From: Microcystis wesenbergii FACHB-1317
Lineage (GTDB): Bacteria > Cyanobacteriota > Cyanobacteriia > Cyanobacteriales > Microcystaceae
Assembly (NCBI RefSeq): GCF_014696875.1
Contig: NZ_JACJQV010000205.1
Coordinates: forward strand, 1 to 45,120
Direction of reading: 5' to 3'
Length of the DNA stretch: 45,120 bases
Shown here: positions 1 through 45,120 of the stretch, one piece after another
Position numbering within the stretch: position 1 is the first letter of the stretch
Layout: every line of letters starts with the position of its first letter
Made by a program: the position numbers and the translations under genes
The notes under the pieces: model-generated
What the model was told of the DNA's origin: nothing
Databases searched by the model: none
The model's input: only the letters and a program-made list of their open reading frames with translations

Positions 1-114
1 ATTTTATCATCAAGATATAGGAATCGGAGACGGCGTTTTGGTCTGAGATTTAATTTAATCGCTGGCATTTACAACTATGAACTTGCTTTAGGCTATCATC
101 AAGTAGCTGAATAG
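1..114 (+). pseudogene. C-terminal end of an IS5-like transposase (cut by window edge)
   Basis: Frame 1 is open from the first base to a TAG at 112-114 and encodes 37 residues containing YRNRRRRFGLRFNLIAGIYN, which resembles the basic C-terminal tail of IS5-superfamily DDE transposases common in cyanobacteria. The stop is followed at once by a sequence resembling an IS terminal repeat (115-132). Only the tail is visible, so whether the element is intact to the left cannot be judged. The family call rests on motif recall. Confidence 0.6.
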
Positions 115-132
115 GACTTTTGCAGGAGGTCT
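115..132. repeat. Probable right terminal inverted repeat of the IS
   Basis: The 18 bases GACTTTTGCAGGAGGTCT follow the transposase stop directly. A one-mismatch copy (GACTTTTGCAAGAGGTCT) lies at 18394-18411 as the end of a short element without a transposase. That recurrence supports reading both as IS termini. Confidence 0.6.
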
Positions 133-482
133 AATTTAACAGTCGTCGGTTCGTCCTCTATCAATAAAATCCTACAGAGATCCCTAGTCATTGTTAATCG
201 ATCGCTAAAATTATCTTTTTTCCCCCTACTCTCATAGTAAGCCCATCTTTGGGAAACTCAAGGACAAAATCACAACATATCTCCGGCAAAAGTGAGATTT
301 TAATGGCGACCTTGCCCTTAAAATCCTTAATTTAACGATTTTTCCTGAAAAAGATCGCTTTTCTACTCCAAGGAAACAATCTATTTCCTTTTTCTCCCCA
401 CCTCCCCACTTCCCCACTTCCCCACTTCCCTACTTCCCTACTTCCCCACCTCCCCACTTCCCCACTTCCCCACTTCCCTCAC
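133..482. other. Intergenic stretch with a C-rich low-complexity tract
   Basis: No convincing gene. Bases about 393-480 are an imperfect tandem of short CCCCACTTC/CCCTACTTC units. Similar G-rich or C-rich tracts occur at about 9920-9955, 12890-12925, 21280-21310 and 42120-42175, so this is a dispersed simple-repeat type in the genome. Confidence 0.6.
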
Positions 483-691
483 CTATTTTGACTGGATTCG
501 GCGAATTGCCACCACTGCCGGCCGGGGAGGTTGATTAACTTGACCACTGGGCCAATTCGACCCTAGGGGTACTTGTCGTATTTGTTCAAATTCCTGCCCA
601 TTAGTGGTTTTCAGGGCAAATTTTCGGTTTTCAAAGGCCAAATCCCGACGAATTCCCCCCGCTTCCCCCGGATGTTGTACTGCCAAAAATA
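483..691 (-). pseudogene. Duplicated 3' fragment of phoX
   Basis: This stretch matches the 3' end of the full phoX gene (about 6669-6879) with only about seven or eight base differences by eye, including the stop codon. It encodes the last ~69 residues (ending AVVAIRRIQSK against AVVAIRRIESK). Homology stops abruptly near 691 and unrelated sequence follows, so the fragment lacks the rest of the protein and its start. It is a partial duplication or the remnant of a second phoX copy broken by rearrangement. Confidence 0.85.
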
Positions 692-729
692 CAGAAGAAA
701 ACCTCATCAAGCTTTGCTAAAATCCAATA

Positions 730-1395
730 CTATGGAGTGGTGGGGAGATTCCTGATATATTCCTGAACTCGATCATCGGGATGGCTGATCCCTAGCTTGA
801 ATACCGTGTAGAAGAAATTTTGGATCGATCTCCAGATGTTTAAAGCTTGTTCCCTGATGGATGGATGGGCCGAGAGCCTAATCAACGGTAAATTTCCTAC
901 CATTTGATGATCTTGATTGTGAGGATGAGGACTAAATAGAACCCGATAATCCTCGGCGATAATTTCTTTATCGCATCTCATCCAGTCTTCAAAAGTTCTA
1001 ATCTGTTGGGGACTATAAATGCAATGCTCTTCGCTTAAACCTCGTATTTTGTAATAGGTTCTGGGTAATCGTTCTTTATAAATTCGTAAGTTGTGATGAA
1101 CAGCGAGATAGGATAGAGTCCAGTGATGTCCGTATTCGTGGGCTAAGGTTCGTTGTAATTGCTCGATCGTACCTAAAACAAGAGAGTTGAGGCGAATTCT
1201 CGCTTTAAATGTCTGTCCATCATATCGTCCGTACCAATCACCATTGGTATTTAGTCCCAAATCCCTAATTTCTATTGCATCCAACCACGCTAATTCGATT
1301 GGTGACGAAAGACGAAGTTCCTGCTCGACAAAATCCGATAGTGATTCTAATTCTTCTAGAGTATATTGATTACTAAAGTCTTCTATCCTAGGCAT
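730..1395 (-). CDS. HExxH zinc metalloprotease-like protein
   Basis: The 221-residue protein carries HEYGH at residues 86-90, the zincin motif with two zinc-binding histidines and the catalytic glutamate. A downstream EIIAEDYR stretch (about 144-151) could supply a third, glutamate, ligand as in gluzincins; this is inference. No signal peptide or membrane segment is visible, so a cytoplasmic protease is likely. It lies about 100 bp downstream of a 98-residue gene on the same strand and may be co-transcribed with it. No good Shine-Dalgarno (SD) sequence precedes the ATG. Substrate and exact family are not recognised. Confidence 0.65.
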   Translation of the reverse strand: MPRIEDFSNQYTLEELESLSDFVEQELRLSSPIELAWLDAIEIRDLGLNTNGDWYGRYDGQTFKARIRLNSLVLGTIEQLQRTLAHEYGHHWTLSYLAVHHNLRIYKERLPRTYYKIRGLSEEHCIYSPQQIRTFEDWMRCDKEIIAEDYRVLFSPHPHNQDHQMVGNLPLIRLSAHPSIREQALNIWRSIQNFFYTVFKLGISHPDDRVQEYIRNLPTTP

Positions 1396-1491
1396 CGCAA
1401 CGTGATTTTCGTAGATTCTTAACCGACTATTCTAATAATATAACCTAGCCCAACATCGTAGATTGGGTTATATTATATGTGTTATGAGATA

Positions 1492-1788
1492 TTATTTTTT
1501 CTTGCTTGAAGGGTCAAAGATAGTTGGCTGTTGCCGGTCATCCAACTCATCGAACGGGTCCTTCTCTGGATCTTCCGGCAGGATGGGAGCGCTTGCCATC
1601 TCGATTATTTTTTTGCCGTCGCGAACGATTTCCCGATACATTACTCCCGTACTTTTCTGATTGGCGAACACTCCAGATTCGAGTTTATTTAGACAGTCCT
1701 TCATTCGCTCGATCCTCGATTCCGGTACTCCTGCCTCCAAAGCTTCTTGAATATTTCGTTTTAATTCTTGAGTAGTGATGGGGATCAT
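1492..1788 (-). CDS. Hypothetical protein, 98 aa
   Basis: A soluble, charged protein, helical at the N-terminus (MIPITTQELKRNIQEALEAG) with an acidic, proline-rich C-terminal half ending in three lysines. No family recognised. It is the upstream partner of the HExxH protease gene on the same strand. Being small and acidic next to a protease, it could be an inhibitor, substrate or partner, but nothing in the sequence proves this. Upstream of its start come the 11-bp tandem repeats at 1873-1927. Confidence 0.55.
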   Translation of the reverse strand: MIPITTQELKRNIQEALEAGVPESRIERMKDCLNKLESGVFANQKSTGVMYREIVRDGKKIIEMASAPILPEDPEKDPFDELDDRQQPTIFDPSSKKK

Positions 1789-1872
1789 TGATTTTAGTGT
1801 CTTTAAAATACACTGGAAACACTCTTACTATAGTGATTTTACAAAGAAAAGAACAGAAAACTACTACTAATT

Positions 1873-1927
1873 GACTAACTTCTGACTAACTTCTGACTAA
1901 CTTCTGACTAACTTCTGACTAACTTAT
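1873..1927. repeat. Five tandem 11-bp iterons (GACTAACTTCT)
   Basis: The unit GACTAACTTCT is repeated about five times with exact 11-bp phasing, the last copy degenerate, so each unit faces the same side of the helix. It sits about 35 bases before a short MPRSL-type start (1961) and in the divergent space before the 98-aa gene. Related 11-bp phased units occur at 2356-2388 just before the HTH-STAND gene. It looks like an operator. Confidence 0.8.
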
Positions 1928-1960
1928 GCTACTATAGACATATACCTAAAATTACCATTT

Positions 1961-2041
1961 ATGCCTAGATCATTAGAAATCCCTCTGGAATCCATTTTAA
2001 AGCTAACTTCGCCCAAACAAAGGAGAAGCCAACAAGGATAG
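1961..2041 (+). pseudogene. Truncated start of an HTH-STAND paralogue (26 aa)
   Basis: ATG at 1961 opens a 26-codon frame beginning MPRSLEIPLESILKL, which resembles the start of the HTH-STAND protein at 2389 (MSRSLKINPEYIPKAEL) and like it follows 11-bp iterons. The frame stops at 2039-2041 inside a perfect hairpin. I read it as the remnant of a deleted paralogue that kept its promoter region; a leader peptide is the alternative. Confidence 0.4.
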
Positions 2042-2052
2042 TCTTGTTGGCT
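2027..2052 (-). terminator. Perfect 10-bp hairpin, terminator-like
   Basis: AGCCAACAAG (2027-2036) and CTTGTTGGCT (2043-2052) are exact inverse complements around a 6-base loop. Read on the minus strand, the hairpin lies about 30 bases past the stop of the 43-aa gene and is followed by a moderately T-rich stretch. The U-tract is weak, so termination is plausible rather than certain. Confidence 0.4.
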
Positions 2053-2082
2053 CATTACCCTAGAGCGATAGCATCTATATGA

Positions 2083-2214
2083 CTACTGTTTTCCTTCTTG
2101 TTCTTCCTCCTCTTGTGCCTCGGGGTTGCGAAATTCATCGATCAGATCGAGGATCGCTCTCAAAAGATCGACGCTCATTTTAGCAAGCTGTATATAATTG
2201 ATAATTTCTAGCAT
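2083..2214 (-). CDS. Small acidic helical protein, 43 aa
   Basis: ATG at 2214-2212 opens a 43-residue frame: an amphipathic helical N-terminal part (MLEIINYIQLAKMSVDLLRA) and a very acidic tail (PEAQEEEEQEGKQ). An AGGAAG Shine-Dalgarno sequence sits 8 bases before the start, which supports translation. It lies divergently upstream of the HTH-STAND gene, between the two iteron tracts. No family is recognised; a small adaptor or regulator of the neighbouring NTPase is conjecture. Confidence 0.5.
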   Translation of the reverse strand: MLEIINYIQLAKMSVDLLRAILDLIDEFRNPEAQEEEEQEGKQ

Positions 2215-2355
2215 TTCGATAACTTCCTATCTTCTGATTTTCTTTCCTTATTATCTTGGCTAATTCGTAGGACGAGATCTTACATATTTCATAACTTTGT
2301 ATATATAAATGAATTGCCCTAAGAATTGCTTTATTATAGTTTTAAATTCCTTCCG

Positions 2356-2388
2356 GATAACTTCTGAGTAACTTCTGAATAACTGCTT
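2356..2388 (+). promoter_or_regulatory. Three 11-bp phased repeats before the HTH-STAND gene
   Basis: GATAACTTCTG, AGTAACTTCTG and AATAACTGCTT follow one another at 11-bp spacing and end exactly at the ATG of the HTH-STAND gene. They share the AACTTCTG core with the five-unit tract at 1873-1927. A protein bound here would cover the start site, so autorepression by the gene's own HTH domain is a reasonable inference. Confidence 0.55.
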
Positions 2389-3612
2389 ATGTCTCGATCG
2401 CTGAAAATCAATCCCGAATACATCCCTAAAGCCGAACTCGCTCTTAAACAAAAGGGATACACGAATAAAAGTACCTTCGCCGAATTGATTCCTTTGGCTA
2501 GAGCGACAGTTACCAAATTTTTCACAGGTAAGCCGATTAGTCATGAGAATTTTACGATAATTTGCGAGGAATTAGGTTTAAACTGGCAAGAGATAGCATT
2601 GCTAGAAGAAACGTTCGGGAAAGGGGAAATTGATCGGAAGGACTGGGGAGGGGTACCGGAGGCGGATTTTTTCTACGGACGGACGGAAGAACTCGCCGAG
2701 ATCAAACGGTGGATCATCGGTGACAAATGCCGTTTAATTACGGTTTTTGGGATGGCAGGGATGGGAAAAACCGCTCTCGCGGTGAAACTAGCGCAGGGGA
2801 TCGAGGGAGATTTCGATTACCTCATCTATCGTTCCCTTAAACAAGTTTCTCCCCTTACGGAACTTTTGGGGGATTGGTTAGAGATTTTGACAAATTCTCC
2901 CCGCCGGGAGTTACCTGATAGTATCGATATCCGTTTGGCTAGGCTAATCGATCGAATGACCTATCATCGGTGTCTTTTGTTATTGGATGACGGCGAGGAA
3001 ATTCTGCAAAGCGGCGATTTAAGCGGGAGATATCGAGAGGAGTTTGAAAACTACGAAAAGCTATTGAGACGGGTGGGAGAAGCACCGCATAGAAGTTGTT
3101 TAGTATTGATGAGTCGGGAGAAACCCAAGGATATCGATTTTCTAGAAAAGCGGCAGAATACAGTAAAGTCTCTGTTCTTGGGAGGACTCGATGAACTATC
3201 GGCTAGGGAGATGGTAAATAAGGAGGGAGGAGAAGGAACAGAGAGGGAGATTCGGGATTTTATCGAACTGTATCGGGGTAATCCTTTTTTTCTTAAGCTT
3301 GCTTTGGCTAGAATCGTCGATCTCTTCAGTGGTAATATTGCGGAGTTTTTACAAGCTGGGACGATAAATTTTAGTGATATTAATGGGATGATCGAGGTGC
3401 AGTTGCAAAGGCTTTCGGAAATCGAGCGGGAGATATTGGAGGTTTTGGCGAGGGAAGAGGAAGCGATTTCTGTCTCGGAATTACGATCGAAGCTCAATAA
3501 ACCCGGACTGACGGACGCAGTTGATTCTTTGAGAAAGCGAGCGTTCATCGCAAGCAGAGATTCAGGCTTTATTCTTCCGAATTTGATTAAATCCTACGTT
3601 CTAGGACTTTAA
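2389..3612 (+). CDS. HTH-STAND (NB-ARC-like) NTPase without sensor repeats
   Basis: The 407-residue protein starts with a helix-turn-helix-like region (1-70; RATVTKFFTGKPISHENF resembles a Cro/XRE recognition unit). A STAND/NB-ARC NTPase follows: P-loop GMAGMGKT at 121-128, Walker B CLLLLDD at 195-201, and a winged-helix-like region at about 345-407. Cyanobacterial relatives with the MPRSL-type N-terminus usually continue into WD40 or TPR repeats (family knowledge from recall). This one ends right after the winged helix, so it lacks a sensor. It is preceded by iterons, and its last 4 bases overlap the convergent kinase gene. Role: probably signalling or defence. Confidence 0.75.
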   Translation: MSRSLKINPEYIPKAELALKQKGYTNKSTFAELIPLARATVTKFFTGKPISHENFTIICEELGLNWQEIALLEETFGKGEIDRKDWGGVPEADFFYGRTEELAEIKRWIIGDKCRLITVFGMAGMGKTALAVKLAQGIEGDFDYLIYRSLKQVSPLTELLGDWLEILTNSPRRELPDSIDIRLARLIDRMTYHRCLLLLDDGEEILQSGDLSGRYREEFENYEKLLRRVGEAPHRSCLVLMSREKPKDIDFLEKRQNTVKSLFLGGLDELSAREMVNKEGGEGTEREIRDFIELYRGNPFFLKLALARIVDLFSGNIAEFLQAGTINFSDINGMIEVQLQRLSEIEREILEVLAREEEAISVSELRSKLNKPGLTDAVDSLRKRAFIASRDSGFILPNLIKSYVLGL

Positions 3613-4934
3613 TCGAGATAGCGAGGAACGATGTTAACTTTTATCGCGTCTTTAACACTATTATTAACACTCTCTCGGATAACTTGCTCTAGTTCCTCCG
3701 CTAGTTCTGGGAGAATGATCTCGTCTCGTTTTCTGAGGATTTCCACCTGCACGGTACAACCATATTGCTTGGGATCGAGAATAATATTCGAGTATTTTTG
3801 GATGATAGGATAAGGGCTATCTTTTAACTTAGCGGCATTAATCGCTTTTTGGGCATCTCTAGCTAGGGCATTGCTATCCTGTTTGCCATCTTTTCTAATC
3901 CTGCATTGGGTGTCATTGCTAGTATTAGGATTAGTTGGAGAACGATCCGGCTTGATCGCGAAATATCCGAAAACTAAAAACCCTAATACCATAGCCCACA
4001 AGACTACTGTTTGAAATATAGAACCAGAGTTTTCCTGTGAATTAACCTTATCTTCAATGATTTGAATTCGTTTCAATATATCCTTTGTATTTCCGGGCCG
4101 CCCGTTAAGTTTTCGCTCTAAAAGACTATTGATTAAGGCGGCAAATTGATCCGATACGGGTGTAGATTCTGCACGCCACAGTAACTTTTCTTGAGTATCT
4201 TGTTCGATTTGAGAGGGATTCTTGTTGGTTAGAAGATGGACAAAAGTACGCCCGAGAGCATAAAAATCGGATTTGAAATCGGTTCTGCCTCGGTACTGTT
4301 CGGGAGCCATATAGGGGAAGCTCCCGATCCTTGTCGTAGTTTGCTCGTTTATATTTTGATTAATTAAACGAACCGCACCTAGATCGATTAGAAATATCCT
4401 GTTATCGCTATCGCGGTACATAATATTAGAAGGTTTAATATCGCGATGGATGAAATTATTATAATGTAGTCTTTCTAAAATAGTAGTTACTTGTTTTAAC
4501 CAGTCGATCGCCCGCCTTTCATCGATCGCCCCGTGCTGTTCTAGCCACTGCTCTAAGTTTAGTCCTGGGATTTTCTCCATCACTAGACAGTAAGCGGGAA
4601 TAGAATTATTGGGAAACTCGATCGGGAAATATCCGTCTTGTCCTACTGTAGGAAGTCCCTCGATCCAGTAATTTTTTAATAAATCTGCCTCTCGATCAAA
4701 CCGAGAAATCGTGTCCGGGTTCCCTGTGTGGAGAACTTTGAGAACCTTAGGATTGTCTTGATCCGTCATATCCACCACATCGTAAAGGGTAGTTACTCTG
4801 TCCTCCCTCTGGTGTAGTACATTCATCACCCGATATCTATTCTGTATTAGCAAGTGGGAACCGCAAGCCTCGCAGACACTCCCATCTTCGGAGTTCTCCG
4901 GCCGGGGACAGATGGGATTGATACATAATGCCAT
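3609..4934 (-). CDS. Zinc-ribbon Ser/Thr protein kinase with one membrane segment
   Basis: 441 residues. The N-terminus has a four-cysteine ribbon (C4, C9, C21, C24), followed by a Hanks-type kinase: VLK lysine at about 66, catalytic HRDIKPSN at 163-170, DLG (for DFG) at 184-186 and APE at 210-212. One hydrophobic segment (about 309-327) precedes a ~110-residue C-terminal domain that would be outside the membrane. The catalytic loop is intact, so activity is expected. DLG for DFG is frequent in cyanobacterial kinases (recall). It converges on the HTH-STAND gene with a 4-base overlap. Substrates are unknown. Confidence 0.85.
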   Translation of the reverse strand: MALCINPICPRPENSEDGSVCEACGSHLLIQNRYRVMNVLHQREDRVTTLYDVVDMTDQDNPKVLKVLHTGNPDTISRFDREADLLKNYWIEGLPTVGQDGYFPIEFPNNSIPAYCLVMEKIPGLNLEQWLEQHGAIDERRAIDWLKQVTTILERLHYNNFIHRDIKPSNIMYRDSDNRIFLIDLGAVRLINQNINEQTTTRIGSFPYMAPEQYRGRTDFKSDFYALGRTFVHLLTNKNPSQIEQDTQEKLLWRAESTPVSDQFAALINSLLERKLNGRPGNTKDILKRIQIIEDKVNSQENSGSIFQTVVLWAMVLGFLVFGYFAIKPDRSPTNPNTSNDTQCRIRKDGKQDSNALARDAQKAINAAKLKDSPYPIIQKYSNIILDPKQYGCTVQVEILRKRDEIILPELAEELEQVIRESVNNSVKDAIKVNIVPRYLD

Positions 4935-5045
4935 AGATTCAGATAGTCAAGATTGTATTATTAAGAACATCTTGCGATTTTACCGATCTATGATTTGATC
5001 TAGTTTTCATACATGGAAAATCACTCGTTCATTCGCTTACTCTTA

Positions 5046-5051
5046 TATAAT
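5046..5051 (+). promoter_or_regulatory. Possible -10 box before amt
   Basis: A TATAAT hexamer lies about 60 bases upstream of the amt ATG. No clear -35 box and no perfect GTA-N8-TAC NtcA site were found in 4935-5110 by eye, so nitrogen control through NtcA is not shown here. Confidence 0.35.
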
Positions 5052-5109
5052 ACCTACATTTATCTTGTAAGCACTCTCTTCCTAGTAATGCGATTTACCC
5101 ATTGTAGCT

Positions 5110-6603
5110 ATGCGATTTTACAGAATAAAAAGGCTATCTCAAGGATTGATTGCTAAAAATAGGCGGAATTTTCAATACATCGGTTTATTCTGTACTATTT
5201 TGAGCCTGAGCATCGGTATATCGGCGGTAATGGCTCAAGATCTCGGATTATCCGAGCAAGTGGCGCAGTTAAACCGCGGTCAAAATACGATCTGGGTGTT
5301 ACTCACGGGTAGTCTCGTCTTCTTCATGAACTGCGGCTTCGCCATGCTAGAGACGGGCTTTTGCCAGAGTAAAAATGCGATCACCGTCCTCGCCAAAAAC
5401 ACGATCGTCTTTACCGTCGCTACCGCAGTCTATTGGCTGATCGGCTTCGGGCTGATGTTCGGGGATGGCGGCAAATTTGTCGGAACACCGGGTTTTCCTC
5501 CACTCAATGGTCAATTTCCCTCCCTAGATTCGGCGGATATTCCTCTAACGGCTAAATTCTTCTTTCAACTCACTTTCGCGGGAACTGCCGCCACGATCGT
5601 ATCGGGGGCGGTGGCGGAGAGGATTCGCTTCGGGGCGTTCGTCCTTTTTAGTGCCTTTTTTATCCTGATTTACTCCATTGCCGGTTTTTGGATTTGGGGA
5701 GGGGGCTGGTTGCACGAGTTGGGGTTTCGGGATTTCGCGGGTTCGACGGTGGTTCACTCGGTGGGAGGATGGGCGGCTTTGACGGGGGCGTGTCTGTTAG
5801 GGCCTCGTGCGGGAAAATATATCCCTTGGGGACAAGGGGAAAACCGTTCCTTCAAAAATACTAGCTATCGCGGCCATAAAATCATGGCGACTTTTGGCCG
5901 TAATCCGAGCCTAGCGACCTTGGGATGCTTTATTCTCTGGTTGGGTTGGTTCGGCTTTAACGCGGGTTCTACCCTCGCGGCCAATGCGGACGCAATTTCT
6001 CATATCCTGCTGACGACACTCATCGCCGGGGCTTTCGGCGCGCTGGCCTCCACCACTCTCGCTTGGAGATTCTTCGGTAGGACGAGTCTAACCTTTATTA
6101 TTAATGGCATTCTGGCGGGTTGTGTCAGTATTACCGCCCCCTGTGCCTTCGTGAATTTTTTGAGCGCGGCGCTAATCGGCTTTATCGGTGGGGTGATCGT
6201 TCTTCCGTGTAGTATTTGGCTCGAAAAAGGGGAAATCGACGATCCGGTGGGAGCCGTTCCCGTTCATCTCGGTTGCGGTATCTGGGGTACTCTGGCCGTG
6301 GGGATTTTCTGTTTAGCCCCCAAAGATATTCCTTGGGCGGATACCTATTTAAAGCTGCCGAAAGGGGGGTTACTTTTCGGGGGAGGAGTGGATCTATTTA
6401 TGGCGCAATTGATCGGGATCGGGGTTATAGGCTTTTTGGTCGCCAGTTGTAGTCTATTACTCTGGATCTGTGTGGGATGGTTCTTCTATCGCCTGTCGAA
6501 TCCCAGTAATTTTGGTTTCCGTCCGCACAAGGGGTTACGGGTTTCGCAAGAGGAAGAGGAAAAGGGAATTGATTCCCTGTTTGCGGAATGGGAAGAGAAG
6601 TAA
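5110..6603 (+). CDS. amt: Ammonium transporter, Amt family
   Basis: The 497-residue membrane protein carries the Amt signatures: FFMNCGFAMLETGFCQSKN (about 71-89), AGTAATIVSGAVAERIRF (157-174), and the twin pore histidines in VVHSVGG (H216) and VPVHLGCG (H386). These histidines line the ammonium conduction path in the family. An N-terminal hydrophobic segment (about 24-42) is probably a cleaved signal or an extra helix. It would move ammonium across the plasma membrane for nitrogen assimilation. It stands alone on the plus strand between the kinase and phoX. No glnB gene is adjacent. The C-terminal cytoplasmic tail is short. Confidence 0.95.
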   Translation: MRFYRIKRLSQGLIAKNRRNFQYIGLFCTILSLSIGISAVMAQDLGLSEQVAQLNRGQNTIWVLLTGSLVFFMNCGFAMLETGFCQSKNAITVLAKNTIVFTVATAVYWLIGFGLMFGDGGKFVGTPGFPPLNGQFPSLDSADIPLTAKFFFQLTFAGTAATIVSGAVAERIRFGAFVLFSAFFILIYSIAGFWIWGGGWLHELGFRDFAGSTVVHSVGGWAALTGACLLGPRAGKYIPWGQGENRSFKNTSYRGHKIMATFGRNPSLATLGCFILWLGWFGFNAGSTLAANADAISHILLTTLIAGAFGALASTTLAWRFFGRTSLTFIINGILAGCVSITAPCAFVNFLSAALIGFIGGVIVLPCSIWLEKGEIDDPVGAVPVHLGCGIWGTLAVGIFCLAPKDIPWADTYLKLPKGGLLFGGGVDLFMAQLIGIGVIGFLVASCSLLLWICVGWFFYRLSNPSNFGFRPHKGLRVSQEEEEKGIDSLFAEWEEK

Positions 6604-6668
6604 TAGTTTAGGAAGTCGATACAATGGCGGCATAGCCAGAAAAGAAAGAGGAAACTTTCGTTTAAAGT

Positions 6669-8870
6669 CTATTTTGACTCAATTCGGCGAATCGCCACCA
6701 CTGCCGGCCGGGGAGGTTGATTAACTTGACCACTGGGCCAATTCGACCCTAGGGGTACTTGTCGCATTTGTTCAAATTCCTGCCCATTAGTGGTTTTAAG
6801 GGCAAATTTGCGGTTTTCAAAGGCCAAATCCCGACGAATTCCCCCCGCTTCCCCCGGATGTTGTACTGCCAGAAATAACGTCTCTTGGTCGGGAGTAAAG
6901 TACAATCCCGTTAATTCCGCATCCATGGGAGCGATAGCAAAAGGATAGGGATGCTCTTGACCCTTGGCAAACACCCAAGCGCTATTATTGCCAAAAATAC
7001 CCAATAAATCCCGTTGACTAACCGGGACCCCTTGGGGATAACGAGTTTTCATCTCTCGATTTAACCCACCCGTGGAAATGTCGCTAACCATCCAGAGATT
7101 TCCCTGTTTATCGAAAGCGAGGTTATCGGGATTAGAAAAACCCTCACCTTTCTCTGTCGGTTCCCCTCCATAAGCGACCACATCCCAACGAAAACTTAAG
7201 GAAGCAGCATCGTTGTTATCTTCCCTTAAGCTGATAATCCAACCAAATTCGTAGGGGATTTCGCCATTTGGTCCCTTAAATATCTCCCTATCGGCTCCTC
7301 CCTCCGCTTCACTGGGACTACCAGAGGTAAAGGTCATATATAAAGTGCCATTCTCGTCCACTTCCGTATCTTCCGGGCGACCAGTACAAGTGACCCCAAC
7401 GGCGTTAGCGGCAAAATGAGCATCGATGAGAATTGCCCCCTGTTTTTCCGTCCTATTACCTTCATACAGGTCTGCGAGGGTCTTATATTTAGCTTTGTAG
7501 GCCAGAATCTCCTCATCGTCCTTAAATAGCAGTAATTTAGTATCATTGACCGTTCTTTCGGGATTCGGCAAGGCTACCACCCCATCCCCGCGACTAGCGG
7601 CAATTTGACTCGGTAGGACGGGATTTATCTCCGTGTCGGGATTTAAGGGTATCCAATAACCGGTTTTATCGGGGTTGAATTTGGCCCCGTAGAGCATTCC
7701 TTTTTCTAGGAGTTTTGAGTTATTTTTCGCCTTAATATCGCTAATTTTGCCCTCGGAAACGAATTTATAGACATGACCGCCTCTGCGATCGCATCCTGAA
7801 TAAACCGCCAAGGATTGCCCCGTTTGAGCGAGAAAAGCGACCGCTTCATGGCGAAAACGCCCTAACCAAGTGTGTTTTGTGCCGTAATCGTCGGGATTGG
7901 CCGGATCCACCTCCACCATCCAACCGTATTTATTTCCCGCTAACCCAAAAACGTTACCCCGGCCATCCACTTCCCCACTATTGAGAATAAAGGGAGTAGT
8001 ATCGGGATGCAAAGAGGAACCATCTTTTAACACTACCTCCGTCACTTGGTCTTGAAAGTTCTCCTCGGCACTAAATACGGTCCCCCAAGGCGTTGTTCCC
8101 CCAGCGCAATTTTGAAACGTTCCGATAATTTTTGCCCCTAATCCGTCATCGTAGCCAAGTTTATCGGTTTTGGTAAAAATTGCTACAGCAGGACCGGTGG
8201 CTTTCAGGTAACGACCGTCCTTTAGTCCAGAGATACCGGTAATGCGGCGATCGGCTTTACTATAGGTACGTTGCCATTTTCCCGTTTGATCTTTAGCCAG
8301 GGAAATTACGCCAATTCCCTGATCAATTAAGCCTTCTAGGGAGATTTCCTCGATTTTTGCCCTTAAGCTGGCATCTTGCAGGCGATAGGCGGCAATTTCG
8401 CCCTTTTCGTTCGTTTTTTCCCGTACTTCCTTGACGGGTAGGGTTTTACCAATCACTTGTTCAAAGGTTTGTAGCCAAGTACGACCACTGATATATTCAA
8501 AATTAACGGTTAGATAACCTTGACCCGGACTGGTTTCGATAAAAGATAGATAATCATTGTTATAACCGAAACGGGAATCACCCACTTTATCCCCCCACTG
8601 TGCCAGCACATCATAGGTGAATCCTTGCGGAAGAACGAGATCATCTAGGACTTTATAGGTTTGATAGGCACTTTTTTGGCTTTCATCGCTCATCCCGTCA
8701 ATTTTTAAGGGAATTGGCAGTTTGACTGGAGAAAAGTTTAACCCGAAACTATTGGCAGCGATCGCAGGACTGCTAATCAGAGAGGAATATTTTTTCTCTT
8801 GCAGACTGAAAAAAGAGACACCAGCAGTGGCAGTTAAAAAGGTGAGGAAATTACGGCGAGAAATACTCAT
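6669..8870 (-). CDS. phoX: PhoX-type alkaline phosphatase (DUF839), Tat-exported
   Basis: The 733-residue protein opens with a twin-arginine signal (SRRNFLTFLTATAGVSFFSL), indicating Tat export to the periplasm in a folded, metal-loaded state. The body matches PhoX/DUF839 by motif recall (GGTTPWGTVFSAEENFQ, and GNLWMVSDISTGG near the C-terminus). The family's calcium/iron enzymes release phosphate from organic esters. Upstream are three phased Pho-box half-sites (8961-8990) and a TATAAT, so induction by phosphate starvation is likely. The last ~70 codons are duplicated at 483-691. Length is in the usual range for the family. Confidence 0.92.
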   Translation of the reverse strand: MSISRRNFLTFLTATAGVSFFSLQEKKYSSLISSPAIAANSFGLNFSPVKLPIPLKIDGMSDESQKSAYQTYKVLDDLVLPQGFTYDVLAQWGDKVGDSRFGYNNDYLSFIETSPGQGYLTVNFEYISGRTWLQTFEQVIGKTLPVKEVREKTNEKGEIAAYRLQDASLRAKIEEISLEGLIDQGIGVISLAKDQTGKWQRTYSKADRRITGISGLKDGRYLKATGPAVAIFTKTDKLGYDDGLGAKIIGTFQNCAGGTTPWGTVFSAEENFQDQVTEVVLKDGSSLHPDTTPFILNSGEVDGRGNVFGLAGNKYGWMVEVDPANPDDYGTKHTWLGRFRHEAVAFLAQTGQSLAVYSGCDRRGGHVYKFVSEGKISDIKAKNNSKLLEKGMLYGAKFNPDKTGYWIPLNPDTEINPVLPSQIAASRGDGVVALPNPERTVNDTKLLLFKDDEEILAYKAKYKTLADLYEGNRTEKQGAILIDAHFAANAVGVTCTGRPEDTEVDENGTLYMTFTSGSPSEAEGGADREIFKGPNGEIPYEFGWIISLREDNNDAASLSFRWDVVAYGGEPTEKGEGFSNPDNLAFDKQGNLWMVSDISTGGLNREMKTRYPQGVPVSQRDLLGIFGNNSAWVFAKGQEHPYPFAIAPMDAELTGLYFTPDQETLFLAVQHPGEAGGIRRDLAFENRKFALKTTNGQEFEQMRQVPLGSNWPSGQVNQPPRPAVVAIRRIESK

Positions 8871-8946
8871 ATTTTCAGAAATAAAGTCAAAACTGGTGTT
8901 CAGACCTTGATTAGGTTAAATTTTATTACATAAACTTGACATAGGT

Positions 8947-8952
8947 ATTATA
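8947..8952 (-). promoter_or_regulatory. -10 box of phoX
   Basis: On the minus strand this reads TATAAT. It lies 8 bases downstream of the proximal Pho-box unit and about 75 bases before the phoX start. There is no -35 hexamer, as expected for a promoter activated by a PhoB-type regulator. Confidence 0.55.
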
Positions 8953-8960
8953 TATTATCC

Positions 8961-8990
8961 AAGTTATGACTAAGTTAACAGCCAGTTAAA
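8961..8990 (-). promoter_or_regulatory. Pho box: three 8-bp half-sites at 11-bp spacing
   Basis: On the phoX sense strand the units are TTTAACTG, GTTAACTT and CATAACTT, separated by 3 bases each. This matches the known cyanobacterial Pho-box layout (8-bp direct repeats resembling YTTAAYYW, 3-bp spacers) bound by the PhoB/SphR response regulator. The position just upstream of a TATAAT fits activation. Confidence 0.7.
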
Positions 8991-9090
8991 AGTAATCAGT
9001 AATCAGTGATCAGTAATCGGTGCAAAGACAGTAGAAAACTGCCATTTAATACTGCTCGCTTAATCCATACTGCACACTTAAAACTCAAAT

Positions 9091-9123
9091 CTGATAACTG
9101 ATAACTGATAACTGATAACTGAA
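9091..9123. repeat. Heptamer tandem repeat (CTGATAA units)
   Basis: About four and a half copies of a 7-bp unit (CTGATAA). Related heptamer tracts (ATCAGTA, GTTATCA and so on) occur at about 8993-9022, 9968-10027, 26341-26473, 29524-29608, 29968-30024, 35325-35350 and 42231-42256. They are the short tandemly repeated repetitive sequences typical of cyanobacteria. Confidence 0.85.
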
Positions 9124-9125
9124 TA

Positions 9126-9191
9126 ATCGCTTTAGTCGTCGCCATTTTGGGTGGTGCGGCGAAACTTTTTGGTTTTTTTCCTAATCCCTAG
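9126..9191 (+). pseudogene. Orphan remnant of a type C tail from the 40-41 kb gene array
   Basis: From 9126 the sequence encodes IALVVAILGGAAKLFGFFPN-P-stop. This is almost the same as the last 22 residues of the genes at 40132-41325, including the stop and some bases after it (TAGAAGTG). Everything before it has been replaced by heptamer repeats. It shows that the array family once had, or copied, a member here. Confidence 0.8.
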
Positions 9192-9231
9192 AAGTGGCTA
9201 CTAGGCACGTCTAGGAGCAAGATCAATGTCA

Positions 9232-9915
9232 TTAATCTTTTGATAAAATTCCTTGTAAAAAAGCGGTAGTTTTTAAATCAATCCCTGTAATTGCTGTGCC
9301 AACAACTACCGAATATGCACCAACTTCTAAGGCTTTTTTTGCTTCTGTTGGAGTCGATATTCCTCCTTCACAGATAACAGGAACTGATAACTTATTAACT
9401 AATTCTTCTAGGAAAGAAAAACTCGGCGGCTGCAGCTGTTTAGTGGCTTCTGTGTAACCGTAAAGAGTTGTACCGACAATATCAGCACCAGCTGCCACGG
9501 CATAAATAGCACTTTCGATCGAGTCTATATCTGCCATGACTAATTTACCAGTTTCTTGATGAATACGAGCGATAATTGTGGCTAAATTTTCATCATTAGG
9601 ACGCTTTCTTGGGGTAGCATCCAAGGCAATTATATCGGCACCGGCATCGGCAATGGCGAGAGCATCTTGATATTTGGGAGTAATATATACCGAACAATCG
9701 CGATAATTGCGTTTCCAGAGTCCAATTATCGGTATATCCGGCAATTGTTGACGGGTGGCTTTCAGATGAGCGGGACTATCAATTCTGACCCCACAAGCAC
9801 CCCTATCCACACAAGCATGAGCCATGGCGGCAATAATTACAGGATCGTGCAGAGATGACTCCACTGGCGCTTGACAGGAGACGATTAAACCCGATTTTAA
9901 GGTTTCTATTCGCAT
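9232..9915 (-). CDS. nanE: N-acylglucosamine-6-phosphate 2-epimerase (NanE)
   Basis: The 227-residue TIM-barrel protein matches NanE: an N-terminal LKSGLIVSCQAP, the GLWKRNY stretch, DATPRKRP, VMADIDS and the C-terminal phosphate-binding ICEGGIST...VGTAIT. The enzyme interconverts N-acetylmannosamine-6-phosphate and N-acetylglucosamine-6-phosphate in the cytoplasm, linking amino-sugar salvage to cell-envelope precursors. No sialic-acid catabolism genes are nearby, so a role in surface glycan supply is possible but unproven. Full length for the family. Flanked on both sides by heptamer and G-rich simple repeats. Confidence 0.92.
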   Translation of the reverse strand: MRIETLKSGLIVSCQAPVESSLHDPVIIAAMAHACVDRGACGVRIDSPAHLKATRQQLPDIPIIGLWKRNYRDCSVYITPKYQDALAIADAGADIIALDATPRKRPNDENLATIIARIHQETGKLVMADIDSIESAIYAVAAGADIVGTTLYGYTEATKQLQPPSFSFLEELVNKLSVPVICEGGISTPTEAKKALEVGAYSVVVGTAITGIDLKTTAFLQGILSKD

Positions 9916-10060
9916 AAATTGGGGTGTGGGGTGTGGGGTGTGGGGTGTAGGGAGAAGCTTTTTTCAGTGATCAGTAAACAGTAATCAGTGAACTGAAAAC
10001 TCACATCTGATAACTGATAACTGATAACTAACCCCACCAACAAACTTTTTGCCGCAAACC

Positions 10061-10570
10061 TTACTTATAAGCAGCAATACACTGTTCAACTAAAGCGGTT
10101 ACTGCGTCCACATCTTTCCACCCGAGAATTTCTGTGACTTTTTTCTCTAGATTCTTATAGGTTTTGAAAAACTCGGCGATTTCCTGCAAGCGATGGGGAG
10201 AGACATCTTTAAGAGATTTTACCTCTGCATAACGAGGATCTTTAGCGGGAACACAGAGAATTTTTTCATCGCGATCACCACCATCGATCATTTCTAGCAT
10301 ACCAATGGGACGCGCCGTAATCACACAGCCGGGGAAAGTAGGCTGATCCATGATCACCATACCATCTAAAGGATCGCCATCATCGGCGAGGGTATTGGGA
10401 ACAAAACCATAATCACAGGGATATTGTACCGAAGAATAGAGAACGCGATCGAGAGCAAAGGCGTTTAAATCCTTATCAAACTCGTATTTATTCTTACTAC
10501 CGGCGGTAATTTCCACTAAAACGTTAATTAAACCGGGTTTCGGTTGGGCAGGAATGCGCGATAAATCCAC
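10061..10570 (-). CDS. ppa: Inorganic pyrophosphatase, soluble family I
   Basis: Family I pyrophosphatase, hydrolysing PPi to two phosphates and pulling biosynthetic reactions forward. It shows KNKYEFDKD near the start, [11 protein letters not shown] and the metal-binding [10 protein letters not shown] with the family's aspartates. I start it at the GTG at 10570 ([13 protein letters not shown]), preceded by a GGAG 7 bases upstream. That gives 169 residues, the usual length. An ATG 14 codons further upstream would add [14 protein letters not shown], which is not typical of the family. Confidence 0.93.
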
Positions 10571-10731
10571 AAACTTTCTCCAAATACAAGACAATAGCGC
10601 CTTTAGAGTCACCTAAAAGCGCAAGCAAAATTAAAAGACACTTTGATTGACTCCGATCCAAATTCTACCCATAAGGGGGATCGGGACGAAGAAAAAAATT
10701 TTTATTTTGGCAATCGTCTATCTCAATTCTG

Positions 10732-10926
10732 TCACCTCATTTGCCTCGTTAGGGAGTAGGATGTGTTACCGGTAAGGGGTTCTTCGGTATAGTTAGGCGT
10801 GGAGTTATATCCAATCGCTAACAAGGGTAACGTTAGGGTCAGAATTGCGATCATGGTTCCGAGTAAATTGGCCCACCTATGACTAGGAGGTTCGGAAGTC
10901 TTCCCTGACGGGTTGCTTGATTCCAT
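10732..10926 (-). CDS. Small single-span membrane protein, 64 aa
   Basis: Hydrophilic start (MESSNPSGKTSEPPSHRW), one hydrophobic helix (about 21-40, LLGTMIAILTLTLPLLAIGY) and a polar tail. It is compatible with a conserved small cyanobacterial membrane protein, but I cannot name it. It lies upstream of ppa on the same strand with a gap of about 160 bases. Confidence 0.5.
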   Translation of the reverse strand: MESSNPSGKTSEPPSHRWANLLGTMIAILTLTLPLLAIGYNSTPNYTEEPLTGNTSYSLTRQMR

Positions 10927-11180
10927 AAAGGGGTCGTGTTGAACTCGACAAGTAAAGAATACGAGAGATATATAGAGCAGTCAGCCATCGGCCTTGAGCT
11001 TTTGGCAAATTACTGCTATTTTTTGCTTTTGAGCTTGGTTAATGTCCCGTTAAAAAGCGAAACATTAACGGCAATACTCTCCCTACTAATTATATTTTAC
11101 CAATTCTTTTCCAAGAGTTCACTCTGATACTTTTCTTGACGATCTCTCCAGATCATGGTCTGTTGGTGTTTGTCCATGTC

Positions 11181-11215
11181 ATACTAAATCAGTCTTTAAT
11201 AACTGGATTTAGTAT
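11181..11215. mobile_element. Minimal MITE, ATACTAAATC ends only
   Basis: ATACTAAATC at the left and its exact inverse complement GATTTAGTAT at the right enclose only 15 bases (AGTCTTTAATAACTG). Those bases match the subterminal part of the longer copy at 20872-20990. This is an internally deleted member of that family. Confidence 0.75.
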
Positions 11216-11460
11216 CAATCCACAAAAAAAATGTCTGAAAGGCTTAAATATTAAGCGATCCAAACATTCTTTCATTGCAATCGGAGGGTGATATTGACTT
11301 TATGTCTTAACTTTGAGCTTACGATAGAAACCTGGCTGTTAATGTAGCCTATTTAACCAAAATATCGATTTTTTGCTGATTTATCGGGATAGACAATCAC
11401 CTTTTCTTAGAAATTATCCGAGTTTAGAGATAATTGGTTAGTAATAATTTCCCCATAAGC

Positions 11461-11575
11461 TAGGTCTCAGAGACCAGCAAGGCATCCTCAAGCCTTGATT
11501 TGTCCTTGCTTGCCATGGACAGCGATCAGGGCAAGTGGAGTTAATCCACCAATATAGATATCATAACTCGATCGA
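11461..11575. other. Cluster of inverted repeats, possible structured RNA
   Basis: Visible stems are GGTCTC/GAGACC with a one-base centre, AGCAAGG/CCTTGCT enclosing an inner AAGGC/GCCTT hairpin, CTTGCC/GGCAAG, and CTCGATCGAG. Several are mutually exclusive, which would suit a switching leader or small RNA, but I recognise no Rfam family. The adjacent gene on the minus strand ends at 11641, so this could also be its 3' region. Confidence 0.3.
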
Positions 11576-11640
11576 GGGAGAAAAGCCAAGAACCTGCGAG
11601 AAAAATGCCGATCACCTCAGATCATGCCGTCAGTCATTCT

Positions 11641-12819
11641 TCAGCGAGAAACCACCTCGCTAGAGGATTCTGATTCTAGGGGGAGAGAGGGTTTAATTAT
11701 CCCGTGTTTTGTCTCCTCTGGTGTCACTTGACGGATAACCTCCAAAGCTTCCTTGATCATTACTGCCATGGGAACCGCGACAATCACCCCCAGTAAACCG
11801 CCCACTCGCGCCCCCGTCAAGACCGAGACTAACACCCAAAAGGGATTTAACCCGGTGACACTGCCCAAAATACGGGGAGCAATGCCGTTTTCGACAATTT
11901 GCTGCACCACTACAGCTACGGCTAAAACTTGCAGAGCTAAACCAATATCGCGCAAAGCTAGTAAAGCTGTCACTGTGACAATGCCGACAGTTCCCCCAAA
12001 AGGGATTAAAGCCATGGTGCCAATCAAGAGGCCGAATAGGAGACCAAAAGGGACTTTAATCGATAAAAATGCCGTGACTAATCCCAGGGCCATGCAAGTG
12101 GCACAAATTACCTGGCCGACAAAGTAATTCTGAAAACTTAACCGTAGGGTTAGGGAAAAGGGTTGTTGGACGGGTTTGGGCAACCATTGGATAATACTCC
12201 TCCAGATATCGGGACTGTGGAGAAGTAGATAAAAGGTGAGGATAATGGTTAGCAGCACATCAAGCACGCGCACCACGGTAAAAACGGTGAGATTAAGGGC
12301 TAAATTAACGCTTCTTCCCGCTAGAATCTGCAATTCTGCCCCTAAACGACTGTTAAACTGAGCGATAACACCATCGAAACTGATCGGAATCGGCAGATTC
12401 ATCGTGTCGATTTTGGTATCTAGTTGCATCAGTTGGCGCTGTCCCGAGTCTAACCATTCTGGCAATCTGTTGACAAATTGCTGTGCTTGGGTGAAGACTA
12501 AGGGAACTAGGGTTATTCCCACGGCCACAAAAATTAAAATCGTGATCAGGGAAACCACGATCGCAGCTAAACCCCGTTTTAATCCCTGACGTTCCAACCA
12601 AGTCACCGGATAACCCAAGAGAAAAGATAGAACGGCCGCTATCAGTAAAATAACAAATAAAGATTCAAAATAGCCAAAAATTGCCGATAATGCCCAGACA
12701 TTCAGGACGACAAGTGGTGCAGCTAGAGCAATCACCAGTAAGCGGGATAAGGAATTCAGGGATTGCCACCACGTCTGAACCCAATTGCGTTTCGGGGGAA
12801 CGACTTTAACTTCCACCAT
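11641..12819 (-). CDS. AI-2E family (PerM-like) membrane transporter
   Basis: A hydrophobic protein with the AI-2E/UPF0118 pattern: two N-terminal helices, a soluble middle region (about 120-200) and a run of helices with GLLFGLLIGTMALIPFGGTV and the family's typical C-terminal PRILGSVTGLNPFWVLVSVL. The family is proposed to export small molecules; the true substrate of cyanobacterial members is unknown. I start at the ATG at 12819 (MVEVKVVPPKRNW, 392 residues), which has AAGAGG 6 bases upstream. The open frame extends 54 codons further, but that part is low-complexity and non-conserved in character. Confidence 0.88.
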   Translation of the reverse strand: MVEVKVVPPKRNWVQTWWQSLNSLSRLLVIALAAPLVVLNVWALSAIFGYFESLFVILLIAAVLSFLLGYPVTWLERQGLKRGLAAIVVSLITILIFVAVGITLVPLVFTQAQQFVNRLPEWLDSGQRQLMQLDTKIDTMNLPIPISFDGVIAQFNSRLGAELQILAGRSVNLALNLTVFTVVRVLDVLLTIILTFYLLLHSPDIWRSIIQWLPKPVQQPFSLTLRLSFQNYFVGQVICATCMALGLVTAFLSIKVPFGLLFGLLIGTMALIPFGGTVGIVTVTALLALRDIGLALQVLAVAVVVQQIVENGIAPRILGSVTGLNPFWVLVSVLTGARVGGLLGVIVAVPMAVMIKEALEVIRQVTPEETKHGIIKPSLPLESESSSEVVSR

Positions 12820-13027
12820 GAAGCCTCTTAAAAGGGTTGTTTCAATACTTGTATTCTGACAGATCGAAGCCGAACCCGCTAACTCAACCGGGGGGAAGTG
12901 GGGTGATGGGGTGTGGGATGCTGACAGGTGTAGGTTTATTACAACAACCTTATGGGTGTAACGGGGGCATGCTGCCGACATTTAAGGTGAACGCATCCGT
13001 TAGGCTGTAGATCTAGTCACTCCATAC

Positions 13028-13056
13028 TTGACAAGACAATGCAGTTGCATTACCAT
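13028..13056 (+). promoter_or_regulatory. Promoter with internal operator-like palindrome for prlF-yhaV
   Basis: TTGACA (13028-13033), a 17-base spacer and TACCAT (13051-13056) form a sigma70-type promoter about 40 bases before the antitoxin start. The spacer contains AATGC-AGTT-GCATT (13038-13051), an inverted repeat well placed for autorepression by the AbrB-like antitoxin. That regulation is known for PrlF-YhaV and is inferred here. Confidence 0.5.
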
Positions 13057-13093
13057 CAATATCTAGTTTTTATAGACAGGCTTAGAGGTCGCT

Positions 13094-13429
13094 ATGGCTG
13101 CAACGATGGCCCCATGCCCAGAATCCACTCTTACCGATCGCTATCAGACTACAATTCCCGATTCCGTTCGCAAAGCCCTTGGCTTGAATAAGCGCGATAA
13201 AATCTGCTACAACATACAGCCCGACGGCAAAGTATGGATTTCCAGGGCTGACGGGACAGAAGAAAATGATCCAGTGCTTGGGAAATTTCTGAATTTTCTT
13301 GCCCAAGATATGGAACAGAACCCTCAACACATACAGCCAATTAGTTCTAACCTAGTCAATCATGTTCAATACTTGGTCTCTGGCGTTGATCTGGAGCTTG
13401 ATGCACCACTTCTGGATGAGGACGAATAA
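13094..13429 (+). CDS. prlF: PrlF-type antitoxin (SpoVT/AbrB fold)
   Basis: The 111-residue protein has the AbrB-type DNA-binding start (DRYQTTIPDSVRKALGLNKRDKICYNI), followed by an acidic C-terminus (LDAPLLDEDE) that would bind the toxin. It precedes the YhaV toxin gene by only 2 bases, the standard antitoxin-first order. In known systems PrlF neutralises YhaV and represses the operon. A second ATG at codon 5 is an alternative start. Confidence 0.88.
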   Translation: MAATMAPCPESTLTDRYQTTIPDSVRKALGLNKRDKICYNIQPDGKVWISRADGTEENDPVLGKFLNFLAQDMEQNPQHIQPISSNLVNHVQYLVSGVDLELDAPLLDEDE

Positions 13430-13431
13430 GG

Positions 13432-13929
13432 TTGTCTATAGATCAGCCCCTAATAATTAATGGATGGAACATATTTGCTCATCCTCTGTTCCTTGAACAG
13501 TTTGAAGAACTTGTGACGCAGGTTGAAGAGCTGCGTCACAAGTTTCCTAAAGATTATAAAAGGAAAAATGCGACAAAGCGTCTAGCTGCCATAGCAAAGT
13601 TAGCCTTTGATACTATTCCTCAAGACCCAACTCGCAGTGATTATCGACAGGGAACTGCGCTTGGAGACGATTACAAACACTGGTTTAGAGCCAAGTTTTT
13701 TCAGCAGTATCGACTGTTTTTTCGATATCATCAAGAGAGTAAAATAATTCTTCTCGCTTGGGTCAATGATGAAAACTCTAAACGAGCTTATGAGAGTAGT
13801 ACAGACGCTTATAGAGTCTTTAGAAAAATGCTGGAGACCGGTCATCCTCCAGATGATTGGAATGACCTACTCAAAGAGGCGAAAAGTACAATTAGCCGTT
13901 TACGCGAAGCTGCTGAAACCGAAATTTAA
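13432..13929 (+). CDS. yhaV: YhaV-type ribonuclease toxin
   Basis: The 165-residue protein matches YhaV: INGWNIFAHPLFLEQFEEL at the start, TALGDDYKHWFRAKFFQQYRLFFR and ILLAWVNDENSKRAYESSTDAY. YhaV is a RelE-superfamily RNase that acts on mRNA at the ribosome. The frame begins at a TTG 2 bases after the prlF stop; no ATG or GTG is available in the right place, so a weak start coupled to antitoxin translation is likely. Its 3' end is followed within about 12 bases by a 291-bp duplicated block. Confidence 0.9.
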   Translation: MSIDQPLIINGWNIFAHPLFLEQFEELVTQVEELRHKFPKDYKRKNATKRLAAIAKLAFDTIPQDPTRSDYRQGTALGDDYKHWFRAKFFQQYRLFFRYHQESKIILLAWVNDENSKRAYESSTDAYRVFRKMLETGHPPDDWNDLLKEAKSTISRLREAAETEI

Positions 13930-13941
13930 TGATAGATATGT

Positions 13942-14232
13942 CTGGACTTACCCATACATAAATACTAAAAAATCAACACAACCCTTATGGAGCTTCTCAG
14001 AAAAAATTGAAAAGAGGCTACTGGGTACATTTTTCACTTGAAAATGGCTTTACCGTTGACTGTATCTGGAGTAGAGCGATTCTATAGAGTTGGCTGTATA
14101 GCGATCGCTAACCTGATTGTAACAGATAGTGTCATCAATCTCTAGAGTAAGCGATTCCCTCTGTAGCCATGTTTAGATAGCTAGTACATTTACACTGGAG
14201 AAGTTCAGTTATATCAAAGAATTTTAGTTATC
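13942..14232. repeat. Duplicated block A, copy 1 (about 291 bp)
   Basis: This stretch recurs at 18529-18821 in the same orientation, with about 95% identity by eye. In copy 2 its last 20 bases encode the end of a PIN toxin gene, so copy 1 carries a stub of that gene end and is probably the derived copy. A MITE begins at the point where homology stops. Confidence 0.85.
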
Positions 14233-14233
14233 T

Positions 14234-14419
14234 GGCTCTTCGGTTTGTCTTATGCAACGTACAGGATTATAAGGAATGAAACTCTTATAGAGAAAGACAT
14301 TTGGCGATTTTTGTCAATTGTTTTTGATCTAGAGCGAACTAATCAATTAAGTCTCTTGCCAGATAAGGATTTAGTCGATTTATGCTCCCCTATCGAACCA
14401 TACCAAGTAACGAAGAGCC
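14234..14419. mobile_element. MITE family M1, copy 1 (186 bp)
   Basis: The ends GGCTCTTCGGTT and AACGAAGAGCC form imperfect terminal inverted repeats. An inverted copy of the same length (187 bp) lies at 21052-21238. The open frame across it on the plus strand is not conserved in the other copy (a 1-base indel and a stop), so it is non-coding. Confidence 0.8.
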
Positions 14420-14435
14420 TTTTTTTTAAGCATAC

Positions 14436-14930
14436 TTACTCTCCAGCTAATCGAAGAACATCATTGACAACTTTATCAGTTAGCCACATTCCTTGATGGC
14501 GTAACTTAGCAATAACGGGAGCAACAGAAGATAGATAGCCCTGCTGCTTCGCTTTAACTAAAACACCAAGCGTTCCTGAATATTTCAAGCGATATAAATC
14601 GGCAATACGTCGGGCTAACTGATCATCAAAAATCAGTAAACTATCTGGATTTTCTAATCCCAAAGCTAATACCTCTGCTTCTCCTTGCCCTAAATCAATA
14701 ATAGCTGGAATTAGACTGACTGATTTAACCAGAGTAATTGAAATCCATTCAATTACCTGAATATTGGGAACATCAATTCCTTGATTTTTACCGATTGCTA
14801 ATTCTTCGATTACTGCTGGAGGAGTCAAGATTTGAGAATACAAGCGTTGGAGCAATTCCAAATAGCCCACTTGATGTAAGTACAGTAGAGGAGAGGTGTT
14901 GACAATGACTTGAGGATTAGGCATTGACAA
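14436..14930 (-). CDS. PIN-domain toxin, DUF3368 family
   Basis: A 164-residue PIN-like nuclease: VNTSPLLYLHQVG supplies the first acidic site region, LGQGEAEVLALGLE the middle acidic cluster, and LLIFDDQLARRIADLY the later aspartates. DUF3368 proteins pair with UPF0175 antitoxins. Its start overlaps the end of the UPF0175 gene by 14 bases (or 8 if the second ATG, MPNPQ, is used), so translation is coupled. A PIN RNase activity is expected. The M1 element sits about 17 bases past its 3' end. Confidence 0.85.
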   Translation of the reverse strand: MSMPNPQVIVNTSPLLYLHQVGYLELLQRLYSQILTPPAVIEELAIGKNQGIDVPNIQVIEWISITLVKSVSLIPAIIDLGQGEAEVLALGLENPDSLLIFDDQLARRIADLYRLKYSGTLGVLVKAKQQGYLSSVAPVIAKLRHQGMWLTDKVVNDVLRLAGE

Positions 14931-15168
14931 TATCTTGTTCCAATTGTTCAGTCGTTAAAGAAAAAGGGGAGACTTGATAACGCCCCAAAATAGTTAAAAA
15001 TTCTACTCGTGACATTCCGGCTAATTGGGCTGCACGTCCTGAAGATAGTTTGTCAAGTTCAAAAAGTTTAACGGCTGCCAATATTTTTAATTCTCTTGAT
15101 AGATTTTCAGGAGTTTCTTTGAGACTAATTAAGATTTCTTCAGGAATTTCAAGGGAAATAGTGCTCAT
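14917..15168 (-). CDS. UPF0175 antitoxin
   Basis: 83 residues with the UPF0175 pattern: SLEIPEEILISLKETPENLSRELKILAAVKLFELDKLSSGRAAQLAGMSRVEFL, where SSGRAAQLAGMSRVEF is a helix-turn-helix. It would bind and neutralise the DUF3368 PIN toxin just downstream and repress the operon. A paralogous pair is present at 20058-20815. Confidence 0.85.
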   Translation of the reverse strand: MSTISLEIPEEILISLKETPENLSRELKILAAVKLFELDKLSSGRAAQLAGMSRVEFLTILGRYQVSPFSLTTEQLEQDIVNA

Positions 15169-15587
15169 TTTCTTTCTCTCTCAATAATTGTCTCTATTCT
15201 ACACCAATAAAATTAGTCTTTCTCTGTGAGCAGAATTAGTAACAGGTTTCCCCTCTCCAACCGACAGAATGAGCAGGTGCAGTCTATCTTGTCCTCAAGG
15301 GGTTGGAGACCAAGCCTCTTCGGCTTTATGGCAATATAATCGTGCTTAATTTGGGTTAGCGATCGAGTTGAGAGGTGGTCAAGGGAGAACACAAAGGCGA
15401 ATCCGACATACCGCGCTACAATCCCTTACGGAAGACGATGATTTGCCTGAGAAGGAGTAAAACAGGGAAAATACTTGAGACTCCTTCTCCTGTGAATCGC
15501 TGCGATCGCAATCTTAGGATACACTTATAAATGTGGTGAAATTTAAAATGAAAGCCAGAAAAACAATAAGGAGGTAAGGGCAGTAGC
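15169..15587. other. Intergenic region with repeat R1
   Basis: Apart from repeat R1 (15338-15502), this holds the upstream region of the relE-type operon, with an AAGGAGG-like sequence at 15568-15574, 13 bases before the antitoxin ATG. No additional gene was seen. Confidence 0.5.
15338..15502 (+). repeat. Direct repeat R, copy 1
   Basis: Begins AATCGTGCTTAATTTGGG and contains the conserved core AATCCGACATACCGCGC, GGAGTAAAACAGGG and a final TCGCTG. The same sequence in the same orientation occurs at 16831-16995, and its 3' two-thirds at 16017-16120. The three copies bracket two toxin-antitoxin pairs. Confidence 0.85.
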
Positions 15588-15782
15588 ATGAACGACCAAA
15601 GTGCTGTAGATATTGAGCAATTCCTAGAGTATTTAGAAACTTCTGAGACGGCTGATGACGTGCTTCCCGAAGAAATTGAAGCGGCAGAGAAAGCCTATCA
15701 GGAGTATCTAGAAGGGCGCGATCCTGGCAAATCCTTAGTTAAGTTAAAGGCTGAATTAGGATGTGGCGTTACATCATCTTAA
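15588..15782 (+). CDS. RelB-like antitoxin, 64 aa
   Basis: A small, acidic, helical protein (IEQFLEYLETSETADDVLPEEIEAAEKAYQEY in outline) that precedes and overlaps the RelE toxin gene by 22 bases. I do not recognise a precise antitoxin family; the call rests on size, charge, order and overlap with the toxin. Flanked by repeats R1 and R2. Confidence 0.7.
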   Translation: MNDQSAVDIEQFLEYLETSETADDVLPEEIEAAEKAYQEYLEGRDPGKSLVKLKAELGCGVTSS

Positions 15783-16012
15783 AACCAGCCGAGCGTTACC
15801 TAAAACGGTTACAGCCTCGTAGCCAAGAGCGTATCTTAAATGAACTGGATCAATTGCTGGTTAGTCCTACTCAGACAGATTTCAAAAAACTTAAAGGACG
15901 TGAGGGTTATCGTCTGCGAGTTGGTAATTATCGGGTATTAATGCAAGTCAATCGAGAAGAACGGCTTTTCATTATCACTGAGATCGGTTCTCGTGGTGAT
16001 ATTTATAAATAA
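15761..16012 (+). CDS. relE: RelE/ParE-type toxin
   Basis: 83 residues with the RelE/ParE fold signature: ILKPAERYLKRLQPRSQERI, LKGREGYRLRVGNYRVLMQV and the terminal FIITEIGSRGDIYK, including the basic residues used for ribosome-dependent mRNA cleavage in RelE. It overlaps the antitoxin gene. A gyrase-targeting ParE function cannot be excluded from sequence alone. Confidence 0.88.
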   Translation: MWRYIILKPAERYLKRLQPRSQERILNELDQLLVSPTQTDFKKLKGREGYRLRVGNYRVLMQVNREERLFIITEIGSRGDIYK

Positions 16013-16016
16013 TACC

Positions 16017-16120
16017 GAATCCGACATACCGCGCCACAATCCCTCACGGAAGAGGATGTTCGCCAGAGAAGGAGTAAAACGGGGGAAAGCACCTGAGACT
16101 GTTTCTTCTGTGAGTCGCTG
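16017..16120 (+). repeat. Direct repeat R, copy 2 (lacks the first ~60 bases)
   Basis: Starts just 4 bases after the relE stop with AATCCGACATACCGCGCC and runs to TGAGTCGCTG. It separates the relE pair from the convergent DUF433/DUF5615 pair. Confidence 0.85.
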
Positions 16121-16137
16121 TTCAGGAAGAGCTAGGA

Positions 16138-16497
16138 TTAGTAGTTCCAGTGGTTCAGGGAGATGAACTGATTAGACAGAGGGATGTTAGCCGTTTCAAG
16201 ATTGGCGATTGCCTTAACAACCTCCCCTCTACTGAGATTTTTTGAGTAGTCCCTATTCTCATAAATGGCCAAAATACCTGAATGGCGGGGGCTTTCTTGA
16301 TGGAGGGCTTCAAAATCTCGGCAATTATGAGTTAGCAGGATTCGATTGTTTTGTCGGGCATAGTTCAAGACAACAGGATCAGGCTGTCCAGAAAGTCCTA
16401 CTTCGTTGACCGTTATGACATCGTGACCAGCAACTCTCAGTATTTTGACAAGAACCTTGGCGAGGGAGTCTTCATCGATGAGTAACCGAAGGCTCAA
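16138..16497 (-). CDS. DUF5615 PIN-like toxin
   Basis: 119 residues with the DUF5615/Mut7-C-type pattern: LRLLIDEDSLAKVLVKILRVAGHDVITVNEVGLSG and the later ILLTHNCRDFEAL, giving PIN-like acidic residues D8, E9/D10 and D61. It pairs with a DUF433 protein upstream, whose gene end it overlaps by 26 bases. This is a known but little-studied TA-type pair. RNase function is expected from the fold, not shown. Confidence 0.8.
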   Translation of the reverse strand: MSLRLLIDEDSLAKVLVKILRVAGHDVITVNEVGLSGQPDPVVLNYARQNNRILLTHNCRDFEALHQESPRHSGILAIYENRDYSKNLSRGEVVKAIANLETANIPLSNQFISLNHWNY

Positions 16498-16774
16498 GCA
16501 CTACTCCCCTTTCTTCTAAATAACGGCGTTCTTCTTCTGCCTCTTGTTGCAAAAGAGACTGATGGGTTTGGCAATAACAAATAACTTCTTGAATCGCGGC
16601 TAAGGGTAAATCCCAATTATCTGCTGCTTCTAGGACGGTATCACCGTTGACCAGCAGATCCGACCAAACTGTATAGGCTCTTAGTTTCTTTCCCTTAAGG
16701 TAAAGCTGCTGTCGCCAGGAATGAGGACGCTTCTCTAAATACTGCCATTGGGTTTTTGCTGCGTTGGTGGTCAT
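16472..16774 (-). CDS. DUF433 antitoxin
   Basis: 100 residues. The core LKGKKLRAYTVWSDLLVNGDTVLEAADNWDLPLAAIQEVICY matches the DUF433 winged-HTH family that accompanies PIN-like DUF5615 proteins. The C-terminal helix is rich in glutamate (QQEAEEERRYLEERG) and would contact the toxin. Antitoxin-first order with a 26-base overlap. Confidence 0.8.
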   Translation of the reverse strand: MTTNAAKTQWQYLEKRPHSWRQQLYLKGKKLRAYTVWSDLLVNGDTVLEAADNWDLPLAAIQEVICYCQTHQSLLQQEAEEERRYLEERGVVLEPSVTHR

Positions 16775-17199
16775 GGCGATGCCTTGATAAAAGCTCGTAT
16801 CCCTAGTCTATCATCTGGTTGGTGCGGGGTAATCGTGCTTAATTTGGGTTAGCGATCGAGTTGAGGGGCAGTCAAGGGAGAACGCAAAGGAGAATCCGAC
16901 ATACCGCGCCACAATCCCTCACGGAAGAGGATGTTCGCCAGAGAAGGAGTAAAACAGGGGAAACTAATTGAGATTCCTTCCTTTGGGAGTCGCTGCTAGG
17001 GAGAGAAATATAAAGATTTGTTAAAATTGTAGCTTTTGATACTTTATCGGGGGGGGAGCGTGTATTGTTCTGTTGTCCATCTTTGTTGTTGAGTTGGGCT
17101 GTTGTTTGAACTAGGCTGCAAGAGGGGCGATCGCACTCCGAACCTGAAAAAGTAAAACTACAACCTTACACCAACAAAAACACTACTCAGGAGTAAAAA
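16775..17199. other. Intergenic region with repeat R3 and the leader of the PEP-CTERM gene
   Basis: Contains repeat R3 (16831-16995) and a short oligo-G run near 17050. An AGGAG (17190-17194) lies 5 bases before the PEP-CTERM ATG. No other gene seen. Confidence 0.5.
16831..16995 (+). repeat. Direct repeat R, copy 3
   Basis: Full-length copy, starting AATCGTGCTTAATTTGGG and ending GAGTCGCTG, same orientation as copies 1 and 2. It lies just upstream of the DUF433 gene start and closes the second repeat-bounded cassette. Confidence 0.85.
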
Positions 17200-17919
17200 A
17201 TGAAAAATTGCACATTAGCTTTGGCTCTTGGGACTGCTGTAGTTACTACAGTTCTTAGCTTGGTTGCTGAATCCGCTCACGCTCTTACATTCCGGTTCGA
17301 TGGGTTACGAACTGATGATGATTCATTCGATTTAATCCTAACCACTGAAGATACACTAATAACTGAAAGTTATCCGTCTTACACTGACCCTCTGTGGGGG
17401 CCACTCGCTGGTACTTCCCCAGCTTATACCTTTACTGGTTACCGAGTCACGTCGGTGTCGGGGACATACACCGACGAAAGCATCACATATCCTATTGTTG
17501 GACTTCTTCCAGTTGGTTCGATTGTTTCCGCTGCTGGTGATCAGATTCCTCATTCCCCTACAGACAACCTTTTCAATCCCGATGGTGGATTTGCACCGGA
17601 CTTCCCATTATTGCCAGTAGGAGACACATTCCGTAAATTTTCTTTTGGTGGTATAGCTTTCAATATCCAAGAAGGAACTTTGATAGAACCCTATCAAGTA
17701 TTCGCCCGCTCAGATTTTAACTCAACTTGGTCGAACCCACCAGGCTTTTCTGACTATGCAGGCTGTCCCGGTTCTTGCGTTGGGGTTGTAGAAGTGGTGC
17801 CTGAACCCACTTCCACTCTCAGCCTTCTCGCCCTTGGCACTCTCGGTGCAGCCTCAACCCTCAAACGCAAACTGAAACCCTCTAAATCGACAGAAAAGGA
17901 AACCACAACAGTCTCCTAA
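17200..17919 (+). CDS. PEP-CTERM surface protein
   Basis: 239 residues with a signal peptide (hydrophobic stretch about 6-20, cleavage probably after AESAHA) and a C-terminal sorting tripartite signal: VPEPTSTLS, a hydrophobic helix (LLALGTLGAAST) and a basic end (LKRKLK). PEP-CTERM proteins are processed by an exosortase and displayed on or outside the outer layers. The extension after the basic cluster (PSKSTEKETTTVS) is unusually long. The middle domain (rich in T, S, Y, P) is unrecognised. A hairpin terminator follows. Confidence 0.88.
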   Translation: MKNCTLALALGTAVVTTVLSLVAESAHALTFRFDGLRTDDDSFDLILTTEDTLITESYPSYTDPLWGPLAGTSPAYTFTGYRVTSVSGTYTDESITYPIVGLLPVGSIVSAAGDQIPHSPTDNLFNPDGGFAPDFPLLPVGDTFRKFSFGGIAFNIQEGTLIEPYQVFARSDFNSTWSNPPGFSDYAGCPGSCVGVVEVVPEPTSTLSLLALGTLGAASTLKRKLKPSKSTEKETTTVS

Positions 17920-17946
17920 AAACCATCAATAAAAAACTTGCGATCG

Positions 17947-17981
17947 CCCCTTCATTCACTCTCTTGAAGGGGTTTATTTTT
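17947..17981 (+). terminator. Intrinsic terminator after the PEP-CTERM gene
   Basis: CCCCTTCA (17947-17954) pairs exactly with TGAAGGGG (17965-17972) over a 10-base loop, followed by TTTATTTTT. It lies 28 bases past the stop codon. Confidence 0.85.
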
Positions 17982-18017
17982 ACCATCTTTTTTAACCCAA
18001 AAAAAATCTCAGTGATC

Positions 18018-18107
18018 TTAGAAAAGGGTGAGAAACTCGGCTGAATTGATAATTGGAATCCCTTGATAAGTATCGATAATTAAAAAATCACCTTTTTTTG
18101 CGATCAT
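18018..18107 (-). pseudogene. Possible C-terminal scrap of a PIN-family toxin
   Basis: A 29-codon frame reads MIAKKGDFLIIDTYQGIPII then NSAEFLTLF. The pattern of GD, two hydrophobics, YQGI, II and EFL resembles the end of COG1569-type PIN toxins (recall). The rest of the gene is missing. The match is short, so the call is weak. Confidence 0.3.
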
Positions 18108-18274
18108 AACTCGTGGTTAAATTAATCTGATGTTCGCGTTAAGGCTATTTTGAGACTTCCTCAACGAGGGAATCAGTGTTCAAGCCAACGACAGAATAAG
18201 AGTTTCAGCTTAACCCGTACTCACGTTAATTAGTCATCCCAATCTGAATTCCCAGGCAATCAAGTTAATCTAAA

Positions 18275-18411
18275 AGGTCTCTTGCATAAATCCGAAAACA
18301 AACGATAGAAACAATAATGGGAGGGACTTTCAGTTAATTATTTATTAGTAGTTGATAATCTTCAAAAATGTTGCTGTACAAGGATCGACTTAAGACTTTT
18401 GCAAGAGGTCT
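18275..18411. mobile_element. IS-derived MITE, 137 bp
   Basis: The right end GACTTTTGCAAGAGGTCT matches the IS terminus at 115-132 with one mismatch. The left end AGGTCTCTTGCATAAATCC is its imperfect inverse complement. The ~100 bases between encode no transposase. It is probably an internally deleted derivative of the IS5-like element whose tail opens the window. Confidence 0.65.
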
Positions 18412-18528
18412 AAACAATTGCCTGACTTAAAGAATCTTGATTCTGGCTTTTTTGTAAGAGTTGAATGGGTTGATGAGTAACCAGAGAATAGAGAACATCA
18501 GGGTCAGAAACGTTGAATCCTGTAATAA

Positions 18529-18821
18529 CTGGACTTCCCCCATACAGAAATACTAAAAAATTAACAAAACCCTTATGGAGCTTCTCAGAAAAAATTGAAA
18601 AGAGGCTACTGGGTACATTTTTCACTTGAAAATGGCTTTACCGTTGACTGTATCTGGAGTGGAGCGATTCCCTAGAGTTCGCTGTATAGCGATCGCTAAC
18701 TTGATCGTAACAGATAGTGTCATCAATCTCTAGAGTAAGCGATTCCCTCTGTAGCCATGTTTAGATAGCTAGTACATTTACACTGGAGAAGTTCAGTTAT
18801 ATCAAAGAATTTTAGTTATCT
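18529..18821. repeat. Duplicated block A, copy 2
   Basis: Same orientation as 13942-14232. Here the block ends inside the last codons of a PIN toxin gene (stop at 18802-18804), so this copy is in its original context. The two copies flank about 4.3 kb of TA modules and the PEP-CTERM gene. Confidence 0.85.
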
Positions 18822-19362
18822 TTTGACAAAAATTAGATAAATTAGCTTTTTTATCTAAAAACTCTAGTAATTCAGCTAGAGATTTTTGAGGATTTTTATA
18901 TTTCTCGACCTGCCGATTTAGACTGAATTTAATTTCTTCGGGATATTCATCGAACAAATGACTTAAAAAAGTATCAGGAGATTGAGCCTTTATACCCCAA
19001 GTTTCTAAAGCTGACAGGGAAAAATCGGCAAGATTATTAGTTAAAATTAGATTAGCTTTAGCCATAACAGCAGTTGCTAGAACATGACGGTCTTTTAAGT
19101 CATTTGTCATTAACTCAATTAAACCAGATGGCACTTCAATCATGGCTTCGGGAAAAGCTGCTTTCATTGTCTCCACTAAATTAAGGGCTTTTATTGAAGT
19201 TATATTATATCGATTAATCAGATTGCGGGTTGTTTCTTCTAAAATTAATTTCGACCAGTAAGGGGAGTATAAACCTCGCCAAGCAATTGATAATAAAGTA
19301 TCGCGTAAATACTGAGGAATAAGAACACAAGCATCTAAAACAACCCTAGGCTCTGCTGTCAT
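18802..19362 (-). CDS. PIN-domain (VapC-like) toxin
   Basis: 186 residues: the N-terminal VVLDACVLIPQYLRD gives the first PIN aspartate, DLKDRHVLATAVMAKANLILTNNLADF the later acidic sites (KDRH and NLADF). The C-terminal ~60 residues form an extra helical domain ending in a lysine-rich part. It follows an HTH-type antitoxin gene with a 17-base overlap. Its last six codons lie in duplicated block A. Confidence 0.85.
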   Translation of the reverse strand: MTAEPRVVLDACVLIPQYLRDTLLSIAWRGLYSPYWSKLILEETTRNLINRYNITSIKALNLVETMKAAFPEAMIEVPSGLIELMTNDLKDRHVLATAVMAKANLILTNNLADFSLSALETWGIKAQSPDTFLSHLFDEYPEEIKFSLNRQVEKYKNPQKSLAELLEFLDKKANLSNFCQKITKIL

Positions 19363-19825
19363 CTAGGTTTAATTCCTCATCTTTTCTGTATAGTCCTTCC
19401 GCTTCAGTCATGGCTACAAGGTTATTTAAAATTTGTTCTCTTTCTCGATATTTTTTCTCTTTATATATTAGCAAATCTTCTCGTTTTATTCGTTTATCAC
19501 TGCCTACATTAGTCGATAAAATTTGCCCCTGTTCTAGTAATTTTATTAGATAAGAGTTAGAAACATTTAACAAATTAGCCGCTTCTTCTATAGTTAAATC
19601 CTGAGGGGTAACATTTAACTGAATTACCTGTCCCGATGCTAAGGCAGCTACACTGTAACGAAGTACCATTAAAACCGATTCGGGAATATGGACATTTTCT
19701 CCCTGTTCAGTTACGAGTCTCGTCGGTATTTCTCTATTAAGCAGCTGATTTAATTGGGTTATTTGTTCAGTTTCTTCGGGTTCGACAACAAAATGAGTTG
19801 GGTCAAAATTAGAATATTTACTCAT
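19346..19825 (-). CDS. HTH antitoxin (excisionase-like) of the PIN toxin
   Basis: About 159 residues: an acidic N-terminal region, then LTIEEAANLLNVSNSYLIKLLEQGQI, a MerR/excisionase-type helix-turn-helix, and a charged C-terminus (LNLDDSRA). It overlaps the PIN toxin gene by 17 bases. I start at ATG 19825 (MSKYSNFDPTHF), with a GGAG about 12 bases upstream. A GTG six codons earlier (19843) is the alternative. Confidence 0.8.
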   Translation of the reverse strand: MSKYSNFDPTHFVVEPEETEQITQLNQLLNREIPTRLVTEQGENVHIPESVLMVLRYSVAALASGQVIQLNVTPQDLTIEEAANLLNVSNSYLIKLLEQGQILSTNVGSDKRIKREDLLIYKEKKYREREQILNNLVAMTEAEGLYRKDEELNLDDSRA

Positions 19826-20002
19826 ATCAAAGAATGACTCCACGCATTGATATTATTTCACCTCATTTTAACATACCAATCTGACAGGGGGACAAGAACC
19901 CTGAAATCGATACATCAATTGTATTGATTTAACTCAGGCTCTGTAAGACTTTTAGCCATAGCTAGTATATTTATACGAGGAATTCCAGTTATACCATCCT
20001 CA

Positions 20003-20046
20003 CACACAACCTAGAAGATCTCACTTGGCTCTTCTGGTTTGTGTGT
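20003..20046. other. Strong hairpin downstream of the second DUF3368 gene
   Basis: CACACACAACC-AGAAGA on the left pairs with TCTTCT-GGTTTGTGTGTG on the right, with small mismatches. It lies about 12 bases past the toxin stop on the minus strand. The right arm (GGCTCTTCTGGTTTGT) resembles the terminus of MITE family M1, so it may be an M1 remnant serving as a terminator. No U-tract follows. Confidence 0.45.
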
Positions 20047-20057
20047 GGAATTAATTT

Positions 20058-20543
20058 CTAGCTTTCTTCAGCCATTCCTAATATTTCTTGATAAAGAATT
20101 GGGCTAATTCTTTTACCTTGACTCAAAAACTGCTCTAAAATGGGTTTAACTTCAATAATAATTCCTTTCTTCTTGGCGATTAATAAAAGTCCAATTGTTC
20201 CAGTTACGGGCAAATTTCTAGACTGAGCGACTTTTCTTCCTAATTTTTCGTCTATTAAGACTCGATTCGCTTTTAATTCTTCTGCCAAGATAATTGTAGC
20301 CGCTTCACCCAAATCTAGTTTAAACTGAATTTGCAATTGTGATAATTGAGCGGGAGATTGAAGGGTAAATACCTCAATCCACTTAGCAGCAGGAACAACC
20401 GAAGCAGCCCGATGATTTCCTGTGGTGACTTCATTATAAACTTCTTGGGGAATGATAATTTTGCCAAAGAGTTTTTGGAGTAAGTTAAGTTGACCAACTT
20501 TAGCTAACTCACTTAACGGAGTGGTATTAGAGACAATAATCAC
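20058..20543 (-). CDS. PIN-domain toxin, DUF3368 family (second copy)
   Basis: 161 residues: VSNTTPLSELAKVGQL, LDLGEAATIILAEEL and VLIDEKLGRKVAQSRNLPVTGTIG are the DUF3368 PIN signatures with the acidic residues kept. It overlaps the UPF0175 antitoxin gene by 4 bases (ATGA type), giving translational coupling. Clearly diverged from the copy at 14436-14930, so it is an older paralogue or an independent arrival. Confidence 0.87.
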   Translation of the reverse strand: MIIVSNTTPLSELAKVGQLNLLQKLFGKIIIPQEVYNEVTTGNHRAASVVPAAKWIEVFTLQSPAQLSQLQIQFKLDLGEAATIILAEELKANRVLIDEKLGRKVAQSRNLPVTGTIGLLLIAKKKGIIIEVKPILEQFLSQGKRISPILYQEILGMAEES

Positions 20544-20815
20544 GGGGGAGAATCTTCCAATAATTGGAGGGTTTCTGTAATTTCTTGTTCTAACTCTTCT
20601 CGATTTTGGTCGGGAAAGATGGCAACCCCATATTGACCCATAAGTTCGAGAACTTCTAAACGAGAGATTCCCAATAGCCTGCCAGCTATCCCACTACTAA
20701 TTTCTCCATGTTTTAACAAAGTCATGATATATGCTATCTTAGCCTGTTCCTCTGCTTGTGAATGGAGAGATTCCGAGATATTAATAGGCAAATCAAATCG
20801 TATTGTTATGGTCAT
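20540..20815 (-). CDS. UPF0175 antitoxin (second copy)
   Basis: 91 residues with the UPF0175 helix-turn-helix GEISSGIAGRLLGISRLEVL and an acidic C-terminus (LEQEITETLQLLEDSPP). Cognate to the DUF3368 toxin that follows. The start MTITIRFDLPI is the usual beta-strand opening of the family. Confidence 0.86.
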   Translation of the reverse strand: MTITIRFDLPINISESLHSQAEEQAKIAYIMTLLKHGEISSGIAGRLLGISRLEVLELMGQYGVAIFPDQNREELEQEITETLQLLEDSPP

Positions 20816-20871
20816 ACGTTGGGATTATGCAGAAGTTTTTGGCTCTTTTAACTGCCAGATACTAACATTTT

Positions 20872-20990
20872 ATACTAAATCCGTTGAGTAACGCACAGAA
20901 AACGGGTTTCTCGGAGAAACCCGTTTTCTGCTCATGCACTCATGCAAAAAGGGGAATAAATAATCAGTCTTTAATAACCAGATTTAGTAT
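20872..20990. mobile_element. MITE family M2, full copy (119 bp)
   Basis: ATACTAAATC and GATTTAGTAT are perfect terminal inverted repeats. Inside, 20896-20930 is a long, nearly perfect hairpin (AGAAAACGGGTTTCTC with its inverse complement). Related copies are at 11181-11215 (ends only) and 44460-44595 (one end, hairpin expanded). Confidence 0.85.
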
Positions 20991-21051
20991 TACAACAGAT
21001 TTTCGCCCGTAGGTTGATTTGATCTATCATTTTTCTAGAGTAAAAACAGAC

Positions 21052-21238
21052 GGTTCTTCGTTACTTGGTATAGTTCGATAGGGTGGCATAAATCGACTAA
21101 ATTCTTATCTGGCAAGAGATTTAATTGATTAGTTCCCTCTAGATCGAAAACAATTGATCAAAATCGCCAAATGCCTTTCTCTATAAGGGTTCCATCCCTT
21201 ATAACCTCCGTCCATTGCATAACACAAACCGAAGAACC
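21052..21238. mobile_element. MITE family M1, copy 2 (187 bp, inverted)
   Basis: GGTTCTTCGTT and AACCGAAGAACC are the terminal inverted repeats. The interior is the inverse complement of 14234-14419 with about 85-90% identity by eye. Confidence 0.8.
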
Positions 21239-21392
21239 TTATTTAGGGTTTGCGGCAAAAAGCTTTTCGGTGGTGGCAGGGTGTGGGGGTGTGGGGTAGT
21301 AGGGTAGTGGAGCATTTGGCTGAAATTTCCCTAAACCCCGTAAATCCCTATCACCCTATCTCCCGACTCCTGAATACTGACTCCGCGAGAGA

Positions 21393-23408
21393 TTAACTTG
21401 CTTGGGAGGAGACAAAACCCGATAACTCGCGAAAACGGATCTCATCGCGGTGGGGATCAGAGCGACTAACTTGTACTTGAAAGCGATCGCCTAAAGATAC
21501 CGAGCGCTCAAAACGATGGGGTAATTCTAACCCCAATTCCTCCAATAAAATCAAGCCTAAATTTTCCTCTTCCCGCAGCCAGCGTAAAACCAAAGCTTGC
21601 CAGACTTGATCTCCCTGTCGTCGCAAAAATTCCAAACTCCAATAACGATTAGTTTGTCGTTCCACCGAGGTGGCTTCTTGGGCCGAACTAGCGACACTAT
21701 AGAGAATTTCCTGCATTCTATCCCGGGTAAAAGGCAGTTTATCGCCCCGGAGATGGGCTTTTAGTTGAAAATGGGTCAAAAGGTCGGTATAACGGCGAAT
21801 TGGCGAAGTTACTTGGGAATAGGTATTCAATCCCAGACTAGCATGACGGTTAGGAATCGTCGTCATCTCACTGCGCGGCATACAGCGACGCAAGGCACAG
21901 GAACGCACCGGGCCCGCAGGTAGTAAAATTAACTCCTCATCGGGGGGTAATTCCGGTTGTGGTTGTCCGCGGAAAGGCACGGGGATCTCGTGTTCCTGAC
22001 AGTAGCGACCGGCGATTTCTCCAGCTAAAATCATCATTTCCGCCACTAATTGCCGAGATGGGGAAACTTCCTGCAATTCTACGATAATTTCGTCGTTATC
22101 CTTCACCTTAATCGATGATTCTGGCATTTGGATGTTAATCGATCCCTGAGATTTGCGCCATGCGTGGCGTTGTTTTGCCCAACGGTTGAGAATCCTTACT
22201 TCCGGTTCATGCTGCAGATCCAGATGTAACATTTCGTCCACATCTTCGTAGGTGAGGCGATAGGTAGGTTTAATTGTACTAGGATGGATACGATAATCGG
22301 CGATCGCCCCCGTTTCATCGAGGATTACCCCAAAACTCAATGCGGGACAAAGTTTACCCTGTACCAAACTCATTGGACCGGCGGCCAACTCTAGGGGAAA
22401 CATGGGAACCATTCCCGTGGGAAGATAAAGACTGGTACTGCGACGACGCGCTTCTAGGTCTAATTCATCATCGGGACGCACTAAACGGCTAGGATCGGCA
22501 ATATGAATCCAGAGACGATGACCACCATCCGCAAGCATTTCCACCGATAATCCGTCATCGATTTCCTCGGTACTTTCATCGTCGATGGTATAAATTTTTT
22601 GGTGGGTTAAATCGAGACGATTGTTGACATCCGCATCCGCAGGGGGATTGAGTAAATTAAGACGCGCCACATCAAGTACCTTTTTCGAGAATTGAACGGG
22701 GTAGGAACTGCGTCGCAGGAAAAGGTTTTCGTGACTACTCCACCATTTCAAATCGACTAACAATTCAAAAGCGGCCTCGGGGGTTTGAGAACGGCCCAGC
22801 AGCGAGAGTATGTCCATGGCTGCTGGATATTTTTGTTCGGGTTGGAGGATAAATTTTTCTAGAGATTCCAGACGAATTCGATCGCTTTCTGACCATTCTA
22901 CCGTTTCACCGGCCAGGGCCTGTTGGAGACGTTGGAGAAATTGGCCTTTTTCCCGTTGACGCTGTTGTTCCACCTCTAGCTGGTGTTTGATTTCCTCTAC
23001 CTGATTTTCCGATCGGGCCTCGTAACCATCCCCTTTATTTTTAAAATAAACTTTATCATCACTCAAGAGACAATGGGCCGCATAACAAAACTGCGGACCG
23101 CGATCGGAAAAGAGAATCTCGGCCATGGTTTCGGGAGTGACTAACTGATTTTCCCCGGCTAATAATTCCCAGGCCACTTCTAAACCACTAGCATCTAGAT
23201 AGGGTTGGACTTCCCGCAGAAAATTGCCAATCTCTTTATAGTTGGACGGACCTGCTTTGATAATGTAATCGAAGCGTTGGGGACGCAGTTTATGCGGGTT
23301 TCCCCCTTGATCGATGACGATCCAATCTTTTTTCCCTTCTGGGCGATCGATCACCCCTAAGCGCCTTTCTCCTTGGACGCGAAATTCTACCAGCGTTCCC
23401 TTTTCCAC
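21393..23408 (-). CDS. RNase II/VacB-family exoribonuclease
   Basis: 671 residues. The RNB catalytic motif IDDESTEEIDDGLS at 275-288 carries the metal-binding aspartates of 3'-5' exoribonucleases, followed by HIADPSRLVRPDDELDLEARRRSTSLYLPTG and the RNB end SLGLNTYSQVTSPIRRYTDLL. The C-terminal ~90 residues may form a short S1-like region. It degrades RNA processively in the cytoplasm. Cyanobacterial members are close to the Synechocystis gene once called zam. The N-terminal region (1-80) looks like a cold-shock-type domain. It lies 77 bases downstream of speA on the same strand. Confidence 0.92.
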   Translation of the reverse strand: MEKGTLVEFRVQGERRLGVIDRPEGKKDWIVIDQGGNPHKLRPQRFDYIIKAGPSNYKEIGNFLREVQPYLDASGLEVAWELLAGENQLVTPETMAEILFSDRGPQFCYAAHCLLSDDKVYFKNKGDGYEARSENQVEEIKHQLEVEQQRQREKGQFLQRLQQALAGETVEWSESDRIRLESLEKFILQPEQKYPAAMDILSLLGRSQTPEAAFELLVDLKWWSSHENLFLRRSSYPVQFSKKVLDVARLNLLNPPADADVNNRLDLTHQKIYTIDDESTEEIDDGLSVEMLADGGHRLWIHIADPSRLVRPDDELDLEARRRSTSLYLPTGMVPMFPLELAAGPMSLVQGKLCPALSFGVILDETGAIADYRIHPSTIKPTYRLTYEDVDEMLHLDLQHEPEVRILNRWAKQRHAWRKSQGSINIQMPESSIKVKDNDEIIVELQEVSPSRQLVAEMMILAGEIAGRYCQEHEIPVPFRGQPQPELPPDEELILLPAGPVRSCALRRCMPRSEMTTIPNRHASLGLNTYSQVTSPIRRYTDLLTHFQLKAHLRGDKLPFTRDRMQEILYSVASSAQEATSVERQTNRYWSLEFLRRQGDQVWQALVLRWLREEENLGLILLEELGLELPHRFERSVSLGDRFQVQVSRSDPHRDEIRFRELSGFVSSQAS

Positions 23409-23485
23409 TGCTTCCCCTTACTGCCTATCTATTTTGTCTATTTTCTATCATCCTCGATCGATTACTCGATCGGCAAGAGCAATCA

Positions 23486-25525
23486 TCAATCCCCACCCAC
23501 TAGATAGGTATAACGTCGCAAACTGCGTTCATAATCCTGTAGGAGTAATTGGGATTCTTCCACAGTCATGCGATTTTCCTGCAAAGCTTGTTCACAACGA
23601 AGACGAATTCTTTCTAACAGGTCTTCCGCAGAATACTGCACATAACTTAATACTTCCGTGATCGTATCTCCTTTGACTAGATACTCGATATCGTACCCCT
23701 TGGGACTCATCTGAATATGTACCACGTTAGTATCGCCAAAAAGATTATGTAAATTGCCCATAATCTCTTGATAAGCACCCACCAGAAACATTCCTAGATA
23801 ATAGGGTTCCGGAGAATGTTTACCGTTTTTGTACTCCAAAGGATGCAATTCTAAAACTGATTTTACGTCCCCGCGCAAATCGATAAACTGGGCAATTTTA
23901 CCGTCACTATCACAGGTTAAATCGGCGAGAATTCCTCTTTGAGTAGGTTCTCGATCGAGACGATGGATCGGCATAATTGGAAATAGTTGATCGATCGCCC
24001 AACTATCGGGAACTGACTGAAAAACCGAGAGATTGGCATAATAAATTGAGGCCATAATTTGCTCTAAGTCTTCCAAGTCATCGGGAACATAATCCTCTTG
24101 TCGGGCCACTTGCAGAATTTTGTGACAACAAGCCCAGTACAATTGTTCGGCTCTAGCTCGTTCTTTGAGACTGAGATAACCGAAATTAAACAGACTAATC
24201 GCCTCCTCTTTGAACTGTCCCGCATCGTGATAAGCTTCCTGATAATTGCGCTCATCGATACCCGTGTAGGTTTCCCAGAGATTACGGAGGATAAGATGTT
24301 CTTTCCCATTGCAGGGATCGGGGGGATTTTGGGGAACCTCACTACTTCCCAAGATATCAAAGACTAACACCGATTGATGAGAAGCGATCGCCCGGCCACT
24401 TTCACTGATGAGAATTGGGGGTGAAATCTGGGCATCTTCACAAGCTTCCTTGACCTCAGCCACGATATCATTGGCATAATTCTGCATATTGTAGTTTTTT
24501 GAGGCGTAGAAGTTAGTTTTTGAGCCATCGTAATCGACCCCTAAACCACCCCCCACATCGAGATAGGTCATATTTGCCCCTAATTTCGCTAATTCCACAT
24601 AAATCTGACTAGCTTCGCGAATGGCATCCTTAATGACGCTAATAGCGGAGATTTGCGACCCAATATGATAGTGCAGCAGTTGCAGACAATCTAACATCCC
24701 CGCTTGTTCTAATTCCGTCACCACCGTTAAGATTTCCGGGACGGTTAAACCGAATTTTGCCCGGTCTCCCGTGGAACATCCCCAACGGCCCACCCCTTTT
24801 GTCCCCAGTTTCGCACGCACTCCCAAATGTGGGGCAATTCCTAACTGACGACTGACGCGCAGGGTTAAATATAATTCTTCCAATTGTTCGATGACAATCA
24901 AAGGCCGATGACCGAGACGGGTGGTCAAAAGAGCGGTTTCGATGTATTCTTTGTCCTTATAGCCGTTACAAATTAGCAGTGGTTGTGTTTTGTCATTTTT
25001 GCCGTTTAAGGAAGGTTCTAGGGTCGCTAAAGCAATCATTAGCTCTGGTTTTGAACCAGCCTCCAACCCAAATTGATAGGGTTTGCCAAAACGCACTAAA
25101 GACTCGACGATGTGACGGTGTTGATTGCACTTGATCGGATAGACACCGCGATAGACATTGGGATAATTATAACGTGCGATCGCTCGGTTAAAACAGGCAT
25201 TCAGGCGCTCGATCCGATCCTCAAGGATGTCACTAAACCGAATTAACAGGGGTAAACCGATATTCCGCCGCTTAATCGCCGAAACTAACTCGTATAAGTC
25301 CAAAGAACCGCCCCTTTCTCCCTGAGGCGAGACGGTGATATTTCCTGCGGCATTGATTGAGAAATAGGGTTCTCCCCAGCCTTGGATGCGATAGAGATTT
25401 TCGCTATCTTCGATCGACCAATGTTTAACGGGGGCAACTTTTTCGAGGTTGTTACCGTCAGAAGGGGCCAGATCAAGTTGAGATAATTGCTTTTCTAGTT
25501 TCTTAAGTTGAGTTTTACCCGCCAT
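23486..25525 (-). CDS. speA: Biosynthetic arginine decarboxylase
   Basis: 679 residues, the usual SpeA length. PLP lysine in GVYPIKCNQHRH (K132), substrate and cofactor motifs FGLEAGSKPEL, LLHYHIGSQIS, YLDVGGGLGVDYDGS and the C-terminal NLSVFQSVPDSWAIDQLFPIMP. It decarboxylates arginine to agmatine, the first step of polyamine synthesis in cyanobacteria. It is upstream of the RNase gene on the same strand. Confidence 0.96.
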   Translation of the reverse strand: MAGKTQLKKLEKQLSQLDLAPSDGNNLEKVAPVKHWSIEDSENLYRIQGWGEPYFSINAAGNITVSPQGERGGSLDLYELVSAIKRRNIGLPLLIRFSDILEDRIERLNACFNRAIARYNYPNVYRGVYPIKCNQHRHIVESLVRFGKPYQFGLEAGSKPELMIALATLEPSLNGKNDKTQPLLICNGYKDKEYIETALLTTRLGHRPLIVIEQLEELYLTLRVSRQLGIAPHLGVRAKLGTKGVGRWGCSTGDRAKFGLTVPEILTVVTELEQAGMLDCLQLLHYHIGSQISAISVIKDAIREASQIYVELAKLGANMTYLDVGGGLGVDYDGSKTNFYASKNYNMQNYANDIVAEVKEACEDAQISPPILISESGRAIASHQSVLVFDILGSSEVPQNPPDPCNGKEHLILRNLWETYTGIDERNYQEAYHDAGQFKEEAISLFNFGYLSLKERARAEQLYWACCHKILQVARQEDYVPDDLEDLEQIMASIYYANLSVFQSVPDSWAIDQLFPIMPIHRLDREPTQRGILADLTCDSDGKIAQFIDLRGDVKSVLELHPLEYKNGKHSPEPYYLGMFLVGAYQEIMGNLHNLFGDTNVVHIQMSPKGYDIEYLVKGDTITEVLSYVQYSAEDLLERIRLRCEQALQENRMTVEESQLLLQDYERSLRRYTYLVGGD

Positions 25526-25803
25526 TGTCTATCGATCGCTCCGTGTGAGACTCCGATCTTCTATCTTAAGTCAGACTTCCTGTCCGCGACCAAGATTCCG
25601 ATCGTGATAGAATTTACTAGCCGTTAGGAGGCAGGATTCAGGAGTCAGGAGACAGGAGACAGGAGATAGGAGATTATTTGTATTTTCTCCCCATCCCCCA
25701 TCACCCTAGGGTTGATTCATAGTAGGGTTGATTCATGAATCAACCCTACCCATCACCCCGTTCCCCTGTTCCCTTCTCCCCAAAATTTTATAGTGAACCG
25801 CTT
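25526..25803. other. Intergenic region with simple repeats and a 28-bp palindrome
   Basis: Contains GGAGACAG-type heptamer repeats (about 25637-25672), a C-rich stretch and the palindrome at 25722-25749. The frame open from 25735 begins inside the palindrome and is not the real start of the next gene. Confidence 0.6.
25722..25749. repeat. Perfect 28-bp palindrome
   Basis: GTAGGGTTGATTCA followed by its exact inverse complement. A sister palindrome (GTAGGGTTAATTCA type) lies at 42977-43004. Confidence 0.9.
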
Positions 25804-26337
25804 ATGAAATTATTAGACTCAAAAGGACGTTTATTCGGTAAATTTAGCTTGCTTGATATTGGAGCGGCCTTAGTAATTTTATTGACAATTATCGGGATTT
25901 TTGTTGTCCCGGGGACGAGTGGTAAAAGTACGATCGCTCAAGTTACCAAAGAACCCATAGAAGTGGATGTTATTGTCCGGGGTTTAAGTGTTCTCAATCC
26001 CAATGCTTTGATTAATCAATTCAATACCGAGAAGAAAACTAATATTGTTATTCGTAATCAACCGGCTGGTCAAGTGGATATAAAAAATGTTAAACCTTTA
26101 TCGAGAAATGTCTTAGTTCCGCAGCCGGATGGTAGTGTGAAAGTCCTACCCGATCCCCGCACGGAAAACTATTCTCAAGATATGATTATGACTCTCAGTG
26201 GTCAAGCGGAAGTTACTGATACTGGTGCGGTTGTTGGCGGTCAAAAGGTGAAAATTGGCACTTTAATCGAGTTAGAAGGAGATAATTATAATTTCAACAC
26301 CAGTGTTATCGATGTCCGTTTACCAAAAAGGTCTTAG
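25804..26337 (+). CDS. DUF4330 family protein, membrane-anchored
   Basis: 177 residues from the ATG at 25804 (MKLLDSKGRLFGKFSLLDI). The opening motif, the hydrophobic helix (about 16-36, LLDIGAALVILLTIIGIFVV) and the soluble beta-rich remainder fit DUF4330, a cyanobacterial family of unknown function with an extracytoplasmic domain. The ribosome-binding site is weak. The frame extends 23 codons upstream, but those lie in repeats. It precedes recR at about 150 bases, separated by heptamer repeats. Confidence 0.85.
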   Translation: MKLLDSKGRLFGKFSLLDIGAALVILLTIIGIFVVPGTSGKSTIAQVTKEPIEVDVIVRGLSVLNPNALINQFNTEKKTNIVIRNQPAGQVDIKNVKPLSRNVLVPQPDGSVKVLPDPRTENYSQDMIMTLSGQAEVTDTGAVVGGQKVKIGTLIELEGDNYNFNTSVIDVRLPKRS

Positions 26338-26340
26338 TTA

Positions 26341-26473
26341 GTAAACAGTGAGCAGTAATCAGTGAAAAGACAGCAGGAAACTTCCATGTAACACTGCTCA
26401 CTTGAAAACTCAAATCTGATAACTGATAACTTACCCACTGATAACTGATAACTGATAACTGATAACTGATAAG
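26341..26473. repeat. Heptamer tandem repeats between DUF4330 and recR
   Basis: Several ATCAGTG/AACTGAT-type 7-bp units, including about seven copies of CTGATAA near 26417-26473. They reach to within about 15 bases of the probable recR start. Confidence 0.8.
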
Positions 26474-26486
26474 AGGATTAACTGCT

Positions 26487-27077
26487 ATTTATACACCGCC
26501 TTTAGCTCGTTTGATCGAGCAGTTACAAAAATTACCCGGGGTGGGACCCAAAAGCGCTCAACGTCTGGCCCTCTATATTCTCAAACGACCGGAACAAGAT
26601 GCGATCGAATTGGCCCAGGCGATCGTGGCAGCGAAAAAACAAGTAGGATTATGTCAGGTTTGTTTTCATCTTTCGGCCGAACCGATTTGTGAAATTTGCC
26701 GCAATCCTAACCGAGAAACGGGGACTATCTGTGTGGTAGCTGACTCCAGAGATGTGATTGCTTTGGAGAAAACAAGGGAATATTCGGGCAAATATCACGT
26801 TTTGGGCGGTGTTATCTCGCCTATGGATGGGATTGGACCGGATCAATTAAATATACAGTCTTTAGTCACCAGAGTCAGCCAGAAAAAAATTCAGGAAGTT
26901 ATCTTAGCTATCAGTCCCAGTGTCGAAGGGGAAACCACGACTTTGTATGTCGGGGGTTTACTGAAACCCTTCACTAAAGTTACCCGTATCGCTTTTGGGT
27001 TGCCCATGGGTGGTGATCTAGAATACGCTGATGAAGTAACCCTAGCGAGAGCTTTAGAAGGTCGTCGGGAATTGTAA
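26487..27077 (+). CDS. recR: Recombination protein RecR, probable AUU start
   Basis: RecR acts with RecF and RecO in loading RecA at gaps. Visible parts: helix-hairpin-helix [14 protein letters not shown], zinc finger [19 protein letters not shown] and the Toprim region [16 protein letters not shown]. The family's N-terminus is usually [14 protein letters not shown] in cyanobacteria (recall). Here the corresponding codons read ATT TAT ACA CCG CCT, preceded by AAGAGG 10 bases upstream. I therefore start at the ATT (26487, 196 residues). The TTG at 26511 (188 residues) is the conventional alternative but would drop eight conserved residues and has no SD sequence. Confidence 0.9.
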
Positions 27078-27097
27078 AATCTCGCCAAGGTTGGGAT

Positions 27098-27284
27098 TAA
27101 TGGGACTTAGACAAAAAACAAATCGAGAAAAGCCTCAACCCCAATCCCTGCTTGGGATTTACTTCGAGAAGCCCAAAATCGCTGAAACCCAGATAGATCA
27201 AGGAAAATCATAAATCGAGGTTAACCCTTTGTCCCGTAATGGTTTGAGCCTTTTTTGCTGCCCGAAAATGCCTAAGTCCCATTA
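27098..27284. mobile_element. MITE family M3 (187 bp)
   Basis: TAATGGGACTTAG at the left and CTAAGTCCCATTA at the right are perfect 13-bp terminal inverted repeats, each followed or preceded by bases making TTAA at the outer edge (possible target duplication). No transposase inside. Only one copy in the window. Confidence 0.75.
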
Positions 27285-27500
27285 AGTAGGGTTTGCTGAA
27301 TAAATGTGAAATGTAGGCAAGGTAAGGGTTTTGTGGCTTTTCTCGTGAAACAGGTGCAAGATTTTGAAAGAATCGTGCTTCAACACCTTGCGTCTTCATC
27401 GGCCCGTGTCCTGTAGGGGCGAAGCATTCGGGCAATAACCTATCGGTGAAACGTAGATTTTCTATCCGAATGCTTCGCCCGTACTTTTTGCCGCCAACCC

Positions 27501-27597
27501 TAAGTAGGGAGGCACAATTATTTGTAGGATGGGTTAGCGGTAGCGTAACATGAGCGGGCGTTGGGTTTCATGCTTCAACCCAACCTACGTTCATCTT
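27501..27597. repeat. Dispersed repeat P, copy 1
   Basis: Contains GTAGGATGGGTTAGCGGTAG and GTTGGGTTTCATGCTTCAAC then CCAACCTACG, giving an overall imperfect palindrome. Copies also at 33464-33557 and 38460-38615. Confidence 0.85.
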
Positions 27598-27639
27598 ATA
27601 TTTAATTCCACCTACCTACTTAGACATTATTGAGGACAA

Positions 27640-28965
27640 TTATTCGGCCCGACTACTCAAAGGGTTATTGAGATTGCCAGTGCCTGGACGTTTAACACTA
27701 TGGGATTGTAACAGCGAGATCGCCTGTTGATACTGGGGATCATCCTTAGTTCCCAGCAAAGAAGGATCATCGCGGAAGCGCAGCTGTTGTTCTTGGGTTA
27801 ACTCGATCTGCACATCGGGTTTAATGCCTTTTTTGTAGATATTTTCGCCGTTGGGGGGATAATAACGAGCAATTGTCACCGCTAAACCGGAACCATCGGA
27901 GAGGGTGTGTACCGATTGGACGGTACTCTTGCCATAAGTCGATGTACCTACTAAAGTCGCCCGGCCATTTTCTTTTAGCGCTCCAGCGAGGATTTCGCTG
28001 GCACTCGCTGAACCTTTATTAACCAAGACTACTAGGGGTAAATCGGTAATAGCGGTGTTATTGGCGATAAATTGACGATCTCCGCCCCGTCGATCGATAG
28101 TGCTAACGATTTTGCCCTGTTTCATCCACATACGAGCGATATCGACACTAGCAAATAGTAACCCGCCGGGGTTGCCCCGCAGATCGAGAACATAGCCGGA
28201 TACCTGTTGTTGACTTAATTCCTCGATCGCCTCTTTCATTTGTTCGGCTGCGTGGGAACTAAATTCATCCAATTTAATATAACCAACTTTCACCCCACCT
28301 TCCTGTTTCAGGGTATAGCTAACCGAGGGGATTTCGATATCTACCCGGGTTAAAGTCACTTCAAATACCCCTTGATCGGGACGGGCAAGCTGTAAACTAA
28401 CGCTAGTACCCACTTCTCCCTGTAGTGCCTCCATTGCCTGTTCTAAGGTCATTAAAGCGGTGGGTTTGCCATTAATTCTGATCAGGCGATCGCCGCTTTT
28501 TACTCCTGCTTCCTTGGCGGGGGATTTTTTCACCGTATCGACAACGATCAGATCGCTAGTGCGTTTATCGAGGGCTAAACGTATGCCAATTCCCGATAAT
28601 TCTCCAGAAGTTTGACTGGTGAGGACAGAAAATTCACTAGGGGTTAAAAAACGGGTATAAGTATCACCCAATTCCTTTAAAGCTTCCCGGATTGCCGTGT
28701 AAGCTTGTTGGGGATTAGTATAATTTCTGCTTAACAATTCTTGACGTTTTTTTTGCCAATCAATTTGATGAAAACTACGGTCTACAAATTCATTATTAAC
28801 AATTTGCCAAACCTGGTCGATGACTGCTTTCGGGTTATCTTCTAAGGGTTTTTCCCCTTTGGCTGCGGGGGTGAGAACCATCAGGGAACTAACTGCTAGG
28901 GTAGCGATCGCACCTCCAGATAGGAGTTTCTGCACGGAAACGAACGAGGGACGCGACTGGTTCAT
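27640..28965 (-). CDS. C-terminal processing protease (Ctp, S41 family)
   Basis: An exported protease: signal peptide (LLSGGAIATLAVSSLMVLTPAAKG), N-terminal helical domain, PDZ domain (about 125-210 of the longer form) and the S41 catalytic dyad in NKGSASASEILAGAL and STYGKSTVQ, serine and lysine 25 residues apart as in the D1 protease. Family members act in the thylakoid lumen or periplasm; CtpA trims the D1 precursor of photosystem II. Which of CtpA, CtpB or CtpC this is cannot be decided here. I chose ATG 28965 (MNQSRPSFVS) because it gives a normal signal peptide; ATG 29007 adds 14 residues. Confidence 0.9.
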   Translation of the reverse strand: MNQSRPSFVSVQKLLSGGAIATLAVSSLMVLTPAAKGEKPLEDNPKAVIDQVWQIVNNEFVDRSFHQIDWQKKRQELLSRNYTNPQQAYTAIREALKELGDTYTRFLTPSEFSVLTSQTSGELSGIGIRLALDKRTSDLIVVDTVKKSPAKEAGVKSGDRLIRINGKPTALMTLEQAMEALQGEVGTSVSLQLARPDQGVFEVTLTRVDIEIPSVSYTLKQEGGVKVGYIKLDEFSSHAAEQMKEAIEELSQQQVSGYVLDLRGNPGGLLFASVDIARMWMKQGKIVSTIDRRGGDRQFIANNTAITDLPLVVLVNKGSASASEILAGALKENGRATLVGTSTYGKSTVQSVHTLSDGSGLAVTIARYYPPNGENIYKKGIKPDVQIELTQEQQLRFRDDPSLLGTKDDPQYQQAISLLQSHSVKRPGTGNLNNPLSSRAE

Positions 28966-29107
28966 AAAGACAAAGCCAAAATAAGATTGACGTTTCAATA
29001 AAGCCATTCAAAAAGCGGGAGCATTTTGCCTTCGAGGGAGGTGAGGAGCAGTGTTAACTACGACTTCTGTATAGATAAGGGAGTTCCTTGTCTGGCTCTA
29101 ATATCCA

Positions 29108-29527
29108 CTATAATTCTAGTTCTATAAAATCGAGCAATATCTGGCGATGAATTTTTCCTAAAGGACGAGTCTGATTAATCTTCTGGGAATAGTATTCCCC
29201 TTGACGGATGGCAGCTGGGGGTAATAAGGCTAAATCTTGCCCTTCCGTTTGCACTAATTTTTCTAATTCCACGGTCAGGGGTACATGATAAAGATAACGG
29301 GAGAGATTATCATCGTTATAAGAGCGAAAATAGCGTAAACTAGGGGCTTCGTAGTTAATTTCTTCTTTTAACTCTCGTTTTAACCCTATTTCTGGACTTT
29401 CACCCGCTTCTAAGTGACCACCAAATAAACCCCACACCCCCGGATAGAGAATCGTCGGGATGTCGTCGCGCAACTGCATTAAAAATCGACCGTCCTGTTC
29501 CAAAATCGCCAAAGCAACAAATATCAT
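29108..29527 (-). CDS. Nudix hydrolase
   Basis: 139 residues with a complete Nudix box, GGHLEAGESPEIGLKRELKEE (GX5EX7REUXEE), at about residues 37-58. Nudix enzymes hydrolyse nucleoside diphosphates linked to another group; the substrate is unknown. The ATG lies directly against the heptamer repeat tract (29528 onward), with no Shine-Dalgarno sequence, so repeat expansion may have displaced the original leader. Confidence 0.88.
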   Translation of the reverse strand: MIFVALAILEQDGRFLMQLRDDIPTILYPGVWGLFGGHLEAGESPEIGLKRELKEEINYEAPSLRYFRSYNDDNLSRYLYHVPLTVELEKLVQTEGQDLALLPPAAIRQGEYYSQKINQTRPLGKIHRQILLDFIELEL

Positions 29528-29608
29528 CAGTTATCAGTTATCAGTTATCAGTTGTCAGTTATCAGTTATCAGTTATCAGTTATCAGTTATCAGTTATCAG
29601 TTATCGGT
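29528..29608. repeat. Heptamer tandem repeat (ATCAGTT units)
   Basis: About eleven copies of a 7-bp unit fill the gap between two genes. It supplies the stop codon of the upstream gene and abuts the start of the Nudix gene. Confidence 0.9.
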
Positions 29609-29954
29609 TTTTGGTATTTTCTTGGCAGGTTTTTAGAATAAGCATTTTCCCAATTTCCTCCGCGTCATCATTGATACTTTGAAAGGCTCTTTCCTCTATG
29701 TAATTCGTGTCTTTCAATAGAGACAGCCAATACTTTGTTTCTAGACATTCTTTATAGGCTATTGACATTTTAGCTCGAAAATCAGCTTGAGAAATAGCTC
29801 CATTAGCCTCGGCAATGTTAGCCCCGATTGAAGTGCCACTCCTTAATAGCTGTTTTGACAAAATATATTCTTGTTTAGTTTCACACAAATATTTATAGCC
29901 TTTAACAATCCTAAGGGCAAATTTATAAGCTTTGTCATAAACTTTACTCTCCAT
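29601..29954 (-). CDS. Four-helix-bundle protein (23S rRNA intervening-sequence type)
   Basis: 117 residues matching the S23/IVP four-helix-bundle family: KVYDKAYKFALRIVKGYKYL, SKQLLRSGTSIGANIAEANGA and KECLETKYWLSLL. These proteins were first seen encoded in intervening sequences of 23S rRNA but are widespread as stand-alone genes, often beside mobile DNA; function is unclear. The last codons run into the heptamer repeat, whose TAA provides the stop. It is bounded upstream by another short repeat tract (about 29968-30024). Confidence 0.88.
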   Translation of the reverse strand: MESKVYDKAYKFALRIVKGYKYLCETKQEYILSKQLLRSGTSIGANIAEANGAISQADFRAKMSIAYKECLETKYWLSLLKDTNYIEERAFQSINDDAEEIGKMLILKTCQENTKNR

Positions 29955-30025
29955 CTGTTTACCCCGCTACTGATTAGTAATTAGTAATTAGTAATTACTA
30001 ATTACTGATTACTGATTACTGATTG

Positions 30026-30724
30026 CTATTTCTCGTTTTGTTTATGGGGTAAAAAGAAAGCATCAAGGGGATCTGGGATGGGTTTAATCACTGCCGTGGG
30101 TTTGGGGGGAATCGCTTCCGCGACGGGTTGTGCGGGGGGATTGGGTTTAATGGGGGTAAGGACGGGAGTTTCTGGGGGTTTCGTTTCAGCTGCGCTGGGA
30201 ATTGTCACCTGTCGGGGATTTTCCAGGGGTTTAGTGGAGACCGGGGGAGAATTATTTTCTGGGGGTTTAACTTCTGAGGTGGGGGAAGGTTTAATTTCTG
30301 GGGACGGGGAAGGAGTAGGAACAGAATTAACCGCTACTGCATCCATCTGTTCTAATTCCACCACATACAATTCGTTAACAGTTTGGGAACCCTGGGGAAT
30401 AGCCTCAAAGTCAATTTTGCCCTTAATAACGATTTCCTCGCCTTGACGGGGTAATTTATTGCTATTGGTGCGAATCCAAATCTTCCCGGACCCATCCTGC
30501 AAAAGATAGGCCCCTCCCGCTAAAAAAGGGGCATAATTGCTCACAGTTCCCCTAAGATAAACTAAAGAGCCTTTTGGTTTTTCCTGTAATTGCTCGATCG
30601 CTGTTAGGGGAGGATCACCGATGTAGGGAACGGCAATACCGAGGTCAGCAAGGGTACTACAACCGAATAACCCTAGCAATAATAATAAACTGCCGATGCG
30701 CCCTACACGAGTCTGAATAGACAT
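30026..30724 (-). CDS. Lipoprotein with OB-fold-like domain and proline-rich tail
   Basis: 232 residues. A signal peptide ending in the lipobox LLGLFGC puts cysteine 22 as the lipidated residue. Residues about 40-130 (GSLVYLRGTVSNYAPFLAGG, LLQDGSGKIWIRT, GEEIVIKGKI) look like a single OB-fold of the bacterial NirD/YgiW-like kind. The remaining ~100 residues are proline-rich with PTPSPSPEIKPSPT-type repeats, a flexible spacer. Function unknown. Divergent from folD with about 90 bases between the starts. Confidence 0.8.
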   Translation of the reverse strand: MSIQTRVGRIGSLLLLLGLFGCSTLADLGIAVPYIGDPPLTAIEQLQEKPKGSLVYLRGTVSNYAPFLAGGAYLLQDGSGKIWIRTNSNKLPRQGEEIVIKGKIDFEAIPQGSQTVNELYVVELEQMDAVAVNSVPTPSPSPEIKPSPTSEVKPPENNSPPVSTKPLENPRQVTIPSAAETKPPETPVLTPIKPNPPAQPVAEAIPPKPTAVIKPIPDPLDAFFLPHKQNEK

Positions 30725-30813
30725 TCTTGCTTTAACCTTAACGAGTGCGATTAGCCAATCTTTTTGACCATAGAATAGATCCGAAAGATTTTTGTTCTCG
30801 GTATTATCATAGA

Positions 30814-31671
30814 ATGTCCGTAACTACTTGCCAAATTCTCGACGGGAAAGCCTTAGCTCAAAAAATCCAGCTTGGTCTAAGAGAGCGCATCCAGACGCTA
30901 AAATCTTCAATGGGACGACCTCCGGGGTTAGCGGTGTTGATGGTGGGGGATAATCCCGCTAGTGCCGTTTATGTCCGCAATAAGGAGAAAGCTTGTACTA
31001 AAATCGGTATGGCCTCTTTTGGTCGTCATTTTCCCACCGATACAAGTGAACTAGAAATTTTAGCGGAAATTGTCCGTCTCAATCAAGATGAGCGGGTGGA
31101 CGGGATTTTAATTCAATTACCCTTACCTAAGCATTTAGATGCGGTTTCCCTTCTCTACCAAATTGACCCGAAAAAAGATGCTGATGGCTTACATCCTCTC
31201 AATTTAGGCGGTTTAGTGCGGGGTGAGGACTGTATCCGCAGTTGTACTCCTGCGGGGGTCATGGCACTGCTGAAAGAATATAATATTCCCATAGCCGGTA
31301 AGCACGCGGTGGTGCTGGGTCGCAGTATTCTAGTGGGGAAACCTTTAGCTTTAATGTTATTGGAGGAAAACGCTACGGTGACTATTGCTCACTCGCGCAC
31401 GGAAAATCTGGCAGAAATAACCAGAAGTGCCGATATTTTAGTACCTGCTGTCGGTAAAGCCAATTTAATCACTAAAGATATGGTAAAACCTGGTGCAGTG
31501 GTGGTGGATGTGGGGATTAATCGCGTCGCTGACCGTTTGGTGGGAGATGTGGACTATGCTGGGGTTTTAGAAGTGGCTAGTTATCTTACTCCTGTCCCCG
31601 GGGGTGTCGGTCCGATGACAGTGGCAATGTTATTAAAAAATACCTTGTTAAGTTACGAACGCAAGTTATAA
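30814..31671 (+). CDS. folD: Methylenetetrahydrofolate dehydrogenase/cyclohydrolase FolD
   Basis: 285 residues from ATG 30814 ([18 protein letters not shown]). Carries the catalytic lysine motif [38 protein letters not shown], the dinucleotide-binding [14 protein letters not shown] and the end [15 protein letters not shown]. The enzyme converts 5,10-methylene-THF to 10-formyl-THF in the cytoplasm in one-carbon metabolism. An upstream GTG/ATG extension of 23 codons is open but falls in the promoter region shared with the divergent lipoprotein gene. Confidence 0.96.
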
Positions 31672-31786
31672 ATCCGCAGCTACCAGCTATCAGCTATTCA
31701 GTGATTCTACCGATATAATCCTTGATTTTTTTTTAAGTATGTTGGTAGAATTTTACAAAACTGGATAGACTAGGAGCTTTTCGGTC

Positions 31787-32797
31787 ATGATCTTTATTAT
31801 CCCGATTATTCTTGGTGCGGCTGCCTTAGTTACTGCTGGTGTGGGAGTTAGTGCGGGTGCTAATGGTGTCTCTAAGCTACAAAAGGCGGAAAAAATTGGC
31901 AAAAGTGCCGAACAAAGATATAAAAAAGCCAATAAATCCCTAGAAAAAAAGTTTCAAGCTACCCAAAAATTTGCGGAAGAATACGGTCAACTGCAAATTA
32001 ATGTCAAAATCAACACCATCGGCAGATTTGTTAAGTTTGTTCGACGAATTGATCTAAGAAATAGTCAAAGAATTGGTCAAAATTCCTCCCCATCCCATCA
32101 ACGCTTCTTAGAAGGGTTTGAGGGATTTTCTGCCCAACAATTCAAGGAATTTAAAGCAGAAGTGTTAGACGCGCAAAGTTTGGCTGTGGGGGGTTTAAAA
32201 GTAGTGGGAGTCGCTTCGGCAGCCAGTCAGGGAACCCTAGGATTAATTGGTCTTTTCGGTACTGCTAGTACAGGAACAGCAATTAGTGGACTTAGTGGGG
32301 CAGCCGCTTGGAATGCCACCCTAGCATGGTTAGGAGGTGGTTCTTTAGCTGCTGGTGGCGGTGGCATGGCTTTGGGAACAGTGGTTTTAGGAGGTATTAC
32401 CGTTGGACCTGCTTTAATGATTGGTGGTTTTGTCTTAGGAGGAGAAGGCAAAAAAGCCCTAAGTAAAGCTATCGAATACGCCAAGGAAGTGAATAATAAA
32501 ATAGCTCAGTTAGATAAAAGTAAGGGTTTTTTAGGACAAGTTCAGCGCAGAATTAAGGAGTTACAATACCTCGTTAATAGTCTGAATAGTAGAGCTATTC
32601 AGAGTTTAACCGAACTGGAGTCACGAGCTAATTTTAATCCTCATCTAGAGGAAGACGTGGCCAAGTTTCGGGAGGTACTACTTTTAATTAAAGCTTCATC
32701 GGAAATCATGAAACTGCCTATCCTAGACGAAAAGGGGAAATTAACCAAAGCAACGGAAAATCTCGGAGAAAAGTACCGCCATCTCTTAGAAAAATAA
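31787..32797 (+). CDS. Glycine-rich hydrophobic/coiled-coil protein, 336 aa
   Basis: Family not recognised. The protein starts with a hydrophobic helix (IFIIPIILGAAALVTAGVGV), followed by a lysine-rich helical part (about 30-120). Residues ~130-225 are hydrophobic and rich in Gly and Ala (SLAAGGGGMALGTVVLGG), with features of membrane-inserting glycine zippers. A C-terminal ~110-residue helical region (KSKGFLGQVQRRIKELQYLV type) closes it. The layout recalls membrane-active effectors flanked by coiled coils, but this is inference only. It is alone on the plus strand. Confidence 0.75.
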   Translation: MIFIIPIILGAAALVTAGVGVSAGANGVSKLQKAEKIGKSAEQRYKKANKSLEKKFQATQKFAEEYGQLQINVKINTIGRFVKFVRRIDLRNSQRIGQNSSPSHQRFLEGFEGFSAQQFKEFKAEVLDAQSLAVGGLKVVGVASAASQGTLGLIGLFGTASTGTAISGLSGAAAWNATLAWLGGGSLAAGGGGMALGTVVLGGITVGPALMIGGFVLGGEGKKALSKAIEYAKEVNNKIAQLDKSKGFLGQVQRRIKELQYLVNSLNSRAIQSLTELESRANFNPHLEEDVAKFREVLLLIKASSEIMKLPILDEKGKLTKATENLGEKYRHLLEK

Positions 32798-32855
32798 TAG
32801 TAGGATGCCTGCCAGAAATAAAGAAAATGGTATCATAAACGCTCTAGAATTTAAT

Positions 32856-33425
32856 TTAATAAATATTACCGAGTATTTCAATTAAAGTTAACTCTATTTC
32901 TGGAAAGGATTCAATAAAAATACTTTCACCTCGATAATATTTCTGCATAGCTTGATAACTACCCTGCAGCGGATGACGATAAACTTCTAAACATTCCTCC
33001 TTGAGATTGATAATCCAAACCTCTTTAATATTTGCTTCCGCATAAAGAGGAATTTTAGTATAGCGAACATAATCGAGGGTAGAATCGGAAACTTCAATAA
33101 TTAAATAGATATCTTGAGGACAAGGATAGGCAGCAACATAAAAATCCGCTCGAGGTATTAGTAAACTTAAATCTGGTTCTGGTTGAGAATTATTATTTAA
33201 TCTAATCGGATTTTGCACTCCTAAGAGAATAAGATCGCCAAATTTTCGATAAAATAACTGAGTTAATCTAGCTATACCAGCAGCATGACGAGTTCCCATC
33301 GGTGACATTTTGATAATTTCTCCTCGAATTAATTCCACTTTTTCATCGGGTTTGATTATTGCCTCGGTTGCCATTTTTTCGTATTCTTCCACCGTAAATT
33401 TACGGGTAATCAGTGATAAAGACAT
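32856..33425 (-). CDS. Uma2 family endonuclease-like protein (copy 1)
   Basis: 189 residues of the DUF820/Uma2 family with a PD-(D/E)XK-type core: LIRGEIIKMSPMG, PEPDLSLL and LIIEVSDSTLDY, which provide the acidic residues, then IKEVWIINL. Such genes are very numerous in cyanobacteria; their role is unknown, though many lie near mobile DNA. It is a tandem paralogue of the gene at 33558-34121 (about 85% identical in protein by eye), both on the minus strand, separated by repeat P. Confidence 0.88.
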   Translation of the reverse strand: MSLSLITRKFTVEEYEKMATEAIIKPDEKVELIRGEIIKMSPMGTRHAAGIARLTQLFYRKFGDLILLGVQNPIRLNNNSQPEPDLSLLIPRADFYVAAYPCPQDIYLIIEVSDSTLDYVRYTKIPLYAEANIKEVWIINLKEECLEVYRHPLQGSYQAMQKYYRGESIFIESFPEIELTLIEILGNIY

Positions 33426-33430
33426 TTTAA

Positions 33431-33465
33431 CTAAACTCCTAAGATTTCTGCAATAGTGAATTCTA
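33431..33465. repeat. 35-bp direct repeat, left of repeat P
   Basis: Matches 33558-33592 with one mismatch. The right copy is the 3' end of the second Uma2 gene, so the left copy is a duplicated gene end placed just upstream of the first Uma2 gene. Confidence 0.85.
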
Positions 33466-33557
33466 AGTAGGGAGGCACAATCATTTGTAGGATGGGTTAG
33501 CGGTAGCGTAACCCATCGGGGCGTTGGGTTTCATGCTTCAACCCAACCTACGTTCAT
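33464..33557. repeat. Dispersed repeat P, copy 2
   Basis: Same sequence as 27501-27597, including GTAGGATGGGTTAGCGG and CAACCCAACCTACG. It sits exactly between the two 35-bp direct repeats, as expected of an insertion that duplicated or captured its target. Confidence 0.85.
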
Positions 33558-34121
33558 CTAAACTCCTAAAATTTCTGCAATAGTGAATTCTATATCGGGA
33601 AAGGATTCAATAAAAACACTTTCACCTCGATAATATTTCTGAATAGCTTGATAACTACCATGCAGAGGATGGCGATAAACTTCTAAACATTCTTCCTTGA
33701 GATTGACAATCCAAACTTCTTGAATATTTGCTTCTGCATAAAGAGGGATTTTAGTATAGCGAACATAATCGAGGGTAGAATCGGAAACTTCAATAATTAA
33801 ATAGATATCTTGAGGACAAGGATAGGCAGCAACATAAAAATCCGCTCGAGGTATTAGTAAACTTAAATCTGGTTCTGGTTGAGAATTATTATTTAATCTA
33901 ATCGGATTTTGCACCCTGAGAATAATTTTCTGTCCTAACTTTTGAGAGAATAATTGTATTAATCTATCTATACCAGCAGCATGACGGGTTCCCATCGGTG
34001 ACATTTTGATAATTTCTCCTCGAATTAATTCCACTTTTTCATCGGGTTTGATTATTCCCTCGGTTGTCATTTTTTCGTATTCTTCCACCGTAAACTTACG
34101 GGTAATCAGCGATAAAGACAT
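33558..34121 (-). CDS. Uma2 family endonuclease-like protein (copy 2)
   Basis: 187 residues, paralogous to the preceding gene, with the same acidic core (PEPDLSLL, LIIEVSDST). Main differences lie at residues ~55-70 (RLIQLFSQKLGQKIILRVQ against RLTQLFYRKFGDLILLGVQ) and at the C-terminus (EFTIAEILGV). The near-identity of long parts suggests a recent duplication followed by local change or gene conversion. Confidence 0.88.
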   Translation of the reverse strand: MSLSLITRKFTVEEYEKMTTEGIIKPDEKVELIRGEIIKMSPMGTRHAAGIDRLIQLFSQKLGQKIILRVQNPIRLNNNSQPEPDLSLLIPRADFYVAAYPCPQDIYLIIEVSDSTLDYVRYTKIPLYAEANIQEVWIVNLKEECLEVYRHPLHGSYQAIQKYYRGESVFIESFPDIEFTIAEILGV

Positions 34122-34404
34122 TTTAACTAAACTCCTACTTTCTCTTTATTCTATCTGGACAGCCTTGCAAGGGGGGAATTATCGGTATTTAAACCATTAA
34201 TCGGGGGGAATAAACTAACTTTTTTTGGGACTTATGCTGATTCTTCGGGAAAAATCATCGCTTGCCATGGCGACAAAACCGCTAAATCTAACGTCTAGAA
34301 AGCTGGGGTCGGATCGAAACTGCCCCAAAAAAGCTACTATAGGTCAGTTGTCGATGTTAAAAAAAATAGCCGTTCCCCTCAGGAACATTAAGTCGAGAAA
34401 TTTT

Positions 34405-35001
34405 ATGGTTAAGCGAAAACAGCCTTATAGTTTAATTTATCTGCTCACTCTGGTGATCGGTTTAGTGATTGCGATCGCACCTGACGGACAAGCACAAACC
34501 CCCGACTCTAACAATCCCACCAGCGATCCTAACGAATTAAAACCCTTAAATCAAGCCGATAGTGTCCTGAGTCTTCAGGGGGGACAACGTTTAGTGGAAG
34601 AAGCGAACGCCGCTATTAATGCCGCTAAATACGATGTCGCGGTGGACAAACTCAATCAAGCGCGTCGGATTTTTAACCAACTATCTAACTATCATCTGCA
34701 ATTAGCTAATAGTTTCTCAGGAATTGACCCGAAAGTATTCGATTCTCAGCGTCAAAGTGCTTTAAACACGGGACAAATGCGGGATGAAGCCACCTATCAG
34801 CTTGCTTTGGTCCATAGGGCGCAAAATCAGCCAGAATTGGCGGTTCCTTTGTTAATTCAGGTGATTCAATCCCAAAACCCCACCAGTGAATTAGGACAAA
34901 AAAGCTATCAACAACTCTACGAGATGGGATTTGTCAGCACACCCATCTCCGCACCGACTCCCACCTCCGCAACTCCTAGCAATCCCCCCCCACGGCAGTG
35001 A
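34405..35001 (+). CDS. Secreted helical-repeat protein
   Basis: 198 residues from ATG 34405 (MVKRKQPYSLIYLL). A signal peptide (LIYLLTLVIGLVIAIAPDGQAQ) is followed by a linker rich in N, P and D, then a helical region with TPR-like spacing (EANAAINAAKYDVAVDKLNQA, ATYQLALVHRAQNQPELAVPLL) and a low-complexity T/P/S tail. Function unknown; binding or scaffolding outside the cytoplasm is likely. The frame is open for 60 codons further upstream, but that part has no signal-peptide character and overlaps the promoter region. bolA follows 71 bases downstream. Confidence 0.75.
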   Translation: MVKRKQPYSLIYLLTLVIGLVIAIAPDGQAQTPDSNNPTSDPNELKPLNQADSVLSLQGGQRLVEEANAAINAAKYDVAVDKLNQARRIFNQLSNYHLQLANSFSGIDPKVFDSQRQSALNTGQMRDEATYQLALVHRAQNQPELAVPLLIQVIQSQNPTSELGQKSYQQLYEMGFVSTPISAPTPTSATPSNPPPRQ

Positions 35002-35072
35002 ATTTTATCCCCATTGACGAGCTTTCGGTAAAAATGGGATCAGAGTATCTTTAATTGTTTTGAGGAGTTACG

Positions 35073-35324
35073 ATGGTTGACTTTCGCCAAGTAGAAGCGA
35101 TGATTCAAGAACAAATCCCCGATGCACAGGTGATGATTCGGGATTTAACGGGAGGTGGCGATCATTTGGAAGCGGTGGTTATTTCTGGCGAATTTGCCGG
35201 CAAAACCCGCGTTAAACAGCATCAAATGGTTTACGGCGCTTTACAATCGGCACTGGCTACCGAAGCCATCCATGCTTTGGCATTAAAAACCTACACTCCC
35301 GACAGTTGGGCAGCAGAAAAATAA
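35073..35324 (+). CDS. BolA family protein
   Basis: 83 residues with the BolA class II-like fold: [51 protein letters not shown], with the conserved histidine in GDHLEA and the RVKQHQMVY helix. BolA proteins work with monothiol glutaredoxins in iron-sulfur cluster or iron regulation. A GAGGAG Shine-Dalgarno sequence lies 5 bases before the ATG. No glutaredoxin gene follows here; heptamer repeats begin right after the stop. Confidence 0.92.
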
Positions 35325-35605
35325 CAGTTATCAGTTATCAGTTATCAGTTGATTTTTTGGCTCTCTTAGGTTTGGTGGGTAAAATGTATTCTAAGATACA
35401 GTTCTGCTGGCGGTCGCAACGCGCTCGCTACGCGAGACCGATTAGCAGGATATGTTCAATATTGTGATCAGGCAATTCGGCAATTATAATTAACCAGTTG
35501 CGATCGAGTAAAAATTTGTTGCTTACCCCTTGACTTTTGCTTGTTTTAATGATATGAATTAGCGGACTTGATTGCTTATCTCACCCGATTTTAAGCCAAA
35601 ACTGG
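35325..35605. other. Intergenic region with simple repeats
   Basis: Begins with ATCAGTT heptamers (to about 35350) and contains an arm-like CGCTCGCTACGCGAGACCG stretch (about 35421-35440), a repeat seen in many cyanobacteria. The minus strand shows a short open stretch (about 35445-35540, containing LLDRNWLIIIAELPDH) that may be a gene scrap I cannot identify. Confidence 0.4.
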
Positions 35606-36205
35606 TTAAAAACCGCCATAACGTTCCTCTAACCAGGGATCGCCTCGTCGATGGTAGCCATTACGTTCCCAGAAACCCGATTGCTCTCGATCGAGAAATT
35701 CTAAGCCATTAATCCATTTAGAACTTTTCCAAGCGTAGAGATGGGGGACAACTAAGCGCAGCGGGCCACCGTGGTCGGGGGGTAAAGGTTGACCAAACAA
35801 TTGAAAAGCGAAAAAATTATCCTCGTGCAGGAACTCCTCTAGAGTCAGGTTAGTGGTATAACCCCCGTAACAGTGTTGCATGACGTGGGTAGCTTCCGGC
35901 AGCAGGTCAATTAAGGTGATAAAATCCAATACCTTAACTCCCGTCCAAGTCACATCTAATTTTGACCAGCGGGTGACACAGTGAAAATCCTTGGTAAATT
36001 CCGACTGCGGTAGGGCCATAAAATCCGACCAGTTAAAAGTTTTAGTCGTGGCCACTTTTCCCCAAACCTTGAATAACCATTCCTCGGTCTTGATTTGGGG
36101 AGTATCCCCGTAGGTAAGCACAGGAAAACCACTAGCGAGATATTGGCCCGGAGGAACTCGGTCTTGATCGGGAGATGCTGGTTTTTTAAAGAATTTGCCT
36201 AACAT
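35606..36205 (-). CDS. Sulfite-oxidase-like molybdopterin oxidoreductase
   Basis: 199 residues from ATG 36205 (MLGKFFKKPASPDQDR), the usual length of the small cyanobacterial sulfite oxidase-like group. Family signs are PPGQYLASGFPVLTYGD, the molybdenum-ligand cysteine in KDFHCVTRWSK and GGPLRLVVPHLYAWKSSKWI. The natural substrate is unknown. A much longer open frame (to 36448) would overlap the same-strand rpmF gene in another frame and is rejected. Confidence 0.9.
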   Translation of the reverse strand: MLGKFFKKPASPDQDRVPPGQYLASGFPVLTYGDTPQIKTEEWLFKVWGKVATTKTFNWSDFMALPQSEFTKDFHCVTRWSKLDVTWTGVKVLDFITLIDLLPEATHVMQHCYGGYTTNLTLEEFLHEDNFFAFQLFGQPLPPDHGGPLRLVVPHLYAWKSSKWINGLEFLDREQSGFWERNGYHRRGDPWLEERYGGF

Positions 36206-36293
36206 TATTTGAGACTCGCAACGAAAATTTTCAACAAATCTTAAAATATTAGGGAGCGAAAAGGTTTTCTCTACCTCACTCCCCACTATCAAG

Positions 36294-36476
36294 TTATTCC
36301 TCGTCTTCCCCTTCTTCTTCCTCTTTAGTGGGATAGACAAAGCTGTTAGAACGACCAGAAAGAACAGATTTACCCAAAGATAAGGCTTTTTGCGCTTCCC
36401 GCTCCGCTTGCTTTCTCCAGTGCGCTCTCCGTTGGTCGCGCTTGGCATTTGAGGTTTTCTTCTTGGGACAAGCCAT
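36294..36476 (-). CDS. rpmF: 50S ribosomal protein L32
   Basis: 60 residues beginning [20 protein letters not shown] and continuing with [22 protein letters not shown], matching cyanobacterial L32 apart from an acidic end ([11 protein letters not shown]). It is part of the large ribosomal subunit. It lies upstream of the oxidoreductase gene on the same strand, about 90 bases apart. Confidence 0.95.
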
Positions 36477-36665
36477 AGTATTTTAACGATAGTTATAGAC
36501 TCACAACCTTTCTATTCTACTCCCTATTTCCCTAATCGGCTCGCTCCCTTGTCCGATTCCCTCGCTCACTACTGCCCAAAATATTGATAAAAGTTAATAA
36601 TTATCATTGGCTTACCTATTTATGTTTAAAATCCTATATAGCTATGTAGTCAAGTAATTTCCATC

Positions 36666-37724
36666 ATGGTAACTACCGTCGAACCCCTCTCCCAGAAAAA
36701 AGCTGTTCTGCGCGAAACTATCCTCACCCCTCGTTTTTACACCACCGATTTTGAGGCTGCCGCTAATTTTGACCTTTCTTTGCAAGAAACCGAAATCAAA
36801 GCGATGTTAGAGGAGATGCGGACCGATTATAACCGGCATCACTTTGAACGTCAGCAAGAATTTGAGAACTATCAAGACAATCTCGATGAAAAAACCAGAA
36901 ACGCCTTTATAGATTACCTAGAACGCTCCTGTATCTCCGAATTTTCTGGCTTTTTGTTATTTAAGGAACTGTCACGACAACTAAAAAGCCGTAATCCCTT
37001 GTTAGGGGAGATATTTCATCTTATGGCTAGAGATGAGGCGCGCCATGCAGGATTTCTCAATAAAGCCATGGCTGACTTTAATATTTCCCTCGATCTAGCC
37101 AAAATTACCAAAACCCGTACCTACACCTTTTTCCCCCTTGAATGGGTATTATATACAGTCTATCTCTCCGAAAAAATCGGTTATTGGCGGTATATCCTCA
37201 TTTATCGTCATTTAGAAGAACATCCAGAGTATAAATTTAATCCTCTTTTTAATTACTTCGAGAGTTGGTGTCAGGACGAAAATCGCCACGGAGATATCTT
37301 TAAAACCTTACTGCGCGCTCAACCGCAATTGTGGAATAATTGGCGATCGAGATTATGGAGTCGTTTTTTCCTGCTTTCCGTCTTTGCTACCCATAGTTTA
37401 ACTGTACGGGAACGCTCAGACTTTTATGATGCTTTAGGAATGGATGCGATCGCTTTTGATCAAGAGGTAATTCGTCAGACTAATAATACCTCCGCTCGCG
37501 CTTTTCCCACCATTTTAAATGTGGACCATCCCCAATTTTTCCCCCGTTTAAACCGTTGTGCCGAACGTAATTTACAATTAAAAGCGATCGATGAAAGTAG
37601 CGTTCCCCAATGGCTAAAAACATTGCGTAAGTTACCCTTACAGTTAGGTATCGTCGGGGATCTATGGCGATTGTATCTGATTAAACCCATAGATGCAGAA
37701 GCCACCAGAGAAATGGTACTTTAA
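36666..37724 (+). CDS. acsF: Mg-protoporphyrin IX monomethyl ester cyclase, aerobic (AcsF)
   Basis: 352 residues of the diiron AcsF family. Iron-ligand motifs are visible: SEFSGFLLFKE (91-101), DEARHAGF (123-130) and DENRHGD (204-210). The enzyme forms the isocyclic ring of chlorophyll using oxygen, acting at the membrane. Cyanobacteria often have two copies, one used at low oxygen; which this is cannot be told from sequence here. It stands alone, followed by heptamer repeats and the coiled-coil array. Confidence 0.96.
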   Translation: MVTTVEPLSQKKAVLRETILTPRFYTTDFEAAANFDLSLQETEIKAMLEEMRTDYNRHHFERQQEFENYQDNLDEKTRNAFIDYLERSCISEFSGFLLFKELSRQLKSRNPLLGEIFHLMARDEARHAGFLNKAMADFNISLDLAKITKTRTYTFFPLEWVLYTVYLSEKIGYWRYILIYRHLEEHPEYKFNPLFNYFESWCQDENRHGDIFKTLLRAQPQLWNNWRSRLWSRFFLLSVFATHSLTVRERSDFYDALGMDAIAFDQEVIRQTNNTSARAFPTILNVDHPQFFPRLNRCAERNLQLKAIDESSVPQWLKTLRKLPLQLGIVGDLWRLYLIKPIDAEATREMVL

Positions 37725-37808
37725 TCAGTGATCAGTGATCGGTTATCAGACTTGAGTTTTCAGTTGACTGAGTTTGAGGTTTGAAGACGAGCGCAAAAAG
37801 AGTTAATC

Positions 37809-37976
37809 ATGGAAAGTTTTTCTCGAAGAATTTTTGAGCGGCCGGCGGGATTTGCTGAAACTGACTCGGACAGGGAAGTGTACCTCAATGCCTTGGGCAG
37901 TGGAAACCCGGTGGAGAAAGAAACAGATCGCTATGATTATAATAAATGGCCGCTCAAAAACCCGAAAACCCACTAG
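37809..37976 (+). CDS. Possible small protein upstream of the array, 55 aa
   Basis: ATG 37809 opens a 55-codon frame (MESFSRRIFERPAGFAETDS to KWPLKNPKTH) ending 11 bases before the first array gene. No family recognised and no clear Shine-Dalgarno sequence. Its last ~40 bases (ATGATNATAATAAATGGCCG, GCTCAAAAACCCGAAAA) recur as leaders before two other array genes (40473 and 40902). The end of the frame is therefore part of a repeated leader, which weakens the case for a gene. Confidence 0.3.
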   Translation: MESFSRRIFERPAGFAETDSDREVYLNALGSGNPVEKETDRYDYNKWPLKNPKTH

Positions 37977-37987
37977 GACTCTAGCAA

Positions 37988-38449
37988 ATGTCTAACGAAA
38001 CTGTCACCTATTCCCTTGAATCCGTCCTCAAGGAAATCAAAGATAGCATCAAGGAAGTCAACCAGAAAATGGACACCTTGCAAAGAGATGTCAACCAGAA
38101 AATCGATACCTTGCAACAGGATGTCCATCAGAAAATCGATACCTTGCAAAGAGATGTCAACCAGAAAATCGACACCTTGCAAGGAGATGTCAACCAGAAA
38201 ATCGACACCTTGCAAGGAGATGTAAGTGATTTAAAGGTAGGACAAGCTAAACTAACCGAGAAAGTCGAAGGGATGGATAAAAGACTAGAAAAAGTAGAAA
38301 ACGAGCAATCCACTCTAGTTAAGGCTATTTCTGACCTACAGGGTTTTCGAGGTCTGATTGTCCCTATCCTTATCGGTGCCATGAGTGCCGCTATCGGTGC
38401 AATTATCACTGTTGCGATTAGAATTCTTTTCCTCGGTAACAATCCCTAA
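37988..38449 (+). CDS. Array gene 1: tail-anchored hendecad coiled-coil protein, tail A, 153 aa
   Basis: Constant N-terminus MSNETVTYSLESVLKEIKDS, then five 11-residue units of the NQKIDTLQRDV type (25-79), a common stalk (DLKVGQAKLTEKVEGMDKRL, about 81-100) and a hydrophobic C-terminal helix (about 121-148, GLIVPILIGAMSAAIGAII) ending LGNNP. The 11-residue periodicity fits a right-handed-type coiled coil; the end helix would anchor it in a membrane with the coil in the cytoplasm. Longest member, first of eight in tandem. Function unknown. It shares its stalk and tail almost exactly with gene 5 (39744), which has one unit only. Confidence 0.85.
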   Translation: MSNETVTYSLESVLKEIKDSIKEVNQKMDTLQRDVNQKIDTLQQDVHQKIDTLQRDVNQKIDTLQGDVNQKIDTLQGDVSDLKVGQAKLTEKVEGMDKRLEKVENEQSTLVKAISDLQGFRGLIVPILIGAMSAAIGAIITVAIRILFLGNNP

Positions 38450-38459
38450 AATTCCCCAG

Positions 38460-38615
38460 CACAATTATTTGTAGGATGGCTTAGCGGTAGCGTAACATAA
38501 TCGGGCGTTGGGTTTCATGCTTCAACCGTTCGGACCTCGGCGTGAGACTTCGGCGTGAGATCAGTCGAACGCTCGGTCGAACGCTGATCTCACGGCCGAA
38601 GCCCAACCTACGTTC
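38460..38615. repeat. Dispersed repeat P, copy 3, with a nested insertion
   Basis: Repeat P (as at 27501 and 33464) is interrupted between CTTCAACC and CCCAACC by 74 bases (38528-38601). The insert contains GTGAGATCAG and its exact inverse complement CTGATCTCAC around tandem TCGAACGCT-type units. The element lies between array genes 1 and 2. Confidence 0.8.
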
Positions 38616-38664
38616 TAGAAAGTCACACCCTGAAAACTATTGATAAGTCTAGGAGTTTAGTAAA

Positions 38665-38960
38665 ATGTCACCTATTCCCTTGAATCCGTCCTCAAGGAAA
38701 TCAAAGACAGCATCAAGGATGTCAACCAGAAAATCGATACCCTGCAAAAAGATGTCGATCAGAAAATCGACACCTTGCAAGGAGATGTCACCGAGATAAA
38801 AATAGCCCAAGTAGAAATCAAAAGCGAAGTTAAAGACTTAAAAGAACAGGTTAGAGACATGAAAGGCACTCAAAAAAATCAGATTTGGGCATTAATTACC
38901 CTCTTGGGGGGTTCTTTAATCACCGTCAGTTTGCGAGCGCTATTTAGCAATAATCCCTAA
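38665..38960 (+). pseudogene. Array gene 2: broken member, tail B
   Basis: Normal members begin ATGTCTAACGAAACTGTCAC. Here 13 bases are missing between two TGTC copies, leaving ATGTCACCTATTCC. The ATG is now out of frame, and its frame ends after 44 codons. In the original frame the body is intact: two hendecad units, then VTEIKIAQVEIKSEVKDLK and tail B (QIWALITLLGGSLITVSLRA) ending SNNP at 38960. Only a start inside the frame (for example ATG 38775) could give a shortened product. Confidence 0.85.
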
Positions 38961-39004
38961 AATTCCCAATTTTATCTTAGCCAATAACCCTAGGAGTTTA
39001 GCAA

Positions 39005-39379
39005 ATGTCTAACGAAACTGTCACCTATTCCCTTGAATCGGTCCTTAAGGAAATTAAAGACAGCATCAAGGAAGTCAATCAGAAAATGGACACCTTGCAA
39101 CAGGATGTCAACCAGAAAATCGATACCCTGCAAAAAGATGTCAATCAGAAAATCGATACCCTGCAAAAAGATGTCAATCAGAAAATCGACACCTTGCAAA
39201 AAGATGTCACCGAGATAAAAATAGCCCAAGTAGAAATCAAAAGCGAAGTTAAAGACTTAAAAGAACAGGTTAGAGACATGAAAGGCACTCAAAAAAATCA
39301 AATTTGGGCATTAATTACCCTCTTGGGTGGTTCTTTAATCACCGTCAGTTTGCGAGCGCTATTTACCAATAATCCCTAA
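39005..39379 (+). CDS. Array gene 3: hendecad coiled-coil protein, tail B, 124 aa
   Basis: Constant N-terminus, four NQKIDTLQKDV-type units (25-68), a linker (TEIKIAQVEIKSEVKDLKEQ) and hydrophobic tail B (about 100-119, ending LFTNNP). Start ATG 39005 with AGGAG 8 bases upstream in a leader (CCAATTTTATCTTAGCCAAT) shared with genes 4 and 5. It is 33 residues (three units) longer than gene 4 and otherwise nearly identical, so unit number is the variable. Function unknown. Confidence 0.85.
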   Translation: MSNETVTYSLESVLKEIKDSIKEVNQKMDTLQQDVNQKIDTLQKDVNQKIDTLQKDVNQKIDTLQKDVTEIKIAQVEIKSEVKDLKEQVRDMKGTQKNQIWALITLLGGSLITVSLRALFTNNP

Positions 39380-39423
39380 AATTCCCAATTTTATCTTAGC
39401 CAATAACCCTAGGAGTTTAGCAA

Positions 39424-39699
39424 ATGTCTAACGAAACTGTCACCTATTCCCTTGAATCGGTTCTTAAGGAAATTAAAGACAGCATCAAGGATGTCAATCA
39501 GAAAATGGACACCTTGCAAAAAGATGTCACCGAGATAAAAATAGCCCAAGCAGAAATCAAAAGCGAAGTTAAAGACTTAAAAGAACAGGTTAGAGACATG
39601 AAAGGCACTCAAAAAAATCAAATTTGGGCATTAATTACCCTCTTGGGTGGTTCTTTAATCACCGTCAGTTTGCGAGCGCTATTTACCAATAATCCCTAA
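39424..39699 (+). CDS. Array gene 4: hendecad coiled-coil protein, tail B, 91 aa
   Basis: Shortest tail-B member: constant N-terminus, a single unit (NQKMDTLQKDV), then the same linker and tail B as gene 3 (one difference, AQAEIK for AQVEIK). Same leader and AGGAG ribosome-binding site. Direct comparison with gene 3 shows a clean loss or gain of three 33-base units without frame change. Confidence 0.85.
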   Translation: MSNETVTYSLESVLKEIKDSIKDVNQKMDTLQKDVTEIKIAQAEIKSEVKDLKEQVRDMKGTQKNQIWALITLLGGSLITVSLRALFTNNP

Positions 39700-39743
39700 A
39701 ATTCCCAATTTTATCTTAGCCAATAACCCTAGGAGTTTAGCAA

Positions 39744-40073
39744 ATGTCTAACGAAACTGTCACCTATTCCCTTGAATCCGTCCTTAAGGAAATTAAAGAC
39801 AGCATCAAGGAAGTCAATCAGAAAATCGATACTTTGCAAAGAGATGTAAATGATTTAAAGGTAGGACAAGCTAAACTAACCGAGAAAGTCGAAGGGATGG
39901 ATAAAAGACTAGAAAAAGTAGAAAACGAGCAATCCACTCTAGTTAAGGCTATTTCTGACCTACAGGGTTTTCGAGGTCTGATTGTCCCTATCCTTATCGG
40001 TGCCATGAGTGCCGCTATCGGTGCAATTATCACTGTTGCTATCCGAATTCTTTTCCTCGGTAACAATCCCTAA
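39744..40073 (+). CDS. Array gene 5: hendecad coiled-coil protein, tail A, 109 aa
   Basis: Constant N-terminus, one unit (NQKIDTLQRDV), then the stalk and tail A of gene 1 with nearly no change at DNA level. It is 44 residues (four units) shorter than gene 1. Its leader is that of the tail-B genes 3 and 4, while its tail is that of gene 1. The gene is therefore a mosaic of two neighbours. Confidence 0.85.
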   Translation: MSNETVTYSLESVLKEIKDSIKEVNQKIDTLQRDVNDLKVGQAKLTEKVEGMDKRLEKVENEQSTLVKAISDLQGFRGLIVPILIGAMSAAIGAIITVAIRILFLGNNP

Positions 40074-40131
40074 AATTCTCCAGTCTCACACCCCGAAAAG
40101 AAAACTATTGATAACTTTAGGAGTTTAGCAA

Positions 40132-40443
40132 ATGTCTAACGAAACCGTCACCTATTCCCTAGAAGCTGTCCTAACCAGGATTGAGAGTAAAATCGACTCC
40201 CTTGAAAAACGCATGAATGAGAGATTTGACAAGGTAGAGGACCGGCTAACCAAAGTAGAAATCGGACAGGCCGAACTCAAGGCCGAGTTAAAAGGCAATA
40301 TTAAAGTATTAGACGAGAAAATCGAGGGATTAACGGCACGGGTTGGTTATCAGGAGTTCACCAACCGGGGGATTCTGATAGCTTTGGTGGTCGCTGTCTT
40401 GGGAGGCGCTGCTAAACTTTTTGGTTTTTTCCCCAATCCCTAG
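40132..40443 (+). CDS. Array gene 6: coiled-coil protein, tail C, 103 aa
   Basis: N-terminus MSNETVTYSLEAVLTRIESK, coiled-coil units KIDSLEKRMNE and RFDKVEDRLTKVE, a linker (IGQAELKAELKGNIKVLDEK) and tail C (about 80-99, RGILIALVVAVLGGAAKLFG) ending FFPNP. Leader like that of gene 2 (AAACTATTGATAA, AGGAG). First of three tail-C members. A decayed copy of this tail lies at 9126-9191. Confidence 0.85.
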   Translation: MSNETVTYSLEAVLTRIESKIDSLEKRMNERFDKVEDRLTKVEIGQAELKAELKGNIKVLDEKIEGLTARVGYQEFTNRGILIALVVAVLGGAAKLFGFFPNP

Positions 40444-40529
40444 AACTGGCTCCTAGGCAAGGCTAGAGGCCTTATGATCATAATAAATGGCCGCTCAAAA
40501 ACCCGAAAACCCCATAGGACTATAGCAAA

Positions 40530-40874
40530 ATGTCTAACGAAACCGTCACCTATTCCCTAGAAGCTGTCCTAACCAGAATTGAGAGTAAAATCGACTCTCT
40601 GGAAAAACGGATGGATGAGAAAATCGACTCCCTTGAAAAACGCATGAATGAGAGATTTGACAAGGTAGAGGACCGGCTAACCAAAGTAGAAATCGGACAG
40701 GCCGAACTCAAGGCCGAGTTAAAAGGCAATATTAAAGTATTAGACGAGAAAATCGAGGGATTAACGGCACGGGTTGGTTATCAGGAGTTCACCAACCGGG
40801 GGATTCTGATAGCTTTGGTGGTCGCTGTCTTGGGAGGCGCTGCTAAACTTTTTGGTTTTTTCCCCAATCCCTAG
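40530..40874 (+). CDS. Array gene 7: coiled-coil protein, tail C, 114 aa
   Basis: Same as gene 6 but with one extra 11-residue unit (KIDSLEKRMDE), hence 114 against 103 residues. The rest, including tail C and the sequence after the stop, is nearly identical. Its leader (ATAATAAATGGCCGCTC) is the one found before gene 1 and gene 8. Confidence 0.85.
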   Translation: MSNETVTYSLEAVLTRIESKIDSLEKRMDEKIDSLEKRMNERFDKVEDRLTKVEIGQAELKAELKGNIKVLDEKIEGLTARVGYQEFTNRGILIALVVAVLGGAAKLFGFFPNP

Positions 40875-40959
40875 AACTGGCTCCTAGGCAAGGCTAGAGG
40901 CCTTATGATCATAATAAATGGCCGCTCAAAAACCCGAAAACCCCATAGGAGTATAGCAA

Positions 40960-41325
40960 ATGTCTAACGAAACCGTCACCTATTCCCTAGAAGCTGTCCT
41001 AACCAGAATTGAGAGTAAAATCGACTCTCTGGAAAAACGGATGGATGAGAAAATCGACTCCCTTGAAAAGCGGATGAATGAGAGATTTGACAAGGTAGAT
41101 GAGAGATTTGACAAGGTAGAGGACCGGCTAACCAAAGTAGAAATCGGACAGGCCGAACTCAAGGCCGAGTTAAAAGGCGATATTAAAGTATTAGACGAGA
41201 AAATCGAGGGATTAACGGCACGGGTTGGTTATCAGGAGTTCACCAACCGGGGGATTCTCATCGCTTTAGTGGTTGCTGTTTTAGGAGGTGCTGCTAAACT
41301 TTTTGGTTTTTTCCCCAATCCCTAG
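40960..41325 (+). CDS. Array gene 8: coiled-coil protein, tail C, 121 aa
   Basis: As gene 7 with seven further residues (RFDKVDE inserted before RFDKVED), so here the increment is one heptad instead of one hendecad. Tail C is intact. Last complete member of the array. About 130 bases separate it from the first pilin gene. The last ~50 bases use different synonymous codons from genes 6 and 7. Confidence 0.85.
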   Translation: MSNETVTYSLEAVLTRIESKIDSLEKRMDEKIDSLEKRMNERFDKVDERFDKVEDRLTKVEIGQAELKAELKGDIKVLDEKIEGLTARVGYQEFTNRGILIALVVAVLGGAAKLFGFFPNP

Positions 41326-41458
41326 AAGTGTCCTGTGGAAACAGCCCCCCCAAATCCTCAAAAAAAATTTTTGCCAGGGGTGATAGGTTTCCTGAAACAG
41401 GTGGGTAAGTTGTTTGTAGGAAAGAAAAACCACACCTACCTAACACAACGATACGCCC

Positions 41459-41983
41459 ATGAACTCTACTTTCAAATTCAAACTCATCCAAGCTCTCAAC
41501 AAAAAGAACGGTAACAAAGGTTTCACCCTCATCGAACTCCTAGTTGTCGTTATCATCATCGGTGTACTCGCCGCCATCGCTCTCCCCAACCTCCTCGGTC
41601 AGGTAGCCAAAGGCAGACAAGCGGAAGCTCGCAACAACTTAGGTACCGTTAACCGCGCTCAACAAGCTTACCGCTTGGAAAACGCCACCTTTGGTCTTAT
41701 TGGTAACTTACCTGTCGTCACCACCTCTACCTACTATAGCAACGTTGCTGGTGGTGCTACCAGTGCTGTTGGTGCAGAGCACTCTGCCACAGCTAACGAT
41801 ACTTATACAAACGATATTCTCGATTACGGTTCTGCTGTTGGTCAACAACAGGACGGTACTTACAGTGCTGTTATCTGTGAACAAACCACTAACCCCAGTG
41901 CTACCGTAGACCCAGGTGATTTAACTACCCCGGGTACTGCTACTGCACGCGCAGCTTGTAACAACGCTCGTGAGATCAAGTAA
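41459..41983 (+). CDS. pilA: Type IV pilin-like protein (1)
   Basis: 174 residues with a prepilin leader cut at NKG21/F22: FTLIELLVVVIIIGVLAAIALPN, including the glutamate at position +5. The globular part ends with two cysteines (VICEQTT and RAACNN) that could form the pilin disulfide loop. Pilins build type IV pili for motility, adhesion or DNA uptake. A second, diverged pilin gene follows. GGGAG-like ribosome-binding signals are not clear. Confidence 0.93.
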   Translation: MNSTFKFKLIQALNKKNGNKGFTLIELLVVVIIIGVLAAIALPNLLGQVAKGRQAEARNNLGTVNRAQQAYRLENATFGLIGNLPVVTTSTYYSNVAGGATSAVGAEHSATANDTYTNDILDYGSAVGQQQDGTYSAVICEQTTNPSATVDPGDLTTPGTATARAACNNAREIK

Positions 41984-42119
41984 TCCCAGTCTAGAAGAGT
42001 GTGCGGGGTGCGCTTGCATACTTCTCTGACAATGGCAATTTCACAACTCAACTTTAATCATACTTTAGCGGAAGGTGGCAGGAGAATATTCTCTTGCAAA
42101 CCTTGCGCTTTTGGTTTTT

Positions 42120-42260
<141 letters not shown>

Positions 42261-42297
42261 ACACCCAAAATATAGTCAATATTGCCAGGTACTAACC

Positions 42298-42804
42298 ATG
42301 AAATACCTTCTTTTTTCAGCAATCAAATCACAGGAAAAAAAAGCGAGGGGTTTTACTTTAATAGAATTGTTAGTAGTGGTGATTTTATTGGGAGTTCTCG
42401 CTGCCATCAGTTTACCCACTCTGTTAGGACAAGTCGCCAAAGGTAGGCAAGCAGAAGCTAGAGTCGCTCTCGGTTTGATCAATCGCGCCCAACAGGGTTA
42501 TCGTTATGAAAAAGGGACTTTTGGTCGTTTGTCTGACCTATCTCTGGAAGTTGGCAGTAGTTCCCTAAAATTCTATAATATCAGCGACGTAGGAAGTCCC
42601 GATGCTTTTGGAGCCGCCTATCAAGGGAATGCTGTGACTCAATTTGCTGACGAGATTAAAAATTATGCAGGGGCAGCCGGACAAACGGCAGCGGGGGCCT
42701 ATACCGGTATTATTTGTGAGGATGAAACTCCTTTAGAAGATAATGTTTCTACCAGTAATTCCGCCGGCATTCTTAGCTGTGTTGATGGCATTAGAATTAA
42801 TTAA
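42298..42804 (+). CDS. Type IV pilin-like protein (2)
   Basis: 168 residues with prepilin motif RG18/FTLIELLVVVILLGVLAAISLPT (cleavage after G18, glutamate at +5). Shares GQVAKGRQAEAR and NRAQQ with the preceding pilin and also ends with two cysteines (IICEDE and LSCVDG). Codon use is more A/T-rich than in pilin 1, which is rich in C-ending codons. That suggests pilin 1 is more highly expressed or that the two have different histories. Confidence 0.92.
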   Translation: MKYLLFSAIKSQEKKARGFTLIELLVVVILLGVLAAISLPTLLGQVAKGRQAEARVALGLINRAQQGYRYEKGTFGRLSDLSLEVGSSSLKFYNISDVGSPDAFGAAYQGNAVTQFADEIKNYAGAAGQTAAGAYTGIICEDETPLEDNVSTSNSAGILSCVDGIRIN

Positions 42805-43152
42805 AATAACCCCAAAAATCTTTTTTTTGTTGATAAGTAAATGGTTTCAATTATGAAGGTCGTGTTTTGTAGCTTGATTCATCGTAGGTTGATTCATCGT
42901 AGGGTTAATTCATCGTAGGGTTAATTCATCGTAGGGTTAATTCATCGTAGGGTTAATTCATGAATTAACCGCGATGGTAGGGTTAATTCATGAATTAACC
43001 CTACTTATTAAGGGGGGATAAAGGGAAGATCCCCCCGCCTATCGGCACCCCCCTTATCAAGGGGGGCAGGGGGGATCGAACCTAAAATCCATGTTTTAAT
43101 TTAATTAAAACCAGCTACTTACGTTACTGATTATTGACTTTTATTCAAAGAT
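42805..43152. other. Intergenic region with tandem and palindromic repeats
   Basis: Contains a ~16-bp tandem unit (CATCGTAGGGTTAATT, about five copies, 42877-42968), a perfect palindrome (42977-43004) and a GGGGGG/CCCCCC-armed repeat (about 43010-43078). No gene seen. Confidence 0.8.
42977..43004. repeat. Perfect 28-bp palindrome
   Basis: GTAGGGTTAATTCA followed by its exact inverse complement. It differs from the 25722-25749 palindrome by one compensated base pair, so symmetry has been preserved. Confidence 0.9.
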
Positions 43153-43941
43153 ATGTTAGGCGCAAAAAAATCTCTCAATCTATCCTTACTTAAAACTCTT
43201 GGTTTAGTCGCCATTATCGGTGGACTAATCATGGCTATTGTGGAAATGCAACAGGAAAAGGTGAAAACCTTGACTAAAGAAAAGTTATTAGAGAGGAATT
43301 ATGCTCAAGAATCTCGCCTAGAAAATGCTCAGGTTGAGTTATTAAAAAATATACCTTCCTTTGGCTTTGATAATATGTTAGCTAATTGGGCAATGTTGCA
43401 GTTTATTCAGTATTATGGCGATGTGGATGCTCGCCGGGAAACTGGTTACGGTTTAAGTCCCGATTTTATGGAGATTGTCACCAAAAATGACCCGAAATTT
43501 ATCCGCGCTTATTTGATGATGTCCGTGGCTTCTTCCGTGAATGCTGGCAAACCCGAAAGAACCATTGAAGTGATGAATAAAGGTTTATCAAAACTCACTC
43601 CTGATGTCACCGATGCCTATTTTCTTTGGTTATATAAAGGAGTGGATGAACTATTATTTTTAGGTGATATTCCTGCGGCGAAAAAATCTAATCAAAGGGC
43701 CGCTGATTGGGCAAAAATTGCTGGTAATGAATTTATCGAAAAATCCGCTAGGGGAACGGTAAAATTTTTAGAAACTAATCCCGATAGTCGCGCCCCCAGA
43801 GTCGGTGCCTGGATGTTAGTCTGGCTGAATAGCAAAGAAGAAGAAACCCGCAGGTTAGCTAAGGAAAATATCGAAAAATTGGGCGGTAAATTGGTTGTGG
43901 TTAATGATAATCAAGTAATGGCAATTCCCCCCAAGGATTAG
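43153..43941 (+). CDS. Membrane-anchored helical (TPR-like) protein
   Basis: 262 residues: an N-terminal transmembrane helix (about 14-32, LKTLGLVAIIGGLIMAIVEM), a lysine-rich helix, then a helical body with repeat-like spacing (FIRAYLMMSVASSVNAGKPE, AYFLWLYKGVDELLFLGDIP, ADWAKIAGNEFIEKSARG). Family not recognised. It follows the two pilin genes on the same strand after about 350 bases of repeats, so a role with pili is possible but unsupported. Confidence 0.75.
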   Translation: MLGAKKSLNLSLLKTLGLVAIIGGLIMAIVEMQQEKVKTLTKEKLLERNYAQESRLENAQVELLKNIPSFGFDNMLANWAMLQFIQYYGDVDARRETGYGLSPDFMEIVTKNDPKFIRAYLMMSVASSVNAGKPERTIEVMNKGLSKLTPDVTDAYFLWLYKGVDELLFLGDIPAAKKSNQRAADWAKIAGNEFIEKSARGTVKFLETNPDSRAPRVGAWMLVWLNSKEEETRRLAKENIEKLGGKLVVVNDNQVMAIPPKD

Positions 43942-43949
43942 GAACTGGC

Positions 43950-44402
43950 CTATTTTTCCTCCTGCCAAAACTTATGATTTAATAAGCCATCAATATCCTT
44001 AGCAAAGGGACAAACATCGGGAAAACTAGCATCATATTCAATTCGCATATTCTCCAGTGCTTCCTGATAACAATCATTGCAAATATCGGTTAAAAAACTG
44101 CATAAGCTAGGAGAATCTTTAAGAATATCTTTTAACTTAAATTGACAGCGTTTAATTGTTACTTCCCAACCTCGATAACATTCGGACAAAGGAAGATAAC
44201 GCCGTTTTAAAGCGTGTTCAAATAATGTAATTAAACGGTTTTTTAGTTCTCTTTTGTCTCGTCTTCCCAAAGATTCCACCTCCTCGATCAAATTCTCTAA
44301 ATCAACCTGAGATAAATCCCCAGATTTTAATTGCTTGACGGTTGCTTCTATCCACAAAGCAAAATCTCGATCATAAAGATTTTTCACCTTGGCTAAAGTC
44401 AT
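43950..44402 (-). CDS. DUF29 family protein
   Basis: 150 residues: NLYDRDFALWIEATVKQLKSGDLSQVDLENLIEEVESLGRRDKRELKNRL is the DUF29 signature. The family is abundant in cyanobacteria and of unknown function. The stop lies 8 bases past the convergent gene's stop. A GAGG Shine-Dalgarno sequence lies 6 to 10 bases before the ATG. Confidence 0.88.
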   Translation of the reverse strand: MTLAKVKNLYDRDFALWIEATVKQLKSGDLSQVDLENLIEEVESLGRRDKRELKNRLITLFEHALKRRYLPLSECYRGWEVTIKRCQFKLKDILKDSPSLCSFLTDICNDCYQEALENMRIEYDASFPDVCPFAKDIDGLLNHKFWQEEK

Positions 44403-44459
44403 AATTTTGACCTCCTCTGTTGACTAATTACCTTTATTTTACCGAAACTTCGCCAATTC

Positions 44460-44595
44460 ATACTAAATCCGGTTATCAAAGACTGATTATTTATTCTCCT
44501 TTTTGCATGAGTGCATGAGTAGAAAACGGGTTTCTCCGAGAGAAAACGGGTTTCTCCGAGAGAAAACGGGTTTCTCGGAGAAACCCGTTTTCTGT
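44460..44595. mobile_element. MITE family M2, rearranged copy with a tripled 20-bp unit
   Basis: Starts with ATACTAAATC and matches 20872-20990 in inverse orientation. The arm AGAAAACGGGTTTCTCCGAG has been amplified to three tandem copies (44521-44580), and the other terminal repeat is missing. Confidence 0.8.
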
Positions 44596-44712
44596 GATAT
44601 GGGATGCCCCCAAAACCCAACAACTAACAAGCCACAAACTGCACCGATCGAGGGTTAATCACAGAAACCAAAAACCTAACTAATACTATCCAAAATTACT
44701 CATGACTTATGC

Positions 44713-44718
44713 TATAAT
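44713..44718 (+). promoter_or_regulatory. -10 box of the IS607-type gene
   Basis: TATAAT ends 6 bases before the ATG at 44725. The predicted transcription start would coincide with the start codon, suggesting a leaderless mRNA. No -35 box is evident. Confidence 0.5.
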
Positions 44719-44724
44719 AGTCCT

Positions 44725-45120
44725 ATGAGTAAGTTGACCAGATCAGAAGCGGCTAAATTAAAAGGTGTAAGCGTATCGACATTAAGACGTTGGGAGTCTG
44801 AAGGTAAACTAATACCAGAAAGAACTGCTAACGGGCATCGACGTTATACCGTCTCTCAGTTGCTTGGAGTAAAAGAGAATCTTTCCTATACTGTTGGCTA
44901 TTGTCGCGTTTCTAGTCATGATCAAAAGAAAGATTTAGAACGTCAAAAAGAAGTTGTCGAATTGTTTTGCGCTCAAAACGGTTGGCAAGTTGAAATTATA
45001 GACGACTTAGGTTCAGGACTTAACTACAACAAAAAAGGATTAAAGCGATTAATTCGGTTGATTGTTGATAGTAAAGTAGAGAGATTGGTCTTAACTCATA
45101 AGGATAGATTACTTAGATTT
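44725..45120 (+). CDS. tnpA: IS607-type serine recombinase TnpA (cut by window edge)
   Basis: The first 132 codons are in the window. An N-terminal MerR-like helix-turn-helix (LTRSEAAKLKGVSVSTLRRW, about 4-23) precedes a serine recombinase domain with GYCRVSSHDQKKDLERQ (catalytic serine at 63) and LTHKDRLLRF. This order (HTH first, catalytic domain second) is typical of IS607 transposases, which often travel with a TnpB/Fanzor-like nuclease gene downstream. Whether tnpB follows lies outside the window. Confidence 0.93.
   Translation, partial: MSKLTRSEAAKLKGVSVSTLRRWESEGKLIPERTANGHRRYTVSQLLGVKENLSYTVGYCRVSSHDQKKDLERQKEVVELFCAQNGWQVEIIDDLGSGLNYNKKGLKRLIRLIVDSKVERLVLTHKDRLLRF

Follow-up and report, generated by a model that had tools for sequence, protein, structure and literature searches.

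The Bdr proteins of Borrelia are built from 11-residue units, the number of which varies from protein to protein. Proteins of the DUF1640/MCUR1-CCDC90 type combine a coiled coil with a C-terminal membrane anchor, and in the case of lambda RexB and other exclusion genes of cI operons, a membrane protein gene adjoins the gene of the prophage repressor. With regard to the cellular context of Bdr, the sections of two reports that treat these proteins (PMC10016077, PMC4370689) describe inner-membrane proteins that are carried on plasmids and prophages and whose function is still unknown; the section in PMC4370689 calls them unique to Borrelia. XhlA is needed jointly with XhlB and XlyA for vesicle release, as stated in the part of PMC5589764 that deals with it.

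The window, which is the whole stretch of 45,120 nucleotides of DNA that was analysed, contains an array of genes encoding small coiled-coil proteins. The features of the locus are as follows.

36666..37724, + strand, upstream flank of the array locus: Rubrerythrin-domain protein, which we take to be AcsF-like
37988..38449, + strand, gene 1: 153 aa, leader type K, five 11-residue units, tail A
38459..38500, no strand, between genes 1 and 2: fragment of a repeat that is dispersed in the genome, where 33 further places are listed
38665..38960, + strand, gene 2: disrupted copy without an intact in-frame N-terminus, tail B by its frame
39005..39379, + strand, gene 3: 124 aa, leader K, four units, tail B
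39424..39699, + strand, gene 4: 91 aa, leader K, one unit, tail B
39744..40073, + strand, gene 5: 109 aa, leader K, upstream DNA of gene 4, gene-1-like tail A (mosaic)
40132..40443, + strand, gene 6: 103 aa, leader T, tail C
40530..40874, + strand, gene 7: 114 aa, leader T, tail C
40960..41325, + strand, gene 8: 121 aa, leader T, tail C
41459..41983, + strand, downstream flank: type IV pilin-like protein (Pilin_GH, N_methyl)

The sequence-only reading had described eight paralogues sharing the N-terminus MSNETVTYSLE, which stands for seven of the eight genes. The exception is gene 2, in which a 13-base deletion directly after the ATG puts the start out of frame and a stop codon immediately before the coding frame. 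An AGGA-type sequence lies upstream of each array gene individually, and a scan of the stretch between genes 1 and 2 found no inverted repeats. The exact length steps described earlier are present, with differences of 44 (153/109), 33 (124/91), 11 (103/114) and 7 (114/121) residues, and the 11-residue steps mirror direct repeats of 33 bp in the DNA. The tail classes A (genes 1 and 5), B (genes 3 and 4, and gene 2 by its frame) and C (genes 6, 7 and 8) are likewise distinct, the last 75 bases of the seven intact window genes being 0.91-1.00 identical within a class and 0.37-0.44 between classes. Nevertheless, to call the tails unrelated goes too far, since they have a common plan with an N-P or N-I end, which is found in 70 of the 89 distinct members defined below. 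A hydrophobic segment ends 4 to 11 residues before the C-terminus in all seven intact window proteins. The AlphaFold2 monomer model of the gene 7 protein consists of a single helix from residue 3 to residue 107 (mean pLDDT 83.9). The V-x-Y-x-L pattern had raised the idea of an N-terminal beta-strand cap, which was rejected because this model is helical from residue 3, a cap formed in an oligomer being beyond the reach of a monomer model. A comparison with solved structures gave nothing beyond generic coiled-coil matches (best E 0.0005).

Sixty loci were taken in seven genomes (21 locus groups), and 52 of them yielded 100 parsed members. The search patterns gave no member at the other eight (L117, L123, L124, L138, L139, L140, L153 and L154), so all member counts are lower bounds. 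Seven members had no recognised leader or A-D tail and four were identical copies, which leaves 89 distinct members. Among the 100, leader and tail were combined as KB (23), TC (21), TB (14), TA (12), KA (10), TD (7) and KC (6), with 7 unassigned. When 93 members were compared within the same locus group, tail and leader class, the length difference was a multiple of 11 in 110 of 166 differing pairs, and in 41 of 72 distinct-length pairs. As predicted from these sequences, each protein of the family starts with a fixed box some 11 residues long, continues in a helical stalk of 11-residue (sometimes 7-residue) units and ends in a membrane tail, of which there are at least four types.

The copies also exchange parts. 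Gene 5 had been read as a mosaic with the leader of genes 3/4 and the tail of gene 1, and this is borne out by a tail that is 0.96 identical to that of gene 1 and by 60 upstream bases that equal those of gene 4 and are one base off those of gene 3. Its leader is 0.98 identical to that of gene 3, 0.95 to that of gene 4 and 0.94 to that of gene 1; as the difference from gene 1 is small, the mosaic claim rests on the tail and the upstream DNA. Across the 3916 pairs formed by the 89 distinct members, leader DNA was at least 93% identical yet the tail class different in 40, and tail DNA was at least 93% identical yet the leader type different in 43. At one orthologous locus (L072 compared with L151 and L136), the tail DNA is 0.97 identical and the leader 0.55. 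The number of copies at the array locus ranges from 0 to 9 across eight Microcystis genomes, and G011, the sole other genome of the same species compared, has no array at this locus. The array is thus not identical elsewhere, and the proposal of an actively recombining family is supported by gene number, unit number and tail order varying between genomes. The sequences show copies that differ by tandem duplication, by 33-base units gained or lost and by leader-tail recombination.

In 39 ortholog-like pairs, pN/pS was 0.05 for the N-terminus, 0.16 for the coil and 0.07 for the tail. The genes are therefore maintained, and to judge by these ratios the copies are kept under purifying selection. 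The box residues E and T are invariant in 89 of 89 members while V uses four codons; the 89-member set required V[TS]YSL, which accounts in part for the constancy of these five residues but not for that of the preceding E and T or for the synonymous variation. The variety could nonetheless be largely neutral, arising from duplication, gene conversion and slippage of the 33-bp repeats, with no meaning attached to the exact stalk length. Such repeats by themselves yield in-frame 11-residue steps, the coil is the least constrained part, and broken copies occur (gene 2 in the window, one unit in G003). However, even in the coil pN/pS stays far below 1, and conservation at the two ends is strong. 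Selection therefore acts on the proteins, whether or not it extends to their exact length, and we consider largely neutral variety somewhat unlikely.

DNA of gene 3 finds matches in 12 of 12 Microcystis genomes which, together with a pN/pS well below 1, makes the array more than chance. Family matches are present in 117 of 388 genomes of the order, and 9 to 29 copies per genome were parsed in the five most fully read Microcystis genomes. The family is thus genus-wide and order-wide, chiefly as stand-alone genes. For the window proteins given, Pfam, NCBIfam, PHROGs and PADLOC returned no specific family, in agreement with the earlier view of the array as a candidate for an undescribed system; in PADLOC, four window proteins gave low-score partial coiled-coil matches (best 28.8 bits) and no full-length match to a defence model. 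A literature search found no paper on MSNETVTY, or on Microcystis together with hemolysin XhlA or with such tandem coiled-coil paralogues. The family is large, cyanobacterial and apparently unnamed.

Based on these observations, our main reading, to which we assign a probability of about 0.55, is that the array represents a single locus within a large cyanobacterial family whose members are small, tail-anchored, modular and reshuffled coiled-coil proteins with the following proposed roles. The N-terminus would be cytoplasmic and the tail embedded in the membrane, and the stalks may form parallel oligomers. The fixed box would then be presented to a common partner at a distance that varies with the stalk, and the tail would decide which membrane partner or oligomer is joined.

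The neighbouring genes were considered with respect to function. Clustering of flanking proteins (neighbours of at least 120 aa, identity above 75%) across Microcystis loci revealed no shared partner gene recurring between different loci, and no XRE, phage or defence gene recurring beside members. The lone exception in this clustering was a case of same-place flanks split into two locus groups. Outside Microcystis, most of 47 rows (38 distinct proteins) sit between unrelated genes, as judged by eye. A scaffold or spacer family that organises the cell or thylakoid membrane, with stalk length setting the distance and carriage on prophages or plasmids being accidental, would account for members that are mostly alone at positions conserved across species, for conserved ends around a variable middle and for large copy numbers within one genus. 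This reading fits less well with the same clustering, in which no recurring neighbour points to membrane organisation, and it leaves XRE operons and recombinase neighbours unexplained; we hold it as a tentative possibility.

These operons occur in a related genome, G018, where an XRE gene lies directly upstream of relatives, on the same strand, in two prophage-like regions. Both regions carry an integrase gene and a tRNA gene, and one also a VapE-like helicase and an endolysin-like gene; the large genes in them have few or no PHROG matches. In the section of PMC4060947 on Psy1, a prophage of Synechocystis PCC 6714, only an XRE gene and an Ssl7074-like gene (47% identical) are given as significantly expressed, from unpublished data of its authors, who see in the Ssl7074-like protein a partial endoribonuclease Y domain and, in a legend, a remote likeness to the Cro repressor. 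Psy1 could be identical with one of the G018 regions or a sister of it (tRNA-Phe GAA, VapE/D5-type gene, XRE pair), so the prophage cases number two or three, all in Synechocystis-type genomes. An XRE repressor was rejected as a general partner, being adjacent in G018 only among the loci read; this adjacency is possibly undercounted, as automatic gene picking overlooked an overlapping XRE gene in L174 and L186. On plasmid pSYSA, two members adjoin cas1-cas2. A Pfam Phage_integrase gene or fragment is next to a member at L116, L158, L182, L195 and L205, in two cases as a fragment only. A tyrosine recombinase as fixed partner was also rejected: beside these five linked loci, 497 plasmid records carry a relative of the L116 recombinase, whereas a query with one plasmid member returned no more than two records, both from Gloeothece, so no general recombinase linkage is shown. 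Phage records gave no match to gene 4 at E up to 0.01, and in IMG/VR one of 78 pattern-matching stretches encodes a relative.

Phage exclusion had been among the functions suggested for the array. This option gains some independent support from relatives in prophage-like repressor operons (G018, and Psy1 in the section of PMC4060947 cited above), but the placement in a lysogeny module was seen in the two G018 regions, is reported for Psy1, perhaps the same element, and was not seen in the flank clustering of Microcystis. Both protein ends are under purifying rather than positive selection, which counts against exclusion. The evidence hints at phage exclusion as the most specific lead for function. 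The most specific role would be that of a single-gene membrane exclusion or immunity factor, borne on prophages and plasmids and multiplied in Microcystis, which we regard as unlikely, the rest of the weight going to a general role as membrane scaffold or to functionless variety. A fuller version, in which a prophage-derived exclusion protein was multiplied into a genome-wide reshuffled repertoire and leader, stalk length and tail were recombined to give lineage-specific barriers to phage entry, appears distinctly improbable.

The members could also be accessory proteins of phage lysis of the XhlA type (haemolysin XhlA family). XhlA is their commonest Pfam match (46 of 49 members at E up to 0.01), and two proteins exceed the gathering score of PF10779: gene 4, alone among the six window proteins tested, with 37.2 bits (cut-off 34.7), and P0002 of pSYSA with 37.6 bits. 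On pSYSA, the annotation of one member reads 'hemolysin XhlA family protein'. In one of the member-holding G018 regions, the endolysin-like gene is about 12 kb from the members. However, genes 3, 5, 6 and 8 remain below 34.7 (29.6, 19.6, 23.8 and 24.9), and XhlA is absent from the top 25 Pfam matches of gene 1. The match in gene 4 starts at residue 16, behind the constant box, and of the tail pieces taken alone, that of gene 4 scores 16.2 while tails A and C have no match. No lysis cassette was recognised next to members, and lysis genes do not recur beside those of Microcystis, whose neighbours were read by eye and mostly without profiles. A lysis function of this type is therefore very improbable.

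With regard to Bdr, a search with gene 8 (E up to 1e-3) retrieved plasmid records from Borrelia (35) and Borreliella (10), several of them annotated Bdr, which together with the common plan of KID-type 11-residue units and a hydrophobic C-terminal segment could suggest homology. A BLASTP comparison of gene 8 with one B. bissettiae Bdr placed the best segment at residues 10-73, with a weak third segment reaching residue 107, but this Bdr is without the N-terminal box, and a pSYSA relative used as control aligns over residues 1-120. In the plasmid-record search with gene 8, cyanobacterial relatives likewise stop at residue 97, which alone does not separate them from Bdr. Gene 8 is also below the cut-off for the KID repeat (PF02524; 17.6 against 20.8 bits), KID is not in the top 25 of the other five window proteins, and gene 5 retrieved no Borrelia record. 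Common descent with Bdr is the least credible of the readings considered, and the likeness is best taken as one of analogy, as originally presumed.

With 9 to 29 parsed copies in each of the five Microcystis genomes mentioned above, this protein family has been missed by curated libraries or loosely filed as 'hemolysin XhlA'. It offers a natural stalk series with differences of single 11-residue units between fixed ends, and the effect of stalk length in a membrane-anchored coiled coil can therefore be tested. If the prophage link is true, the family would bear on the phage resistance of bloom-forming cyanobacteria and, by analogy, on the function of Bdr in Borrelia.

Compared with the known systems, the G018 regions and Psy1 resemble lambda RexB in pairing a membrane protein gene with a repressor gene, a likeness of gene context, whereas the Microcystis copies showed no repressor neighbour. 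DUF1640 proteins have the same coil-plus-anchor plan, and one Campylobacter plasmid match bears that label, but it is absent from the 25 top Pfam matches of all six window proteins tested. With Bdr the family shares, in architecture only, multiple copies, KID-type 11-residue units in varying number and a hydrophobic C-terminal segment; it differs in that the likeness is mainly in the coil (one Bdr compared), the copies read are mostly chromosomal and the tails are swapped. XhlA of the Bacillus subtilis prophage PBSX, the best Pfam match, is likewise a short coiled coil with a membrane segment at its C-terminal end. In contrast to XhlA, the cyanobacterial proteins form a family with a constant N-terminal box, repeated 11-residue units and several tail classes.

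Contig C119, on which the array lies, belongs to a draft genome of 5.04 Mb in 248 contigs. We consider the anatomy of the array and its mode of change well supported. The relevant features are:

32856-33425 and 33558-34121, minus strand: adjacent, closely alike genes, by eye a recent duplication, which we take to be Uma2-like
36666-37724: Rubrerythrin-domain gene, the upstream flank
37988-41325: eight head-to-tail units, genes 1-8
38459-38500, also 27512-27551: dispersed repeat piece, lying between genes 1 and 2, matched by the end of the gene-1 query
41459-41983: pilin-like gene matching Pilin_GH and an N-terminal methylation motif, the downstream flank
42298-42804: adjacent second pilin-like gene, similar to the first by eye

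The sequence-only reading held that all eight paralogues share the N-terminal box MSNETVTYSLE. This is true of the seven intact genes and not of gene 2, which is disrupted at its start: a 13-base deletion 3' of the ATG shifts the start relative to the coding frame, ahead of which stands a stop codon. The protein lengths and unit steps claimed agree with the sequence, and so do the three tail classes, since tail DNA identity among the seven intact genes is 0.91-1.00 within classes versus 0.37-0.44 between them. The classes exhibit a common plan, with an N-P end in 60 and an N-I end in 10 of 89 distinct members. Among the matches listed for the end of the gene-1 query, the dispersed repeat occupies 33 other places in the genome; the scan used found no inverted repeats between genes 1 and 2.

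Gene 5 is indeed a mosaic, as had been proposed, with leader DNA 0.98 identical to that of gene 3 and tail DNA 0.40 identical. Leader K (VLKEIK) and leader T (VLTRIE) are each found with tails A, B and C, and tail D is found with leader T only. Taking a DNA identity of 93% or more as a match, the 3916 pairs of the 89 distinct members include 40 that match in the leader and differ in tail class, 43 that match in the tail and differ in leader type, and 97 that match in both parts. At the window locus of genome G001, a K leader is joined to a C tail in three genes, and at the L072/L151/L136 locus tail DNA is 0.97 identical versus 0.55 for the leader. These leader and tail swaps directly point to recombination or gene conversion among family members. 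With regard to unit number, we compared pairs among 93 members, matched for locus group, tail and leader: 110 of the 166 pairs of unequal length differ by a multiple of 11 residues, or 41 of 72 when each length is counted once, the pairs not being independent of one another. Steps of 11 residues are mechanically likely, as the DNA contains 33-bp direct repeats. Other steps include 4 (12 pairs) and 7 (5 pairs) residues, and some exceptions are due to altered or truncated ends (e.g. members of 102, 104 and 115 aa).

The locus comparison covers eight of 12 genomes, leaving out G006 and G008 (contig ends) as well as G004 and G009, where the upstream flank gene had no close match. Gene number varies, and within the species, on a sample of two genomes, the array is present in the window's own and was not found at this locus in G011, the only other one. 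Genome G000 exhibits eight units (seven intact), G010 nine, G005 two and G003 two (one truncated), and G001 exhibits a tail fragment in addition to five units with a start (one truncated). At the G010 locus the upstream flank gene is absent, but the next flank further out and the pilin genes are retained. No unit was found in the stretch adjoining the upstream flank in G011, G002 and G007, nor, in whole-genome match lists, any family match near the other flank in G011 and G002. The upstream flank gene of G011 is itself interrupted near its 3' end (L069:13824-15278) by an insert with transposon-like genes, presumably TnpB-like.

Gene 3 DNA has matches in all 12 Microcystis genomes, the window's own counted. 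In named genomes 43 loci were found, 40 of them titled Microcystis. A 16-member profile gave 52 matches in the window's own genome, some being two pieces of one gene, 45 in G001, 36 in G010, 21 in G011 and 15 in G002. Of 60 loci drawn from seven genomes, 52 yielded parsed members, 100 in total (G001 29, G000 24, G010 22, G011 13, G002 9, and, with one locus read each, G005 2 and G003 1), forming 21 locus groups defined by common flanking genes. In searches that capped the candidates scored per genome, profile A1 matches at least 78 of 291 genomes in the order (E up to 1e-8), profile A4, built from Synechocystis-type relatives, at least 117 of 388 genomes, and profile A2 at least 39 of 386 genomes of a phylum sample (E up to 1e-6), 37 in the order and two elsewhere in the class. 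The relatives inspected by eye exhibit an N-terminal box of the TVTYSLEEVL or TIETDLKEIL form, and their tails can be assigned to A, B or C; the tail classes therefore seem to predate Microcystis. Tandem sets also occur outside Microcystis, such as the three-member set at locus L184 and the pair at L183.

Across 39 ortholog-like pairs, pN/pS amounts to 0.05 in the N-terminal part, 0.16 in the coil and 0.07 over the 32 C-terminal residues. All 89 members, whose selection rule included V[TS]YSL, have the E and T of the box. V is encoded by four codons and L by five, so the constancy of the box lies at the protein level. In all seven intact window proteins a hydrophobic segment, with a best 19-residue Kyte-Doolittle mean of 1.79-2.34, stops 4 to 11 residues short of the C-terminus, and for gene 7 the AlphaFold2 monomer model (30 rows) predicts one helix spanning residues 3-107 (mean pLDDT 83.9, pTM 0.45). 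We favour a putative membrane-anchored stalk, which would present a conserved head at variable distance.

Outside Microcystis, most of the 47 loci listed (38 distinct members) stand alone by eye, and the exceptions point to mobile elements. Members immediately follow an XRE-type regulator gene in two regions of G018, whose genome belongs to the same taxonomic family; HTH_3 and HTH_19 score above cut-off there. The first region exhibits a DnaB-type helicase and an integrase, the latter adjoining a tRNA-Met gene. The other (L215:609-19903, L216:1-5321) starts close to tRNA-Phe (GAA) and extends to an integrase gene; it opens with an endolysin-like gene and contains two tandem members behind the XRE gene and a VapE/D5-type helicase. 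As PHROG and Pfam searches with the large genes of both regions yielded few matches or none, the label prophage-like rests on the parts just named. Psy1, a prophage of Synechocystis PCC 6714 integrated in trnF (GAA), is described as silent, on the authors' unpublished data, save for two genes, one for an XRE repressor and one for a protein 47% identical to Ssl7074; in the latter protein the authors see a partial endoribonuclease Y domain (PMC4060947). The insertion site and parts of the tRNA-Phe region recall the published Psy1, and the region may be Psy1 or its sister; we therefore count two or three prophage cases. We equate Ssl7074 by position with the gene annotated as hemolysin XhlA family, one of two convergent members beside cas1-cas2 on Synechocystis plasmid pSYSA (L156:4001-4642).

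Members adjoin a Phage_integrase gene or fragment at five loci: L116, L158 (Gloeothece plasmid pP742405), L182, L195 and L205. At L116:3998-5351, on a 7.6 kb second contig of G011, a tail-D member lies directly upstream of a tyrosine recombinase, and in two further genomes (L205:1489-2095, L195:1492-2212) members lie beside phage-integrase-type gene pieces. A ParA-type ATPase gene is also near L205 and L094, and on one IMG/VR contig a tail-D member adjoins a very long gene rich in coiled coil, which by eye resembles a tape-measure gene. Among candidate roles, phage exclusion is the most specific lead, with somewhat better than one chance in four. It leads because two or three prophage-like elements hold members in the repressor module, because an XRE/Ssl7074-like pair is nearly all that is expressed in one published prophage, and because other members adjoin recombinases or cas1-cas2. 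The main counterpoint is that this context was not found around the Microcystis members. Across distinct Microcystis loci, clustering of flanking proteins (at least 120 aa, more than 75% identity) found no recurrent neighbour.

Searches with window proteins yielded no specific family: NCBIfam (five window proteins), PHROGs (five) and PADLOC (four) gave only low-score, mostly partial matches of coiled-coil type. XhlA is the commonest Pfam match (46 of 49 members, E up to 0.01), and gene 4 alone among six window proteins tested passed its cut-off; two other Pfam coiled-coil models were just above their own. Genes 1 (30.3) and 5 (35.6) narrowly passed the cut-off of 29.8 for NPV_P10, a baculovirus family, a resemblance we attribute to chance between coils. 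Gene 8 also has matches among Borrelia Bdr records. The one Bdr compared directly is without the box, and its best segment shared with gene 8 covers residues 10-73, one weak segment extending to residue 107. In contrast, the alignment of a pSYSA member with gene 8 spans residues 1-120.
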